A stretch of DNA of 64,000 nucleotides. Source: Sphingomicrobium arenosum (GTDB lineage: Bacteria; Pseudomonadota; Alphaproteobacteria; Sphingomonadales; Sphingomonadaceae). The translations under genes and the position numbers were made by a program. The notes beneath the pieces were generated by a model. The model had not been told where the DNA came from. It did no database searches and saw only the letters and a program-made list of their open reading frames with translations. Location of the stretch: NCBI RefSeq assembly GCF_026157085.1, contig NZ_JANPVN010000001.1, positions 1 through 64,000 on the forward strand, read 5' to 3'. Position 1 is the first letter of the stretch. Every line of letters starts with the position of its first letter. This document shows, in pieces, positions 1 through 64,000 of this stretch.

Positions 1-76
1 GTCATGGACTGAACGCGTGCGTCAAAGACCGAGCTGCGCGCAAAGTGAGGAAAGTGCGACTTAGTCTGACAGCACC
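1..76 (+). mobile_element. 3' end of an IS6-family element (first copy, cut by window edge)
   Basis: These 76 bases align almost base for base with the right end of the intact IS6-family element at 2288-2364. They include the last transposase codons (Val-Met-Asp-stop here, Val-Met-Asn-stop there) and the terminal AGTCTGACAGCACC. The two differ at roughly one base in eight, so this is a diverged relative rather than a fresh copy. It has the same orientation as the intact copy, which gives two direct IS6 ends around the Rhs fragment. The rest of the element lies outside the window. Confidence 0.8.
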
Positions 77-1141
77 GCCATTTTCCCCTTCTGACATCGC
101 TGGTTGATCGCACGCCGTTCCTTGAGCGAGGGGCGCGAACCTTTCTGCATGATCCGCTGGGTCGACTCTATCGGGTGACGAGCGGGGGGGCGGATACGGT
201 CTTCCTGTGGGATGGCGATGAGTTGGTCATGGAGCTGGCGGGCGCGAGCGGCGACATCATCCGCCGCCATGTGCATGGCGCGAGCGTCGATGATCCGGTG
301 GTGACCTATGAGGGTTTGGGCACTTCGCTCGGGGCGCTGTCGCATCTGGTCGCGGATCGGCAGGGAAGTATCGTCGCGCTGGCGGATCGGTACGGCGCGC
401 TTCAGACCATCAACAGCTACGACCCCTATGGCGTGCCCGAGACGCGCGATGCGGCGGGGGATGTGGTGACGAGCCGGCTGGTGAGTGGGCGGTTTGGGGA
501 TACCTGAGCAGCGCATCGTGCCGGGGGCACGAGCGAAGCGCAAGCAGGTGTGGCTGCCCGAGCTGGGGCTGTGGCACTATAAGGCGCGGCTCTATCACCC
601 GACGCTGGGGCGGTTCCTGCAGACCGATCCGATTGGCTATGAAGGAGGAATTAATCTATACCGCTATGCTGTCAACGACCCGATCAACTTCCCCGACCCC
701 ACTGGGCACAACCCTGCGGCGGCATGCGTAGCTCCCGGCGTCAATATAGTCTGCGCGAAAACCGTTGAAATAGTTATCACTACTGCGGTGATAATCGGTG
801 GGTTCGTAATATCTCAGATAACGGACTCGGGAGAGGCGTCTGATCCTCAGACAGAGGGCGAAGGTTACGAATTAGAAGACACGAGGAGCGGCGATCGGCC
901 AGCGGAGGAGGGACGAAACAAGCGTAGGGGATCAGCCCCAACGGACAAACCAAAAGGAACTAAACCTATTGATAAAGCTGGGATAGATAGGGAGGACCTC
1001 CACGCCATTAAAGACGATATCGGTGCTGCTCCAGATGATTATGTAGGTATCAGTCCGGATGGCGGAATAATCACTACGAATCCAGAGAACGGGGAGGCTG
1101 TTCACAATGGCAATATCGAGGACTGGGGAATTGAGCGATAA
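77..1141 (+). pseudogene. Rhs/YD-repeat protein C-terminal tip with putative toxin domain, 5' truncated and frameshifted
   Basis: Frame 1 is open from the IS6 end at 77 to a stop at 507 and reads as a typical Rhs core end (DPLGRLYRVTSGGAD, then DGDELVMEL, then DRQGSIVAL, then YDPYGVPETRD). The family then continues in another frame from about 545 with LPELGLWHYKARLYHPTLGR, FLQTDPIGYEGGINLYRYAV and NDPINFPDPTG, the conserved end of an Rhs core. The frames are separated by about 37 extra bases at 505-544. After the core comes a hydrophobic stretch, a charged linker and a C-terminal domain of about 60 residues (KPIDKAGIDREDLHAIKDDI onward) that ends at 1141. By family knowledge such tips carry toxins. 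The domain resembles small polymorphic-toxin domains, but I cannot name its activity. The upstream part of the gene is missing, replaced by the IS6 end. GC falls sharply from about 640 on, as is usual for exchangeable Rhs tips. As it stands the toxin cannot be made as a full Rhs protein. Confidence 0.8.
505..544 (+). repeat. 37-bp extra segment with a perfect 7-bp hairpin, breaking the Rhs core
   Basis: The Rhs core normally has one codon between the Tyr-Thr of GRFxYT and the Gln before WLPELG. Here 40 bases lie between the matching positions, so about 37 are extra, which shifts the frame by one. The insert contains TCGTGCC-GGG-GGCACGA at 516-532, a perfect inverted repeat with a 3-nt loop. 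It could be a small REP-like palindromic insertion or the scar of an excised element. Confidence 0.55.
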
Positions 1142-1520
1142 ATCTTTTGTTCCGAAATCCGAGAACGATGTAGAATTTAGCTGCCAGATTTGGTTGGCCG
1201 ATAGGCGTTTTAAGGATGGAGTTCGAAATCTAAGTATAGAGGTCTCAAACTATTGGTCAGTTGGTGATACCAATACTAAAACCGGTAAAATTAGGCTCGA
1301 ATCCTATCTAAATATAAAATTAGGAGATGAATCAAATCTATTAAGAATTTTGCCTAAGTTTAAGGAGTTTGTCAAGGATGAGATAATTGATGAAACCTCT
1401 GGTTCAAGGGTTGTTCTGAATTTAACTGTTCCTAGTATCATGAACTCGTATCTTGTCCCCAAGGAGATAAGCGATATGGCCAGAGAATTCGCGGTGGAAT
1501 TCAATATAAGACTTATTTGA
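1107..1520 (+). CDS. Putative immunity protein of the Rhs tip toxin
   Basis: This 137-residue protein starts inside the last 35 bases of the toxin frame. Its ATG has a good ribosome binding site (GGGGAG, 10 bases upstream). It has no signal peptide or membrane segment and I do not recognise its family. The gene is strikingly AT-rich compared with nearly everything else in the window and shares that bias with the toxin domain. The arrangement, a small cytoplasmic protein encoded immediately after and overlapping an Rhs C-terminal domain, is the standard toxin-immunity layout. The assignment therefore rests on position and composition, not on a recognised fold. The gene is intact although the Rhs gene is broken, so it may survive as an orphan immunity gene. 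Confidence 0.55.
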   Translation: MAISRTGELSDKSFVPKSENDVEFSCQIWLADRRFKDGVRNLSIEVSNYWSVGDTNTKTGKIRLESYLNIKLGDESNLLRILPKFKEFVKDEIIDETSGSRVVLNLTVPSIMNSYLVPKEISDMAREFAVEFNIRLI

Positions 1521-1528
1521 TTCGAGCG

Positions 1529-2364
1529 GGTCTCGTCAGACCAAATGCATCGTCCGTTAAGGAGGGCAGGGTAGGGCGGCACGATGCCCCGTCCCAGAGG
1601 GCTTGGCTCGCCGTTCCGCTACTTCAACTCTTCGCCCGAGGTCATCCGCCTGGCGGTGATGATGTACGTGCGGTACCCGCTGTCGCTGCGCAACGTCGAA
1701 GACCTGCTGTTCGAGCGCGGGATCGACATCGCTCACGAGACCGTGCGCTGCTGGTCGAACCAGTTCGTCCCGCTCTTCGCCGGCGATATTCGCCGCCAGC
1801 GGGTCAGTCGTATGCGCGGGTTCAAGCATTGGAAGTGGCACCTCGACGAGATGGTCGTAAAGGTGAACGGCAAGCAGCATTATCTCTGGCGCGCCGTCGA
1901 TCACGAAGGCGAGATCCTTGAGAGCTATGTCACGAGGGAGCGCGACAAGCAGGCTGCGCTCCGCTTCATGAAGAAAGCGCTGAAGCGTCACGGTCCCGCC
2001 GAAACGATCGTCACCGACGGGCTCCGCTCCTACGGTGCGGCGATGGATGAGCTTGGTAATGCCGGCCGCCGGGAGGTCGGTCGGCATCTCAACAACCGCG
2101 TCGAGAACAGTCATCTGCCGTTCCGACGAAGGGAGCGAGTGATGCAGCGATTTCGCCAAATGAAGTCGCTGCAGAAGTTTGCCAGCGTCCACGCCAACGT
2201 CCACAACCACTTCAATACCGAACGCCACCTCGTAGATCGAACCACGTACAAACAGCGCCGCTCGGCAGCCCTTGCCAAGTGGCAGCTGGTCATGAACTAA
2301 ACCCGTGCATCAAAGACCAAGTTGCGCACGAAGTGAGGAAAGTGCGACTTAGTCTGACAGCACC
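1529..2364 (+). mobile_element. Intact IS6-family insertion sequence
   Basis: The element is about 836 bp, in the normal size range for IS6. The left end (GGTCTCGTCAGACCAAATG at 1529) is an imperfect inverted match to the right end (AGTCTGACAGCACC at 2351-2364): both share GGT, GTCAGAC and AA in register. No matching 8-bp target duplication is visible (TTCGAGCG before, CATTCTAG after), so the element probably arrived by recombination or its flanks have since rearranged. It separates the immunity gene from a truncated recombinase gene on the other side. Confidence 0.8.
1584..2300 (+). CDS. IS6-family DDE transposase
   Basis: This 238-aa protein is full length for the IS6 (IS26/IS6100) transposase family. 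The N-terminal region holds the helix-turn-helix segment (RYPLSLRNVEDLLFERGIDI), followed by the catalytic core. The likely triad is Asp88 in WHLDEM, Asp145 in VTDGLRSY and Glu174 in NNRVENSH. The C-terminal part is basic (PFRRRERVMQRFRQM). The ATG at 1584 starts MPRPRGLGSPF, which suits the family. No frameshift or stop is present, so the enzyme looks functional. Two other ends of related elements lie in the window (1-76 and 12621-12763), so this family has been active here repeatedly. Confidence 0.9.
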   Translation: MPRPRGLGSPFRYFNSSPEVIRLAVMMYVRYPLSLRNVEDLLFERGIDIAHETVRCWSNQFVPLFAGDIRRQRVSRMRGFKHWKWHLDEMVVKVNGKQHYLWRAVDHEGEILESYVTRERDKQAALRFMKKALKRHGPAETIVTDGLRSYGAAMDELGNAGRREVGRHLNNRVENSHLPFRRRERVMQRFRQMKSLQKFASVHANVHNHFNTERHLVDRTTYKQRRSAALAKWQLVMN

Positions 2365-2536
2365 CATTCTAGGGAAGGTGGGGTGCGGATTAGCGCCTCA
2401 AGCGTGAGTTTCGGTGACTGCCTGCCATCGAGAATTTCCTGCTGGATGTCGGGTGCCAAGAAGGCGAGGCGCAAAATCCGTCGGTCATAGCGTCCGGCTG
2501 GAAGAGCCTTTAGCACAGGCGCACAAGCAAAATGAC
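2365..2536 (-). pseudogene. C-terminal fragment of a serine site-specific recombinase, truncated by the IS6 element
   Basis: Read on the minus strand, the segment abutting the IS6 right end translates as RYDRRILRLAFLAPDIQQEI, then LDGRQSPKLTLEALIRT, then PPSLEW. This matches the conserved stretch near the C-terminus of large phage-type serine recombinases (LRLAFLAPDI, ILxGRQPxxLTLExL, PLxW). The frame is cut at the IS6 boundary at 2364, and the upstream part dissolves into unrecognisable sequence, so only about 55 codons survive. It marks an old integrase-bearing element. The call is from memory of the motif and has not been aligned. Confidence 0.5.
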
Positions 2537-2745
2537 ACCGAAAGAGAAACAGGTAAAATTCTAGAAATACCCACGTGGCTCCTTAGGAACAGCTATGGCA
2601 TCAGATCACCACATGAGCCTGATGTCCGCAATGGGGTCGTTAGCGGACATTAGGAATGATGCGGGCTCGAGCGGCTGATTTCTGGGGAACCGACTCCAAG
2701 AACGGACAGTCGGCTATCGGCCCAAACCTAGTCGGAAGAGTCATG
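2537..2745. other. Gene-free stretch without recognisable content
   Basis: About 200 bases between the recombinase remnant and the end of the first Crp/Fnr gene. An open frame crosses it on the plus strand but its translation looks random and matches nothing I know. I see no clear promoter, repeat or terminator. Confidence 0.4.
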
Positions 2746-3489
2746 CTAACCGAAGGGCTGTTGGAGCTTCAGGTCGCCTTCCCCATAGAGGTAGTCACCA
2801 CGGAATTCGCCGAGGCGGCGTAATCCATCTTCGTCAAGGATGCGCATGCCGCCGGCTCCCTCGCTGGCGGCGACGAGGCCGCGGTCGCGCAGGAGCTTGA
2901 AGGTGCGGTTGGCATGGACGGGGGAGACGCCGCAGGCCTCGGCGAAATCGGACTGCTTGAGCGGGACCGGGAAAAAGGTGCCGTCATAGCGTTCGATGAA
3001 GCGCATGCGCTCGATCAGTTCGCAGATGAAATGGGCGATGCGGCCCTCGGCGGAGAGGCGGCCCAATCGGAAGATCCACTCGCGGATCATCGCGGCGTCG
3101 AGCAGGGTGGAGAACCACAGGATGCGGGTGAGGCGCGGATTGCCGTCGATCAGCTCGCGCAGGCGGTCGTGGCGAAAGATCGCGACCTTGGCGCGGTCCA
3201 GGGGGACGACGTCATGGTCGAGCCGCTTCATCGGGAAACTGTGCAAGTCGACCCAGTCGCCAGGGACCTGGAAACCGACCGACTGGCGATAGCCGCGCTT
3301 GTCGTCGAGATAGCGCGCCATGTAGCCGTCGACGAGATAATAGCTCACCTCGACCTCCTCGGCGCGCGACACGAGGCGGCGGGGTCCTTCGACCTCGATG
3401 ACATCTTCGATGGCGGTTTCGAGGGCGGCGCGGTCGTCGACCGATATGGCATCGCGCAGCCGACCCTTCAGGAAGAGTTCGGTAATCAT
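2746..3489 (-). CDS. Crp/Fnr-family transcriptional regulator (copy 1)
   Basis: A 247-aa regulator starting at MITELFLKG. An upstream in-frame ATG would add 10 residues but the paralogue at 8912-9652 begins at the matching Met. Residues 1-140 form the cNMP-binding-like jelly roll (YYLVDGYMARYL, then QVPGDWVDLHSFPMKRLDHD). There follows a long dimerisation helix and a winged helix-turn-helix (LKQSDFAEACGVSPVHANRT, FKLLRDRGLV). The fold is that of sphingomonad Crp/Fnr proteins; I see no Cys cluster for an iron-sulfur centre, so an FNR-type oxygen sensor is unlikely. It is divergent from the glycosyltransferase gene at 3641, with a palindromic site between them (3563-3577). It is clearly paralogous to the regulator at 8912-9652. 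Ligand unknown. Confidence 0.85.
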   Translation of the reverse strand: MITELFLKGRLRDAISVDDRAALETAIEDVIEVEGPRRLVSRAEEVEVSYYLVDGYMARYLDDKRGYRQSVGFQVPGDWVDLHSFPMKRLDHDVVPLDRAKVAIFRHDRLRELIDGNPRLTRILWFSTLLDAAMIREWIFRLGRLSAEGRIAHFICELIERMRFIERYDGTFFPVPLKQSDFAEACGVSPVHANRTFKLLRDRGLVAASEGAGGMRILDEDGLRRLGEFRGDYLYGEGDLKLQQPFG

Positions 3490-3558
3490 CCACGTTCTTT
3501 TTCTGTTCGAACAGGGCATGGCGCAGCCCTTCCTCGGTTGACAATATGGGCCAAGGGT

Positions 3559-3577
3559 CGAGGACTAAATGTTAGTC
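3559..3577. promoter_or_regulatory. Palindromic operator candidate GACTAA-ATG-TTAGTC with the shared CGAGGACTAA motif
   Basis: A perfect 6-bp inverted repeat with a 3-bp spacer at 3563-3577, in the 151-bp gap between the divergent Crp/Fnr gene (start 3489) and glycosyltransferase gene (start 3641). The 10-mer CGAGGACTAA (3559-3568) recurs at 10497-10506, in the other divergent promoter region of this locus. The sites sit 70-88 and 45-63 bases upstream of the respective minus-strand start codons. It is a plausible binding site for one or both Crp/Fnr paralogues. Confidence 0.5.
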
Positions 3578-3640
3578 GGTTTTTACCCGAAACGACCGGT
3601 TTCGGCGGAGCGGAAAGGGGTGGCGGGGGATTGAAGCCCC

Positions 3641-4774
3641 ATGGTCGCCTTCTCTCCACGCCCGCGGCGCATCGCGGTGATCGCGCATGCGCGATTCCCC
3701 ATCGCGGCGCCCTTCAAGGGCGGAATGGAAGCGCATACGCATGCGCTGGTGCGCGGGCTGTTGGCGAGGGGGCATGAAGTGCGGCTGTTCGCGTCGGGCG
3801 ACAGCGATCCCTTGCTGCCTCTCGAGCCGGTGTGCGAGCGGCATTACGAGGCGGACATGCCATGGGCACGGTGGCGCCACCATCCTCAATTTGCCGAACG
3901 GCAGTCCCGGATTTTCGCAGAGGCGTGGGAGGGTGCCCACCGGTTCATGCCCGACATCGTCCATAACAACAGCCTGTTCGCCGAGCTGCCGCGATGGGCG
4001 GCGCGCGATGGAGCGGCGATGCTGTCGGTGCTTCACGTGCCGCCCTTCCCTCGATTGCATGATGCCGTGACGGCGATGCGCGACGAGCCGAGGCAGCGGT
4101 TCGCGACGGTGAGTGCGGCCCAGTTGGCGCATTGGGCGCCGGGCGGGCACCGCCATTTCGCCGCGGTGCCGAACGGGATCGATCTTGCCCGGTGGCCCGT
4201 CGGGGGCGGGCAGCGGCGCGGCGCGATCTGGGTCGGCCGGATCACGCCGTCGAAGGGAACGGCGATGGCGTGCGAGGCGGCGGTGCGCGCCGGGATAGGG
4301 CTCACTTTATACGGGCCGGTCGAGGACGAGATCTATTTCGACCAGCAGGTGGCGCCATGGCTGGGACAAGGCGTGCGCCATGCTGGCGAGCAGCCGGCGC
4401 AACGGTTGGCCGAGGCCTATGGCGCGGCGGAGGTGGCGTTGGTCACGCCTTGCTGGGACGAACCCTTCGGGCTGGTCGCGGCCGAGGCGCTCTCTTGCGG
4501 GACGCCAGTTGCCGGCTTCGATCGGGGCGCGATTGCCGAAGTGGTGGGCGAGGCGGGGTGCCTCGTCGCTGAAGGGGATGTCGAGGGGCTGGCGCAGGCG
4601 ATCCATGAAGCCCGGCAGGTGCGCCGCTCGACCTGTGTCGAACGAGCCCGTCGATTCAGTCATGATGCCATGCTGGCGGGCTATGAGGCGCTTTATGAGG
4701 CGGCCATCTCCGGTGCGGTAGCGGCTTCCGCTTCGGCTTCGAGCTGCGCGAGCACGATCGCTGAACTTGCGTAG
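3641..4774 (+). CDS. Glycosyltransferase family 4 (GT-B fold)
   Basis: A 377-aa cytoplasmic GT-B enzyme. The N-terminal donor-fold start reads RRIAVIAHARFPIAAPFKGG followed by MEAHTHALVRGLLARGHEV, the acceptor-side Gly-rich loop of this family. The C-terminal half has WVGRITPSKGTAMACEAAV and the nucleotide-sugar site DEPFGLVAAEALSCGTPVAG, with the E-x7-E pair. It probably transfers a hexose from an NDP-sugar. The acceptor cannot be told from sequence. The gene is divergent from the Crp/Fnr regulator and shares the palindromic promoter site. Its last 82 bases overlap the convergent GT2 gene, and its C-terminal tail is low complexity (AVAASASASS). Confidence 0.85.
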   Translation: MVAFSPRPRRIAVIAHARFPIAAPFKGGMEAHTHALVRGLLARGHEVRLFASGDSDPLLPLEPVCERHYEADMPWARWRHHPQFAERQSRIFAEAWEGAHRFMPDIVHNNSLFAELPRWAARDGAAMLSVLHVPPFPRLHDAVTAMRDEPRQRFATVSAAQLAHWAPGGHRHFAAVPNGIDLARWPVGGGQRRGAIWVGRITPSKGTAMACEAAVRAGIGLTLYGPVEDEIYFDQQVAPWLGQGVRHAGEQPAQRLAEAYGAAEVALVTPCWDEPFGLVAAEALSCGTPVAGFDRGAIAEVVGEAGCLVAEGDVEGLAQAIHEARQVRRSTCVERARRFSHDAMLAGYEALYEAAISGAVAASASASSCASTIAELA

Positions 4775-5616
4775 GGTTGGTCCGCCTGCTGGCGGGTGAG
4801 CGCGAGATCGTCTTCGCAGGTGTCGCGCAGCCGCTGCCAGCGGCCATCGATGGGGGCGGCGAGGCCCATCAGGCGAAAGCAGCGCAACCAATGCTCCATC
4901 GTGTGATGGCCCCATTTGTCGCGAAAGCGCTCGGCGTTGGCGATCACGCTGTCGAGATGGTGGACGGGTGGCATGTGGTGGGGGTGGTACTGGTGATAGG
5001 CGCGCGCGCCGCGGGTCCACCAGAAAGCGAGGCCCGCCGCATCGGCCATGCGCCCGAAGTCGGTATCCTCGCCGCCATAGCCGTCATAGCTTTCGTCGAA
5101 CCCGCCGACGCGCGCCCAATCCTCGCGCGACAGGCTGAAGTTTAGCGACCAGAAGCAGCGATAGTCGTGGCACGGGCCGAGCGGATCGACGGGCGGGCCG
5201 GCGCGATCGCGATGTTCGACCGAGAGGGCGTCGAAGCGCTCCCAGTCGATGCCGCTGTCAGTGATGCCGCGAGGTAGGTAGCGAACCTCGCCCATGAGGA
5301 TGCCGCCCGCGTCCGCGAGCCTTGCGTAGTCGCCAATGAGGTGCGGGGAAGGGATGCAGTCGACATCTAAGAAGATGAGGAGTTCACCGCGCGCCGCCGA
5401 GGCGGCGATGTTTCGCGCCTTTGCAAGCGGGAGACCTTCCCCTGGCACGAAGATCTGGCGGATCGGGAAGTCGGTGTCGGGCAGGTCGTAAAGATCGTCC
5501 TGCATGACGCCGATGACGAGTTCATCGGGCTGCAACAGCGAGGCGCGCAGGCCGCGAACGAGAAAGTCGAGATGATCGGCGCGCCCGGCGCCGATGGTGC
5601 AGACGCTGATCTTCAC
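4693..5616 (-). CDS. Glycosyltransferase family 2 (GT-A fold)
   Basis: I choose the GTG at 5616 (VKISVCTIGAGRADHL), which overlaps the stop of the upstream gene by four bases (GTGA), giving 307 aa. A longer frame upstream is only the shadow of that gene. GT-A motifs: GLPLAKARNIAASAARGELL, then IFLDVDCIPSPHLI with the DVD metal site, then a galactosyltransferase-like C-terminal block (FWSLNFSLSREDWARVGGFD, then YGGEDTDFGRM) with the ED acid region. The C-terminal end carries an Ala/Glu-rich tail. It is the third gene of a translationally coupled set (SPS-like, GT28, GT2), so the three probably build one glycoside or glycan. The 3' end overlaps the convergent GT4 gene. Confidence 0.85.
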   Translation of the reverse strand: MKISVCTIGAGRADHLDFLVRGLRASLLQPDELVIGVMQDDLYDLPDTDFPIRQIFVPGEGLPLAKARNIAASAARGELLIFLDVDCIPSPHLIGDYARLADAGGILMGEVRYLPRGITDSGIDWERFDALSVEHRDRAGPPVDPLGPCHDYRCFWSLNFSLSREDWARVGGFDESYDGYGGEDTDFGRMADAAGLAFWWTRGARAYHQYHPHHMPPVHHLDSVIANAERFRDKWGHHTMEHWLRCFRLMGLAAPIDGRWQRLRDTCEDDLALTRQQADQPYASSAIVLAQLEAEAEAATAPEMAAS

Positions 5617-6731
5617 GAGGCGCGCACCTCGGTCTGCGGAGTTTCGGCCCAGAGGTCGCGCGCGGTGCGGTCGATCCAGCGGGCGGCGGCGGTGGCAGCA
5701 CCGGGGTCGAACAGGCTCTGCTGGCGCGAGACGTCGAGCTCGAAGGCAGCGGCGACGGCGGCCTTCCAGCTTGCGGCATCGGCGGGCCAATCGCTAGGCG
5801 CGATGGCGACCTGCGCCCGGGCGAGCGCCTCGCACTTGCGATGCTGTTCAGCGAAGTAGCGCCACTCCGGCACCACGATCCACGGACGGCCGAGCGCAAG
5901 AACCTGATGCACGGTGCTGTTGCCGGCCGAGGAGACAATCAGGTCGGCGGCAGCGAGCCATTCGGGGACATTATCGACCCAGCCAAGATGGCGCAGGTTG
6001 CCCGGGGCGGTCTCGTGCCATTCGTGGCGCACCTTGCCGAGCGTGATCCACTGCATGTTGGGGTGCGCGCGTGCGGCGAGGGTAAGCGGGGTGGCGGGAA
6101 GGCCTTCGCCGCCCCCGCCACCGAGCACGACAGCGACGCGTTGCTCGGGATCAATGCCAAGGGATCGGCGCGCATTGTCGCGAGCCAAGGTCAACGGACT
6201 CACGCCGACGCCGGGGAAAAACCGGGTCTTTTCCGCCCAGCGCTTGCGATCGGGCTGGTCGAGCGCTTCATGATAGGGAGCGAGGAGGCCGACGGCGCCG
6301 TCATAGGCGCTGGCATGCCCCTCGTCGCACCGATCACCATGCTGGAGAACGCAGACGTGCGGCACCGATGCGATGCGAGCGAATTGTGCAAGCTCGGCGC
6401 TCACGTCGGTAATGAAGAGCGCGGGGGATCGCTGCTCGAACCATTGCGACAGGGTGGCAATGGCGCGGGTGATGCCGGGCCAGCCGACGGGGGCGCAGTG
6501 GAGGTTGGCTGGCGTCGCAAGGTCAGCCATGGCGGGGGCTTCATCGCCCTGCGGTTCGAAGAGCGAGGGGAGGATGACCGTCTCGACAGCTGGCGCGAGC
6601 GGGACGGCGTCGTCGAAGCGCGCGGAGAAAAGGGTTACGGGGCGCGATTTCACCAGTTCGGCGCTGATCGCGGCGGCGCGATTGAGGTGGCCGCGGCCCT
6701 GGTGATGGACGAAATAGCCGATCGGCTTCAT
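5613..6731 (-). CDS. MurG/GT28-like glycosyltransferase
   Basis: A 372-aa GT-B enzyme. The N-terminus MKPIGYFVHHQGRGHLNRAA is the family's Gly-rich HGxGHxxR loop. The C-terminal domain contains VAVVLGGGGGEG, then GWVDNVPEWLAAADLIVSSA, then GNSTVHQVLALGRPWIVVPE, the nucleotide-sugar binding pattern of MurG-like and UGT proteins. It starts at an ATG that overlaps the stop of the SPS-like gene (ATGA), and its own stop overlaps the GT2 start (GTGA), so the three are translationally coupled. The substrate is unknown; it is not MurG itself, since cell-wall gene context is absent. Confidence 0.8.
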   Translation of the reverse strand: MKPIGYFVHHQGRGHLNRAAAISAELVKSRPVTLFSARFDDAVPLAPAVETVILPSLFEPQGDEAPAMADLATPANLHCAPVGWPGITRAIATLSQWFEQRSPALFITDVSAELAQFARIASVPHVCVLQHGDRCDEGHASAYDGAVGLLAPYHEALDQPDRKRWAEKTRFFPGVGVSPLTLARDNARRSLGIDPEQRVAVVLGGGGGEGLPATPLTLAARAHPNMQWITLGKVRHEWHETAPGNLRHLGWVDNVPEWLAAADLIVSSAGNSTVHQVLALGRPWIVVPEWRYFAEQHRKCEALARAQVAIAPSDWPADAASWKAAVAAAFELDVSRQQSLFDPGAATAAARWIDRTARDLWAETPQTEVRAS

Positions 6732-8779
6732 GCCGAGGCCTCCCTGATCGTGCGCGAGGCGTGGATGAGTCCCTCGATGACGCCGTTGGCGTGGGGGCGT
6801 TTTACGGCATGGACGTTGGGTCGGTTGCCGAGATGGGCGATCGCGGGTTCGTGATTGGCGACAAGGATGGCGTTGGGACAGGCGGTGAGCATGTCTTCGT
6901 CATTCCCGCTATCGCCCGCCGCGACGACCTGTTCAGGCGCCAGGCCGAGGCGGTCGGAGACCCAGAAGAGCGCAGCAGCCTTACCCGCGCGCGCGGGGAG
7001 CACGTCGAGGAGGCGGTCGTGACTGGCGATGACGCGCGCCTCGACGCCAGCGGCGGAGAGGCGGGCGCGCACGCGACCGACCGTTTCGGCGCCATCGAAG
7101 AAATAGGACCGTTTGAATCGGCGCTGCTCGATATCCGGCTGGGGCGAGAGGCCGGGAAGGCCGAGCAGCGCCTGCGTGACACCGTCGACATCCCAGCCTT
7201 CCGCGATCTTGTCAGCAAAGCCGGTATCGGCGATCCGCCCGCCGCTGGGCAGGCACCAGTAGATCTCGCTGCCGACCGAGGTGATCATCACCGAGGGGCG
7301 CGGCAGGTTCCAGCGCTGCAGGGCGGCTTCCGCCTGTTGCAGGGAGCGTCCCGTGGCAACGCCGAAACGCCATTGCGGCTTGCTTTCCAATAGACGGCCG
7401 AAGCGACGAGCTCCCGCCATGCAGCCGGTCAGCGTATTGTCGATGTCGCAGATTGCGAGGAGCTCGGCCTGTGGCTGAGCCGGCAGTCGCGGCGCCCCGA
7501 TGCTGCCGGCAATTTGCATGAAACGAGCGGCATAATGACTCCAGTCGCCTGTCTGCGCCGTGGCGCGGCCACGGATCGAATATCGCGTCCAGCGGTGCGC
7601 ATCGTCGAGCAGCGCGAGCGCTTCGGCGGCGAGCGTGTCGCCATCGGATGGGTCGATGGCGATGCCGTGGCCATAATGCTCGATGATGTCGGCAGGCCCG
7701 CCGCGATCGGTAACGATGACGGGGACGCCGTGGGCGGCCGCCTCGACGATGGTCAGACCGTAGGGCTCGAACAGGGCGTTGTTGACGAAGATACCCCGCT
7801 GCTCGGCGGCGAGGGCGTAAAGGCCGTCGACCTGACTTCGGTCGTGGCGCTTGGGATAGGCGACCTTGCCGTAAAGGTCGTGGCGGTCGACCGCCTCGAG
7901 GAGCTGGCGATGGACGCGCTGGCATTCTTCGTCCTCGGCAGCGATGTCGTCGCGCAGACCGGCAAGGATGACGAGATTGGCTCGCTCGCGAAGCTGCGCA
8001 TTGCGACCAAAGGCCTCGACAAGAGGGACGAGATTCTTCTTTTCCACGGGGCGAGCGATGGCAAGAAGGAAGGGTTTCCCGGGCTCGCGCAGGAAGGGCG
8101 CGACGACGCGGCGGGCGCCGTCGAGATCGATCGTCTTCGAGGAAAGCGGTTCGGTGCCGGGCGCGACCTGGTGGATACGCTCGGGTCGGGCGCCGTCATA
8201 TTGGAGCAGTTGCCGCTCGCACTCGTCGCGCGAAGAGCCGATCACGCCGTCTGCTTTGGCGATGGCAGCAGTCTCTTGGCCCAGGCGCCGATCCAGTGAT
8301 CGATCGGTCGCAGCCATCGCGGCCGCCTTGTCGGCAGCCAATGAATGAGCGGTGTAGATGAACGGAATCCCGAACCGGTTGCGGGCCGCGGCGGCGGCAT
8401 GAGCGGCATCGGCGAAATGCGCGTGGATGATGTCGGGGCGCTCGCCGTCCGACAGATGGTCGACAAAGGCATTGGTCCACCGGTCGAGGTCCTTGGCGAG
8501 TGCCTCTTTCGACAAATAGCGCGGATCGCCGCTCGAGATGCGAATGATGCGGACCTTGGCATTCACCTCCTCGACCGCGCGGTCATATTCTTCGCCTAGG
8601 TCGAGAGCACGAAACCGACGGGTGTAGATGTCGACGCCCGACACATCGAAGCGCTCCGCCAAGGCCAGTGCTTCCTCCATCAGGTAGGTGATGTGCCCGC
8701 CGGTATCGGGAGTGAGGCCATAGGCGACCGGCGGCGCCTTAATGCAGCCGCCGAGCGCGATCATGCCGACGCGGATCAT
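6728..8779 (-). CDS. Sucrose-phosphate synthase-like glycosyltransferase fused to a HAD sucrose-phosphatase-like domain
   Basis: A 683-aa two-domain protein. Residues 1 to about 440 are a GT4 synthase resembling bacterial and plant sucrose-phosphate synthase: GGCIKAPPVAYGLTPDTGGH (donor loop with DTGGH), the HAHFADAA region, AIARPVEKKNLVPLVEAFG, and NALFEPYGLTIVEAAAHGVP with the E-x7-E pair. Residues from about 450 to the end form a HAD phosphatase: CDIDNTLTG (nucleophile Asp), VATGRS, then VAAGDSGNDEDML. Both steps of sucrose synthesis from UDP-glucose and fructose 6-phosphate could thus sit on one chain. Sucrose is a common compatible solute, but the coupled GT28 and GT2 genes suggest a larger glucoside. 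No ribosome binding site is obvious before the first ATG, and a second in-frame Met lies five codons later. Confidence 0.8.
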   Translation of the reverse strand: MIRVGMIALGGCIKAPPVAYGLTPDTGGHITYLMEEALALAERFDVSGVDIYTRRFRALDLGEEYDRAVEEVNAKVRIIRISSGDPRYLSKEALAKDLDRWTNAFVDHLSDGERPDIIHAHFADAAHAAAAARNRFGIPFIYTAHSLAADKAAAMAATDRSLDRRLGQETAAIAKADGVIGSSRDECERQLLQYDGARPERIHQVAPGTEPLSSKTIDLDGARRVVAPFLREPGKPFLLAIARPVEKKNLVPLVEAFGRNAQLRERANLVILAGLRDDIAAEDEECQRVHRQLLEAVDRHDLYGKVAYPKRHDRSQVDGLYALAAEQRGIFVNNALFEPYGLTIVEAAAHGVPVIVTDRGGPADIIEHYGHGIAIDPSDGDTLAAEALALLDDAHRWTRYSIRGRATAQTGDWSHYAARFMQIAGSIGAPRLPAQPQAELLAICDIDNTLTGCMAGARRFGRLLESKPQWRFGVATGRSLQQAEAALQRWNLPRPSVMITSVGSEIYWCLPSGGRIADTGFADKIAEGWDVDGVTQALLGLPGLSPQPDIEQRRFKRSYFFDGAETVGRVRARLSAAGVEARVIASHDRLLDVLPARAGKAAALFWVSDRLGLAPEQVVAAGDSGNDEDMLTACPNAILVANHEPAIAHLGNRPNVHAVKRPHANGVIEGLIHASRTIREASA

Positions 8780-8911
8780 GCGTTTGTCGTAGCGATCAGA
8801 TCGCGCACTTGCAGATTGTGAAGGGCCAAGCAGAACATCGTTGGGGAGACGAAATGGCGATGGCCCGCGTTCCTGACGATCAGTCTAATAATTGTTTAAT
8901 AGGCCAAAGAC
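8780..8911. promoter_or_regulatory. AT-rich spacer ahead of the SPS-like gene
   Basis: 132 bases between the second Crp/Fnr gene and the SPS-like gene. On the minus strand an AT-rich core (8887-8915) has two nearby CCTATTA copies (CCTATTAGG and CCTATTAAAC). It is the only sizeable gap in the run from the sulfotransferase gene to the GT2 gene, so an internal promoter for the SPS-GT28-GT2 set is likely. I cannot assign -35 and -10 boxes with confidence. Confidence 0.3.
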
Positions 8912-9652
8912 CTAATAGGGCTCGGACAGTTCGAGCTGGCCTTCCCCGTAGAGATAATCGCCGTCGAACTCACCGATCTTCTCGAGTTCGGCGCGGTCGA
9001 GGATGGTGAGCCCGACGTGGTCCTCGCGATTGGCAATCAGGCCGCGCTCGCGCAGCAGGCGAAAGGTGCGGTTGGCGTGGATCGCGGAGATGCCGCTGGC
9101 TTCGGCATAATCGGCCTGGTGCAGGGGAACGTCGAGATATTCCCCATCGAACCGGCCAACGAATTCGAGGCGACGGGCGAGTTCACAAATGAGGTGGGCG
9201 ATACGCCCTTCGGCGTTGAGGCGGCCGAGGCGGAAGACCCATTCGCGATGCATGGCGGCATCGAGGAGGGTGGAAAACCACATGATCCTTGCAAGCCGAG
9301 GATGCGCGCCGATCAGTTTTTCGAGCTGCTCATGCTTGAAAACGGCAAGTGTGACGGGACCGAGCGTGGCGACGTCGTGATCGAGGCGCTTCATGGGGAA
9401 GCTGTGAAGGTCGACCCAGTCGCCCGCCACCTGGATGCCCGCGCTTTGCCGATAGCCGCCGCGATCTTGGAGATAGCGGATCATGAAACCGTCGACGAGA
9501 TAGTAGCTTTTGTCGATCTTTTCGCCGCGTTTGACGAGGGTCGTGCGGGCGGGGACCTCGATGACCTCGTGCACGGCTGCTTCAAGCGCTTGGCTTTCGG
9601 TCTCGGTCAGGGCGTCGCGGAGCCGACCGCACAGGAAGTCCTTGGTGATCAT
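8912..9652 (-). CDS. Crp/Fnr-family transcriptional regulator (copy 2)
   Basis: A 246-aa paralogue of the regulator at 2746-3489. They share KSYYLVDG/VSYYLVDG, the block VDLHSFPMKRLDHDV, LWFSTLLDAAM/MWFSTLLDAAM and the C-terminal GDYLYGEG. The helix-turn-helix is LHQADYAEASGISAIHANRT followed by FRLLRERGLI. Its ATG overlaps the stop of the sulfotransferase gene by four bases (ATGA), so the two are translationally coupled. Two regulators this similar on either side of a glycosyltransferase cluster suggest a local duplication with divided roles. As in copy 1, no Cys cluster is present. Confidence 0.85.
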   Translation of the reverse strand: MITKDFLCGRLRDALTETESQALEAAVHEVIEVPARTTLVKRGEKIDKSYYLVDGFMIRYLQDRGGYRQSAGIQVAGDWVDLHSFPMKRLDHDVATLGPVTLAVFKHEQLEKLIGAHPRLARIMWFSTLLDAAMHREWVFRLGRLNAEGRIAHLICELARRLEFVGRFDGEYLDVPLHQADYAEASGISAIHANRTFRLLRERGLIANREDHVGLTILDRAELEKIGEFDGDYLYGEGQLELSEPY

Positions 9653-10452
9653 GCCTTTCTTACGAAGGCATGTGATCTTTCGTTCCGCAAGGCCGCTTCC
9701 GCCGCTTCGTGACGCGCTCGGAGGGGGTGGGCGATGCGCGGCGGGCATTCGAGGACTGCACCGCCGGGCGCGTAGCCGAAGGCGATGGCACGAGAGGCCT
9801 GCTCCCCGTTCATCATCAGCGCCTCGGAATAGTCCCCATTGCCGTCCCGAAGCGTGGCGCAAGGACCGATGGTATGGAGCCCGATCCACGCAAAGATCGC
9901 ATCGAGGCAGCGAATGGGATCGGCGACGAGGTCTTCGTAGCGCAGCCAGAAGAGGTGATGGAGACGCGCGGCGTCTTCGCTGACCAGCGCATAGGCGTCG
10001 AGGCCATAGTCGATGAGCGCAGCCGGGGTCTGATCCGTCCACTTGGCAAGCGCGGCCGCCATCTTCTCGGGATGCCTGGTAATGACGATGAATTGGCTCA
10101 GCGGGAAGAGCTGCTGGTAGAGCCGCATGCGGGTCAGATTGACGGGCGATTTTTCGAGGCGCCATGGTTTGTCCGCGAACCAGCGCGACCAATCGGCCTC
10201 GAGCCTCTCGCGGACATTGAGAAGGTCGTAGCGACCACCCTCGACGAGATGCTGGGCAGGGTCGGTCGCATAGTGGCCGGGGCGGCCTGCCAACGCGTCA
10301 TGCGGGATGGCGCCTTGCAGATAGCAGCCTTCGTTTTCGGGCACGGGAGCATCAGTGATCGTAGCGATGTCGGGATGGGCGCCGAGCAGCTTTGCAAGAA
10401 GGCTGGTGCCGGTGCGATGAAGGCCGGCGATAAAGAGGTAGCGGTACGACAC
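9649..10452 (-). CDS. PAPS-dependent sulfotransferase family protein
   Basis: A 267-aa protein. The 5'-phosphosulfate loop is at the N-terminus (FIAGLHRTGTSLLAKLLGAH), and the 3'-phosphate region appears as FIVITRHPEKMAAALAKW, followed by LRYEDLVADP. This is the standard arrangement of bacterial Sulfotransfer_1/3 proteins, which move sulfate from PAPS to a sugar, lipid or peptide hydroxyl. Its place as first gene of the minus-strand run with a Crp/Fnr gene and three glycosyltransferase genes suggests a glycan or glycolipid acceptor. PAPS would come from the CysD/CysNC pair encoded at 35971-38808. The promoter lies in a 109-bp divergent gap containing the CGAGGACTAA motif. Confidence 0.85.
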   Translation of the reverse strand: MSYRYLFIAGLHRTGTSLLAKLLGAHPDIATITDAPVPENEGCYLQGAIPHDALAGRPGHYATDPAQHLVEGGRYDLLNVRERLEADWSRWFADKPWRLEKSPVNLTRMRLYQQLFPLSQFIVITRHPEKMAAALAKWTDQTPAALIDYGLDAYALVSEDAARLHHLFWLRYEDLVADPIRCLDAIFAWIGLHTIGPCATLRDGNGDYSEALMMNGEQASRAIAFGYAPGGAVLECPPRIAHPLRARHEAAEAALRNERSHAFVRKA

Positions 10453-10496
10453 GGATGTTCAAGCACCGTTCGGCGTTCGCGTTCCCGAAAAATTGG

Positions 10497-10515
10497 CGAG
10501 GACTAACACTTATCA
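10497..10515. promoter_or_regulatory. Second copy of the CGAGGACTAA motif, with degenerate dyad
   Basis: CGAGGACTAA (10497-10506) is followed by CAC and TTATCA, a degenerate version of the perfect palindrome at 3563-3577. Read on the minus strand, the two sites agree at 13 of 19 positions, ending in the identical TTAGTCCTCG. It lies 45-63 bases upstream of the sulfotransferase start and also upstream of the divergent small gene at 10562. Confidence 0.45.
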
Positions 10516-10561
10516 ATCACTCGCTCCGGAACGTCGGACGCAAGGATGCCGTTCGGGTCAT

Positions 10562-10732
10562 ATGGAACTTCAGCAAATTGTAGCATCTAGTGACAGTGAA
10601 CCAGACCACGCGGATGCGAGCCTGCGTCTTGCCGTGTTCGAGAGCGAAGGCGTGTCAACCGACCTGATCTGTGCCTATTTTGACTGCGACGAAGAAACGC
10701 TCGAGCGACTTCGCGAGGACGGCGATGTTTAG
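10562..10732 (+). CDS. Small hypothetical protein ahead of the YetF-like gene
   Basis: 56 residues, acidic, with the segment GVSTDLICAYFDCDEETLER that could form a short helix-turn-helix. I do not recognise it. Its stop overlaps the start of the next gene (ATG at 10725), so it may act as a translational coupler. An alternative TTG at 10493 would extend it into the promoter motif and is less likely. The ribosome binding site is weak, so the gene is uncertain. Confidence 0.4.
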   Translation: MELQQIVASSDSEPDHADASLRLAVFESEGVSTDLICAYFDCDEETLERLREDGDV

Positions 10733-11312
10733 CGATCAGTTCTGGCTCCCTGAGCCACAGCGCCTTCTCGAAATCGTCGTCGCAGGCGTGGTGCTCTATA
10801 TCTTCACGGTTCTCTTCATCCGCCTCCTCGGCAAACGCGCCACGGCGCAGATGAACAATTTCGACTGGCTCATCGCGGTCGCGACGGGGAGCCTGCTTGC
10901 CAGCGGCATCCTGCTTCGCGACATCAGCCTTGTTGGCGCCCTCATGGCCATGAGCATCCTCGGCTTCTGCCAATATGTGATGACGCGCTTTTTCAGCCGA
11001 CGACAGGAAATGGCGCGCAAGCTGCGAGCCACGCCGACGCTATTGACCCACAAGGGCCATTGGCTCGACGAACCGATGCGTGCCGAGCGGGTCACGCGCG
11101 CCGAGGTTATGGCGCGGATCCGAGAGGAAGGCATGTTCGGGATCGACGAGGCCAATTGGGTGGTGCTCGAGATGGATGGGCGACTTTCCGTTCTGCCGCG
11201 CGCCGATGTCGAACTCGAGGACATGGAAGCGCTCGAGGGTGTCACTTGCGACGCTGAGCATGTTGCATCGCTGACGCCTAAGCCGGTACCCGAATATGCG
11301 CGCCGAGCCTGA
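10725..11312 (+). CDS. DUF421/YetF-family membrane protein
   Basis: 195 residues. Three N-terminal membrane segments (around 14-35, 45-62 and 65-85), then a cytoplasmic domain with ATPTLLTHKGHWLDEPM and AEVMARIREEGMFGIDEANW, then VVLEMDGRLSVLPR, which are the hallmarks of the YetF family. I chose the ATG at 10725, with GAGGAC a few bases upstream, over a longer in-frame start at 10671, because MFSDQFWLPEP fits the usual YetF beginning just before the first helix. Function of the family is unknown. It overlaps its upstream and downstream neighbours, which indicates one transcript. Confidence 0.85.
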   Translation: MFSDQFWLPEPQRLLEIVVAGVVLYIFTVLFIRLLGKRATAQMNNFDWLIAVATGSLLASGILLRDISLVGALMAMSILGFCQYVMTRFFSRRQEMARKLRATPTLLTHKGHWLDEPMRAERVTRAEVMARIREEGMFGIDEANWVVLEMDGRLSVLPRADVELEDMEALEGVTCDAEHVASLTPKPVPEYARRA

Positions 11313-12003
11313 TATCCGCATTTCCGATGGCGCGGAGGTCGTCGAGCGGTTCGAGAAACTGATCGTCGATCGCGGCTATCCTTGCGTCGGCGCCAAGGGC
11401 GCGATCGGACGGGGTCAGATGCGCTCGTACGTCGGACGCTCGATCACCTCGGCATGGGACGATGTGGCGCTGGTGCAGGAGCTGACGACGTTCGCGCGGT
11501 TCTATGCGAAGGAACGCCCGCTGTTCACCACGTTCGCGGCCTTTTTTCCCGAAAGCCCGCGGCTTGACGAAGAGGCGTTCGAACAAGCGATCTGGACGCG
11601 TATCGCCTCGCTCCAGGACAAAGATGACTGGCTTGGATATGACCCCGATGAGGCTGTCGATACCGACCCGGCGAGCCCCCAATTTTCGCTGAGTTTCGGG
11701 GGGCAGGGTTTCTTCGTCGTGGGTATGCATCCCGACGCGTCGCGACCGGCGCGGCAATTCGAGTGCCCGATCATGATTTTCAATCTTCACGACCAGTTCG
11801 AGCGGCTGCGCGCCGACGGCCGCTACGAAAAGATGCGCGCGGAAATACTGGAACGCGACCGGCGGCTGGCCGGTTCGGTCAATCCGATGCTCGCGCGCTT
11901 CGGAGAGCAATCCGAAGCGCGGCAATATAGCGGGCGCCAAGTCGGGCCTGACTGGACGTGCCCATGGCAGGGGCGTGCGAACAACGAGAAGGATAAGGAT
12001 TGA
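11296..12003 (+). CDS. YqcI/YcgG-family protein (GntA-like haem-dependent N-hydroxylase)
   Basis: 235 residues, full length for the family. Conserved blocks are TTFAAFFPESPRLDEEAFEQ, AIWTRIASLQ, DPASPQFSLSFGGQGFFVVG, MHPDASRPARQF, FNLHDQFERLR and the C-terminal NPMLARFGEQSEARQYSGRQ followed by DWTCPW. By established knowledge, GntA of this family N-hydroxylates a guanidine compound in guanitoxin synthesis using haem. The substrate here is unknown and no other guanitoxin genes are seen. It overlaps the YetF gene by 17 bases and the following DUF1989 gene by four, so the three are likely co-expressed. A guanidino or amino compound is the natural guess for the substrate, as the partner belongs to a urea-carboxylase-associated family. 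Confidence 0.75.
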   Translation: MRAEPDIRISDGAEVVERFEKLIVDRGYPCVGAKGAIGRGQMRSYVGRSITSAWDDVALVQELTTFARFYAKERPLFTTFAAFFPESPRLDEEAFEQAIWTRIASLQDKDDWLGYDPDEAVDTDPASPQFSLSFGGQGFFVVGMHPDASRPARQFECPIMIFNLHDQFERLRADGRYEKMRAEILERDRRLAGSVNPMLARFGEQSEARQYSGRQVGPDWTCPWQGRANNEKDKD

Positions 12004-12599
12004 GCAAGCGACATCGTATCGAGCCTCGGAGTGGAACCGCGTTCAAACTCGACAAGGGCCAGAAGCTTGTCGTCATTGACCCTGAAGGCCAGCAGGTGGC
12101 GGATTTGCTCGCCTTCAACCGCGACGACGTGCGCGAAGTTATCTCGAACGGTCGCACCTTCGACTATGCCGACACGATTTATCTGACCACGGGCGCGACG
12201 CTCTATTCGAACCGCTCGAACGCGATGCTCGAAATTGTCGAGGATGATGTCGGCACGCACGACTTCCTGCTGACGCCGTGCAGCAAGGATACGTTTGCGC
12301 TGCTCTACGAGAACGAGCCGCCGCATCGGGGATGTTTCGGCAATCTCGCCGCCGCGCTGGAGCCTTTCGGCATTGAAGAAGATGCCATCCCTTGCGCCTT
12401 CAACTGCTTCATGAACGTGCCGGTCGATGGCAAGACGGGGCGTTTCACGGTCGACCCGCCCAAGTCGAAATCAGGTGATCGGCTGGTCCTCGAGGCGAAG
12501 ATGGACCTCGTCATCGGCCTGACCGCCTGTTCGGCGCCGAAATCGAATGCCGGGAGCTTCAAACCGATCGAATTTGAGGTGATTGGCCAATCGAACTAA
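12000..12599 (+). CDS. DUF1989 / urea carboxylase-associated family protein
   Basis: 199 residues. Starts at TTG 12000, overlapping the stop of the preceding gene as TTGA. Family motifs include VVIDPEGQQVADLLAF near residue 25-40, then SNGRTFDYADTIYLTTGATL, DFLLTPCSKDTFALL and IPCAFNCFMNVPVDGKTGRF, with conserved Cys residues that may bind a metal. Members are found next to urea carboxylase and, as here, next to YqcI/YcgG genes, but no member's reaction is certain to me. Co-translation with the GntA-like gene suggests it handles the same guanidine or N-hydroxylated product. Confidence 0.75.
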   Translation: MSKRHRIEPRSGTAFKLDKGQKLVVIDPEGQQVADLLAFNRDDVREVISNGRTFDYADTIYLTTGATLYSNRSNAMLEIVEDDVGTHDFLLTPCSKDTFALLYENEPPHRGCFGNLAAALEPFGIEEDAIPCAFNCFMNVPVDGKTGRFTVDPPKSKSGDRLVLEAKMDLVIGLTACSAPKSNAGSFKPIEFEVIGQSN

Positions 12600-12620
12600 G
12601 GGACCCGTACGTGACCTAAA

Positions 12621-12763
12621 AATGCCACCTCGTTGATCGAACAATATGCAGGTAGCGCCTTACGGCAGCCCTTGCTGAGTGGCGGCAGCTGATGGGCAGA
12701 CCCGCGCCTCGAAGAGATCGTCGTGCATAGACGCAGGAAAGTGCGACTTGGTCTGACCGCACC
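12621..12763 (+). mobile_element. Decayed 3' end of a third IS6-family copy
   Basis: This stretch aligns with 2221-2364 of the intact element: GCCACCTCGT-GATCGAAC, then GGCAGCCCTTGC, AGTGG, and the terminal AAAGTGCGACTTGGTCTGAC followed by CGCACC. It has accumulated substitutions and small indels and encodes nothing. Its orientation is the same as the other two copies. It lies immediately after the DUF1989 stop and before the LuxR-type gene. Confidence 0.75.
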
Positions 12764-12853
12764 GCATGCGCCTATCCGCCGCGGAAAAAAGCGGATTGCC
12801 ATGCGCTCGATCCTAGGCGAAGCAGACGCTCGTTATTGCCGGAGAACAGGTGC

Positions 12854-13972
12854 ATGGCGTCGAATGACTCGCTCGACTGGATTTACGAGGCGGCGTTCGA
12901 TGACGACGCCCTCGATGCGCTCGCGGGGCGCCTCATGGAACGGTTCGACAGCCAGCATCTTCTTGCCGGATGGATCGGCGCCGACGGCGATTTCAGGTCG
13001 CTCGTCGCGGCCAATTACGAGGCCGATCACCTGACGCGATATTTCGGTGAGTTTGCCGAAAAGGATATCTGGCTCGCCGCCGAAATGCCTTACGCCGGGA
13101 TCGAACGAAGCATCCGGTCTAGCGACCTCGTCGACCAGTCGGTCTACCAGCGCAGCGAGATCTACAACGACTTCTTCCGCCCGACCGGGCTCGAGGTGTT
13201 CCACAGCCTGTCCTTGTCGGCCAACAATCGCGACGGCGCGGGAGCCTGGGCGCTCCACCGCGCGCGTGGCCGCGGCGACCGCGATTTTACCATCGAGGAC
13301 CGCGAGGATATCGAGCGGATCGGCGGGGCGCTGCGCCATGTCATGAAGGTGCGATCGCGGCTGGTGCGCGAACGCAGCGGGCAAAAGGCCTTTTCGCTGG
13401 TGTCCGACCGCACCCGTATCGGCGGCGTCCTTCTCGGCCCGGGCGGCGGGCTGGTGCAGGCCAACCGGCTCGGCGAGGACATGCTGCACATCGGCGATGT
13501 CATCCGCCTCGCGCGTGGCCGCGTCGTGGCCAGCGACGAGGTCGCCGACTGGTTCGCGGGCGCGCTTCGGGGGATCTTCTCGACGGCGACGCCGCACGCT
13601 TCGTCGAGCCATGCGCATGACGCGCGCGGTCGCCGCATCGCGCTCACCTTGTCGCCGGTGCCGACCTTCATGGGAATGCGGGCGATGCTGTTCCTGTCGA
13701 TGCCAGTCGAACTGGGCGAGGGCCATGATGCCGCGCTGGTCGACGCCTTCGGCCTGACGCGCAGCGAGGCGCAGGTGATGCGTTTGCTCGCCAACGGCGG
13801 TACGGCGCAGGGCATCGCGGTGCGGCGCGGCACATCGCTGCAGACCGTTCGGGTGCAATTGCGTCATGCCATGGGCAAGATGGGCTGCACCCGCCAGAGC
13901 GAGGCGATCGCGCTGGCCAAGCGCTTCCTGATCGCAGCCGATCCGCCCGATCATACCCAATTCGAGGTATGA
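12854..13972 (+). CDS. LuxR-type transcriptional regulator
   Basis: 372 residues from MASNDSLDW; an upstream in-frame TTG at 12836 is possible but GGAGAACAGG stands just before 12854. The C-terminal 65 residues form the LuxR helix-turn-helix (FGLTRSEAQVMRLLANGGTA, then QGIAVRRGTSLQTVRVQLRH). The N-terminal 300 residues contain two PAS- or GAF-like regions: one with WIGADGDF and another with LVQANRLGEDML, VIRLARGRVV and LTLSPVPTFMGM. Effector unknown. It reads in the same direction as the giant adhesin gene 245 bp downstream, making a regulatory role there plausible but unproven. Confidence 0.8.
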   Translation: MASNDSLDWIYEAAFDDDALDALAGRLMERFDSQHLLAGWIGADGDFRSLVAANYEADHLTRYFGEFAEKDIWLAAEMPYAGIERSIRSSDLVDQSVYQRSEIYNDFFRPTGLEVFHSLSLSANNRDGAGAWALHRARGRGDRDFTIEDREDIERIGGALRHVMKVRSRLVRERSGQKAFSLVSDRTRIGGVLLGPGGGLVQANRLGEDMLHIGDVIRLARGRVVASDEVADWFAGALRGIFSTATPHASSSHAHDARGRRIALTLSPVPTFMGMRAMLFLSMPVELGEGHDAALVDAFGLTRSEAQVMRLLANGGTAQGIAVRRGTSLQTVRVQLRHAMGKMGCTRQSEAIALAKRFLIAADPPDHTQFEV

Positions 13973-14217
13973 CGAAATTTAATCGGCGTTTTAATTCTCG
14001 CGCAACTCAATCTGTCCTAACGGGATAGCGATTCTCCCTGGTGGTATGCCGTCCCGAAGAAGCGTTGTCCCGCCCGGGGGGTGGGAGTTCGCGTTGACGA
14101 GGGCGGTCCCTGGGGGGGATTTCACTTCGATCATTCCTGGCGTGCCGGTTCACGTGACCGGCATGGACGGGGGTGCGCGGCGACCATGTTCCGGGATCAG
14201 TTCCGGAAGCCATTGCC
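13973..14217. promoter_or_regulatory. Leader of the first giant autotransporter gene, with a 7-bp dyad
   Basis: 245 bases upstream of the adhesin start. It contains the inverted repeat TGCCGGT-TCACGTG-ACCGGCA at 14143-14163, whose loop is itself the palindrome CACGTG, and a direct repeat of GTTCCGG near 14200. The dyad could be an operator for the adjacent LuxR-type regulator or a leader hairpin. I see no confident -35 and -10 boxes; AT-rich sequence just after 13972 could be a promoter. Confidence 0.4.
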
Positions 14218-17200
14218 ATGTCGACCAAGCGTACCGCTCTTCTCCTTCTTGCCACCACCTCGATGACGCTGCCGCAGATGGCGAACGCGGGGACGGTGAC
14301 GGCGGGCAAGGCATCCATCTCGCTGGCGCAGGACGGCGATTGCGGTCTTGGCGCGAGCCCCACCGTGTTCACGATCACCGCCCCGACGCGGTCGTCCTAT
14401 CCGACCCCGTCACCCGCCCGTGACTATTACACGGGCAATTACGTCGGGTTTCATCAGGGTGGCACGGTCATCACTTCCGCAAAGGTGCAGGCATCGCCTG
14501 ATAGCGTGACGGTTCCGTCGTTAGATACCTCGAAGCTCGCGCAGGCGCGTTCCTATGTCTATTATGCCGAATCTACGACCTACGTAACCACGGACTTCTA
14601 TGCGCCCACGACGACATACGTTCAATATCGCACGTTGTACGATCAGCCTGTAGTCTTCGATCCCTCTCAAGTCGACCCGTCCTGCCCCGGCGATTATAAC
14701 CCGGGACCCGCGCCGGTCATCGATGTCACGCCGGCGGGCGACCTGCCCGATGACGGGGTGATCGAGATCAGCGCCAACGAGCGCCTCGTCGGGCTCGAGG
14801 CGTCCGACTTCACCATCAGCGGCGGCATCGTCGAGAGCGTGGTGCAGAACGACACGCTGGGGCACAGCTTCAGCGTCACCATCACGCCCAGCGCATCGAC
14901 CGTCGATCTGACGCTGCCCGCCGGGGCGGCCAAGGACGTGACCGGCAACAACAGCCCGGCAGTGTCGCGCAGCTACAGCGCTGTACCCGCCGATACGACC
15001 GCCCCCACCGGCTATTCGGCAAGCTTCGACGATGCGGCGATGAACGCGAGCGAGGTCGGCTCGGCGAGCTTCACCATGGCGGGCGCCGAAGTGGGCGCGA
15101 CCTACGCCTATTCGATCACCTCCTCGGGTGGCGGCAGCGCGGTTACGGGCAGCGGCACCGTGAGCGCGACCGACCAACAGGTGACGGGCCTCAACCTCTC
15201 GGGTCTCGCCGATGGGACGTTGACGCTTTCGCTGACGCTCACCGACGCCGCCAGCAATGTCGGCAGCGCGGTCTCCGCGACGGCGTCCAAGGACACGGTG
15301 GCGCCAAACGATATCGAGACGATGTTCTCGGCGCAGTGGATCACGTCCGCCAATGTCTCGGGCTATACCGTCGAACTGACCAATGCGACGGCGGGGGCGA
15401 CCTATACGCTGACCGCCACGCCGTTCAGCGGCGGCGGCGCTACGGTCAGCGTCAGCGGCACCGCGACCGGTAGCCCGTCGACGACCCCCGCGATGGACCT
15501 GTCCGGCCTTCCCGACGGCTATGTCAATTTCAAGCTGAGCTATACCGATGCGGCGGGTAATGCGGCGGCGGATCGCTACTGGTCCATGCAGAAGGACGTG
15601 ACCGCGCCGTCGGGCTATGGCGTGGCGTTCGACGCCGACAGCTTCGATTATGCCGCGTGGGTCGCTGACAGCATGAGCTTTACCGTGACGGGCGGCGAGG
15701 CCGGATCCTATGTCGACTATGTGGTCACGAGCAGCGGCGGCGGCAGCACCTCGGGAACGGCCAGCAGCACGGCGGCCGACCAGGTCATCACGATCAATGA
15801 CAGCTTCCGCCTCTCGGAAGGCACGCTGACGATCGAGGTGAAGCTGCGTGACCGGTCGGGCAACATCGGCGCGGTCGTGACCGACACGGCGGAGCTCGTC
15901 TTCGACAGCGAAGCTCCCTCTGGCTATTCGGTCAGCTTCCCGGACACCTATGTCAATGCGAGCGAATCGACCAGCACCAGCTTCGTGATGGCGGGCGCCG
16001 AGGTGGGCGCGACCTACAATTATTCGTTCACGACGCTCAACAGCTATACTTCGAGCACGGGCACGCTGCCGGGTTCGGCTGGAGCCACCGTCACCGGGAG
16101 CGGCACGGTCACGGCAGCCGACCAGACGGTCGGGGGGATCGACATCTCCTCGCTCGGCGACGGGCAACTGCGCGTCGTGCTGACGCTGACCGATGCCGCG
16201 GGCAACGTGGGCGAGGCGGTCAACAGCGGCGGCGCGCCGGCGTTCAAGGACACCAGTACGCCCGCGTCGGCCGCCAATTTCCCGCGGGCCTATATCAACA
16301 GTGCAAACCTCGACAGTTCGGCGCCCTATATCTCGGTGCCCACGAGCAACTCTACCTACAGCTATACGCTGACCAGTTCGGGCGGCGGCGCGAGCCAGAG
16401 CGGCTCTGGCACGCTGACGGGCGTCTCGGGCTCGAGCGCTGCGGTGCCCGGCGTCAATGTGGCGGCGATGGCCGATGGCACGCTGACGCTCGAATTGCAG
16501 ATCACCGACGCGGCGGGCAACGGTCCGTTCACGTCGATCGCCACCACGCTCAAGGACACGGTCGCCCCGAGCCCGTCGGTCCAGTGGACCAAGACCCAAT
16601 ATAACGCCGACGATATCGCGACAGCCGGTCTGCGCTTCACCAACGTGGAGGCGGGAGATACGTATAGCTGGCGGCTCAATGGCACCACGGTCACCGGCAC
16701 CGGCACCTTCTCCTCTTCGGACGAGGTCGTTTATATCGATCTGACCGGTTATGCCGACGGAACCTACTGGGTCACCGCCTCGGTCACCGATCCGCAGTTC
16801 AACAAGAGTGCCGACGTCGCGCGCCCGACCGAAAAGGACACGGTCGGTCCGGCGCCGACGCTCGCCTTTCCGTCGCCCACCATCGCATGGGAAAGCCGCG
16901 ATGCGGTGACGCTGACGGCGCCGTTCAACTGCGAGGTCAATCGCGGTTGCGATTTCGAACTGTCGATCACGTCGTCGGGAGGCGGGTCCCCGGTGACGGC
17001 GAGCGGGTCGAAGGCCTGGAACGCGCCCAGCAACGACATCGGCCCGCTCGACCTGTCGGGCCTGGCGGCGGGCACGCTGACGGCGACACTCAAGGTGACC
17101 GATACCGAGGGCAACCACACGACCGTCGAGGCGACCGCGACGCTGGCGGGCGATGCGACCGCGCCGACAGGCTATTCGGCGAGCTTCGACGATGCGCTGC

Positions 17201-20200
17201 TGAACGCTTCCGAAGCGACCAACGCGGCCTTCACCATGGCGGGCGCCGAAGTGGGCGCGACCTATGCCTATTCGATCACGTCGAGTGGCGGCGGCAGCGC
17301 GGTCACCGGTTCGGGCACGGTCGCGTCGACCGGCGAGCAACTCTCGGGCCTCGACTTGTCGGGGCTCGGCGATGGCACGCTCACCCTCTCGCTCACGCTG
17401 ACCGACGCGGCGGGCAATGCCGGGAGCGCGGTGACCGCGAGTACCATCAAGGATGCGACCGGCCCAAGCGGCTACGACACCTATTTCGACGTCTCGAATA
17501 TCGCCGCGGACAAGGCTTCGTCCTCGCAACTCAACCTTCGCAACGCGGGCGTGGGCGACAGCTTCACCTATCGGGTGACGAGTTCGGGCGGGGGCAAGCC
17601 GGTAACCGGCAGCGGCACGGTGGCGAGCAACCCGCAGATCACGACCGTGGACCTGCGCGGACTGGCCGACGGCGCGCTCACGCTAGAGATGACGGTCACC
17701 GACAGCGCAGGCAATGTCGGTGCGACGGTCATGAGCAGCGGCACGCTCGATACCACCGCGCCGGGCGCGCCGGTGATCAGCGCCGCGTCCCTGATCACCA
17801 GCGCCAATGCCGCCAATTTCAGCTTCGATGCCTCCAGTCTCGAAATCGGCGCACGGGTCGAGGTCACCATATCTGGCGGCTCGAAGTGGGTCGCCCAGTC
17901 GCTGGCGGACAATGACGCGGACACGCAGTCGTTCACCGGCTTCGATCTCTCGGGCTTTGACGATGGCATGATCATGATCGAGGTGACGGCCGTCGATGCC
18001 GTCGGCAACCGGACGACCTCGATGACCACCGTCGACAAGGATGCGTCGGGGCCGAGCGGCCATATGGTGGCGATGGACGCGGCCAGCTATGACGACGCGA
18101 CGCTCGGCAATGCCTCGATCGTGGTCAGCGACGGCGAACTCGCGTCGACCTACGCCTACAGCATTACAAGTTCGGGCGGCGGCGCGGCGGTGACCGGGAG
18201 CGGCGAGATCGGCTCCAGCAACCACATCGTGACGGGGATCGACCTGTCGAGCCTCAATGACGGCACGCTGACCGTCTCGGTGGTGCTGGCCGATGCCTAT
18301 GGCAATAGCAGCGCGGCCGTGACCGACACGGCGACGCTCCAGCGCGACATCGCTGCGCCCACCGGCTATTCGGTGAGCTTCGTCGATCCGCTGATGTCGT
18401 CCGTTGAGTGGGGCAATTTCAACCTGACCGGGGCGGAAGTCGGGACGACCTATGCCTGGACGATCAGCTCTTCGGGTGGCGGGTCGATCGCTGGGAGCGG
18501 CACCGTTACGGCGGCGAGCCAGCTGATCGACGGCATCGCCCTCGGCACTCTTGGCGAGGGCGAACTGACGCTGTCGCTGACGCTCACCGACGCCGCCGGC
18601 AATATCGGCACTGCCGCGACCGCCATCGGCACGCTCGACCGGACGCTGTGGCCGGCAAGCTATACGCCGGTTCCGATCGATGGCGGCGACGTGACAGCCT
18701 ATACGCTCGCGCTATCCGGGCTGGAGATCGGCGCGACCTATCGTGTCAGCGTGCGCAGCCAGACGGACGGCACGCAGGTCGACGGAAGCGATTTCGTCGC
18801 GACCGCGACCGAGATGGCATCGCCGGCGCTGGACGCCAGCGGCGTGAGCGACGGCGCGGTCTGGGCGATGGTCATGGTGACCGACCCGGCGGGCAACAGC
18901 GTCACAACCTATTCTACCACGACCAAGGACGTCGGCGCCCCCGCCGGCTATGCGGTGACGCTCGGCGCGGCCAGCTATGACGACGCGACCCTGTCGAGCG
19001 CGAGCTTCGAGATGACCGGTGCCGAAGTCGGCGCGACCTTCGATTATACCATCACGAGCTCGGGCGGCGGGACGCCCGTCGCCGGGAACGGCACGGTCAC
19101 CTCGGCAGCACAGACCGTCAGCGGGATCGATCTGTCGCCGCTCGGCGACGGAACGCTGACGCTGTCGCTGACGCTGACCGACCGCGTTGGCAACGAGGGC
19201 CTCGCGGCCACCACGACCGCGGCCCTTCAGCGCGACGTCACCGCCCCCACGGGCTATGCGGTCGCGTTCGGCGGCACGCTGATCAGCGCGGCCGACGCCG
19301 CCAGCGTCTCGTTCGACATGACCGGCGCCGAAATCGGCGCCACCTATGCCTATGAAATCAGCTCCTCGGGTGGCGGCACGGCGGTGACCGGCACCGGCAC
19401 GATCACGGCCTCGAGCCAGCAGGTGTCGGGGCTCGACCTGTCGGGTCTCGGCGATGGCACGCTGACCCTGTCCATGACGCTGACCGACGCGGCGGGCAAT
19501 GTCGGTGATGCGGCGACCGGCACGGCAACCAAGGACACGGGCGCGCCTATCGATTATGGCTTCGACCTGTTCGACACCGTGATCGCCAGCGCCAATGCGG
19601 CCGCCTACAACGTCCCGGTGCTTTTCGCCTCCGATCCGGCTGGCTACACCGTCGATCTCGAATTTGCGTCTACGGGTGGCGGCAGCCTGAGCGAAAGCTA
19701 TGCCGTCTCGGGATCGCAGGACCAGCGCAGCGTCGACCTCGCCGCGCTTGGCGATGGCGATGTCACGATGCGCTTCAGGCTCACCGATGCTGCGGGCAAT
19801 GTCGGTGCATGGGTCTCGGCCGCGCTCATCAAGGACACCGTCGGCCCGGTCATTTCGCATGGCGCCCTGTCGGTCTTCTCGGGCGTCCTCGAGACCACCA
19901 TCTCGCTGGACGACACCAGCGGCCTGTATCTCGACTATCGCGTGACCTCCTCCAATGGCGGCACGCCCATCACCGGCACGATCCCGGCGGACAGCAGCAC
20001 ATCGTTCCAGGCCTTTGTGGGCAGTCTGCCGAGCGGCATCCTGACCCTCACGCTCGAAGGGGCCGATGCCTATGGCAACCGGACCAGTGTCAGCAGCACC
20101 ATCGATGCCGATCTCGCAGCGCCGACCGGCTATGCCATCGCCTTTGCCGATAGCGATATCGCCGCCAACGAAGCCGCCGGCATCACACTTGAGCTGACGG

Positions 20201-22812
20201 GTCTGGAGAGTGATTCGACCTATTCCGTCACTCTAATTAGCGAAAGCGGCGGCACGCCCATCGTGCTGCGCGGTGCGGCCTCTGGTAGCACCCACACCAT
20301 CAACGGCATCGATGTGTCCGGCCTCGCCGGTGGGACGCTCATGGCCTATCTCGTCGTGTCCGATGCCGCGGGCAATGGGGGTGACGAGGTCTATGCGACG
20401 GCGGCCAAGGATACGGCCGTCCCCGAGACGATCGTCACCGCGCCGAGCGGTGCAGGCCTCCAGCCCTTCGCGCTGCCGCTCTCGTTCGGCGAGCCGGTCA
20501 CCGGTCTCACTGCCGGGGACTTCCTCGTCGCGAATGCCGGTGTGACGTTGAGCGGGGGTCCTGCCGACTATGTCCTAACCGTGACTCCGACGGGCGCAGG
20601 CGATGTCACTATTGGGCTGCCCGCAGGCGCGGCGCAGGACGTGGCGGGCAACCCCACCGCCGCGGTAGACGCGATCACCATCGCTATCGACGCCGTGGTC
20701 CCCGAACCCATGGTCTCCACCCCGCCCGCCAGCGTCAACGGTCCCTTCGACCTGTCGATGTCGTTCGGCGAGCCGGTCACCGGTCTCGAGATCGCCGACT
20801 TCATCGTCGAGAATGCGACGATAACCTTGTCGGGCGGTCCGGCCGACTGGACCATCACCGTCACCCCGACCGGCGATGGCGACATTGCCATCCGTCTTCC
20901 CGAGGGCGCGGCGCAGGATGCGTCGGGGAACCCGACCAAGGCTTTTGCCGCCGATATCGCGGTCGCCTACGACGTCACCGCGCCGGTACCCATGGTGAGC
21001 CCGCCTGCGGGCGAGGGCCTCGCGGCCTTCGACCTGCCGATCACCTTCGGCGAGGACGTGTTCGGCCTCACCGCCTCGGACTTCATCGTGGCCAATGCGA
21101 GCGTCATCCTGACGGGCGGGCCGAGTAGCTATGTGCTCACGGTGACGCCGAGCGGCGCGGGCGATGTCACCATCGCGCTGCCCGAAGGCGCGGGCGAAGA
21201 CGGCGCGGGCAACCCAACCGCCGCCATCGTGACCATCACGATCGCGATCGACGCGGTGTTGCCCGAACCCGTGGTCTCGGTGCCGCCGACGAGCGTCAAC
21301 GGGCCGTTCGACCTGTCACTCTCGTTCGGCGAGCCGGTCATCGGGCTCGAGGCCTCCGACTTCATTGTCGAGAATGCGACGATCGCGCTGTCGGGCGGTC
21401 CGGCCGACTGGATCATCACCGTCACTCCGACGGGCGGGGGCGACATCGCCATCCGCCTGCCCGAGGGCGCGGCGCAGGACGCGTCGGGCAATCCGACCAA
21501 GGCCTTTGCCGCCGACATTGCGGTGGCCTTCGACGACGAGGCCCCGACCGCGACGCTGAGCGCCGCGCCGGGGCGGATCACCGGGCCGTTCGACCTGGCC
21601 ATCGCCTTCTCCGAAGCGGTCAGCGGGCTGGCGCTCGATGACTTCACGCTGGTCAATGCCAGCGTGTCGGACCTGCGCACCACCGATGCCAGCCATTATG
21701 TCGTCACCGTGACGCCGAGCGCCATGGGCGCCTTCAGCGTCGCGCTGGCCGCCGACGCGGTGGTCGACGGTGCCGGCAATGGCAACCCCGCCTCCGCCGC
21801 ATATGCCGGCCAATATATCGACGAGGCTGCGGTCCGGAAGGAAACCGTCTCGCTCGTCGCGGGCTTCATGGGACGGCGCGGCGACCAGATCATGTCGGCC
21901 GAGCCCGACCTGGGCTCGATGCTGCTCGATCAAGGCGCTGGCGGCAGCGTCGCCGCCAATGGCGAGGGCGCCAATGTGCGCCTGGCGTTCAACGGCACGC
22001 TGAACCTGTCGGATCTCGGGGTCCGGCTCGGCGAGGCTCATGCCAAGCGGATCGGCCTGTGGCTTCGCGGCTCCTACGTCCATGCCGACGGCGGCGCGAC
22101 CGACAGCGACCTCTGGATGGTCCATGGCGGCGCGCATTATCGCTTCGATGACAAGGCATTGCTTGGCCTGATGGGCCAGTATGACGATGCCGCCTTGTCG
22201 GACGATACGGCGGGCAGCGCTGCCGAGGGCACGGGCTGGATGGTCGGCCCCTATTTCGCCGCCCGTCTCGCGCCGCGCCTCGTGGTCGATGGCCGCGCGG
22301 CGTGGGGCCAGTCGGACAATGAGGTGTCGCCCTATGGCACCTATGTCGACGGCTTCGATGCGACGCGCTCGCTCTATCGCTTCGGCGTGACCGGCGACCT
22401 CGACCTGTCGAAGAGCTGGTCGCTGCGACCGCATGCGCGCCTGATCCGCTTCCGTGAGGAGAGCGAGGCCTATGTCGACAGCCAGCAGGTATCGATCCCG
22501 GCGGTCAGCGTCGAGGTCGGACGTCTCGCCTTCGGCCCGACGATCGAACGACGGATCGAAGCGAACGAGCGCCACGTCCAGATCGCGCCGCGCTTCGGCA
22601 TCGAGGGACTTTGGGACTTCGACAGCGAACGCCGCGCCGATGGCGTGGCCGGCTTCGATGGATCGAGTGACGACTTCCGCGCCCGTCTGAAAGCGGGCGT
22701 TACCATCGGAACAGGGCAGGTCGGCGTCGACGTCGACACTTTCTACGATGGGATCGGAGCGAACGACTATTCGGCCTATGGCCTGTCGGTGAAACTCCGC
22801 ACGGGTTTCTGA
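14218..22812 (+). CDS. Giant autotransporter adhesin with tandem Ig-like repeats (2864 aa)
   Basis: Start at ATG 14218 gives a clean signal peptide (MSTKRTALLLLATTSMTLPQ then MANA, cleavage near residue 24). After a unique N-terminal region comes one Ig-like unit of type B (about residues 170-255). Then follow 18 type-A units of about 95 residues, recognised by the boundary D-x-x-AP-x-GY, the middle SYSITSSGGGSAVTGSGTV-like strand and the end DLSGLGDGTLTLSLTLTDAA. Five more type-B units (SFGEPVTGL, SGGPADY, GAAQDxxGNPT) occupy about residues 2065-2540. The last 300 residues are an autotransporter beta-barrel ending in LSVKLRTGF with terminal Phe. The protein should be secreted by type V export and displayed as an extended fibre, probably for adhesion or aggregation. 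Units differ enough that the gene is not simply a recent tandem expansion, apart from the 561-bp dimer duplication at its end. The LuxR-type gene lies upstream; a second giant autotransporter follows. Confidence 0.9.
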   Translation: MSTKRTALLLLATTSMTLPQMANAGTVTAGKASISLAQDGDCGLGASPTVFTITAPTRSSYPTPSPARDYYTGNYVGFHQGGTVITSAKVQASPDSVTVPSLDTSKLAQARSYVYYAESTTYVTTDFYAPTTTYVQYRTLYDQPVVFDPSQVDPSCPGDYNPGPAPVIDVTPAGDLPDDGVIEISANERLVGLEASDFTISGGIVESVVQNDTLGHSFSVTITPSASTVDLTLPAGAAKDVTGNNSPAVSRSYSAVPADTTAPTGYSASFDDAAMNASEVGSASFTMAGAEVGATYAYSITSSGGGSAVTGSGTVSATDQQVTGLNLSGLADGTLTLSLTLTDAASNVGSAVSATASKDTVAPNDIETMFSAQWITSANVSGYTVELTNATAGATYTLTATPFSGGGATVSVSGTATGSPSTTPAMDLSGLPDGYVNFKLSYTDAAGNAAADRYWSMQKDVTAPSGYGVAFDADSFDYAAWVADSMSFTVTGGEAGSYVDYVVTSSGGGSTSGTASSTAADQVITINDSFRLSEGTLTIEVKLRDRSGNIGAVVTDTAELVFDSEAPSGYSVSFPDTYVNASESTSTSFVMAGAEVGATYNYSFTTLNSYTSSTGTLPGSAGATVTGSGTVTAADQTVGGIDISSLGDGQLRVVLTLTDAAGNVGEAVNSGGAPAFKDTSTPASAANFPRAYINSANLDSSAPYISVPTSNSTYSYTLTSSGGGASQSGSGTLTGVSGSSAAVPGVNVAAMADGTLTLELQITDAAGNGPFTSIATTLKDTVAPSPSVQWTKTQYNADDIATAGLRFTNVEAGDTYSWRLNGTTVTGTGTFSSSDEVVYIDLTGYADGTYWVTASVTDPQFNKSADVARPTEKDTVGPAPTLAFPSPTIAWESRDAVTLTAPFNCEVNRGCDFELSITSSGGGSPVTASGSKAWNAPSNDIGPLDLSGLAAGTLTATLKVTDTEGNHTTVEATATLAGDATAPTGYSASFDDALLNASEATNAAFTMAGAEVGATYAYSITSSGGGSAVTGSGTVASTGEQLSGLDLSGLGDGTLTLSLTLTDAAGNAGSAVTASTIKDATGPSGYDTYFDVSNIAADKASSSQLNLRNAGVGDSFTYRVTSSGGGKPVTGSGTVASNPQITTVDLRGLADGALTLEMTVTDSAGNVGATVMSSGTLDTTAPGAPVISAASLITSANAANFSFDASSLEIGARVEVTISGGSKWVAQSLADNDADTQSFTGFDLSGFDDGMIMIEVTAVDAVGNRTTSMTTVDKDASGPSGHMVAMDAASYDDATLGNASIVVSDGELASTYAYSITSSGGGAAVTGSGEIGSSNHIVTGIDLSSLNDGTLTVSVVLADAYGNSSAAVTDTATLQRDIAAPTGYSVSFVDPLMSSVEWGNFNLTGAEVGTTYAWTISSSGGGSIAGSGTVTAASQLIDGIALGTLGEGELTLSLTLTDAAGNIGTAATAIGTLDRTLWPASYTPVPIDGGDVTAYTLALSGLEIGATYRVSVRSQTDGTQVDGSDFVATATEMASPALDASGVSDGAVWAMVMVTDPAGNSVTTYSTTTKDVGAPAGYAVTLGAASYDDATLSSASFEMTGAEVGATFDYTITSSGGGTPVAGNGTVTSAAQTVSGIDLSPLGDGTLTLSLTLTDRVGNEGLAATTTAALQRDVTAPTGYAVAFGGTLISAADAASVSFDMTGAEIGATYAYEISSSGGGTAVTGTGTITASSQQVSGLDLSGLGDGTLTLSMTLTDAAGNVGDAATGTATKDTGAPIDYGFDLFDTVIASANAAAYNVPVLFASDPAGYTVDLEFASTGGGSLSESYAVSGSQDQRSVDLAALGDGDVTMRFRLTDAAGNVGAWVSAALIKDTVGPVISHGALSVFSGVLETTISLDDTSGLYLDYRVTSSNGGTPITGTIPADSSTSFQAFVGSLPSGILTLTLEGADAYGNRTSVSSTIDADLAAPTGYAIAFADSDIAANEAAGITLELTGLESDSTYSVTLISESGGTPIVLRGAASGSTHTINGIDVSGLAGGTLMAYLVVSDAAGNGGDEVYATAAKDTAVPETIVTAPSGAGLQPFALPLSFGEPVTGLTAGDFLVANAGVTLSGGPADYVLTVTPTGAGDVTIGLPAGAAQDVAGNPTAAVDAITIAIDAVVPEPMVSTPPASVNGPFDLSMSFGEPVTGLEIADFIVENATITLSGGPADWTITVTPTGDGDIAIRLPEGAAQDASGNPTKAFAADIAVAYDVTAPVPMVSPPAGEGLAAFDLPITFGEDVFGLTASDFIVANASVILTGGPSSYVLTVTPSGAGDVTIALPEGAGEDGAGNPTAAIVTITIAIDAVLPEPVVSVPPTSVNGPFDLSLSFGEPVIGLEASDFIVENATIALSGGPADWIITVTPTGGGDIAIRLPEGAAQDASGNPTKAFAADIAVAFDDEAPTATLSAAPGRITGPFDLAIAFSEAVSGLALDDFTLVNASVSDLRTTDASHYVVTVTPSAMGAFSVALAADAVVDGAGNGNPASAAYAGQYIDEAAVRKETVSLVAGFMGRRGDQIMSAEPDLGSMLLDQGAGGSVAANGEGANVRLAFNGTLNLSDLGVRLGEAHAKRIGLWLRGSYVHADGGATDSDLWMVHGGAHYRFDDKALLGLMGQYDDAALSDDTAGSAAEGTGWMVGPYFAARLAPRLVVDGRAAWGQSDNEVSPYGTYVDGFDATRSLYRFGVTGDLDLSKSWSLRPHARLIRFREESEAYVDSQQVSIPAVSVEVGRLAFGPTIERRIEANERHVQIAPRFGIEGLWDFDSERRADGVAGFDGSSDDFRARLKAGVTIGTGQVGVDVDTFYDGIGANDYSAYGLSVKLRTGF
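20420..21540 (+). repeat. Duplicated dimer of type-B Ig-like units (period 561 bp)
   Basis: Four consecutive type-B units alternate in kind. Units 1 and 3 share ANAxVxLxGGP, YVLTVTP and NPTAA, ending AITIAIDAV or TITIAIDAV. Units 2 and 4 share SVNGPFDLS, SFGEPV, DFIVENATI, LSGGPADW and AFAADIAVA almost completely. Unit 2 starts near 20701 and unit 4 near 21262, so a two-unit block of 561 bp (187 residues) was duplicated in tandem. Confidence 0.75.
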
Positions 22813-23514
22813 CGACCATGCCAGCGCTGCGATGTTCCCTTCTGAGATCCGCGGACGGTCGCGCGCCCTAGGGAAAGGGGGGCGAGCCTTTCCCATGGTC
22901 CGCTGGGCTGGCGCTTTTGAGTGACGAGCGGGGGGCGCGTGGCGTTGCGCCGGTGGGCGCGAGCGGGTCGTGCGGCATTCTTCGGAATCAGCGCGCGGGG
23001 ACTCGTGCACGCTCTTGTCGCTTCGATAGAGCAGCGCATCGTCGCTACTCGCGCGGCTCCAAGCCCCCGCCGTTTGTCGATGATCGGGCACATTTGGTCG
23101 AAATCGAAAATTTTTTTCGCGCCTGAGGTGGAGCCATATTGGCCACAATGGGCGCTTGGAAGAGGGCTCAGAAAGCGGATTTTCGGCGTTCAACTGGCGC
23201 TTAAAAAAGGGCGTTAAATCAGCCTCATAGATTAGTGGTCGCGGCGCGGTGGCGGGCGAGGAGGGCGAAACGAAAAACCGCACAAAACCGCCATGGTCGA
23301 GAAAAGTTCCCAGAAAAAAGCTAATCCATATTAGCGATTTCGCGCAGGAGCCTGTTGCGTCGCGTCGCGGATGAGGATAGGGCTGAAATGCTATGTCGTG
23401 CGGCTTGCCCCCGGCTCGGTGCGCGCTTCCTGTTGGAGGCGTTGTCGGGAAGGTGGCCCAAACGATGGGTTCCAAATGGCTCCGGTCCGGGGGCCGAACA
23501 GGGGAATATTACTG
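22813..23514. other. 702-bp gap between the two giant autotransporter genes, with three dyads
   Basis: No convincing gene. A hairpin GGGAAAGG-GGGGCGAG-CCTTTCCC at 22871-22894 lies 58 bp after the first adhesin and may end its transcript, though it lacks a T-run. CGAAAA-TTT-TTTTCG lies at 23105-23119. A perfect dyad GCTAAT-CCAT-ATTAGC at 23320-23335 sits about 180 bases before the second adhesin start and is a candidate operator. Local AT content is higher around 23100-23340, as for a promoter region. Open frames here are short and overlap on both strands. Confidence 0.45.
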
Positions 23515-32397
<8,883 letters not shown>

Positions 32398-32427
32398 GCG
32401 ACGGGCCGCAAGGCTTGGAAAAGAAAG

Positions 32428-32458
32428 AGGCCGGCTCCTTCAGGGGTCGGCCTTTTTC
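32428..32458 (+). terminator. Rho-independent terminator of the second autotransporter gene
   Basis: The stem AGGCCGGCTCC pairs with GGGGTCGGCCT around a TTCA loop over 11 positions, with two G-U pairs, and is followed directly by five Ts. It lies 31 bases after the stop codon. A weaker copy of the same structure is at 32646-32674. Confidence 0.8.
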
Positions 32459-32507
32459 CTTGTCCGATTGTCTGAAGGAGGCACTTGAATCCGTGGAGTG
32501 TGCGCCT

Positions 32508-32690
32508 CCGGCAACCATCACTTGCCCCGACGGCACGGTGATCCTAGCGAGCGAGCAGTGCCCGCCGCCGCCGCCGCCGCCGCCGCCGCCCACCCCGGAA
32601 CCGAAATGCGGCTAAGCGACGGGCCAGAAGGCTTTGAAAAGACGGAGGCCGGCTCCTTCAGTGGACGGCCTTTTCCCTTGGACTACAGCC
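32508..32690 (+). repeat. Second copy of the autotransporter 3' end and terminator (gene-end duplication)
   Basis: From CAACCATCACTTGCCCCGAC through the Cys peptide codons, a CCG run, the AAATGCGGCTAAGCGACGGG stop region and a terminator-like hairpin (32646-32674), this segment repeats 32286-32460. In the copy the coded tail would read TCPDGTVILASEQCP, poly-Pro, then TPEPKCG instead of APEPERG. No start codon or upstream coding sequence belongs to it, and it is out of frame with the real gene. It is therefore a duplication scar or the last remnant of another autotransporter gene. The hairpin has mismatches that weaken it. Confidence 0.75.
32646..32674 (+). terminator. Degenerate second terminator copy
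   Basis: AGGCCGGCTCC-TTCA-GTGGACGGCCT followed by four Ts, a mutated version of the terminator at 32428-32458 with two mismatched positions in the stem. It may act as a back-up terminator. Confidence 0.5.
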
Positions 32691-32899
32691 CGCATGATGG
32701 ATGGTGATCCGGAGGGCATTCGGGAGCAGGGCAGGGCCCACTGAGGGCCGTAGAGCGTGCGGAGGAATGCGGGGCCTTGCGGAGGAAGAGCCAAGGCGCG
32801 CGGGGAGGCGTAGGACACGCGGGATTGAACTCGCCTCATGGATGAAGACGGGAGGCGCGCGGATGCAGGGCGAGCGAGCCGAGGCGGGGGAGGAGCAAC

Positions 32900-33560
32900 G
32901 CATGGGATCTCGCCTGACGGGTGGAATGCTCCCCCACGCCGAGAATGATCAAACACATTGCTTCAAAGCGGCCGTGGGTCGCGGTGGAGGTCGGCAGGGC
33001 TCACGGTCGATCCTGCACCATGGATAATATCGAAGTTTCCTTGTGGAGATCGAGCGAAACGACACAGACTTGCGCGACGGGTGGGGGCCTTGCCCCGGTC
33101 GGTCGGAACGCCTCGCTTGGCCGTGGCAAAGCAAACTGCCTTGCGTCGAAGCCGCGAGAGGAGGCGCCGGGCTCGCGGGGATGAGCAGGGCTCGCGGGTT
33201 CGATCGTACCCTAAGCACAAGATGGAGGCTTCCTCGGGCTCAGGCAGAGCGGGAGGGTGCGGACTTGCGCGACGGGTGGGGCCTTCCCGTTCGTCGTTAC
33301 GCTTCCCCAAGCCGTGGCTAAGCAGACCGTGTTGCGTCGAAGCCGCCGGAGGATGCGGGGATAGGCAGGGCTCGCGGGAATATGCAGGGCTCGCGCGGCC
33401 GATCTCGTCGCATGGACGATAGATGCCGCCCCGGATGCTGGCAGAGCGCGCCGATGCGGACCCGTCCGATGAGTAGAGCCTTGGCCATGGGCCGGAACGC
33501 TACCGCTAACCGAGGCTAATCAAACTTTTTTGCGTCAAAGCCGCGCCGGAGGCCGCGCGG
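32900..33560 (+). repeat. Array of degenerate non-coding repeats, period about 195 bp
   Basis: Units begin near 33068 (ACTTGCGCGACGGGTGGGGG), 33263 (ACTTGCGCGACGGGTGGGGC) and 33460 (ACCCGTCCGATGAGTAGAGC), with a more decayed unit near 32905 (TCTCGCCTGACGGGTGGAAT). Spacings are 195 and 197 bases, and about 160 for the decayed one. Each unit continues through GTGGCAAAGCAAAC, GTGGCTAAGCAGAC or AGGCTAATCAAAC to TTGCGTCGAAGCCG or TTGCGTCAAAGCCG. It then runs through GCAGGGCTCGCGGG to a region ending GGCAGAGCG. Traces may extend up to about 32735. No unit keeps a common open frame, so the repeat is not coding. It lies directly upstream of the TPR-sulfotransferase gene. I do not recognise the family. 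Confidence 0.65.
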
Positions 33561-33564
33561 GAGG

Positions 33565-33593
33565 TTGCAACGCCTCGGCAAAAGCCCTTTATT
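33565..33593 (+). promoter_or_regulatory. Candidate promoter of the TPR-sulfotransferase gene
   Basis: TTGCAA and TTTATT are separated by exactly 17 bases, about 70 bases before the ATG at 33662, just after the repeat array ends. The boxes are imperfect, so this is tentative. Confidence 0.35.
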
Positions 33594-33661
33594 GGAGCCA
33601 AGCGGATCGGGGGGCCGCTCGGGGCTCCTCGTTCGACCTTTTGACAGTCGAGAGTAGCATC

Positions 33662-35896
33662 ATGACCAAAGCCAAGACCAAGACCCCCGGCTCCAAGCAA
33701 GGCGCCGCCAAGGCCGCCAAGGCGAAGCAGAGCGCCGCGCAGGCGAAGGCGGCCAAGGCCCCCGTCGAGAATGTCGAGCAGGCCATTTCGGGCGCACAGA
33801 CCGGCAAGGTCAACGTCACCCCGATCAAGGCCGTCGAGATGGCGGGAAAGCTTTATGGGCAGGGCAAATACGACCAGGCCGAGCGGGTGTGCCGCCAGAT
33901 CGTCGAGGCGCGTCCCGGCATGGCCGATGCGCACAATATCCTCGGCGTGACGCTGTTCGCGCGCGGCAAACGGGACGAGGGTATCGAAGCGGTGCGCCGC
34001 GCCATCAAGATCACCCCCAAGGCGTCGAGCTATCATGCCAATCTCGGCGAACTGCTGCGCCAGCAGGGCCAACTCGACGAGGCCAAGGAAGCGCTCGAAC
34101 AGTCGGTCGCGCTGACCCCCGACAATGCGCAGGCGCATAACAACCTCGGCATCATCGCCTTCGACCAGAAGCGCTTCAAGGATGCGATCGGACATTATCG
34201 CAAGGCCATCGAGCTGAAGCCCGAGATGAGCGAGGCGCTCAACAACCTCGGCAACGTCCTGCGGCTCGCGGGCAAGAATGACGAGGCGATCGAGGCCTAT
34301 CAGGACGCGCTCACCTATCGCGAAATCTATCCCGAGGCGTATAACAATCTCGGCACGCTGCTGCAGGCCAAGGGGCAGAAGGAAGAGGCCGAGCATGCGA
34401 TGCGCAAGGCGATCCAGCAGTCGCCCCAATATATCGAGGCGCGCAACAATCTGGCGAGCCTCTACCATGCCGAGAACAAGGATGTGGATGCGCTGCGCAT
34501 TCTCGCCGAAACGCTGAAATTCGCGCCGCAGGACGTGGCCACGCTGCTACTGACAGCGCGTATCCAGATGGGTCGCAATGCGCACCAGGCCGCCGAACAG
34601 GCGCTGCGCTTCGTGATCGGGCGCGAGCCCAAGAATGTCGAGGCGCTGACCATGATGGGCCAGCTGTTGCACGAGACCGACCGATGCGAGGAAGCGATCG
34701 AAAGGCTCGAAACGGCATTGGAGGAAAATGCCGACCATCCCGAAGCGCGCAACTTCTATGGCATCGCGCTGAAATCGGTCGGTCGACTCGACGAGGCGCG
34801 CGAGCATATCCTTAGCGCGCTGGCGAAGAACCCCAATCTCATCGGCGCCTACGCCAATCTCGGCGATCTCGTGAACTTCAAGGAAGAAGACGAGCTGTTC
34901 GACGGCATGGACCGGATCATGAAGCGGGTGAAGAACCCCGAGGCGCCGGGCATGCTGGCGCTGCACTTCGCTTATGCCAAGGCGCTGGCCGACCGCGGCG
35001 AGCATGAGCGCGCGCTCGAGCATTATATTCTCGGCGGCAAGATGAAGCGCGCCCAGCTTAACTATAATGAGGATGAGACGCACGGCTTCTTCGATGCCAT
35101 TCGCGCCGCCTTCCCCAAGGAGGTGTTCGAGAACCGCAAGTTCGAGGGGATCGACAACGAGCGCCTCGTCTTCATCGTCGGCATGCCCCGTTCGGGCTCG
35201 ACGCTGACCGAGCAGATCATCTCGACCCACAAGGACGTGTTCGGCGCGGGCGAGGTGAAATATTTCAGCCAGTCGATGGGCAAGCTGCGCGACCGTTTCC
35301 CGAGCCTGCCCAAATTCCCCGACATGATGGAGAAGCTCAATCCCAAGCAGATGGAGATTCTCGGCAACACCTACCTCAATCGGATGACCGAAGGGGCGGG
35401 CGATGCGAAACGGGTGACCGACAAGCTGCTGACGAACTTCTTCTTCATCGGGCTCATTCACCTGCTTTATCCCAAGGCAAAGATCATCAACACGCAGCGC
35501 GACCCCGTCGACACCTGCCTGTCGGGCTTCACCAAGCTGTTCAAGGACGACATGCCCCACAGCTACAACCTCGAGGAGCTGGGCCGCTATTACGCCAAAT
35601 ATCAGCAGCTGATGGACCATTGGAACGAGGTGCTGCCCGAGGGCGTGCTCTACACCAGCCAGTATGAGAAGGTGGTCGACGACATCGACACCGAGGCCAA
35701 GAAGCTGATCGACTTCATCGGGCTCGACTGGGATCCCAACTGCCTGAAGTTCTACGAGAGCAAGCGGGCGGTGAAGACCGCGAGCGTGGCGCAGGTTCGC
35801 AAGCCCATCTACAAGAGCTCGGTGCAGCGCTGGAAGCGTTATGGTGAGGGGCTCAATCCGCTGGTCGAGGCGATCAAGGCGCAGTCGGCGGCCTGA
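33662..35896 (+). CDS. TPR-repeat sulfotransferase
   Basis: 744 residues. A Lys/Ala-rich N-terminal tail (about residues 1-45) precedes roughly ten TPR units (for example AHNILGVTLFARGKRDEGIE, AHNNLGIIAFDQKRFKDAIG and YNNLGTLLQAKGQKEEAEHA). From about residue 500 a Sulfotransfer_3 domain follows, with the PAPS loop FIVGMPRSGSTLTEQIISTH and INTQRDPVDTCLSGF as the 3'-phosphate region. The chosen ATG follows the repeat array; a longer frame runs back into non-coding repeats. Such TPR fusions suggest a protein or peptide acceptor, by analogy with tyrosylprotein sulfotransferases, but a glycan acceptor is possible. cysD and cysNC follow after a strong hairpin, so donor supply and use are genetically linked. 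There is no signal peptide, so it acts in the cytoplasm. Confidence 0.88.
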   Translation: MTKAKTKTPGSKQGAAKAAKAKQSAAQAKAAKAPVENVEQAISGAQTGKVNVTPIKAVEMAGKLYGQGKYDQAERVCRQIVEARPGMADAHNILGVTLFARGKRDEGIEAVRRAIKITPKASSYHANLGELLRQQGQLDEAKEALEQSVALTPDNAQAHNNLGIIAFDQKRFKDAIGHYRKAIELKPEMSEALNNLGNVLRLAGKNDEAIEAYQDALTYREIYPEAYNNLGTLLQAKGQKEEAEHAMRKAIQQSPQYIEARNNLASLYHAENKDVDALRILAETLKFAPQDVATLLLTARIQMGRNAHQAAEQALRFVIGREPKNVEALTMMGQLLHETDRCEEAIERLETALEENADHPEARNFYGIALKSVGRLDEAREHILSALAKNPNLIGAYANLGDLVNFKEEDELFDGMDRIMKRVKNPEAPGMLALHFAYAKALADRGEHERALEHYILGGKMKRAQLNYNEDETHGFFDAIRAAFPKEVFENRKFEGIDNERLVFIVGMPRSGSTLTEQIISTHKDVFGAGEVKYFSQSMGKLRDRFPSLPKFPDMMEKLNPKQMEILGNTYLNRMTEGAGDAKRVTDKLLTNFFFIGLIHLLYPKAKIINTQRDPVDTCLSGFTKLFKDDMPHSYNLEELGRYYAKYQQLMDHWNEVLPEGVLYTSQYEKVVDDIDTEAKKLIDFIGLDWDPNCLKFYESKRAVKTASVAQVRKPIYKSSVQRWKRYGEGLNPLVEAIKAQSAA

Positions 35897-35917
35897 GGGC
35901 GCATCAATATAAGGCGT

Positions 35918-35942
35918 GATGGGTCGGCAGTGCCGGCCCATC
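35918..35942 (+). promoter_or_regulatory. Intercistronic 11-bp hairpin between the TPR-sulfotransferase gene and cysD
   Basis: GATGGGTCGGC pairs with GCCGGCCCATC around an AGT loop, all 11 positions paired with one G-U. No T-run follows, so it may stabilise or process the transcript or attenuate it rather than end it. Confidence 0.55.
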
Positions 35943-35970
35943 GCTTATCCGGGGGCATATCCGAGGCTTC

Positions 35971-36873
35971 ATGGCGGCACTGACCCATCTCGAACGGCTC
36001 GAGGCCGAGAGCATCCATATCCTGCGCGAGACGGTGGCCGAGGCCGAACGCCCGGTGATGCTCTATTCGATCGGCAAGGATTCAGCGGTGATGCTGCACC
36101 TTGCGAAGAAGGCGTTCTTTCCGGGGCCACTGCCTTTCCCGCTGCTCCATGTCGACACGACGTGGAAATTCTCGGCAATGTACGCGATGCGCGAGAAGGT
36201 GGGGAGCGAGGAGGGCATCGAACTGCTCGTCCACCGCAATCCCGACGGGGTGGAGCGGGGGATCAACCCGTTCGATCATGGCGCGCTGCATACCGATCTG
36301 TGGAAGACCGAAGGGCTCAAGCAGGCGCTCGACCATTATAAGTTCGACGCGGCCTTTGGCGGGGCGCGGCGCGACGAGGAGAAAAGCCGCGCCAAGGAGC
36401 GCATTTTTTCGTTCCGATCGGCGCAGCATCGCTGGGACCCCAAGAGGCAGCGGCCCGAATTGTGGAGCCTCTACAATGTGCGCCGCGCGCGCGGCGAGAC
36501 GATGCGCGTCTTTCCGCTGTCCAATTGGACCGAGCTCGACATCTGGCAATATATCATGGCCGAGGGGATCGAGATCGTGCCGCTCTACCTCGCCGAGAAG
36601 CGCCCGGTGGTGGAACGCGACGGCATGCTGCTGATGGTCGATGACGAACGCTTCCGGCTCGAGGCGGGCGAGGAGCCGCAGATGCGTTCGGTACGGTTCA
36701 GGACGCTCGGCTGCTATCCTCTGTCGGGGGCGGTCGAGAGCGAGGCGGACACGATCGAGAAGGTGGTGCAGGAGATGCTGCTGACCACGACGAGCGAGCG
36801 CCAGGGGCGGCTGATCGACAGCGACGCGGGTGCGGGCTCGATGGAGAAGAAGAAGCAGGAGGGCTATTTCTAG
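35971..36873 (+). CDS. cysD: Sulfate adenylyltransferase subunit 2
   Basis: 300 residues, full length. CysD catalyses adenylylation of sulfate by ATP to APS together with the GTPase subunit CysN. The PP-loop ATP pyrophosphatase motif is [18 protein letters not shown] near residues 32-50. Family blocks [37 protein letters not shown] and [16 protein letters not shown] are present. The stop is followed immediately by the cysNC start. With no APS or PAPS reductase gene nearby and a sulfotransferase gene upstream, this copy is likely devoted to sulfation, although it could also serve assimilation. Confidence 0.95.
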
Positions 36874-38808
36874 ATGGCTCGTCCCGGCGACCTCGACCGC
36901 GCATTGATCGAGAAGGACATCTCGGCCTTCCTGACGCGCCAGCGCAACAAGGAGCTCTTGCGCTTCATCACCTGTGGCAGCGTGGACGATGGCAAGTCGA
37001 CGCTGATCGGGCGGCTGCTCTACGACAGCCAGCAGATCTTCGAAGACCAGATGGCGAGCCTCGAGGCGGACAGCAAACGGCAGGGCACGCAGGGACAGAA
37101 GATCGACTTCGCGCTGCTCGTCGACGGCCTGTCGGCCGAGCGGGAGCAGGGCATCACGATCGATGTCGCCTATCGCTTCTTTACCACCGACAAGCGCAAG
37201 TTCATCGTCGCCGACACGCCAGGGCACGAGCAATATACGCGCAACATGGTGACGGGCGCCTCGACGGCGGATCTCGCGGTGCTGCTGGTCGATGCGCGAA
37301 AAGGCGTGCTCCAGCAGACCAAGCGGCACAGCTATCTGGCGAGCCTCGTCGGTATCCGGCATTTCGTGCTGGCGGTGAACAAGATGGACCTCGTCACCTA
37401 TGACAAGGCCGTGTTCGACAAGATCGTCGACGATTATGCCAAGTTCGCGAAAAAGGTAGGGATCGAGCAGTTCACGGCGATCCCGGTGTCGGGGCTCGAG
37501 GGGTCGAATATCGCCAGCCTCGATACCGCCAACACGCCCTGGTACGAGGGGCCGACGCTGGTCGAGCATCTCGAAAGCGTGCCGGTCGCAAGCGCTGAGA
37601 ACCAGGCCAAGCCGTTCCGCATGCCGGTGCAGTGGGTCAATCGCCCGAACCAGCATTTCCGCGGCTTTTCAGGCCAGGTGGCGGCGGGCCGCGTGACGCC
37701 CGGCGACAAGGTGCGAGTGCTGCCCTCGGGACGGACCAGCACGGTCGAGCGGATCGTGGTGCATGGCGGCGACCTCGAGGAGGCGGTCGCGGGACAGTCG
37801 GTCACGCTGACGCTGGCCGACGAGGTTGATTGTTCGCGCGGCGACGTGATCGCGCTGGCGGGCGATCCGCCCGAGAGCGCCGACCAGTTCGAGACGACCA
37901 TCGTCTGGATGGACGATGAGGCGCTGTTGCCGGGGCGGGCCTATTGGCTCAAGCTCGGTACCCAGACGGTGTCGGTGACGATCCAACCGCCCAAATATCG
38001 CGTCAACGTCAATACGCTGGCGCAGATGGCGGCCAAGACTCTGGAGCTGAACGACATTGGCGTCGCCGAGATCGCGACCGATCGCGACCTGGTGTTCGAA
38101 CCCTATGCCGATCCCGAAGGCGAGAGTGCCAATCGGACATTGGGTGGCTTCATCCTCATCGACAAGATGACCAATGCGACGGTCGGCGCGGGGATGATCA
38201 ACTTCGCGCTGCGGCGGGCGCAGAACATTCACCTGCAGGCGCTCGACATCGACCGCGAGACGCGCGCGCTGCAGATGGGCCAGCGGCCCGCGATCCTGTG
38301 GTTCACCGGCCTGTCGGGCGCGGGCAAGTCGACCATCGCCAATCTCGTCGAAAAGAAGCTAGTGGCGCGCGGGCGGCACACCTTCCTGCTCGATGGCGAC
38401 AATGTGCGGCATGGCTTGAACCGCGACCTTGGCTTTACCGACGCCGATCGGATCGAGAATATCCGGCGCATCGGCGAGGTCGCCAAATTGATGACCGAGG
38501 CGGGGCTGATCGTGCTGACCGCCTTCATCAGCCCGTTCCGTGCCGAGCGGCAGATGGTGCGCGAGATGTGCGATGACGGGACGTTTATCGAGATCTTCGT
38601 CGACACCCCGATCGAGGTCGCCGAGGAGCGCGACGTGAAGGGCCTTTATGCCAAGGCGCGCGCGGGCAAGATCAAGAATTTCACCGGGATCGACAGCCCC
38701 TACGAACCGCCGCTGGAGCCCGATGTGCAGATCGATACAACGCTGCTTGGGCCCGAGGAAGCGGCCACTGCGATCGTCGAGGCGCTCCTGCGGCGGCTTG
38801 AGGGGTGA
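36874..38808 (+). CDS. cysNC: Bifunctional sulfate adenylyltransferase subunit 1 / APS kinase
   Basis: 644 residues in a CysN-CysC (NodQ-type) fusion. The N-terminal GTPase has [18 protein letters not shown] (G1), [17 protein letters not shown] (G3) and NKMDLV (G4), then two beta-barrel domains. The APS kinase starts about residue 475, with the P-loop [20 protein letters not shown] and the [15 protein letters not shown] block. Together with CysD it converts sulfate to APS and then PAPS. It abuts cysD with no gap. In rhizobia NodQ serves Nod-factor sulfation; here the sulfotransferases at 33662 and 9649 are the likely users. Confidence 0.95.
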
Positions 38809-38839
38809 AACCGTGCGGGGGCCGTAACGTTGGCTCCTC

Positions 38840-39574
38840 ATGTACGGTGAAACCAAGAGCAGGCGGCAGAAGGCCGGGACGATCGGTGCGATCGCGCTGA
38901 TGCATGGCGCGGCGATCGCCGCGCTGATGACGGCGGGCGGGATCGAGGTGCTGGTCGAGCAGCAGCCCGACCTCACCACCTATGACATCGAGATCGAGCC
39001 GCCGCCGCCGATCATCGAAGAAGTGCCCGAACCCAAGGAGGAAACGCCGCGCGAGGAGGGCGAGGCCTCGGCCAAGCAGGTCGAGAGCACCGCGACCGAA
39101 GTGGTGCGCCCCGATATCCAGCCGCCCATTCCGGTGCCGCCCCCGGTGGTCGCCGCGCCAGTCGCCAATGACGGGGCCGAGGCGACGCAGGGCGCGTCGG
39201 ATGTGGACGAAGGCGGAACGGGTGCCGGCGGGGTCGGCAACGGGACCGGTTCGGGCGGTTCGGGCGATGGCCTTGGCGGTGGCGGCGGCACGCGGCCGAG
39301 CGTGGTGCCGCGCACGACGCTGACGCCGCGCGACTATCCCAAGGACATCCGCAAGCGCTGGCCGCGCGGCGGTGCAGTGCTGGTCGCGGTGCGCGTGCAG
39401 GTCGACGGCCGCGCGACCGACTGCAAGGTCAATCGCTCGATCGGCGATGCCGAGATCGACGCGATGACCTGCCAGCTGGTCGAGCAGCGGGTGCGTTTCA
39501 ATCCGGCGCGCGATGCGGCGGGGCGACCCTATGTCGAATGGTATGGCTACATGCAGCGCTGGGTCGGCGGTTAG
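38840..39574 (+). CDS. Energy transducer TonB-like protein
   Basis: 244 residues. One N-terminal membrane anchor (IGAIALMHGAAIAALMTAGG), then a Pro/Glu-rich periplasmic spacer (IEIEPPPPIIEEVPEPKEE), a Gly-rich stretch, and a C-terminal TonB domain (PRDYPKDIRKRWPRGGAVLV, DCKVNRSIGDAEIDAMTCQL). It would pass proton-motive energy to outer membrane receptors such as the one at 42417. Start codon 38840 lies 31 bases after cysNC. Its stop overlaps the convergent MFS gene stop (TTAG at 39571-39574), so no separate terminator fits between them. Confidence 0.85.
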   Translation: MYGETKSRRQKAGTIGAIALMHGAAIAALMTAGGIEVLVEQQPDLTTYDIEIEPPPPIIEEVPEPKEETPREEGEASAKQVESTATEVVRPDIQPPIPVPPPVVAAPVANDGAEATQGASDVDEGGTGAGGVGNGTGSGGSGDGLGGGGGTRPSVVPRTTLTPRDYPKDIRKRWPRGGAVLVAVRVQVDGRATDCKVNRSIGDAEIDAMTCQLVEQRVRFNPARDAAGRPYVEWYGYMQRWVGG

Positions 39575-41103
39575 GCTGCGACGGCGCCGCCATTGGCCTC
39601 CGCCTCCGAGATACGCAGCATCGACAAAGCGGCGAGCGTCATGACACCGCCCGCGAACAGCATCGTCCAGATGGGCTCGGTCGGGAACCAGGCCTTGAGC
39701 ACGCTCCCCATCAGGGTGGCGACGATGAGCTGTGGCACGACGATGAAGACGTTGAAGAGGCCCATGTAGATGCCGAGCTTTGCCTGCGGCAGGGCGCTGG
39801 CGAGGATGGCGTAGGGCATGGCGAGGATCGAGGCCCAGGCGATGCCGACGCCCACTTCGCTGAGGTAGAGCCACTGCGCATCGGGAAGGACGAGGAAGCT
39901 GAGATAGCCCGCCGCGCCGCACAGGAGGCCGATCATGTGGGTTTTCACCTTGCCGACCGCTTTCGACAGGAACGGCAGGAGGAAGAGGGCGGCCACGGCG
40001 GCGACGCCATTGTAGACGGCGAACAGTTCGCCGACGAAATTGCCCGCGTCCTGGAAGGCGGCGGTGGCGCTGTCGGTCGTGCCGTAGAAGCGCTGAGCGA
40101 CCACAGGGGTGGTATAGATCCACATGATGAAGAGCGCCGACCAGCTGAAGAATTGTGCCAGCGCGAGCTTTTTCATCAGGCTCGGCATGCCGGAGAAATC
40201 GCCGACAATCTGCTTGAGCATGGTGGGCTTGTCGCCCTTTCTGGCCATGGTGATGGCGATCATCGAGGCGAGGCCATAGGCGACGAGCAGCGCAGCGAGG
40301 AGGTAGACTTCTTTTTCGAGACCGTAGGTCGAGGTGAGGAGCGCGACGAGCGCGCCGCCGCCGATCCAGCCGAGCGCGCCGGTGAAGTTGCGGCTGGCCA
40401 GCGCGCGGACGGTTTCGCCCGTGTCCGCTTCGCTCGCACCGTCGAAGGCAGCCATCTGCTCAGGGCTATATTCCTTGGTGGTCACGACGGTCCACAGCAC
40501 CGCGAGGAAGAGCGCCGCGCCGCCGAACCAGAAGCTGTATTTGACCGTGTCGGGGATGGAGCCGTCGGCGGCGACGTTTGAGACGCCGAACGCGTCCATG
40601 ATCGAGGGGAAGAGCGAGCCGACGACCGCGCCCAGTCCGATGAAAGCGGTCTGGACGGCGTAGCCGGCTGTATGCTGGTCCTTTCTGAGCATGTCGCCGA
40701 CGAAGGCGCGGAAGGGCTCCATCGAGATGTTGAGGCTGGCGTCGAGCAGCCACAGGAGCACGGCGGCCATGAGCAGCACAGGGGCCAGCGGCATTAGGAA
40801 GAGCGACAGCGCGGCGAGAAAGGCGCCGGCGATGAAATAGGGGCGGCGGCGGCCGAGGCGGCCGAGCCAGGTGCGGTCGGACATATAGCCGATGACCGGC
40901 TGGACGAGGAGGCCGGTGAGGGGGGCGGCAACCCAGAGCGCCGGCAAATCGTCGAGCGAGCTGCCGAGCGTCTGGAAGATGCGGCTCATATTGGCGTTCT
41001 GCAGCGCGAAGCCGATCTGGATGCCGAAGAAGCCAAAGCTGATATTGGCGAGGCCGAGCCAGTTCTGGCGCGGCTTTTGCGAGATGGTCGCGTGATCGTT
41101 CAT
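39571..41103 (-). CDS. MFS/GPH-family sugar symporter, probably maltose or maltodextrin import
   Basis: 510 residues from MNDHATISQKPRQNW, chosen because GGGGAGGA stands 7-14 bases upstream and a longer frame has no site. About 12 membrane helices. The loop GYMSDRTWLGRLGRRRPYFI resembles the D-R-x-G-RRRP motif of the sucrose/maltose symporter branch. Context says it imports the sugar released by the periplasmic glucosidases of this locus. A copy of the LacI-type operator half-site (ATTCGTATGCAC, 41175-41186) lies 72 bases upstream of the start. The maltose locus of Caulobacter has a similar transporter next to its LacI regulator. Confidence 0.85.
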   Translation of the reverse strand: MNDHATISQKPRQNWLGLANISFGFFGIQIGFALQNANMSRIFQTLGSSLDDLPALWVAAPLTGLLVQPVIGYMSDRTWLGRLGRRRPYFIAGAFLAALSLFLMPLAPVLLMAAVLLWLLDASLNISMEPFRAFVGDMLRKDQHTAGYAVQTAFIGLGAVVGSLFPSIMDAFGVSNVAADGSIPDTVKYSFWFGGAALFLAVLWTVVTTKEYSPEQMAAFDGASEADTGETVRALASRNFTGALGWIGGGALVALLTSTYGLEKEVYLLAALLVAYGLASMIAITMARKGDKPTMLKQIVGDFSGMPSLMKKLALAQFFSWSALFIMWIYTTPVVAQRFYGTTDSATAAFQDAGNFVGELFAVYNGVAAVAALFLLPFLSKAVGKVKTHMIGLLCGAAGYLSFLVLPDAQWLYLSEVGVGIAWASILAMPYAILASALPQAKLGIYMGLFNVFIVVPQLIVATLMGSVLKAWFPTEPIWTMLFAGGVMTLAALSMLRISEAEANGGAVAA

Positions 41104-41174
41104 GTCTAAATCCTCCCCAGGATGGCGGGGAGACTGGCAGGACGGCGGGGGCGTGACAATCGCGCGCACGCTGT

Positions 41175-41186
41175 ATTCGTATGCAC
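41175..41186. promoter_or_regulatory. LacI-type operator half-site ahead of the importer gene
   Basis: ATTCGTATGCAC, in the 102-bp gap between the regulator stop and the importer start. The identical 12-mer is found on the opposite strand at 42297-42308, in the promoter region of the regulator and receptor. This implies joint control. Confidence 0.6.
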
Positions 41187-41205
41187 GCCGCGCGTGGGCG
41201 TGGTC

Positions 41206-42219
41206 TCAGGAGGAGCCGCGCACCTTGAGGTCGACCGGCAGGAGGACGCTGTCGGGGGCCTCGTTGGCGATTTTCTTGAGCAACGTCGAGATGAGCGTCT
41301 CGCCCGCGGTGCGAACATTTTGCGAGACGCTGGTCAGCGGAGGCGTCGTGAGCGTAGCGGCGGCGCTGTCGTCGAAGCCGATGATGGAGACGTCTTCGGG
41401 GACCGAGCGCCCCGCCTCGCGCAGCACGTTCATGGCGCCGATGGCGATGGGATCGGCGGCGGCGAAGATGGCGTCGAACGGGACGCCACTCTTGAGGAGA
41501 TTGCGCGCCGCGATCTCGCCCGCCTCGATGGTGGCGATGGCGTCATGGCTGGCGATGATCTCATGACCGTTCTCGCCCAATCCGCGGGCAAGGCCGAGAT
41601 AGCGTTCGAGGAATTCGGGCGCGCTTTCGTCCGATTGGCCGAGGAAGGCGACTTTCGTCCGCCCGCGCGCGAGGAGATGGTTGCCGACGAGATAGCCGCC
41701 TTGATCGTTGTCGGAGCCGACGGTAGTGCCGATCTGCCCTGCCTTGGCCGCGCCCCAGCGCACGAAATGGGTTTCCTGACCGACCAGTTGCTCGAGCCGG
41801 GGGCGAGCCTTGAGATAGTCGCCGTAGCCCAGGAGGATGATGCCGTCGGCCTTGTGGCTGTCCTCGTAATCGACGTGCCAGTCCTCGGAGAGTTGCTGGA
41901 AGCTGATGAGGAGGTCGTAGCCCTTGTCGGCGGCGGCGCGGGCCAAGCTGCCGAGCATGGAGAGGTAGAAGGGGTTGATGAGGCTGTTGTCGGGAGTGGG
42001 GTCTTCGAAGAAGAGCAGCGCGATGGTGTTCGAGGAACGGCGCCTGAGGCCGCTGGCATTCTTGTCGACGGTGTAATTGAGCTGGCTGGCCGCCGCGATG
42101 ACCTTGCGGCGGGTTTCCTCCGACACCGCCGGGCTCCCCGACAGGGCGCGGCTGACGGTGGGTTGGGAGACGCCCGCGAGCGCTGCAATGTCGAAACTCG
42201 TGGGACGCTTCGAGACCAT
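41206..42219 (-). CDS. LacI-family regulator of the maltodextrin locus
   Basis: 337 residues from MVSKRPTSFDIAALAGVSQP, the standard LacI helix-turn-helix start (TVSRALSGSPAVSEETRRKV continues it). Upstream in-frame Met codons are not supported. The sugar-binding domain has the family ends IIGFDDSAAATLTTPPLTSV. It resembles the MalR-type repressors of alphaproteobacterial maltose loci. It is divergent from the TonB-dependent receptor gene and shares a 197-bp promoter region with the palindrome CGTATG-TG-CATACG (42292-42305), so autoregulation and receptor control are expected, with a maltose-type inducer. Confidence 0.88.
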   Translation of the reverse strand: MVSKRPTSFDIAALAGVSQPTVSRALSGSPAVSEETRRKVIAAASQLNYTVDKNASGLRRRSSNTIALLFFEDPTPDNSLINPFYLSMLGSLARAAADKGYDLLISFQQLSEDWHVDYEDSHKADGIILLGYGDYLKARPRLEQLVGQETHFVRWGAAKAGQIGTTVGSDNDQGGYLVGNHLLARGRTKVAFLGQSDESAPEFLERYLGLARGLGENGHEIIASHDAIATIEAGEIAARNLLKSGVPFDAIFAAADPIAIGAMNVLREAGRSVPEDVSIIGFDDSAAATLTTPPLTSVSQNVRTAGETLISTLLKKIANEAPDSVLLPVDLKVRGSS

Positions 42220-42291
42220 CAAACCACCGTGACAAATCGGCATCAGCCGGACTGCAACCGACCCTATCGGCAGTTGAACGCCATGTGAATA

Positions 42292-42308
42292 CGTATGTGC
42301 ATACGAAT
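42292..42308. promoter_or_regulatory. LacI-type operator, perfect palindrome CGTATG-TG-CATACG
   Basis: A 6-bp inverted repeat with a 2-bp spacer in the divergent region between the LacI gene (start 42219) and the receptor gene (start 42417). It is flanked by AATA and AATGC, and its right half plus flank matches the site at 41175-41186. Its form fits a LacI-family dimer. Confidence 0.65.
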
Positions 42309-42416
42309 GCATGACGCCCCGCCCCCTGTCGCATTTCCGTCACCCTCGATACGCTCCCCCGTCATGAAGGTCGTTCGAAGTCAGGCGGCGACCGTCCAGG
42401 GGAGGATCCTAAGGAA

Positions 42417-45188
42417 ATGAAGAAGATCACCATGCTTCGTGGTGCGGTCACCGTCAGCGCGATGGCGCTCGGCACCGTGCTGGCCCAGCCCGCTTTTGCG
42501 CAGGCGCAGGATGAAGTGACGCAGGATGACGCCGATGCCGTCACCGGCCCGAGCGATTCGGCCAATGCCGATCCGGGCGACGCCATCGTCATCACCGGCC
42601 TTCGCGCCAGCCTCGAAAATTCCGTCGCGGCCAAGAAGTCGAACACCTCGATCGTCGAAGTCGTCAGCGCCGAGGACATCGGCAAGTTGCCCGACGTGTC
42701 GATCGCCGAAACCTTGTCGCGACTGCCTGGCCTTGCCACGCAGCGCCTCGACGGGCGCGCCAACGTGCTGTCGATCCGCGGTCTCGCACCCGACTTCACG
42801 ACGACGCTGCTCAACGGGCGCGAACAGGTCAGCGCCAACAACAACCGCGGCGTCGAATTCGACCAGTATCCGTCCGAGCTGATCAACGGTGCCGTCGTCT
42901 ACAAGACGCCCGACGCCAGCCTCATCGGCCAGGCACTGGGCGGCACCATCGACATGAAGACGGTGCGTCCGCTGACCCATGGTCGCGAGACCTTCGTGAT
43001 CGGGGGTCGCTACGAGTGGAACGATCTGGGCGAGATCAACCCCGATATCTCGAACAAGGGCTATCGCGCCAATGCGTCCTATATCGGCCTTAACGAGGCG
43101 GGCACGGTGGGCTGGGCGGTGGGCGCCGCGCTGATGAGCAGCCCGACCGCTGAAGAGCGCGTCCAGCTGTGGGGCTATCCGACCGATGGCGAGGGCAATT
43201 ACGGGCTCGGCGGTATCAAGCCTTACATCAAGTCGAACAAGCTCGACCGCTTCGGCCTGATGGGCGTGCTCGAATTCGAGCCGACCGAAGATGCGCACCT
43301 CACGCTCGATGGTTACTGGTCGCGTTTCAACGACAACCAGGTTCTGCGTGGCCTCGAGATTCCGCTGTTCTGGGGCGGTGCGGGCATCGAGGAAGGTTTT
43401 ACCATCGATCCCGAAACGAGGATTGTCGACAGCGGGACGTTCACGAACGTGAAGCCGCTGGTGCGCAACGACTTCGTCGATCGCGACAGCGAGATCTTCG
43501 CGGGCGGCGCCAACCTGCAATATGGCCTGTCGGAAGGTCTCGTGTTGGAACTCGACGCCGGTTATTCGCGCCTCGACAAGACCGAGGCCAATGCCGAAAT
43601 CTATCTCGGCACGGGTCGCGGCGACAGCGGCGGCATCCTCGACGACATCGATTTCACCTATGACGACAATTACATCCCGCAGTTCGACACCGCCGTCGAT
43701 TATGCGGACCCGAGCGTCATCTTCCTGACCGCGCCCCGTACCTGGTGCGGCAATCCCGAGGGGGACGGCACCTGTCAGGACGGCTTCATCAACACCCCGA
43801 CCATCGACGACGAGCTGATGAGCCTGCGCGCGCAGGTCACGAAGGAAGTCGGCATGGCCGACAGCCTTCGCGTTGGCGGCAATTACAGCGTGCGCAACAA
43901 GCAGCTGGTCGATGAGGGTTACCTGCTGACCAATGTCAATTTCCCGGCCAACACGCCGGTCCCCGCGGAGTTGCTCTACGATCCGGTCTCGCTGGGCTTC
44001 ATCGGCATCGACCGACTGATCGCGTTCGACAGCAAGGCCTATTACCGCGCGGGTAACTACACCGAGACCCCCGAGAGCAATTGGGAAGTCAATCGTTTCA
44101 AGAACCGCTACGATGTCACCGAAAAGGTGCTGACCGGCTTTGCCCAGTATAATTTCGACTGGATGCTCGGCAGCGTGCCGACGCGCGGCAATGTGGGGAT
44201 GCAGGTCGTGCACACCGACCAGGAAGCCGACGGCTTCGTCGTGCGCCGGGTGGACAATGACATCATCCTCGAGCCGGTGACCGACGGTGATACCTACACC
44301 GAGTTCCTGCCCAGCCTGAACGCCAATTTCGAGGTCATGGACGATACGTTCGTGCGTCTCGGCCTGGCGCGCGTGCTGGCGCGTCCGCGTCTCGACCAGC
44401 TCAACCCCGGTGGCGGGTTCGGTTATGACCAGTCGCGGGCGACCAGCGCCGACATCAACCAGTCGCCGTGGAGCGCGGATACGGGCAACGCCAGGCTGCG
44501 CCCGCTGATCGCCAACACGATCGACCTCGCGATCGAGAATTATTTCGCGCCGCGCGGTTATGTCTCGCTGACGGGCTTCTACAAAGATCTGGAGACCTAC
44601 ATCTATCGTCGTCAGACCGAGTTCGATTTCACCGGCTATCCCTACATCGGTCAGGAGCCCGCCATTTTCCGTGGGTTCAACAACCAGTGGAGCAATGACG
44701 GGTCGGGCAAGGTCTATGGTTTCGAATTCGCCGGCTCGCTGCCGTTCGAGGTGCTCTCGCCCTCGCTCGACGGCTTCGGCGTGTTCATGTCGGGGAGCTA
44801 CACCGACAGCGACGTGACGCAGGCCGAAGATGCCGACAGCACCCGTCTGCCGGGCCTGTCCGAATGGGTCGTCAACGGCACGGCCTATTATGAGAAGAAC
44901 GGCATCCAGGCGCGTGTCTCGGCGCGCTATCGTTCGGAATTCCTTGCCGAAGTGTCGGGGCTGAGCCTGTCGCGCGACTTCGACATCGCCGAAGCCGAGC
45001 TGCTGCTCGATGCGCAGATCGGTTACGAATTCCAGCCGGGCTCAAGCCTCGAGGGGCTGTCGATCCTCGCCACGGGGTCGAACCTCACCAACGAGCCGTT
45101 CGTGACCTATCGCAACGAGGAGTATCTCGTCCGCGACTACAACAATTACGGACGGACCTTCTCGGTCGGCTTCAACTATCGCTTCTAG
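42417..45188 (+). CDS. TonB-dependent outer membrane receptor, maltodextrin type
   Basis: 923 residues. Signal peptide MKKITMLRGAVTVSAMALGT then VLAQPAFAQ. The TonB-box region (IVITGLRASLENSVAAKKSN) and plug follow (VVSAEDIGKLPDVSIAETLS, RLPGLATQRLDGR), then a 22-strand-type barrel ending in GRTFSVGFNYRF with terminal Phe. The plug wording is that of the Caulobacter and Xanthomonas carbohydrate receptors. A ribosome binding site (AAGGAA) precedes the ATG. It heads an operon of a halogenase-like flavoprotein and three glucosidases, so an alpha-glucan oligosaccharide is the likely ligand. Confidence 0.92.
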   Translation: MKKITMLRGAVTVSAMALGTVLAQPAFAQAQDEVTQDDADAVTGPSDSANADPGDAIVITGLRASLENSVAAKKSNTSIVEVVSAEDIGKLPDVSIAETLSRLPGLATQRLDGRANVLSIRGLAPDFTTTLLNGREQVSANNNRGVEFDQYPSELINGAVVYKTPDASLIGQALGGTIDMKTVRPLTHGRETFVIGGRYEWNDLGEINPDISNKGYRANASYIGLNEAGTVGWAVGAALMSSPTAEERVQLWGYPTDGEGNYGLGGIKPYIKSNKLDRFGLMGVLEFEPTEDAHLTLDGYWSRFNDNQVLRGLEIPLFWGGAGIEEGFTIDPETRIVDSGTFTNVKPLVRNDFVDRDSEIFAGGANLQYGLSEGLVLELDAGYSRLDKTEANAEIYLGTGRGDSGGILDDIDFTYDDNYIPQFDTAVDYADPSVIFLTAPRTWCGNPEGDGTCQDGFINTPTIDDELMSLRAQVTKEVGMADSLRVGGNYSVRNKQLVDEGYLLTNVNFPANTPVPAELLYDPVSLGFIGIDRLIAFDSKAYYRAGNYTETPESNWEVNRFKNRYDVTEKVLTGFAQYNFDWMLGSVPTRGNVGMQVVHTDQEADGFVVRRVDNDIILEPVTDGDTYTEFLPSLNANFEVMDDTFVRLGLARVLARPRLDQLNPGGGFGYDQSRATSADINQSPWSADTGNARLRPLIANTIDLAIENYFAPRGYVSLTGFYKDLETYIYRRQTEFDFTGYPYIGQEPAIFRGFNNQWSNDGSGKVYGFEFAGSLPFEVLSPSLDGFGVFMSGSYTDSDVTQAEDADSTRLPGLSEWVVNGTAYYEKNGIQARVSARYRSEFLAEVSGLSLSRDFDIAEAELLLDAQIGYEFQPGSSLEGLSILATGSNLTNEPFVTYRNEEYLVRDYNNYGRTFSVGFNYRF

Positions 45189-45216
45189 GCGGTATGCCAA
45201 GGGTTGAACGGACCGT

Positions 45217-45240
45217 CGCCGCCCCCTCCCCGGGGCGGCG
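45217..45240 (+). promoter_or_regulatory. GC-rich intercistronic hairpin downstream of the receptor gene
   Basis: CGCCGCCCC pairs with GGGGCGGCG around a 6-base loop, a 9-bp fully G-C stem in the 85-bp gap before the halogenase-like gene. No T-run follows. It probably protects the receptor message from 3' decay and lets the receptor be made in excess. Confidence 0.6.
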
Positions 45241-45273
45241 GCGGGCCGGGCAATCACGAGAAGGAGCGCGGGC

Positions 45274-46797
45274 ATGAGCGAGCAGCGGATAGAGACGGTC
45301 ACGATCGTCGGCGGTGGGACCGCCGGCTGGATGGCGGCGATCGCGCTGGCGCGCGTGCTCGGCCACCAGGTCAAGGTGACGCTGGTGGAATCCGATGCGA
45401 TCGGCACCGTGGGGGTGGGCGAAGCGACCATCCCGCCGATCAAGGAATTCAACGCGATGGTCGGGCTCGACGAGGATGAATTCCTGCGCGAGTCCAAGGC
45501 CAGCTTCAAGCTCGGGATCGAGTTTGTCGGCTGGGGCGATGCGGACAGCCGCTACACGCATCTGTTCGGCGCTCAGGGGCAGTCGCTGGGGCTGTCGGAA
45601 TTTTCGCAATATTGGCTGCGCGGGCGCGAAGAAGACATCGCGCAATCATTCGAACATTATTCGCTGACCGGCGCGGCGGCGCGCGAGTTCAAGATGGCTC
45701 GTGTCGGTGCCATCAAGGGTACCCGGCTCAGCGGGATGACCTACGCCTTTCATTTCGATGCGGGCCTCTATGCGCGATACCTGCGCCGCGAAGCCGAAAA
45801 GCTCGGCGTGACGCGCATCGAGGGTAAGGTCGAGGCGGTCGAGCGCGATGACGAAACCGGGTTCGTCCGCGCGGCCGAGCTTGATGACGGACGCCGCGTC
45901 GAGGGCGAGTTCTTCATCGATTGCTCGGGTTTTCGAGCATTGCTGATCGGCGAGACGATGGGGGCCGAGTATCGCGACTGGACCCATTGGCTGCCCTGCG
46001 ACAGGGCGATCGCGGTGCCGAGCGAGAATGGCGCGCGGCTTCGTCCCTATACGCAGTCCATTGCCCATGCCGCGGGCTGGCAGTGGCGCATCCCGCTCCA
46101 GCATCGCACCGGCAACGGCCATGTCTATTCCTCGGCGCACATGGACGAGGACGAGGCGACGCGCCTCCTTCTCGACACGATCGAGGGTGCGCCGCTCGAC
46201 GATCCGCGCATGATCGAATTTACCACGGGGACGCGGCCCGAGCAGTGGAACGGCAACGTCGCTGCCTTGGGCCTTGCCGCCGGCTTTCTGGAACCACTGG
46301 AGAGCACGTCGATCCACCTTATTCAGGCCGGGATCAGGAGGCTGCTCAGCCTGTGGCCGGACAAGAACTGCGACCCCTCGCTCATTGCCGAATTCAACGC
46401 GCATATGGCGGGCCAATATGAGGCGACCCGCGACTTCATCATCGCGCATTATCACGTCAATCGGCGGCCCGAACCTTTCTGGCGCGAGATGGCTTCGATG
46501 GACATTCCCGACAGCCTGAAATTCAAACTCGACGTCTTCCGGGCCTCGGGGAAAAGCTATCGATACGCAGACGAATTGTTCACCGACGTTGCTTGGTTCC
46601 AGGTCCTCAACGGCCAGGGCGTACGGCCCGAGCGCTACCACCCGCTTGCCGACAAGATTTCGTCCGAGCAGCTCGGCGCTTTCCTCGGCGACATCGAATC
46701 GGTCGTCGACCGTGCCGCGGGGCAATTGCCGACACATGAGGATTTCCTGCGCTCGATCGGCGCAGAATTGACGCTTGCCGAGGAGATGGCCGGATGA
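45274..46797 (+). CDS. Tryptophan halogenase-family FAD protein
   Basis: 507 residues. FAD-binding start VTIVGGGTAGWMAAIALARV, the block VGVGEATIPPIKEFN, the lysine-containing ASFKLGIEFVGWG (matching the catalytic-lysine region of PrnA-type halogenases), and GWQWRIPL, the family's G-W-x-W-x-I-P motif. It is therefore a flavin-dependent halogenase fold with key motifs kept. Members of this family recur beside carbohydrate TonB-dependent receptors in Caulobacter and Xanthomonas relatives, where no halogenation product is known to me, so the substrate is uncertain. Its stop overlaps the next start (ATGA). Confidence 0.85.
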   Translation: MSEQRIETVTIVGGGTAGWMAAIALARVLGHQVKVTLVESDAIGTVGVGEATIPPIKEFNAMVGLDEDEFLRESKASFKLGIEFVGWGDADSRYTHLFGAQGQSLGLSEFSQYWLRGREEDIAQSFEHYSLTGAAAREFKMARVGAIKGTRLSGMTYAFHFDAGLYARYLRREAEKLGVTRIEGKVEAVERDDETGFVRAAELDDGRRVEGEFFIDCSGFRALLIGETMGAEYRDWTHWLPCDRAIAVPSENGARLRPYTQSIAHAAGWQWRIPLQHRTGNGHVYSSAHMDEDEATRLLLDTIEGAPLDDPRMIEFTTGTRPEQWNGNVAALGLAAGFLEPLESTSIHLIQAGIRRLLSLWPDKNCDPSLIAEFNAHMAGQYEATRDFIIAHYHVNRRPEPFWREMASMDIPDSLKFKLDVFRASGKSYRYADELFTDVAWFQVLNGQGVRPERYHPLADKISSEQLGAFLGDIESVVDRAAGQLPTHEDFLRSIGAELTLAEEMAG

Positions 46798-48584
46798 TGA
46801 CCCTGTTGGCAGCGATCGCGCTGGCCCAAGCCGCGCCTGGCTATGGCGATGGCGCCGACTATCGTGCGCGGCCGCCCGAGGACGAGATCGTCTATTTCGT
46901 GCTGCCCGACCGCTTCGATAATGGCGATCCAGCCAATGACCGGGGCGGCATCGAGGGCGGCAAGTTCGACCATGGCTTCGATCCGGCAAGCCGCGCCTTC
47001 TACAATGGCGGCGATCTGGCCGGGCTGACGCGGCGGCTAGATTATCTCGAGGAACTTGGCATCACCGCCATCTGGTTCGCGCCCATCTTCAAGAACAAGG
47101 CCGTGCAGGGCGGTCCGGGGCAGGAGAGCTCGGGTTATCACGGCTATTGGGTGACCGACTTCACCTCGGTCGACCCGCATTTCGGGACCAATGAAGAATT
47201 CGATGCCTTCGTCGATGCGGCGCATGCGCGCGGCATGAAGGTCTATATGGACATCATCACCAACCACACCGCCGACGTGATCAACTATCGCGATGGCGGG
47301 GATTATTCCTATCGAAGCCTGGCCGATTATCCTTACTCGACGCGGGGCGGGGTCGACGGCGAGGCGATCAACGAGGGCTTTGCCGGCGATCAGGTAATGA
47401 CGGTCGAGAATTTCACCCGGCTGACCGACCCCAATTACGCCTATGAGGTCGTGATTCCCGAGGGCGAGCGCGATGTTAAGGTGCCCGCCTGGCTCAACGA
47501 TCCCATCTATTATCACAATCGCGGCGACACGACCTTCAAGGGCGAGAATTCGCTCTATGGCGACTTTGTCGGATTGGACGATCTTTTCACCGAGAACCCG
47601 CTGGTAATGGGCGGGATGATCGAGATTTTCGGCGACTGGATCGATCGGTTCGGGGTCGACGGGTTTCGTATCGACACCGCGCGGCACGTGAACAACGAAT
47701 TTTGGCAGGCCTTCCTGCCCGCGATGGAAGCGCGGTCGGAAGCGGCGGGCATTCCGCATTTCCACATGTTCGGCGAGGTATATTCGGACGAGACGACGCC
47801 CGGCTATCTGGCGCGCTACACGCACATGGCGGCCTTTCCCGCGCTGCTCGACTTCGCTTTCTCGGCGAGCGCGATCGAGACGATCGGGGGCGAGGCGGGG
47901 ACCGATGTGTGGGCGCGCCTGTTCGAAGAGGATGTGCTCTATCGCGGCGGGTTCGAGACGGCGAAAACGCTGCCGACCTTCCTCGGCAATCACGACAAGG
48001 GGCGCTTTTCGGGGCTGATCAAGGAACGGCGGCCCGATATCTCGCAGGACGAACTGCTCAAACGCGTGATGCTCGGCCATGCCATGCTGCTGACCCTGCG
48101 GGGGTCGCCGGTCATCTATTATGGCGCCGAACAAGGCTTCGTGTCCGACGGCAACGACCAGCTGGCGCGCGAGACGATGTTCCCGAGCCGGGTGGCCGAA
48201 TATAATGACAATGATCTTCTCGGCACCGAGGCGACGACGGCGGAAGAGAATTTCGACCGCGAGCATCCGCTTTATCGAGAGATCGCGCGGCTGGCGGGCT
48301 TGCGGAAGGCTAGCCCCGCGCTGCGGCAGGGTCGGCAGGTGACGCGCGGTTATGGCGAGACGCCGGGGCTGTTCGCGGCCTCGCGCTTTGATCCGCAAAC
48401 AGGGCGCGAGGTGCTGCTTCTCTTCAACACGAGCAACGAGGCGATCGACGGGCAGGTGCTGGTCGAGACGGGATCGATGGAATGGACGAGCCTTGTGGGG
48501 GAATGCGTATCGACGAGTTCGGCGCCCGGCAGCGTGCGCTACGCGCTGCCCCCGCTCGGCTATGCGATGTGCGAGGCGAAATGA
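46794..48584 (+). CDS. Secreted GH13 alpha-amylase-family enzyme
   Basis: 596 residues with a short signal peptide (MMTLLAAIALAQA). GH13 motifs in order: VYMDIITNHTADVI, GVDGFRIDTARHVNNEFW with the nucleophile Asp, HMFGEVYSDETTPG with the acid-base Glu, and FLGNHDKGRFSGLI. The start RPPEDEIVYFVLPDRFDNGD is that of the neopullulanase/cyclomaltodextrinase-like periplasmic amylases. It should cut maltodextrins brought in by the receptor. ATG 46794 overlaps the previous stop; Met 46797 is an equally possible start. Its stop overlaps the next start as ATGA. Confidence 0.9.
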   Translation: MMTLLAAIALAQAAPGYGDGADYRARPPEDEIVYFVLPDRFDNGDPANDRGGIEGGKFDHGFDPASRAFYNGGDLAGLTRRLDYLEELGITAIWFAPIFKNKAVQGGPGQESSGYHGYWVTDFTSVDPHFGTNEEFDAFVDAAHARGMKVYMDIITNHTADVINYRDGGDYSYRSLADYPYSTRGGVDGEAINEGFAGDQVMTVENFTRLTDPNYAYEVVIPEGERDVKVPAWLNDPIYYHNRGDTTFKGENSLYGDFVGLDDLFTENPLVMGGMIEIFGDWIDRFGVDGFRIDTARHVNNEFWQAFLPAMEARSEAAGIPHFHMFGEVYSDETTPGYLARYTHMAAFPALLDFAFSASAIETIGGEAGTDVWARLFEEDVLYRGGFETAKTLPTFLGNHDKGRFSGLIKERRPDISQDELLKRVMLGHAMLLTLRGSPVIYYGAEQGFVSDGNDQLARETMFPSRVAEYNDNDLLGTEATTAEENFDREHPLYREIARLAGLRKASPALRQGRQVTRGYGETPGLFAASRFDPQTGREVLLLFNTSNEAIDGQVLVETGSMEWTSLVGECVSTSSAPGSVRYALPPLGYAMCEAK

Positions 48585-50188
48585 GTGAGGCGTTCGTAAA
48601 AGGCTGCGAGGGCCTGCCATGGTGGCGGGGCGCGGTGATCTACCAGGTTTATCCGCGCAGTTTTCGCGATTCCAATGGCGATGGGATCGGCGATCTCGCC
48701 GGGATCACCGAGAAGATGGAGCATATCGCTTCGCTCGGCTGCGATGGCTTGTGGGTCAGCCCCTTCTTCACCTCGCCGATGGCCGATTTCGGTTATGACG
48801 TCGCGGACTATCGCGGGGTCGATCCGATCTTCGGCGATCTCGGCGATTTCGACGCGATGGTGGCGCGCGCGCATGACCTCGGGCTCAAGGTCATCATCGA
48901 CCAGGTCTATAGCCACACCAGCATCGAGCACGCCTGGTTCGAGGAGAGCCGCCAGAGCCGGGACAATGCCAAGGCCGACTGGTATGTCTGGGCCGATCCC
49001 AAGCCCGATGGTTCGCCGCCCAACAATTGGCAGTCGGTGTTCGGCGGCCCCAGCTGGACGTGGGACGCGCGGCGCGGGCAATATTACCTCCACAATTTCC
49101 TGAAAGAGCAGCCCGACCTCAACGTGCATCACCCTGAGGTGCAGGAGGCGCTGTTGCAGGTCGCGCGCTTCTGGCTCGACCGGGGCGTGGACGGGTTCCG
49201 GCTCGATGCGCTGAACTTCGCGATGCACGACCGCGCGCTGACCGACAATCCGCCGGTGGCTGAGCCCAAGCAGCGCACGCGCAGCTTCGATTTCCAGCAT
49301 CATTATCATAATCAGTCGCAGCCCGAGCTGATCGGCTTTATCGAGCGGATCGCCGAGGTGATGAACGGCTATGGCGCGCGCTTCACGCTGGCCGAGGTGG
49401 GCGGCGAACAGGCGGCGCGCGAGATGAAAGAATTCACGCACGGGCAGGACCGGCTGAACAGTGCCTATGGCTTCGATTATCTCTACGCCGACAAGCTGAC
49501 GCCGCAGCTGGTGCGCGAGGCCATCGCGAGCTGGCCGGGCGAGGAAGGCGAGGGATGGCCGAGCTGGGCCTTTTCCAATCATGACGCGCCGCGCTTTGCC
49601 TCCCGCTGGTGGGGCGAGGAAGAGCGGCCGCGGGCGGTGAAGACCGCCTTGGCGTTGCTGATGTGCCTCAAGGGCAATGCGATCCTTTATCAGGGCGAGG
49701 AACTGGGGCTGCCGCAGGCCGAGGTGGCCTATGAGGATTTGCAGGACCCCGAGGCAATCGCCAACTGGCCGTTGACGCTGGGACGCGACGGCGCGCGCAC
49801 GCCGATGACATGGACGGACAGCGCGTGCGCGGGGTTCGGTTCGACCGACAGTTGGCTGCCGATCGCGGGGCCGCACCGGGCGATGCATGTCGCGGCGCAG
49901 GAAGCTGATGCCGAGAGCATCCTGCATTGGACGCGCAAGGTAATTGCCTTGCGCAACGCGCATGAGGCGCTGCGCTGCGGTGAAGTCGAGGTGATCGACG
50001 AGGGCGGCGACCTGCTCGCTTTCGAACGGCGCCACGCGGGACATCGGATCGCCTGTTATTTCAACCTGACGGCGGCGCCGCTGGCGCTGCCCGAGGTCAG
50101 CGGTTCGGTGCTGCTGGCAACCGGCGATGTCGCCCCCGACCAGCGCGAGCTCGCTGCATTTTCCGCCCTCATCGTGGAGACCCAATGA
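48581..50188 (+). CDS. GH13 alpha-glucosidase (cytoplasmic oligo-1,6 or maltose type)
   Basis: 535 residues. I start at ATG 48581, overlapping the preceding stop (ATGA); a longer frame only shadows the amylase gene. Motifs: WWRGAVIYQVYPRSFRDSNG, IIDQVYSHTSIEHAWF, GVDGFRLDALNFAMHD (nucleophile), FTLAEVGGEQA (acid-base) and AFSNHDAPRFASRW. The chain is typical of AglA/MalZ-type alpha-glucosidases without a signal peptide, so it releases glucose inside the cell. Its stop overlaps the GH97 start. Confidence 0.9.
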   Translation: MSEAFVKGCEGLPWWRGAVIYQVYPRSFRDSNGDGIGDLAGITEKMEHIASLGCDGLWVSPFFTSPMADFGYDVADYRGVDPIFGDLGDFDAMVARAHDLGLKVIIDQVYSHTSIEHAWFEESRQSRDNAKADWYVWADPKPDGSPPNNWQSVFGGPSWTWDARRGQYYLHNFLKEQPDLNVHHPEVQEALLQVARFWLDRGVDGFRLDALNFAMHDRALTDNPPVAEPKQRTRSFDFQHHYHNQSQPELIGFIERIAEVMNGYGARFTLAEVGGEQAAREMKEFTHGQDRLNSAYGFDYLYADKLTPQLVREAIASWPGEEGEGWPSWAFSNHDAPRFASRWWGEEERPRAVKTALALLMCLKGNAILYQGEELGLPQAEVAYEDLQDPEAIANWPLTLGRDGARTPMTWTDSACAGFGSTDSWLPIAGPHRAMHVAAQEADAESILHWTRKVIALRNAHEALRCGEVEVIDEGGDLLAFERRHAGHRIACYFNLTAAPLALPEVSGSVLLATGDVAPDQRELAAFSALIVETQ

Positions 50189-52218
50189 TCCAACGCCTCG
50201 CCCTCGGGCTCGCCGCCGCGTTAGTCGCGCTTCCCTCGACCGCACTGGCCGAGGAGGTGGTGACGTCGCCCGACGGGCGCTTGGTGCTGACGGTCGACGT
50301 CAATGGCGAGGGGCGGCCCTTTTATCGCGTGGAGCTCGACGGCGCAGCGGTGATCGCCGACAGCCGGCTGGGGTTCCTGATGGCCGATCAGGACAAGCTC
50401 GAGCGGCGGCTGGGAATCGTCGCGGCAGCGACGGGAAGCCATGACGAGACGTGGGAGCAGCCGTGGGGCGAGAAGCGCTTCGTGCGCGATGCCCACAACC
50501 AGCTGTCGGTGACGTTCCGCGAGGACAGCGAGGAGCGCCGCGAGTTCGGCGTCACCTTTCGCGTCTTCGATGACGGCGTGGGGTTTCGCTATGACTTCGA
50601 GCATGCCTCGCTGGGCGAGACGATCCGCATCGCGGACGAGCTGACCGAGTTTAATTTTGCAGACGACGGCACGGCTTGGTGGATCCCGGCGGGCGAGTGG
50701 AACCGCTACGAATATCTCTACGAGGAAACGCCAATCTCGGGCGTCTCGATGGTGCATACGCCCTTTACGGTAAAGCTGGCGGGCGGCACCCATGTGGCGA
50801 TTCACGAGGCGGCGCTGGTCGACTTTGCCGGCATGTGGGTCAAGCGCACGACGGGGACGAATTTTCGCGTCACGCTGGCGCCGACGGGATCGAGCGCCGC
50901 GCGGGTCGAGCGCGCCAACGGTTTTTCGACGCCGTGGCGGACGCTGACGATCGCCGACGATGCGGCGGGGCTGGCAAACAGCGATATCATCTTGAACCTT
51001 AACGAGCCCAACAAGCTTGGCGACATGAGCTGGTTCACCCCGCACAAATATGTCGGGGTCTGGTGGAGCCTGCACCTCGACGAGGAAAGTTGGGGGTCGG
51101 GCGCGAAACATGGCGCCACCACCGCCAATGTGAAGCGCTACATCGATTTTGCCGCCGAACATGGATTTGAGGGTGTGCTGGTCGAAGGCTGGAATCTGGG
51201 CTGGGACGGCAATTGGTTCTTCAACGGGGCCGAATTCAGCTTCACCGAGGCCTATCCCGATTACGACTTCGAGGACCTGGCGCGCTATGCCGCCGAGAAG
51301 GGCGTGCCCATCGTCGGGCATCACGAGACGTCGGGCGATGTCGGCAATTACGAGGCGCAGCTCGAGGCCGGGCTCGATCTCATGCAGGCGCGCGGGGTGG
51401 GGGCGATCAAGTCGGGCTATGTCACCGACGCCTGCAACCTTCGCTACGTGCACGAGGACGGACGCGAAACGCGCGAATGCACCGAAAGCCAGGTGATGCA
51501 GCGCCACCATCTCAAGGTCGTCACCGAGGCGGCCAAGCGGCACATCGTCATCAACCCGCACGAGCCGGTGAAGGATACGGGGTTGCGGCGCACCTATCCC
51601 AACTGGGTGACGCGCGAGGGCGCGCGCGGGATGGAGTTCAATGCCTGGGGCGCTCCGCCCAATGGCCCCGATCATGTGCCGACGATGGTATTCACGCGGC
51701 TCCTGTCGAGCCCGATGGATTATACGCCGGGGATCGTCAGCCTCGAGGGGCGCGGGCAGCCGCTGCAGATGACGCAGGCGCGCAACCTTGCCGAATATGT
51801 GCTGGTCTATTCGCCCCTGCAGATGGTGGCCGACCTGCCCGAACATTATGCCGAGCATCCCCAGGCGTTCGAGTTCATCAAGCGCGTGCCCGCCGATTGG
51901 GCGGACAGCCGCGTGCTGATGGGCGAGGTGGGCGATTATGTCGTCACCGCGCGCAAGGATGCCGATAGCGAGGACTGGTTCGTCGGTGGCGGCACCAATG
52001 AGGAAGAGCGCATCGTGCGCCTTCCGCTCGACTTCCTCGACCCCGACAAAGACTATGTAATGCACGCCTGGCTCGATGCACCCGACGCGCATTTCGATGG
52101 GCCGACCCGCTTCAACATGTTCGTCCCCAAGGGTGAAGCCGTGCCATCGGATCTCGAATGGCTGACGGTGGGCATGCGGGCTGGCGGAGGCTTTGCGCTT
52201 CACTTCGAAGCACAGTAA
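50185..52218 (+). CDS. GH97 alpha-glucosidase, inverting SusB type
   Basis: 677 residues with a signal peptide (MIQRLALGLAAALVALPSTA then LA). The N-terminal beta-sandwich is followed by a TIM barrel from about residue 285 (YVGVWWSLHLDEESWGSG). The block HIVINPHEPVKDTGLRRTYP followed by NWVTREGARGMEFNAWG carries the Glu residues of the inverting branch, and HHETSGD is also present. The retaining branch's nucleophile Asp motif is replaced by GAIKSGY. By analogy to SusB it removes glucose from alpha-glucans in the periplasm. Last gene of the overlapping run from the halogenase. Confidence 0.9.
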   Translation: MIQRLALGLAAALVALPSTALAEEVVTSPDGRLVLTVDVNGEGRPFYRVELDGAAVIADSRLGFLMADQDKLERRLGIVAAATGSHDETWEQPWGEKRFVRDAHNQLSVTFREDSEERREFGVTFRVFDDGVGFRYDFEHASLGETIRIADELTEFNFADDGTAWWIPAGEWNRYEYLYEETPISGVSMVHTPFTVKLAGGTHVAIHEAALVDFAGMWVKRTTGTNFRVTLAPTGSSAARVERANGFSTPWRTLTIADDAAGLANSDIILNLNEPNKLGDMSWFTPHKYVGVWWSLHLDEESWGSGAKHGATTANVKRYIDFAAEHGFEGVLVEGWNLGWDGNWFFNGAEFSFTEAYPDYDFEDLARYAAEKGVPIVGHHETSGDVGNYEAQLEAGLDLMQARGVGAIKSGYVTDACNLRYVHEDGRETRECTESQVMQRHHLKVVTEAAKRHIVINPHEPVKDTGLRRTYPNWVTREGARGMEFNAWGAPPNGPDHVPTMVFTRLLSSPMDYTPGIVSLEGRGQPLQMTQARNLAEYVLVYSPLQMVADLPEHYAEHPQAFEFIKRVPADWADSRVLMGEVGDYVVTARKDADSEDWFVGGGTNEEERIVRLPLDFLDPDKDYVMHAWLDAPDAHFDGPTRFNMFVPKGEAVPSDLEWLTVGMRAGGGFALHFEAQ

Positions 52219-52307
52219 GGCGTAGCGTCTCGGGAACGAACAGGGGGTTTCCAGCGCTGCCACGAGGTGGCAGGGAGGCTTTGCTGTGTGAACGTTCCCA
52301 CCGCTAG
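52219..52307. promoter_or_regulatory. Gap before zwf with paired GGGAACG/CGTTCCC arms and a small hairpin
   Basis: GGGAACG (52232-52238) and CGTTCCC (52293-52299) are inverted across about 54 bases, with CTGCCAC-GAG-GTGGCAG (52257-52273) as an inner hairpin. They may form a transcript-ending structure for the glucosidase run or regulatory arms for the ED operon. No T-run is seen. Confidence 0.4.
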
Positions 52308-53792
52308 ATGATCCGTAACCGGCACAAGGATGACCTCTTGAGCGAAAAGGCCTCGACCCTTCTCCTGTTCGGCGCGACCGGCGATTTGTCGCGCCGCATG
52401 CTGCTTCCCTCGCTCTATGGGCTCTATGCCGACAAGCTGCTGCCCGAGGACGTGTCGATCATCGGCACGGCGCGCAGCGAATTGTCGGACGAGGAATTCC
52501 GCGAGACCGCGATCGAGGCGCTGCGGGCACGGCTGCCGGCCGATTTCTATAATGAGATCACGGCGCGCAAGTTCGCGGCGCGGCTCTCTTATCTGCCGGT
52601 CGATGCGACGACCCCCGAGGGCTATGACGAGCTGGCCGCGAAGATCCATATCGACAAGGGGGTCGCGATCTTCCTGTCGACCGCGCCCTCGCTGTTCACG
52701 ACGGTGATCGAGAATCTCGAGCGCGTCGGACTGGCCGGGCCGAGCGTGCGGCTGGCGCTCGAAAAGCCCATCGGCACCGATTTGCCCTCGTCGCAGAAGA
52801 TCAACGACGCGGTCGCCGCGGCCTTCCCCGAAGAGCGGATATTCCGGCTCGACCATTATCTCGGCAAGGAAACGGTGCAGAATGTGCTCGCGCTGCGCTT
52901 TGCCAATTCATTGCTCGAACCGGTGTGGAATGCAGGTCATATCGACCACGTCCAGATCAGCGTCGCTGAGGAAGTGGGGCTCGAGGGGCGCGCGGGCTAT
53001 TATGACGATGCGGGCGCGAGCCGCGACATGCTCCAGAACCATATGCTGCAATTGCTCGCGCTGGTGGCGATGGAGCCGCCCGCCGATTACGATCCCGAGG
53101 CGGTGCGCGCCGAAAAGGTGAAGGTGCTGAAGGCGCTGCGCCCCATCCTGCCCGCCGATGCGCCCGACAATGTCATCCTCGGCCAATATGGCGAGGGCGA
53201 GATGAAGGGCGAGGCGATGCGCGCCTATGCCGACGAATTGGGCGAGAAAAGCGATACCGAGACCTTCATCGCGCTGCGCGCGCATGTCGACAATTGGCGC
53301 TGGTCGGGAGTGCCGTTCTACCTGAGGCACGGCAAGCGGCTGGCGACGCGCAAGACCGAGATCCTCATCCAGTTCAAATGCGTGCCGCATTCGATCTTTT
53401 CCAACGTCAATGCGGTGCCGCAGCCCAACGAGCTCATCATCTCGATCCAGCCGACCGAGAATATCCGATTGAAGCTGATGACCAAGACGCCGGGGCTGGA
53501 CCGCGGCGGCATGGGGCTGCGCGAAGTGCCCTTGGATGTGACGTTGGACGGGGCGTTCTCTGATTATCGGCGGCGGATCGCCTATGAGCGACTGCTGCTC
53601 GACCTCATCGAGGGCGATCCCACGCTGTTCGTGCGGCGCGACGAGATCGAGGCGCAATGGACCTATATCGACCGGCTGCGTGCCAGCTGGATGGAAGCGG
53701 GCATGACACCCGAAATTTACGAAGCCGGAGGCTGGGGGCCCAAGTCCTCGGCAGAGCGCATGAAGAAAGACGGAAGGCAGTGGAATGATTGA
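52308..53792 (+). CDS. zwf: Glucose-6-phosphate 1-dehydrogenase
   Basis: 494 residues, full length. The NAD(P)-binding start is LLLFGATGDLSRRMLLPSLY, and the catalytic signature FRLDHYLGKETVQN is intact, as is the block VPFYLRHGKRLATRKTEI. The enzyme oxidises glucose 6-phosphate to 6-phosphogluconolactone. First start is ATG 52308; an in-frame TTG at 52338 (LSEKASTLLLF) is an alternative closer to the conserved region. It overlaps pgl by eight bases and begins the Entner-Doudoroff operon. Confidence 0.95.
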   Translation: MIRNRHKDDLLSEKASTLLLFGATGDLSRRMLLPSLYGLYADKLLPEDVSIIGTARSELSDEEFRETAIEALRARLPADFYNEITARKFAARLSYLPVDATTPEGYDELAAKIHIDKGVAIFLSTAPSLFTTVIENLERVGLAGPSVRLALEKPIGTDLPSSQKINDAVAAAFPEERIFRLDHYLGKETVQNVLALRFANSLLEPVWNAGHIDHVQISVAEEVGLEGRAGYYDDAGASRDMLQNHMLQLLALVAMEPPADYDPEAVRAEKVKVLKALRPILPADAPDNVILGQYGEGEMKGEAMRAYADELGEKSDTETFIALRAHVDNWRWSGVPFYLRHGKRLATRKTEILIQFKCVPHSIFSNVNAVPQPNELIISIQPTENIRLKLMTKTPGLDRGGMGLREVPLDVTLDGAFSDYRRRIAYERLLLDLIEGDPTLFVRRDEIEAQWTYIDRLRASWMEAGMTPEIYEAGGWGPKSSAERMKKDGRQWND

Positions 53793-54486
53793 GGCCGAAT
53801 GGTGGGACTATGACGACCGCGAGGAAATGGCCGACGCGGTGGCAGGCGACATCGGCTTCATCGTCGAAAGCGCGATTGACGCGCGCGGCGAAGCGTTGCT
53901 GGCCTTTCCCGGTGGCTCGACGCCCAAGGCGGTGTGGGAGCGGTTGGCGGAAAAGAAGCTGCCGTGGAAGCGCGTGACGATCATCCCCGGCGATGATCGG
54001 CTGGTGCCGGTCGACAATGAACTGTCCAACATCCGCGCCATCGCGCAGGCGATGATCTCCACCGGCGCGCGCATCTATCCGATCGTCACCGATACCGACG
54101 ATTATGTGATGGCGGGTCATGCGGCGAACGCGCGGCTGAAGGATTTGAAGTGGCCGCCCGATCTCGTCTGGCTTGGTATGGGGACCGACGGGCATACCGC
54201 CTCGATCTTCCCCGGTCCCGACCTCGACAGCGCATTGGATGCGCCCAAGGCGAATCTGGCGATCGGCGTGCATCCCGACCCCATGCCGCCCGAGGCGCCC
54301 GTGGATCGCGTGACGCTGACGCGCGCTGGTATCCTCCAGGCGCGCACGATCATCGTGACGATCACGGGGCAGGAGAAGCGCGACATCCTCGAAGCCGGGC
54401 TGGAGGACGGGCAGTCGTCCAAGCTGCCGATCGTGCGCGTGCTCGCCGAATCCGAATTCCCCATCGACATTCACTGGGCACCTTAA
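53785..54486 (+). CDS. pgl: 6-phosphogluconolactonase
   Basis: 233 residues of the DevB/SOL family. Motifs: LLAFPGGSTPKAVWERLAEK, then IIPGDDRLVPVDNELSNIRA, then LVWLGMGTDGHTASIFPG, the strongly conserved GMGxDGHTAS block. It hydrolyses the lactone made by Zwf. ATG 53785 lies inside the end of zwf, so the two are coupled. Operon order zwf-pgl-edd-glk matches alphaproteobacterial Entner-Doudoroff operons. Confidence 0.93.
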   Translation: MIEAEWWDYDDREEMADAVAGDIGFIVESAIDARGEALLAFPGGSTPKAVWERLAEKKLPWKRVTIIPGDDRLVPVDNELSNIRAIAQAMISTGARIYPIVTDTDDYVMAGHAANARLKDLKWPPDLVWLGMGTDGHTASIFPGPDLDSALDAPKANLAIGVHPDPMPPEAPVDRVTLTRAGILQARTIIVTITGQEKRDILEAGLEDGQSSKLPIVRVLAESEFPIDIHWAP

Positions 54487-54496
54487 AGGAGCCATC

Positions 54497-56302
54497 ATGG
54501 CGACCCTCGACCCCCGCATTGCCGCCGTCACCGATCGCATCCGCGAGCGGAGCGCGAAGAGCCGCGCGGCCTATCTCCAGCTGATGGACGAGGAAGGCGA
54601 GCGTGGCATCGACCGCGCGCGCCTGTCATGCGGCAATTTCGCGCATGGCTTTGCCGCGGCGGGTGACGACAAGAAGGCGATCCGCACCTTCTCGGGGCCC
54701 AATATCGGCATCATCACGGCGTTCAACGATATGCTGAGCGCGCATGCGCCTTATTATCGCTATCCCGAGCAGATGAAGGTCTGGGCGCGCGAGGCCGGTG
54801 CCACGGCGCAGGTCGCGGGCGGGGTGCCGGCGATGTGCGACGGGGTGACGCAGGGCCAGCCAGGCATGGACCTGTCGCTGTTCAGCCGCGACAATATCGC
54901 GATGGGCGCGGGGATCGCGCTGAGCCACGGGATGTTCGAGGGCGTGGCGATGCTCGGCATCTGCGACAAGATCGTACCAGGACTGCTGATCGGTGCGCTG
55001 CGCTTCGGGCATTTGCCCGTGCTGCTGGTGCCCGCGGGCCCGATGCCGAGCGGCCTTGCCAACAAGGAAAAGCAGCGCGTGCGCCAGCTTTATGCCGAGG
55101 GTAAGGCGACCAAGGAAGAGTTGTTGGCGGCGGAGAGCGCGAGCTATCATGGGCAGGGTACCTGCACCTTCTATGGCACCGCCAACTCCAACCAGATGAT
55201 GATGGAGATGATGGGGCTGCACGTGCCGGGGGCGGCCTTTGCCAATCCGGGCACGAAGCTTCGCCAGAACCTCACGCGCGCGGCGACGCATCGCATTGCC
55301 GAACTTGCCAAGGCCAAGAAGCGGCTGTGCGACACGGTCGATGAGCGCGCCATCGTCAATGCGGCGGTCGGCCTGATGGCGACGGGCGGCTCGACCAACC
55401 ACATGATCCATCTGCCCGCCATCGCGCGCGCGGCGGGGATCGTCTTCGACTGGACCGACCTTGCCGACATCAGCCATGCGGTGCCGCTGATCGCGCGGGT
55501 CTATCCCAATGGGTCGGGCGACACGAACGACTTCCATCACGCGGGCGGCATGGCCTTCGTCACGCATACGCTGCGCGAGGCGGGGCTGGTGCATGACCAT
55601 GAGGCGGCCGGTGCGGATGAGTTCGCGGCTTATGCGACCAACCCGGTCGAGGATGGCGAAGGGGTGCGCTGGGAAGCGGTGACGGCGTCAAACAATGACA
55701 CGATGCTGCGCCCGGCGAGCGATCCGTTCCAGCCCGATGGGGGAATGCGGCTCTTGAGCGGCAATCTCGGGCGGGCCTGTTTCAAGACCAGCGCGGTCGA
55801 GCGCGAGCGCTGGACGATCGAAGCACCGTGCCGGATCTTCGCCGATCAGAAGAGCGTCGTCGATGCGTTCGAGGCGGGCGAAATGGACAAGGACGTCGTC
55901 GTCGTCGTGCGCTTCCAGGGACCGCGCGCCAACGGCATGCCCGAATTGCACAAGCTGACCCCGCCCTTGGGCGTGCTGCAGGATCGCGGCCACAAGGTCG
56001 CGCTGGTCACCGACGGGCGGATGAGCGGGGCGTCGGGCAAGGTGCCGGCCGCCATCCATTGTTCGCCCGAGGCGCTGGGCGGCGGACCGCTCGCCTTCCT
56101 CCGCGATGGCGATGTCGTGCGGGTCTGTGCCGAGACGGGGGCGCTGTCGACCGACGCCGATCTGTCCGCGCGCGAGGCCGCCGAGGCGCCGCCGCAGCCC
56201 GTTGGCACCGGGCGCGAACTGTTCGCGCTGTTCCGTTATCACGCCGATGAAGCCGAAAAGGGCGGATCGGCCATGCTTCATGCCATGGAGGCCTCGCTGT
56301 GA
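54497..56302 (+). CDS. edd: 6-phosphogluconate dehydratase
   Basis: 601 residues, the usual Edd length. It contains the IlvD/Edd family cysteine motifs [20 protein letters not shown] and [18 protein letters not shown] for an iron-sulfur cluster, the block [20 protein letters not shown] and [13 protein letters not shown]. It makes 2-keto-3-deoxy-6-phosphogluconate, the committed step. GGAGCC stands before the ATG. Its stop overlaps the GTG start of glk. Confidence 0.95.
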
Positions 56303-57273
56303 GCCGTACCATCGCCGTTGCCGATGTCGGCGGCACCCACGCCCGTTTCGCCATCGCCGAGATCGAGGGGACGCACGTCCTGTCGCTGTCCGAGCCGGTG
56401 ACGCTCGGCACCAACGATCATGCCAGCTTCCAGACCGCTTGGCGCCATTTTTGCGAGATCAATGCGGGGCCCGAGCCAAAGGATCTGTCGATCGCCTTCG
56501 CGGGGCCGGTAGATGGCGAAGTCTTGAAGCTCACCAACAATCCGTGGGTGATCCGCCCGGCGCTGGCGCAGGAGAAACTGGGCGTCGACAATTTCACCAT
56601 CGTCAACGATTTCGCCGCGATCGGCCATGCGGTCGGCGAATTAGGCGATGAGGATTTTCTCCATGTTACCGGGCCCGGGGGGCCGTTCCCGCGCCATGGC
56701 GTGACCAGCATCGTCGGGCCGGGCACGGGGCTCGGCGTCGCGCAGGTGCTGAAGACCCCAGACGGGCATAATCATGTCATCGCCACCGAGGGCGGGCATG
56801 TCGATTGGGCGCCGCTCGACAGCCTCGAGGACCGCATTCTGCAGCGGCTCAGGAAGCGCTATGTCCGCGTGTCGATCGAGCGGATCGCTTGCGGTTCGGG
56901 GCTGGTAAACATCTACGAAGCGCTGGGCGCGATCGAGGGCAAGGCGGTGCACGAGATCGACGATATCGAACTGTGGACCCGCGCGATGGAAGGCTCGGAC
57001 GCGCTGGCGGCGGCCGCGCTCGATCGCTTTTTCCTATCGCTCGGCGCGGTGTCGGGCGACCTGGCGCTGGCGCATGGCGCCAATGCCGTCGTGCTCGCAG
57101 GCGGGCTCGGTTTCCGGCTGCGCGACCGGTTCGAGCGTTCGGGCTTTGCCGGGCGCTTCATCGCCAAGGGCCGCTTCGAGCGGCGCATGCAGAATATCCC
57201 CGTCAAGCTCGTCACCCATCCGCAGCCCGGCCTTTACGGCGCCGCGGTGGCTTTCGCGAAGGAACATTCATGA
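56299..57273 (+). CDS. glk: Glucokinase
   Basis: 324 residues, GTG start overlapping the edd stop (GTGA). ATP and sugar motifs: VADVGGTHARFAIAEIEG (phosphate loop), FTIVNDFAAIGHAV, IVGPGTGLGVAQVLKT and ATEGGHVDWAPLD. It phosphorylates the glucose released by the glucosidases, connecting the maltodextrin genes with the Entner-Doudoroff genes. It overlaps eda by four bases (ATGA). Confidence 0.95.
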   Translation: MSRTIAVADVGGTHARFAIAEIEGTHVLSLSEPVTLGTNDHASFQTAWRHFCEINAGPEPKDLSIAFAGPVDGEVLKLTNNPWVIRPALAQEKLGVDNFTIVNDFAAIGHAVGELGDEDFLHVTGPGGPFPRHGVTSIVGPGTGLGVAQVLKTPDGHNHVIATEGGHVDWAPLDSLEDRILQRLRKRYVRVSIERIACGSGLVNIYEALGAIEGKAVHEIDDIELWTRAMEGSDALAAAALDRFFLSLGAVSGDLALAHGANAVVLAGGLGFRLRDRFERSGFAGRFIAKGRFERRMQNIPVKLVTHPQPGLYGAAVAFAKEHS

Positions 57274-57884
57274 CCATCGACGACATCATGGGGCTCGCCC
57301 CCGTCATTCCCGTGCTCGTGCTGGAGGAAGGCGGGCCCGATCCGGTCGCGCTGGCCGAAACGCTGGTCGAGAATGGCCTGCCCGTCATCGAGGTGACGCT
57401 GCGTACCGAGGGCGCATTGGAGGCGATGGAGGCGATGAGCAAGGTCGAGGGCGCGATCGTCGGGGCGGGCACGGTCTTGAACCCGGTGATGCTCTACGAG
57501 GCGGTCGATTATGGCGCCGAATTCATCGTTTCGCCGGGGCTGACCGACTGGGTCGTGCGCGCGGCATCGGACAAGCAGGTGCCGCTGCTCCCCGGCGTGG
57601 CGACCGCGAGCGAGATCATGCGCGGATTGGACATGGGGCTGGAGCGGTTCAAATTCTTCCCCGCCGAGGCCAATGGCGGGCTGCCAGCGCTGAAGGCGAT
57701 CTCGGCGCCGCTGCAAATGGCCAAATTCTGCCCCACCGGCGGCATTCGCGAGAACACGGCGGCCGCTTGGCTGGCACATGACGCGGTGATGTGCGTGGGG
57801 GGTAGCTGGATCCTGCCTAAGGGCGAGACCGACCTCGCGAAGGTCGCCGAGAAAGCCAAGGCCGCGGCCGCCCTCAGAGCATAG
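57270..57884 (+). CDS. eda: 2-keto-3-deoxy-6-phosphogluconate aldolase
   Basis: 204 residues. The active-site Glu is in PVIEVTLRTEGALEAM, the Schiff-base Lys in LERFKFFPAEANGGL, with VGAGTVLNP and FCPTGGIREN as the phosphate and substrate loops. It cleaves KDPG to pyruvate and glyceraldehyde 3-phosphate, completing the pathway. The ATG at 57270 overlaps the glk stop. A longer frame runs back over glk and is a shadow. Confidence 0.95.
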   Translation: MTIDDIMGLAPVIPVLVLEEGGPDPVALAETLVENGLPVIEVTLRTEGALEAMEAMSKVEGAIVGAGTVLNPVMLYEAVDYGAEFIVSPGLTDWVVRAASDKQVPLLPGVATASEIMRGLDMGLERFKFFPAEANGGLPALKAISAPLQMAKFCPTGGIRENTAAAWLAHDAVMCVGGSWILPKGETDLAKVAEKAKAAAALRA

Positions 57885-57895
57885 GAGCGTTCATC

Positions 57896-59320
57896 ATGCG
57901 TCACCGTCTTTCCTCTCTGGTCGCGGCGGCGCTGATGATGCCCGCCGCCGCGCTCGCGCATCCTGCCGACACCGGCACCGCGCCCGCTTATATGGGGCGC
58001 GAGCATGTCGACTGGTCGCGCGATGCGGTCATCTACCAGATCAACACGCGCCAGTTCACGCCCAAGGGGACGCTGCGTGCGGCGATGGGCGAGCTCGACC
58101 GGCTCGATGCGCTGGGGGTCGATATCCTGTGGTTGATGCCCGTGCAGCCCATCGGCGAGGTCAATCGCAAGGGCACGCTCGGCAGTCCCTATTCGATCAC
58201 CGATTATACCGCGGTGCGCGAGGAGTTGGGGTCGATGGAGGACTTCAAGGCCTTCGTCGATGCCGCCCATGCGCGGGGGATGAAGGTCATCCTCGACTGG
58301 GTCGGCAATCATACGGCGTGGGACCATCCGTGGGCCAGCGAGCATCCCGACTGGTACGAGACGAATTGGAAGGGCGAGTTCGTGTCGACGCCCTATTGGG
58401 ATTGGACCGACATCATCGACCTCGATTATTCGAACATGGCGATGCGCCGCGCGATGACCGATGCGATGAAATATTGGGTGCGCGAGACCGACATCGATGG
58501 TTTCCGCGCTGATGTGGCGGGCTATATGCCGCCCGATTTCTGGGAAGCAACCCGAACCGAGCTGGAGGCGATCAAGCCGATGTGGATGCTCGGCGAATTC
58601 GGCCAGCGCGACCTGCACGATTATAGCTTCGATGCGAGCTATGCCTGGGATTGGGCCAAGGCGCTCGAGAAGATCGGGCATGGCGAGGCCGATGCGACGG
58701 GGCTCTATGGCTTCTATTCGGAGCATGCCTCGCTTTGGCCCAAGGGCGCGCAGCGGATGATCTTCACTTCCAACCATGACGAAAATGCATGGGCGGGGAC
58801 GGCCTATGAGCGCATGGGCCCGGCGCTCCCCAATGCCTTCGTGCTGATGTTCACCTCGGAAGGCATCCCCCTTATCTACAACGGGCAGGAAGCGGGGCTG
58901 AACAAGCGGCTCGAGTTTTTCGAGAAGGATCCGATCGACTGGCGCGCGCACCCCAATGCCGATCTGTTTGCCAGCTGGATCGCCTTTCGCGACGAGAACC
59001 CCGCGCTGCACAATGCGCCGTGGGGCGGCGAGATGGTGCATGTGAAGAATTCGGACGAGGCGAAGGTCTTCAGCTTCGTGCGCGAGCAGGACGGAAACGC
59101 CGTGTTCGTGGCGCAGAATTACAGTGCCGAGCCGGTCGAGATCACGCTTGGCGACGTGCCGGGCGAAGGCGTCTGGTTCCAGCGACCGATGGAAGATCCG
59201 GCACTGTTGGCCTATGGGCCCGCCGCATCGCCCGTGATCGTGCGCGGTCCGCTTGCCAAGGGCACGGTACTATCCATCCCGGCATGGTCGAGCAGCATCT
59301 GGGTGCGCAACGAGCGCTGA
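57896..59320 (+). CDS. Secreted GH13 alpha-amylase-family enzyme, end of the ED operon
   Basis: 474 residues with a signal peptide (MRHRLSSLVAAALMMPAAAL then AHP). GH13 motifs: VILDWVGNHTAWDHPW, DIDGFRADVAGYMPPDFW (nucleophile), MWMLGEFGQRDLHDY (acid-base) and IFTSNHDENAWAG. It is 11 bases after eda. It is shorter than the other two GH13 enzymes and probably periplasmic or extracellular. Its position ties an extra alpha-glucan hydrolase to glucose catabolism. Confidence 0.9.
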   Translation: MRHRLSSLVAAALMMPAAALAHPADTGTAPAYMGREHVDWSRDAVIYQINTRQFTPKGTLRAAMGELDRLDALGVDILWLMPVQPIGEVNRKGTLGSPYSITDYTAVREELGSMEDFKAFVDAAHARGMKVILDWVGNHTAWDHPWASEHPDWYETNWKGEFVSTPYWDWTDIIDLDYSNMAMRRAMTDAMKYWVRETDIDGFRADVAGYMPPDFWEATRTELEAIKPMWMLGEFGQRDLHDYSFDASYAWDWAKALEKIGHGEADATGLYGFYSEHASLWPKGAQRMIFTSNHDENAWAGTAYERMGPALPNAFVLMFTSEGIPLIYNGQEAGLNKRLEFFEKDPIDWRAHPNADLFASWIAFRDENPALHNAPWGGEMVHVKNSDEAKVFSFVREQDGNAVFVAQNYSAEPVEITLGDVPGEGVWFQRPMEDPALLAYGPAASPVIVRGPLAKGTVLSIPAWSSSIWVRNER

Positions 59321-59354
59321 GCGCGCTGCGCACCCGATACGGCCTTAGTGGAGC

Positions 59355-59403
59355 AAGGCACGGCGCTCTTGGCCTCTCCTAGTGGAGAGGCTGGCCGTGC
59401 CTT
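59355..59403. terminator. Nested hairpin terminator between convergent genes
   Basis: An outer stem AAGGCACGGC / GCCGTGCCTT (59355-59364 and 59394-59403) encloses a perfect inner stem GCCTCTCC-TAGT-GGAGAGGC (59372-59391). On the plus strand it is followed by a pyrimidine-rich TCCTTCC. It lies between the amylase stop (59320) and extends into the MFS gene's last codons, whose stop (59379-59381) is in the inner stem. It may serve both directions. Confidence 0.65.
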
Positions 59404-60968
59404 TCCTTCCAGAACAATAGCGCGCAGATGACGCTGAGCCCAATGAAGAAGAGCGGGTACCAGAGGCCAGCGTAGATGTTGCCCGTGGCCGCGACGATGG
59501 CGAAGGCGGTGACGGGCAGGAAGCCGCCGACCCAGCCGGTGCCGATATGATAGGGCAGGCTCATCGCGGTGTAGCGCGTGCGCGTCGGGAACATCTCGAC
59601 CAGCGCGGCGGCCTGCGGGCCGTAGAGCGCGGTGGCGGCGACGGTGAAGACGATCAGCCAGAAGTAGAGCGTCGGCTGGTCGATCTCGTCGGGGTCGGCG
59701 CTCAAGGGATAGCCGGCGGCCTCGAGCGCGGGGGCGATAGCATCGCCAGTGTCGGTGACCGCGACGCGATTGTCGCCGAGGCGAACGGCAGTACTGCCGT
59801 CCTCGCTCGCAACCTTGCTATAGCCGATGCCCTTGGCCGACAGCGTCTTGGCGGCGATGTCGCAGGGGCTGGTGAATTCGGCCTTGCCGATGAGATCGAA
59901 CTGGACCGAGCAGGTGGCAAGGTCGGTCTCGATCACGGCAGGGGTCGCTTCCTGCGCGGCGGCGAGGCGGGGATTCACCGCCTCGGTAATGGCGTGGAAG
60001 CCGGGCCAGAAGGCGATCAGGCCGAGCAGCATGCCGCCGACCATGACGGGCTTGCGCCCCACCTTGTCCGACAACCAGCCGAAGAAGACATAGAGCGGCG
60101 CGGAGACGAGCGTGACGATGAGGATGATCCAGTTCACTTCCGCGCCCGGCAGGCCGAGATTTCGTTCGAGGAAGACCTGGACGTAGAAGAAGGCGCAATA
60201 CCAAAGCGCGCCCTGTGCGGCCATGAAGGCGAAGAAGGCCGTGAGTACCTGCTTGAGCGACTCCTTCTCGGCGAAGGCTTCGCGCAGCGGGGTCTTGGTG
60301 ACTTCGCCCGCTTCCTGGAGCTTCTTAAAGGCGGGGCTTTCGGAGAGCTTGAGACGCATCCACACGCTGATGAGCAGCAGGAGGACCGACACGAGGAAGG
60401 GCACGCGCCAGCCCCATTCGAGGAAGGCTTCTTCGCCCACCGTGGTGCGGGTGAAATAGATGACGAGCAGCGCGGCGACGAGGCCGAAGGCGGCGGACGA
60501 CTGAATCCAGCCTGTCGCGGCGCCGCGCTTGTTGTCATCGGCATGTTCGGCGACATAGATGGCCGCGCCGCCATATTCGCCGCCCAAGGCGGTGCCCTGG
60601 CAGATGCGCAGGATGATGAGGAGGATGGGGGCGATGATGCCCGCGGTCGCATAGGTCGGCAGGAGGCCGATGGCGAAGGTCGCGCCGCCCATCAGGCTGA
60701 CGGTAGTGAGGAAGGTCGCCTTGCGCCCCACGCGGTCGCCCATCGCGCCGAAGATGATCGCGCCCAGCGGACGGAAGGCGAAGCCGGCGGCGAACAGGCC
60801 GAGCGCAGCGATGACGCCTGCCGTTTCCCCAAGACCGGCGAAGAAGACCTGCCCGATGGTGCTGGCGAGCGCGCCGAAGATGAAGAAATCGTACCATTCG
60901 AAGGCGGTGCCCGCCGACGATGCGGTGACGACCTTGGCCATCGACCAAGGCTTGGTCTCGCTGCTCAT
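59379..60968 (-). CDS. MFS transporter, MHS (metabolite:H+ symporter) type, with a periplasmic insert
   Basis: 529 residues from MSSETKPWSMAKVVTASSAG. GGGGGAGGATTTTC stands before it, so I prefer this over an upstream start. Typical MHS beginning (GTAFEWYDFFIFGALAST) and the loop GAMGDRVGRKATFLTTVSLM. Between the later helices there is an unusual soluble insert of about 100 residues (from ITEAVNPRLAAAQEA to DEIDQPTLYFW) holding two Cys residues. MHS members carry small carboxylic or amino acids. Last gene of the minus-strand operon with CitE- and MaoC-type enzymes, so an organic acid is the likely substrate. Confidence 0.85.
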   Translation of the reverse strand: MSSETKPWSMAKVVTASSAGTAFEWYDFFIFGALASTIGQVFFAGLGETAGVIAALGLFAAGFAFRPLGAIIFGAMGDRVGRKATFLTTVSLMGGATFAIGLLPTYATAGIIAPILLIILRICQGTALGGEYGGAAIYVAEHADDNKRGAATGWIQSSAAFGLVAALLVIYFTRTTVGEEAFLEWGWRVPFLVSVLLLLISVWMRLKLSESPAFKKLQEAGEVTKTPLREAFAEKESLKQVLTAFFAFMAAQGALWYCAFFYVQVFLERNLGLPGAEVNWIILIVTLVSAPLYVFFGWLSDKVGRKPVMVGGMLLGLIAFWPGFHAITEAVNPRLAAAQEATPAVIETDLATCSVQFDLIGKAEFTSPCDIAAKTLSAKGIGYSKVASEDGSTAVRLGDNRVAVTDTGDAIAPALEAAGYPLSADPDEIDQPTLYFWLIVFTVAATALYGPQAAALVEMFPTRTRYTAMSLPYHIGTGWVGGFLPVTAFAIVAATGNIYAGLWYPLFFIGLSVICALLFWKERHGQPLH

Positions 60969-61002
60969 GTGAAAATCCTCCCCCGGGCCCGGAAAGCAGG
61001 CC

Positions 61003-61524
61003 TCAATCGGGGTGTATTCTTTCGTCCAAGCGCGCGACATTCAAGCCCCATTTATAGACGTCGAGGCGATTGCGGACGGTGCCGTCGGGGGCCAGCGCCA
61101 GCTCCTGTTCGATACGCACGTCGCCGCGCGCGTCATAGGCGATGGTCATGCGATTGCCCGCGACCCGTGCGGTCACGGGGCCGGTAGCATCGGTCAGCGA
61201 GCCGCCAAAACGACCATCGCCCAGCGGACGCAGGATCCACAGCCGCTTGCGTGGGGCTTTGCCTTCCTCGAAGATGCGCTGCTCGAGCCAGAGCGCGCCG
61301 TCGTCCTGAGGCAGCCCCATGCTTTCGACGCGAAGCGCGCGGGTCTGGCCCGTGACGAGAGAGATCGTGCCTGTCCCCCGACTGCCGCCCTCGAAAAAGG
61401 CGATCGGGTCGAACGCGCTCTTGGTTTCGGGCAGCGGAACGGCGGGCAGTCGTGCGATCTGGACCGCGAGGACCGCAGCGAGGATCAGCGCAAGGCCGAC
61501 GACGATCGACGCGGCGCGCTTCAC
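61003..61524 (-). CDS. DUF3833-family protein
   Basis: 173 residues. GTG start overlaps the stop of the CitE-like gene (GTGA). One N-terminal hydrophobic segment (ASIVVGLALILAAVLAVQIA), followed by the DUF3833 pattern PIAFFEGGSRGTGTI and R-x-L-V. Family function is unknown; members are usually anchored in the periplasm. Placed between the CitE-like and MHS transporter genes. Confidence 0.8.
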   Translation of the reverse strand: MKRAASIVVGLALILAAVLAVQIARLPAVPLPETKSAFDPIAFFEGGSRGTGTISLVTGQTRALRVESMGLPQDDGALWLEQRIFEEGKAPRKRLWILRPLGDGRFGGSLTDATGPVTARVAGNRMTIAYDARGDVRIEQELALAPDGTVRNRLDVYKWGLNVARLDERIHPD

Positions 61525-62363
61525 CGCTTGGCGCGGGCGATAAGCGACTTGGCTTGGAGTAGGTGTGGGCGGTCTACCATGCGCCCGCCGACATCGAGCA
61601 CCCCGGCATCCGGGTTGGCCGCAAAGGCGTCGATGATGGCCTTGGCGCGCGCGACCTCGGTATCGGACGGCGTGAAGGCGGCATTGATGATCGGCACCTG
61701 TGCGGGGTGGATGGCGAGCTTGCCGGTGAAGCCCTCGGACGCGGCGGCGCGCGCTTCTTCCTTGAGGCCGTCATCGTTGCGGAAATCGGTATAGACGCCG
61801 TCGACCGGCTGCGCACCGGCGGCGACCGCGCCTGCAAGGCAGAGCGAGCGGGCGAGCTGGTAGGTGAAGGCGAGCTTGCCGTCGCGGTCATATTTGGAGC
61901 GCGCGCCGAGCGCGGCGGACAAGTCCTCGGCGCCCCAGCTCATCGCGGCGAGCGGGGCTTGCGTGCCCTTGTAGCTGCCCAGCGCGAACAGGCTGGCGGG
62001 CGTCTCGGTGACGATGGCGTGGATGGGAATCGAGCCGGTCGAATGGGCGAGATGCGTAAGGTCATCCTCGCTCTCGGCCTTGGGCAGGACGATGCCTTCG
62101 AACGCGGCCTTGGAGAAGAGCTTGAGGTCTTCGCGATGTTCGGGCGCGAACATCGGGTTGATGCGGACCCACCAGCGCGGGCCGCCATCGCGGGGGCCGA
62201 GTTCCTTCAACAGGTCGCGGGCGTAGCTCTTGGCGGCAGGGGCGACGCTGTCCTCAAGATCGAAGATGATCGCGTCGGCTTCGCTGTCGAGCGCCTTGGC
62301 GACCTTCTTTTCGCTGTCGGCAGGAACGAACAGCCAGCTGCGCGGCGGGGGGAGATCGGTCAT
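61521..62363 (-). CDS. CitE-like CoA-ester lyase (HpcH/HpaI aldolase family)
   Basis: 280 residues. Motifs: RSWLFVPADSEKKVAKALDS, ADAIIFDLEDSVAPAAK (metal-binding Glu/Asp pair), WVRINPMF, LPKAESEDDL, AMSWGAEDLSAALGAR and GFTGKLAIHPAQVPIIN. The reaction is cleavage or formation of a malyl-, citramalyl- or similar CoA ester. It starts directly after the MaoC stop with no gap. The pair resembles mesaconyl-CoA hydratase/malyl-CoA lyase partners, which is an inference from co-location. Confidence 0.85.
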   Translation of the reverse strand: MTDLPPPRSWLFVPADSEKKVAKALDSEADAIIFDLEDSVAPAAKSYARDLLKELGPRDGGPRWWVRINPMFAPEHREDLKLFSKAAFEGIVLPKAESEDDLTHLAHSTGSIPIHAIVTETPASLFALGSYKGTQAPLAAMSWGAEDLSAALGARSKYDRDGKLAFTYQLARSLCLAGAVAAGAQPVDGVYTDFRNDDGLKEEARAAASEGFTGKLAIHPAQVPIINAAFTPSDTEVARAKAIIDAFAANPDAGVLDVGGRMVDRPHLLQAKSLIARAKR

Positions 62364-62813
62364 TTACGCGAACTTCTTGAGGAGCGCGGAACGCTTGAAG
62401 GACAAGACGAGCTCATCGCGCTGGTTGAAGGCGCGATGTTCCCAGGTGACGATGCCCGCACCGGGGCGCGACTTTGATTCGCGCAGGGCAAGGCATTCGC
62501 TTTCGATGCGCAGCGTGTCGCCGACGAAGACGGGTTTGGGGAATTTCAGTTCGTCATAGCCGAGATTGGCGACGAGCGTGCTTAAGGTGGTCTCTCCCAC
62601 CGAAATGCCGACCGCGAGGCTGAAGGTGAAGCAGCTGTTGACGAGCGGTTTGCCGAATTCGGTGTCGGCGGCGGCCTCGTGATCGAGGTGCAGCGGCTGC
62701 GGATTGTGGGTGAGGGTGGTGATGAGGAGATTGTCGGTCTCGGTCACCGTGCGCGTGATGGGATGCGCGACGACGTCGCCCACCGACCATTGATCGAAAA
62801 ATCGTCCTGCCAT
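62364..62813 (-). CDS. MaoC-family (hotdog) dehydratase
   Basis: 149 residues. Hotdog hydratase pattern: [20 protein letters not shown] with the catalytic Asp/His region (the related family motif D-x4-H), then [20 protein letters not shown] and [20 protein letters not shown]. It hydrates an enoyl-CoA. Stop and next start are adjacent. A mesaconyl-CoA hydratase role is possible given the CitE-like partner. Confidence 0.85.
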
Positions 62814-62831
62814 GGAAGAAGGGCCTAGGGG

Positions 62832-63137
62832 CTAGGCAGCCTTCTCGCAAGCGGCTGCGGCGCGGCGCTCGGAATCGAGGGCGGCGGGCAGGAGCTTCAT
62901 CTTGAGATCGTGCATACCGATGCCATCGACGGTGCCCTTGCGGTCGGTCGAGCGCACGACATTGGCGATATGGCCGAGAATCTGCATCACGATGTCGATC
63001 GTCTGCAGGCTCGTGCAATGCTTTGTAATGACGTCGAGATCGGCGGCGAGGTCATCGCCCATGATCTCGAGAAGCTTGCGCGCTTCCTCGATTTCGTGGG
63101 CAAGGCTCTGGTCGAGCATGTCGGGCGTACGGTTCAT
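62832..63137 (-). CDS. Small helical protein of unknown function
   Basis: 101 residues from MNRTPDMLDQSLAHEIEEAR, predicted all-helical with heptad-like segments and a C-terminal Ala/Glu-rich end. I know no family. It lies 31 bases downstream of the transketolase-like gene stop and 18 bases before the MaoC start, in the same direction, and looks like a genuine gene conserved in this operon type. The ribosome binding site is weak. A much longer frame upstream is a shadow of the transketolase-like gene. Confidence 0.6.
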   Translation of the reverse strand: MNRTPDMLDQSLAHEIEEARKLLEIMGDDLAADLDVITKHCTSLQTIDIVMQILGHIANVVRSTDRKGTVDGIGMHDLKMKLLPAALDSERRAAAACEKAA

Positions 63138-63168
63138 GAGAATCGCGATTAAGCCGAGAGGGTTAAGA

Positions 63169-64000
63169 TCAAGTGAGGAGAATCTCGGCCATCGCCTCGG
63201 TGATCGCTTTTCCGTCGAGCCGGTAGGTAGCGTAGAGATCGGCGAGGTTGCCGGTCTGGCCAAAACGCTCGACGCCCAGCGGGGCGACACGCTGGCCGAG
63301 GACGCCGCCGAGCCAGGACAGCGAAGCGGGCGCGGCATCGCACAGGGTGACAAGGCCGGCACGCTGGTCGAGGCGCGACAGAAGCGTCTCGATGTGGCTC
63401 GGGGTGCGGGAGCCCTGCCAGCGGGCGGCCTGCGCCGCTGTCCAGCCGCGGTGGAGGAGGTCGGGCGAGGTGACGGCGAGGAGGCCGAGGCCGGGGATGT
63501 CGGCGGACAGTTCCTCATGAGCGGCGAGCGCTTCGGGCATCAGCGCGCCCATGGCGATGATGGCGGCCTCGGCGCCGTCCGCGGGCTCGCGCAGCCAATA
63601 GGCGCCTTGGAGCGCACCGTCTTTCCAGTCGTCATCGGCGCGCGCGACCTGTTCGACCGGGCGGGTGGAGAGGCGGAGATAGGTGCTTTCGCCATCGGGG
63701 TCGTCGATGAGGCGGAAGGCGTGCTCCATCATCGCGGCAAGTTCGTCGGCGAAGGCGGGTTCGTAATGACGGAGGCCGGGCTGGCCCATGGCGATCAGCG
63801 GCGGGTTGATCGACTGGTGCGCGCCGCCCTCGGGGCCCAGCGTCAGGCCCGACGGCGTGGCGACGAGCAGGAAGCGGGCGTCCTGATAGCAGCCGTAGTT
63901 GAGGCTATCGAGGCCGCGCGCGATGAAAGGGTCGTAGAGCGTGCCGATGGGGAACAGGCGCTCGTGCCAATGATCGCCGGTGAGACCGGCGGCGGCGAGC
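63169..64000 (-). CDS. AceE-like transketolase-family enzyme, C-terminal part (runs off the window)
   Basis: The open frame continues to the right edge, so the start is outside. Visible sequence includes FPIGTLYDPFIARGLDSLNY, VATPSGLTLGPEGGAHQSIN, MGQPGLRHYEPAFADELAAM, and a C-terminal domain ending with RFGQTGNLADLYATYRLDGK. This matches the central and C-terminal part of homodimeric pyruvate dehydrogenase E1 (AceE) and AceE-like transketolases (the E-G-G-A-H-Q-S thiamine-domain motif). Sphingomonads usually use a heteromeric E1, so this would be a second, AceE-like enzyme with an unknown 2-oxoacid or ketose substrate. First gene visible of the minus-strand operon. Confidence 0.8.
   Translation of the reverse strand, partial: LAAAGLTGDHWHERLFPIGTLYDPFIARGLDSLNYGCYQDARFLLVATPSGLTLGPEGGAHQSINPPLIAMGQPGLRHYEPAFADELAAMMEHAFRLIDDPDGESTYLRLSTRPVEQVARADDDWKDGALQGAYWLREPADGAEAAIIAMGALMPEALAAHEELSADIPGLGLLAVTSPDLLHRGWTAAQAARWQGSRTPSHIETLLSRLDQRAGLVTLCDAAPASLSWLGGVLGQRVAPLGVERFGQTGNLADLYATYRLDGKAITEAMAEILLT

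Follow-up and report, generated by a model that had tools for sequence, protein, structure and literature searches.

The spacer between a giant autotransporter gene and a TPR-sulfotransferase gene of Sphingomicrobium arenosum contains four degenerate units of about 190 bp each, lying head to tail over positions 32829-33580 of the window, by which we mean the whole stretch of 64,000 nucleotides analysed here (contig NZ_JANPVN010000001.1, positions 1 to 64,000). We think it probable that these units form a lineage-specific, non-coding tandem repeat of long period, which arose by local duplication of spacer DNA and has been decaying near-neutrally. The spacer measures 1264 bp from the autotransporter stop codon (32397) to the ATG of the TPR-sulfotransferase gene (33662), and its features are collected in Table 1.

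Table 1. Coordinates of the array, its core motifs and the flanking features within the window
Feature	Position	Strand	Basis and remarks
Giant autotransporter gene, upstream of the array	23371..32397	+	ORF of 3008 aa; PF03797 beta-domain, E 2.1e-40, last 465 residues
Terminator-like hairpin and T run 3' of the autotransporter gene	32428..32457	+	Read from the sequence; no call in the consensus scan
Second, partial copy of the 3' end of the autotransporter gene, with stop codon and terminator-like hairpin	32503..32680	+	First copy at 32279-32462
Unit u0	32829..33007	+	Most diverged by profile score; leave-one-out 35.9 bits; 59-62% identity to the other units
Core motif of u0	32950..32969	+	Pattern search, 71 genus genomes
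Unit u1	33008..33199	+	71% identity to u2; leave-one-out 75.8 bits
Core motif of u1	33132..33152	+	Pattern search, 71 genus genomes
Unit u2	33200..33398	+	Leave-one-out 77.3 bits; internal direct duplication, 19-bp period at 33355-33395
Core motif of u2	33323..33343	+	Pattern search, 71 genus genomes
Unit u3	33399..33580	+	Leave-one-out 71.1 bits; final 18 bp lie within the stretch shared with the closest relative
Core motif of u3	33521..33541	+	Pattern search, 71 genus genomes
Region 5' of the next gene, partly conserved	33563..33661	+	Matches the end of the spacer in the closest relative, 0/300 shuffles
TPR-sulfotransferase gene (744 aa), following the array	33662..35896	+	TPR families and Sulfotransfer_3, E 2.3e-38

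Results

Four degenerate units repeated in tandem

An earlier note on this DNA had described degenerate repeats of about 195 bp and had named comparison with shuffled sequence as the test by which they might be refuted; the units withstood it. For all six pairs of units, aligned locally with unit ends up to about 30 bp off the final delimitation, none of 500 dinucleotide-preserving shuffles matched the real score, and profiles built from three units recovered the fourth with the leave-one-out scores of Table 1, which none of 500 shuffles reached in any of the four tests (best shuffle overall, 6.7 bits). Identity from unit to unit is 57-71% over 140-189 aligned columns. The spacer holds, in other words, a tandem array: adjacent copies in the same orientation that resemble each other beyond chance across the whole period. 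At its default score (50), Tandem Repeats Finder called only the 19-bp sub-repeat within the array; that it misses the period of about 190 bp is expected because the copies are so diverged, and we therefore file the array only as a decayed one.

Several details had to be redrawn. The location first proposed (32900-33560) was right, with a true span that is slightly wider, and of the "at least three, probably four or more" units then envisaged, four hold. A fifth, upstream of u0 at 32620-32828, is not established: 59 of 500 shuffles did as well in the profile test, as did 53, 7, 61 and 124 of 1000 in pairwise comparison with u0, u1, u2 and u3, respectively, the test against u1 alone pointing toward a further unit. 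Three 14-mer blocks had been thought common to the units; ACTTGCGCGACGGG and TTGCGTCGAAGCCG occur without mismatch in u1 and u2 alone, and GTGGCAAAGCAAAC in no unit but u1, so that the blocks are not intact in all units. Of the regular spacing of 195-197 bp first described, the value of 195 bp holds for the first of these blocks from u1 to u2, whereas the core motif present once per unit, CARAC-N3/4-TTGCKTCRAAGC, recurs at intervals of 182, 191 and 198 bp. Upstream of u0 and into it (32700-32899), the plus strand is strongly purine-rich, with a GC skew of 0.37 and an AT skew of 0.38.

Coding potential of the array

Across codon phases, the GC content of the array ranges over 0.025, compared with 0.189-0.545 for 731-nt windows taken from four genes nearby. 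Stop codons number 26 over the six frames (3-6 per frame), and of 28 gap runs counted in the six unit pairs, which are not independent of each other, 24 have lengths not divisible by three. No protein relatives with an E of 1 or lower came up for the two longest ORFs overlapping the array, with which 28 and 419 candidates shared words but none scored, and five ORFs over the array region gave no Pfam match above the cut-off, a sub-threshold hit to MAGE_N (E 0.075) having been set aside. This bears out the earlier view of the array as non-coding and free of a conserved frame; a repeat within a protein-coding gene or pseudogene was rejected on these tests, there being no codon periodicity, no tendency of indels to preserve the frame and no protein relatives.

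A mechanically delimited sulfotransferase ORF (33530-35896) begins at a TTG within u3. The TPR-sulfotransferase protein of the closest relative, G078, is 83% identical, and its match begins at residue 3 counted from the ATG at 33662, so that automated annotation might wrongly place the start of the gene too far upstream, inside the array.

RNA structure and transcription signals

One option raised for the array was a family of small RNAs, with each unit encoding one. Bacteria are known to carry small RNAs in tandem copies, and two terminator-like hairpins, read by eye, separate the units from the upstream gene; yet the fold energies of core pieces of the four units (119-129 nt, both strands) stay within those of shuffles (z -0.81 to +1.57), as does that of a 973-nt stretch of the region (z 1.13 relative to 20 shuffles). 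The 29 pairs of the consensus fold yield a covariation term of just -0.44 kcal/mol, and 8 of them change on both sides in at least one sequence, four sequences making this a weak test. Over 32000-34000 no Rfam family reaches its gathering score, and over 32300-33700 consensus scans found no promoter-like site and one terminator-like site, the latter within the next gene on the minus strand, and left the hairpins read after the autotransporter gene uncalled; tRNA and tmRNA genes are absent from the window. The check for conserved RNA structure advised in the earlier note thus came out negative by fold, covariation and Rfam across the four sequences, and a small-RNA gene family, rejected on that basis as an assignment, appears to us highly improbable.

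Searches for further copies

Within its own genome the array stands alone. The best other BLAST matches were 15-44 bp long with E of 0.048 or worse (40 of 50 candidates scored), and a profile search found only the four units significant, the next match having an E of 0.35 (150 of 1616 candidates scored). Across 71 genomes of the genus, own genome included, the profile matched six others weakly (E 4.6e-4 to 8.3e-3), each time within an open frame of at least 225 codons, and nhmmer placed no second strong match beside any of these loci, one of which (L085) was judged by its open frame instead. A family sample of 397 genomes, again including our own and some of the genus, gave no other profile match at E 1e-4. 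By BLAST, three other genomes of that sample matched over 38-52 bp (E 1e-5 or better), and three other genomes in a first set of 61 relatives matched over 39-50 bp (E 1e-3 or better), all in open frames; in five of these six genomes the genes concerned are presumably a gamma-type carbonic anhydrase gene in G045, G051 and G303 and an aldo/keto reductase gene in G360 and G389. That these short or weak matches fall in open frames supports chance similarity without proving it, long frames being common by chance in GC-rich DNA. The family-wide searches scored few candidates per genome (8 by profile, 2 by BLAST) under stricter filters, by which weak matches may be lost, and the 70 other genus genomes and the 396 other genomes of the family sample overlap.

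Outside cellular genomes, 50,697 phage and 72,556 plasmid records contained no array match at E 1e-5, and viral contigs searched by one exact 20-mer of the array gave none; a contig scan queried with the neighbouring protein, and not with the array, returned three distant relatives only. The search for extra copies that had been recommended was accordingly negative in every collection, and the array has so far been found in one genome only. Among the papers listed for bacterial intergenic and satellite repeats, for Sphingomicrobium genomes and for TPR-sulfotransferase-autotransporter loci, none describes it; one reportedly concerns short intergenic direct repeats in Beggiatoaceae (PMC4679880).

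The known repeat classes dismissed at the outset fare no better now. CRISPR arrays likewise consist of regularly spaced repeats in non-coding DNA, but their repeats are short, near-identical and separated by unrelated spacers, whereas the repeat in this array spans the full period and is degenerate. An insertion sequence or MITE was rejected for want of inverted repeats at the edges and of further genomic copies, and dispersed palindromes of the REP or ERIC type were rejected since the genome holds no dispersed copies.

Orthologous spacers and the age of the array

Of the 71 genus genomes, own genome included, 12 match the TPR-sulfotransferase with an E of at most 1e-200, and spacers were compared in nine of the 11 relatives. 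The two left out are locus L029 (G024), whose spacer would come to about 29 bp with the ATG at 1531 as the start codon, and locus L061 (G081), where no autotransporter end was seen upstream. An autotransporter beta-domain lies directly upstream of the spacer in our genome and in all four relatives tested for it; in the other five of the nine, the locus includes a short end of the upstream gene, of the same kind by eye. The nine spacers measure 141, 150, 160, 168, 170, 202, 203, 260 and 358 bp, and none of them resembles the array, scores as high being reached by 60 to 292 of 300 shuffles. The spacer studied here is longer by roughly 900-1100 bp.

Such an excess looks insertion-like, and the array could be what remains of DNA that came from outside, either a mobile element or a decayed gene that contained internal repeats. 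Against this, the array edges have no terminal inverted repeats, the phage, plasmid and viral-contig searches at the thresholds given above were empty, and neither coding periodicity, protein relatives nor a second genomic copy was found; we regard such an origin as improbable.

The last 110 bp of the spacer resemble the spacer end of G078, from GGTTGCAAC (33563) onwards. Given that start, the array ends at or within 18 bp of the stretch shared with this relative. Similarity to the spacer ends of the other eight was not significant (35 to 264 of 300 shuffles as good). At fourfold-degenerate sites of three genes, divergence is 0.36-0.45 to G078, whose best cysD match in this comparison is only 68% identical, and 0.34-0.36 to G075. 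Divergence among array units is 0.29-0.43. Judged by these sequence distances, the duplications would date from roughly the time of the split from the nearest compared species, with a large uncertainty in a genome so rich in GC. Because the two kinds of divergence are similar, a lineage-specific origin is possible in time. A gain of the array in our lineage would be simpler than its loss in all nine relatives. The same similarity, on the other side, also allows an older array that was lost in the relatives.

A second duplication in the spacer

The 3' end of the autotransporter gene is itself duplicated, as two copies of 104 and 119 nt with 90% identity at offsets of 224 and 218 bp, for which Tandem Repeats Finder reports a period of 218 and 89% matches. 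Tandem duplication has hence occurred more than once in this spacer. The duplicated stretch (32279-32680) includes the proline-rich tail. We infer that the array units, too, derive from local spacer DNA, a source for which was searched and none found: neither the autotransporter 3' end nor its duplicate resembles the units, 616-972 of 1000 shuffles doing as well across the four of them, and origin from the leader at 33560-33661 was rejected, there being nothing beyond a 21-bp overlap of the compared segments.

A better-kept core in three of the units

Regulatory or protein-binding arrays had also been offered as explanations, and here the evidence is mixed. In the alignment of u1-u3, columns 105-146 (33121-33160 in u1) are 81% identical, compared with a mean of 65%. 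This block of about 40 columns, which contains the core motif, is the best kept of the three units (permutation p 0.016 in a 40-column window; 0.028-0.097 at other widths; all before correction for eight window tests). With u0 included the same permutation gives p 0.095-0.265, likewise uncorrected over the eight tests, and the 53 invariant columns among 131 in the four-way alignment do not cluster significantly (p 0.21). The better-kept block in u1-u3 could reflect constraint, and for the core of about 40 bp a binding-site role is weakly hinted at and unproven.

What such a role would mean is a cis-regulatory array, with one site per unit bound by a regulator or a nucleoid protein that controls the TPR-sulfotransferase, cysD and cysNC genes. 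It would fit with this that the array adjoins, on the upstream side, the stretch conserved with the closest relative, and that the core pattern has four sites in the genome, all inside the array, and one in the 70 other genus genomes, where it lies within a 534-codon open frame that we take to be rpoC. Set against it are the loss of significance with four units and for invariant columns, the want of a second core site elsewhere in the genome, which would be unusual for the operator of a regulator, and the nine relatives without the array, from whose absence there it follows that the gene set does not depend on it. Altogether we consider a regulatory array unlikely. Less likely still is its more specific form, a recently evolved, species-specific set of four sites in which a piece bearing an operator would have been duplicated in tandem, giving up to four copies of the site of a putative regulator directly in front of the TPR-sulfotransferase, CysD and CysNC genes and rewiring their control in this lineage.

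Genes around the array

From 23371 to 38808 the gene order is giant autotransporter, TPR-sulfotransferase, and then cysD- and cysNC-like genes, the last two presumably making PAPS. Matches to cysD and cysNC also lie alongside in G078 and G075. Considered together with loci L026, L027, L028 and L059, and with the beta-domain directly upstream in the four relatives tested, the set of autotransporter, TPR-sulfotransferase, cysD and cysNC is possibly a cluster for the sulfation of surface proteins. In front of the TPR-sulfotransferase gene, a weak promoter-like pair, TTGCAA (33565-33570) and TTTATT (33588-33593) separated by 17 bp, was read by eye and not called by the scan. Two very long ORFs follow each other in tandem, 14173-22812 (2879 aa) and 23371-32397 (3008 aa), the former carrying about three repeats of 279 bp at 20701-21535. 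An ORF of 238 aa at 1584-2300 resembles, we assume, an IS6-type transposase.

Discussion

The reading that we prefer is that of a lineage-specific, non-coding repeat of long period, and it agrees with the decayed satellite that was among the options first offered. Under it, a piece of about 190 bp from the spacer between the autotransporter and TPR-sulfotransferase genes would have been duplicated in tandem, successively, by replication slippage or unequal recombination. The copies would then have diverged close to neutrally, through substitutions and short indels, most of the latter of a length not divisible by three. The main physical effect would be that the conserved promoter-proximal region of the next gene was displaced from the terminators of the autotransporter gene.

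Similar cases can be found in the literature. Prokaryotes have been reported to carry unique satellites that do not code for protein (PMC6749651, PMC8161180). Those of the first report are likewise arranged head to tail, non-coding and not shared between loci, while the array described here is strongly diverged (57-71% identity), has four copies only and was found at one locus. It is a small, strongly decayed case of this kind. In Bacillus, tandem repeats of constant size are also without known function, and the authors discuss transcription as small RNAs or binding of nucleoid proteins (PMC8161180); those repeats are 20-21 or 52 nt long with several families per species, in contrast to a single array with a period of about 190 bp.

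As an ordinary decayed duplication, the array would mainly illustrate the growth of a bacterial spacer by tandem duplication and its later erosion, while the relatives kept a short spacer. If, on the other hand, the core is a protein site, the array would offer a clean case, confined to a single lineage, of a promoter gaining several operators by duplication.
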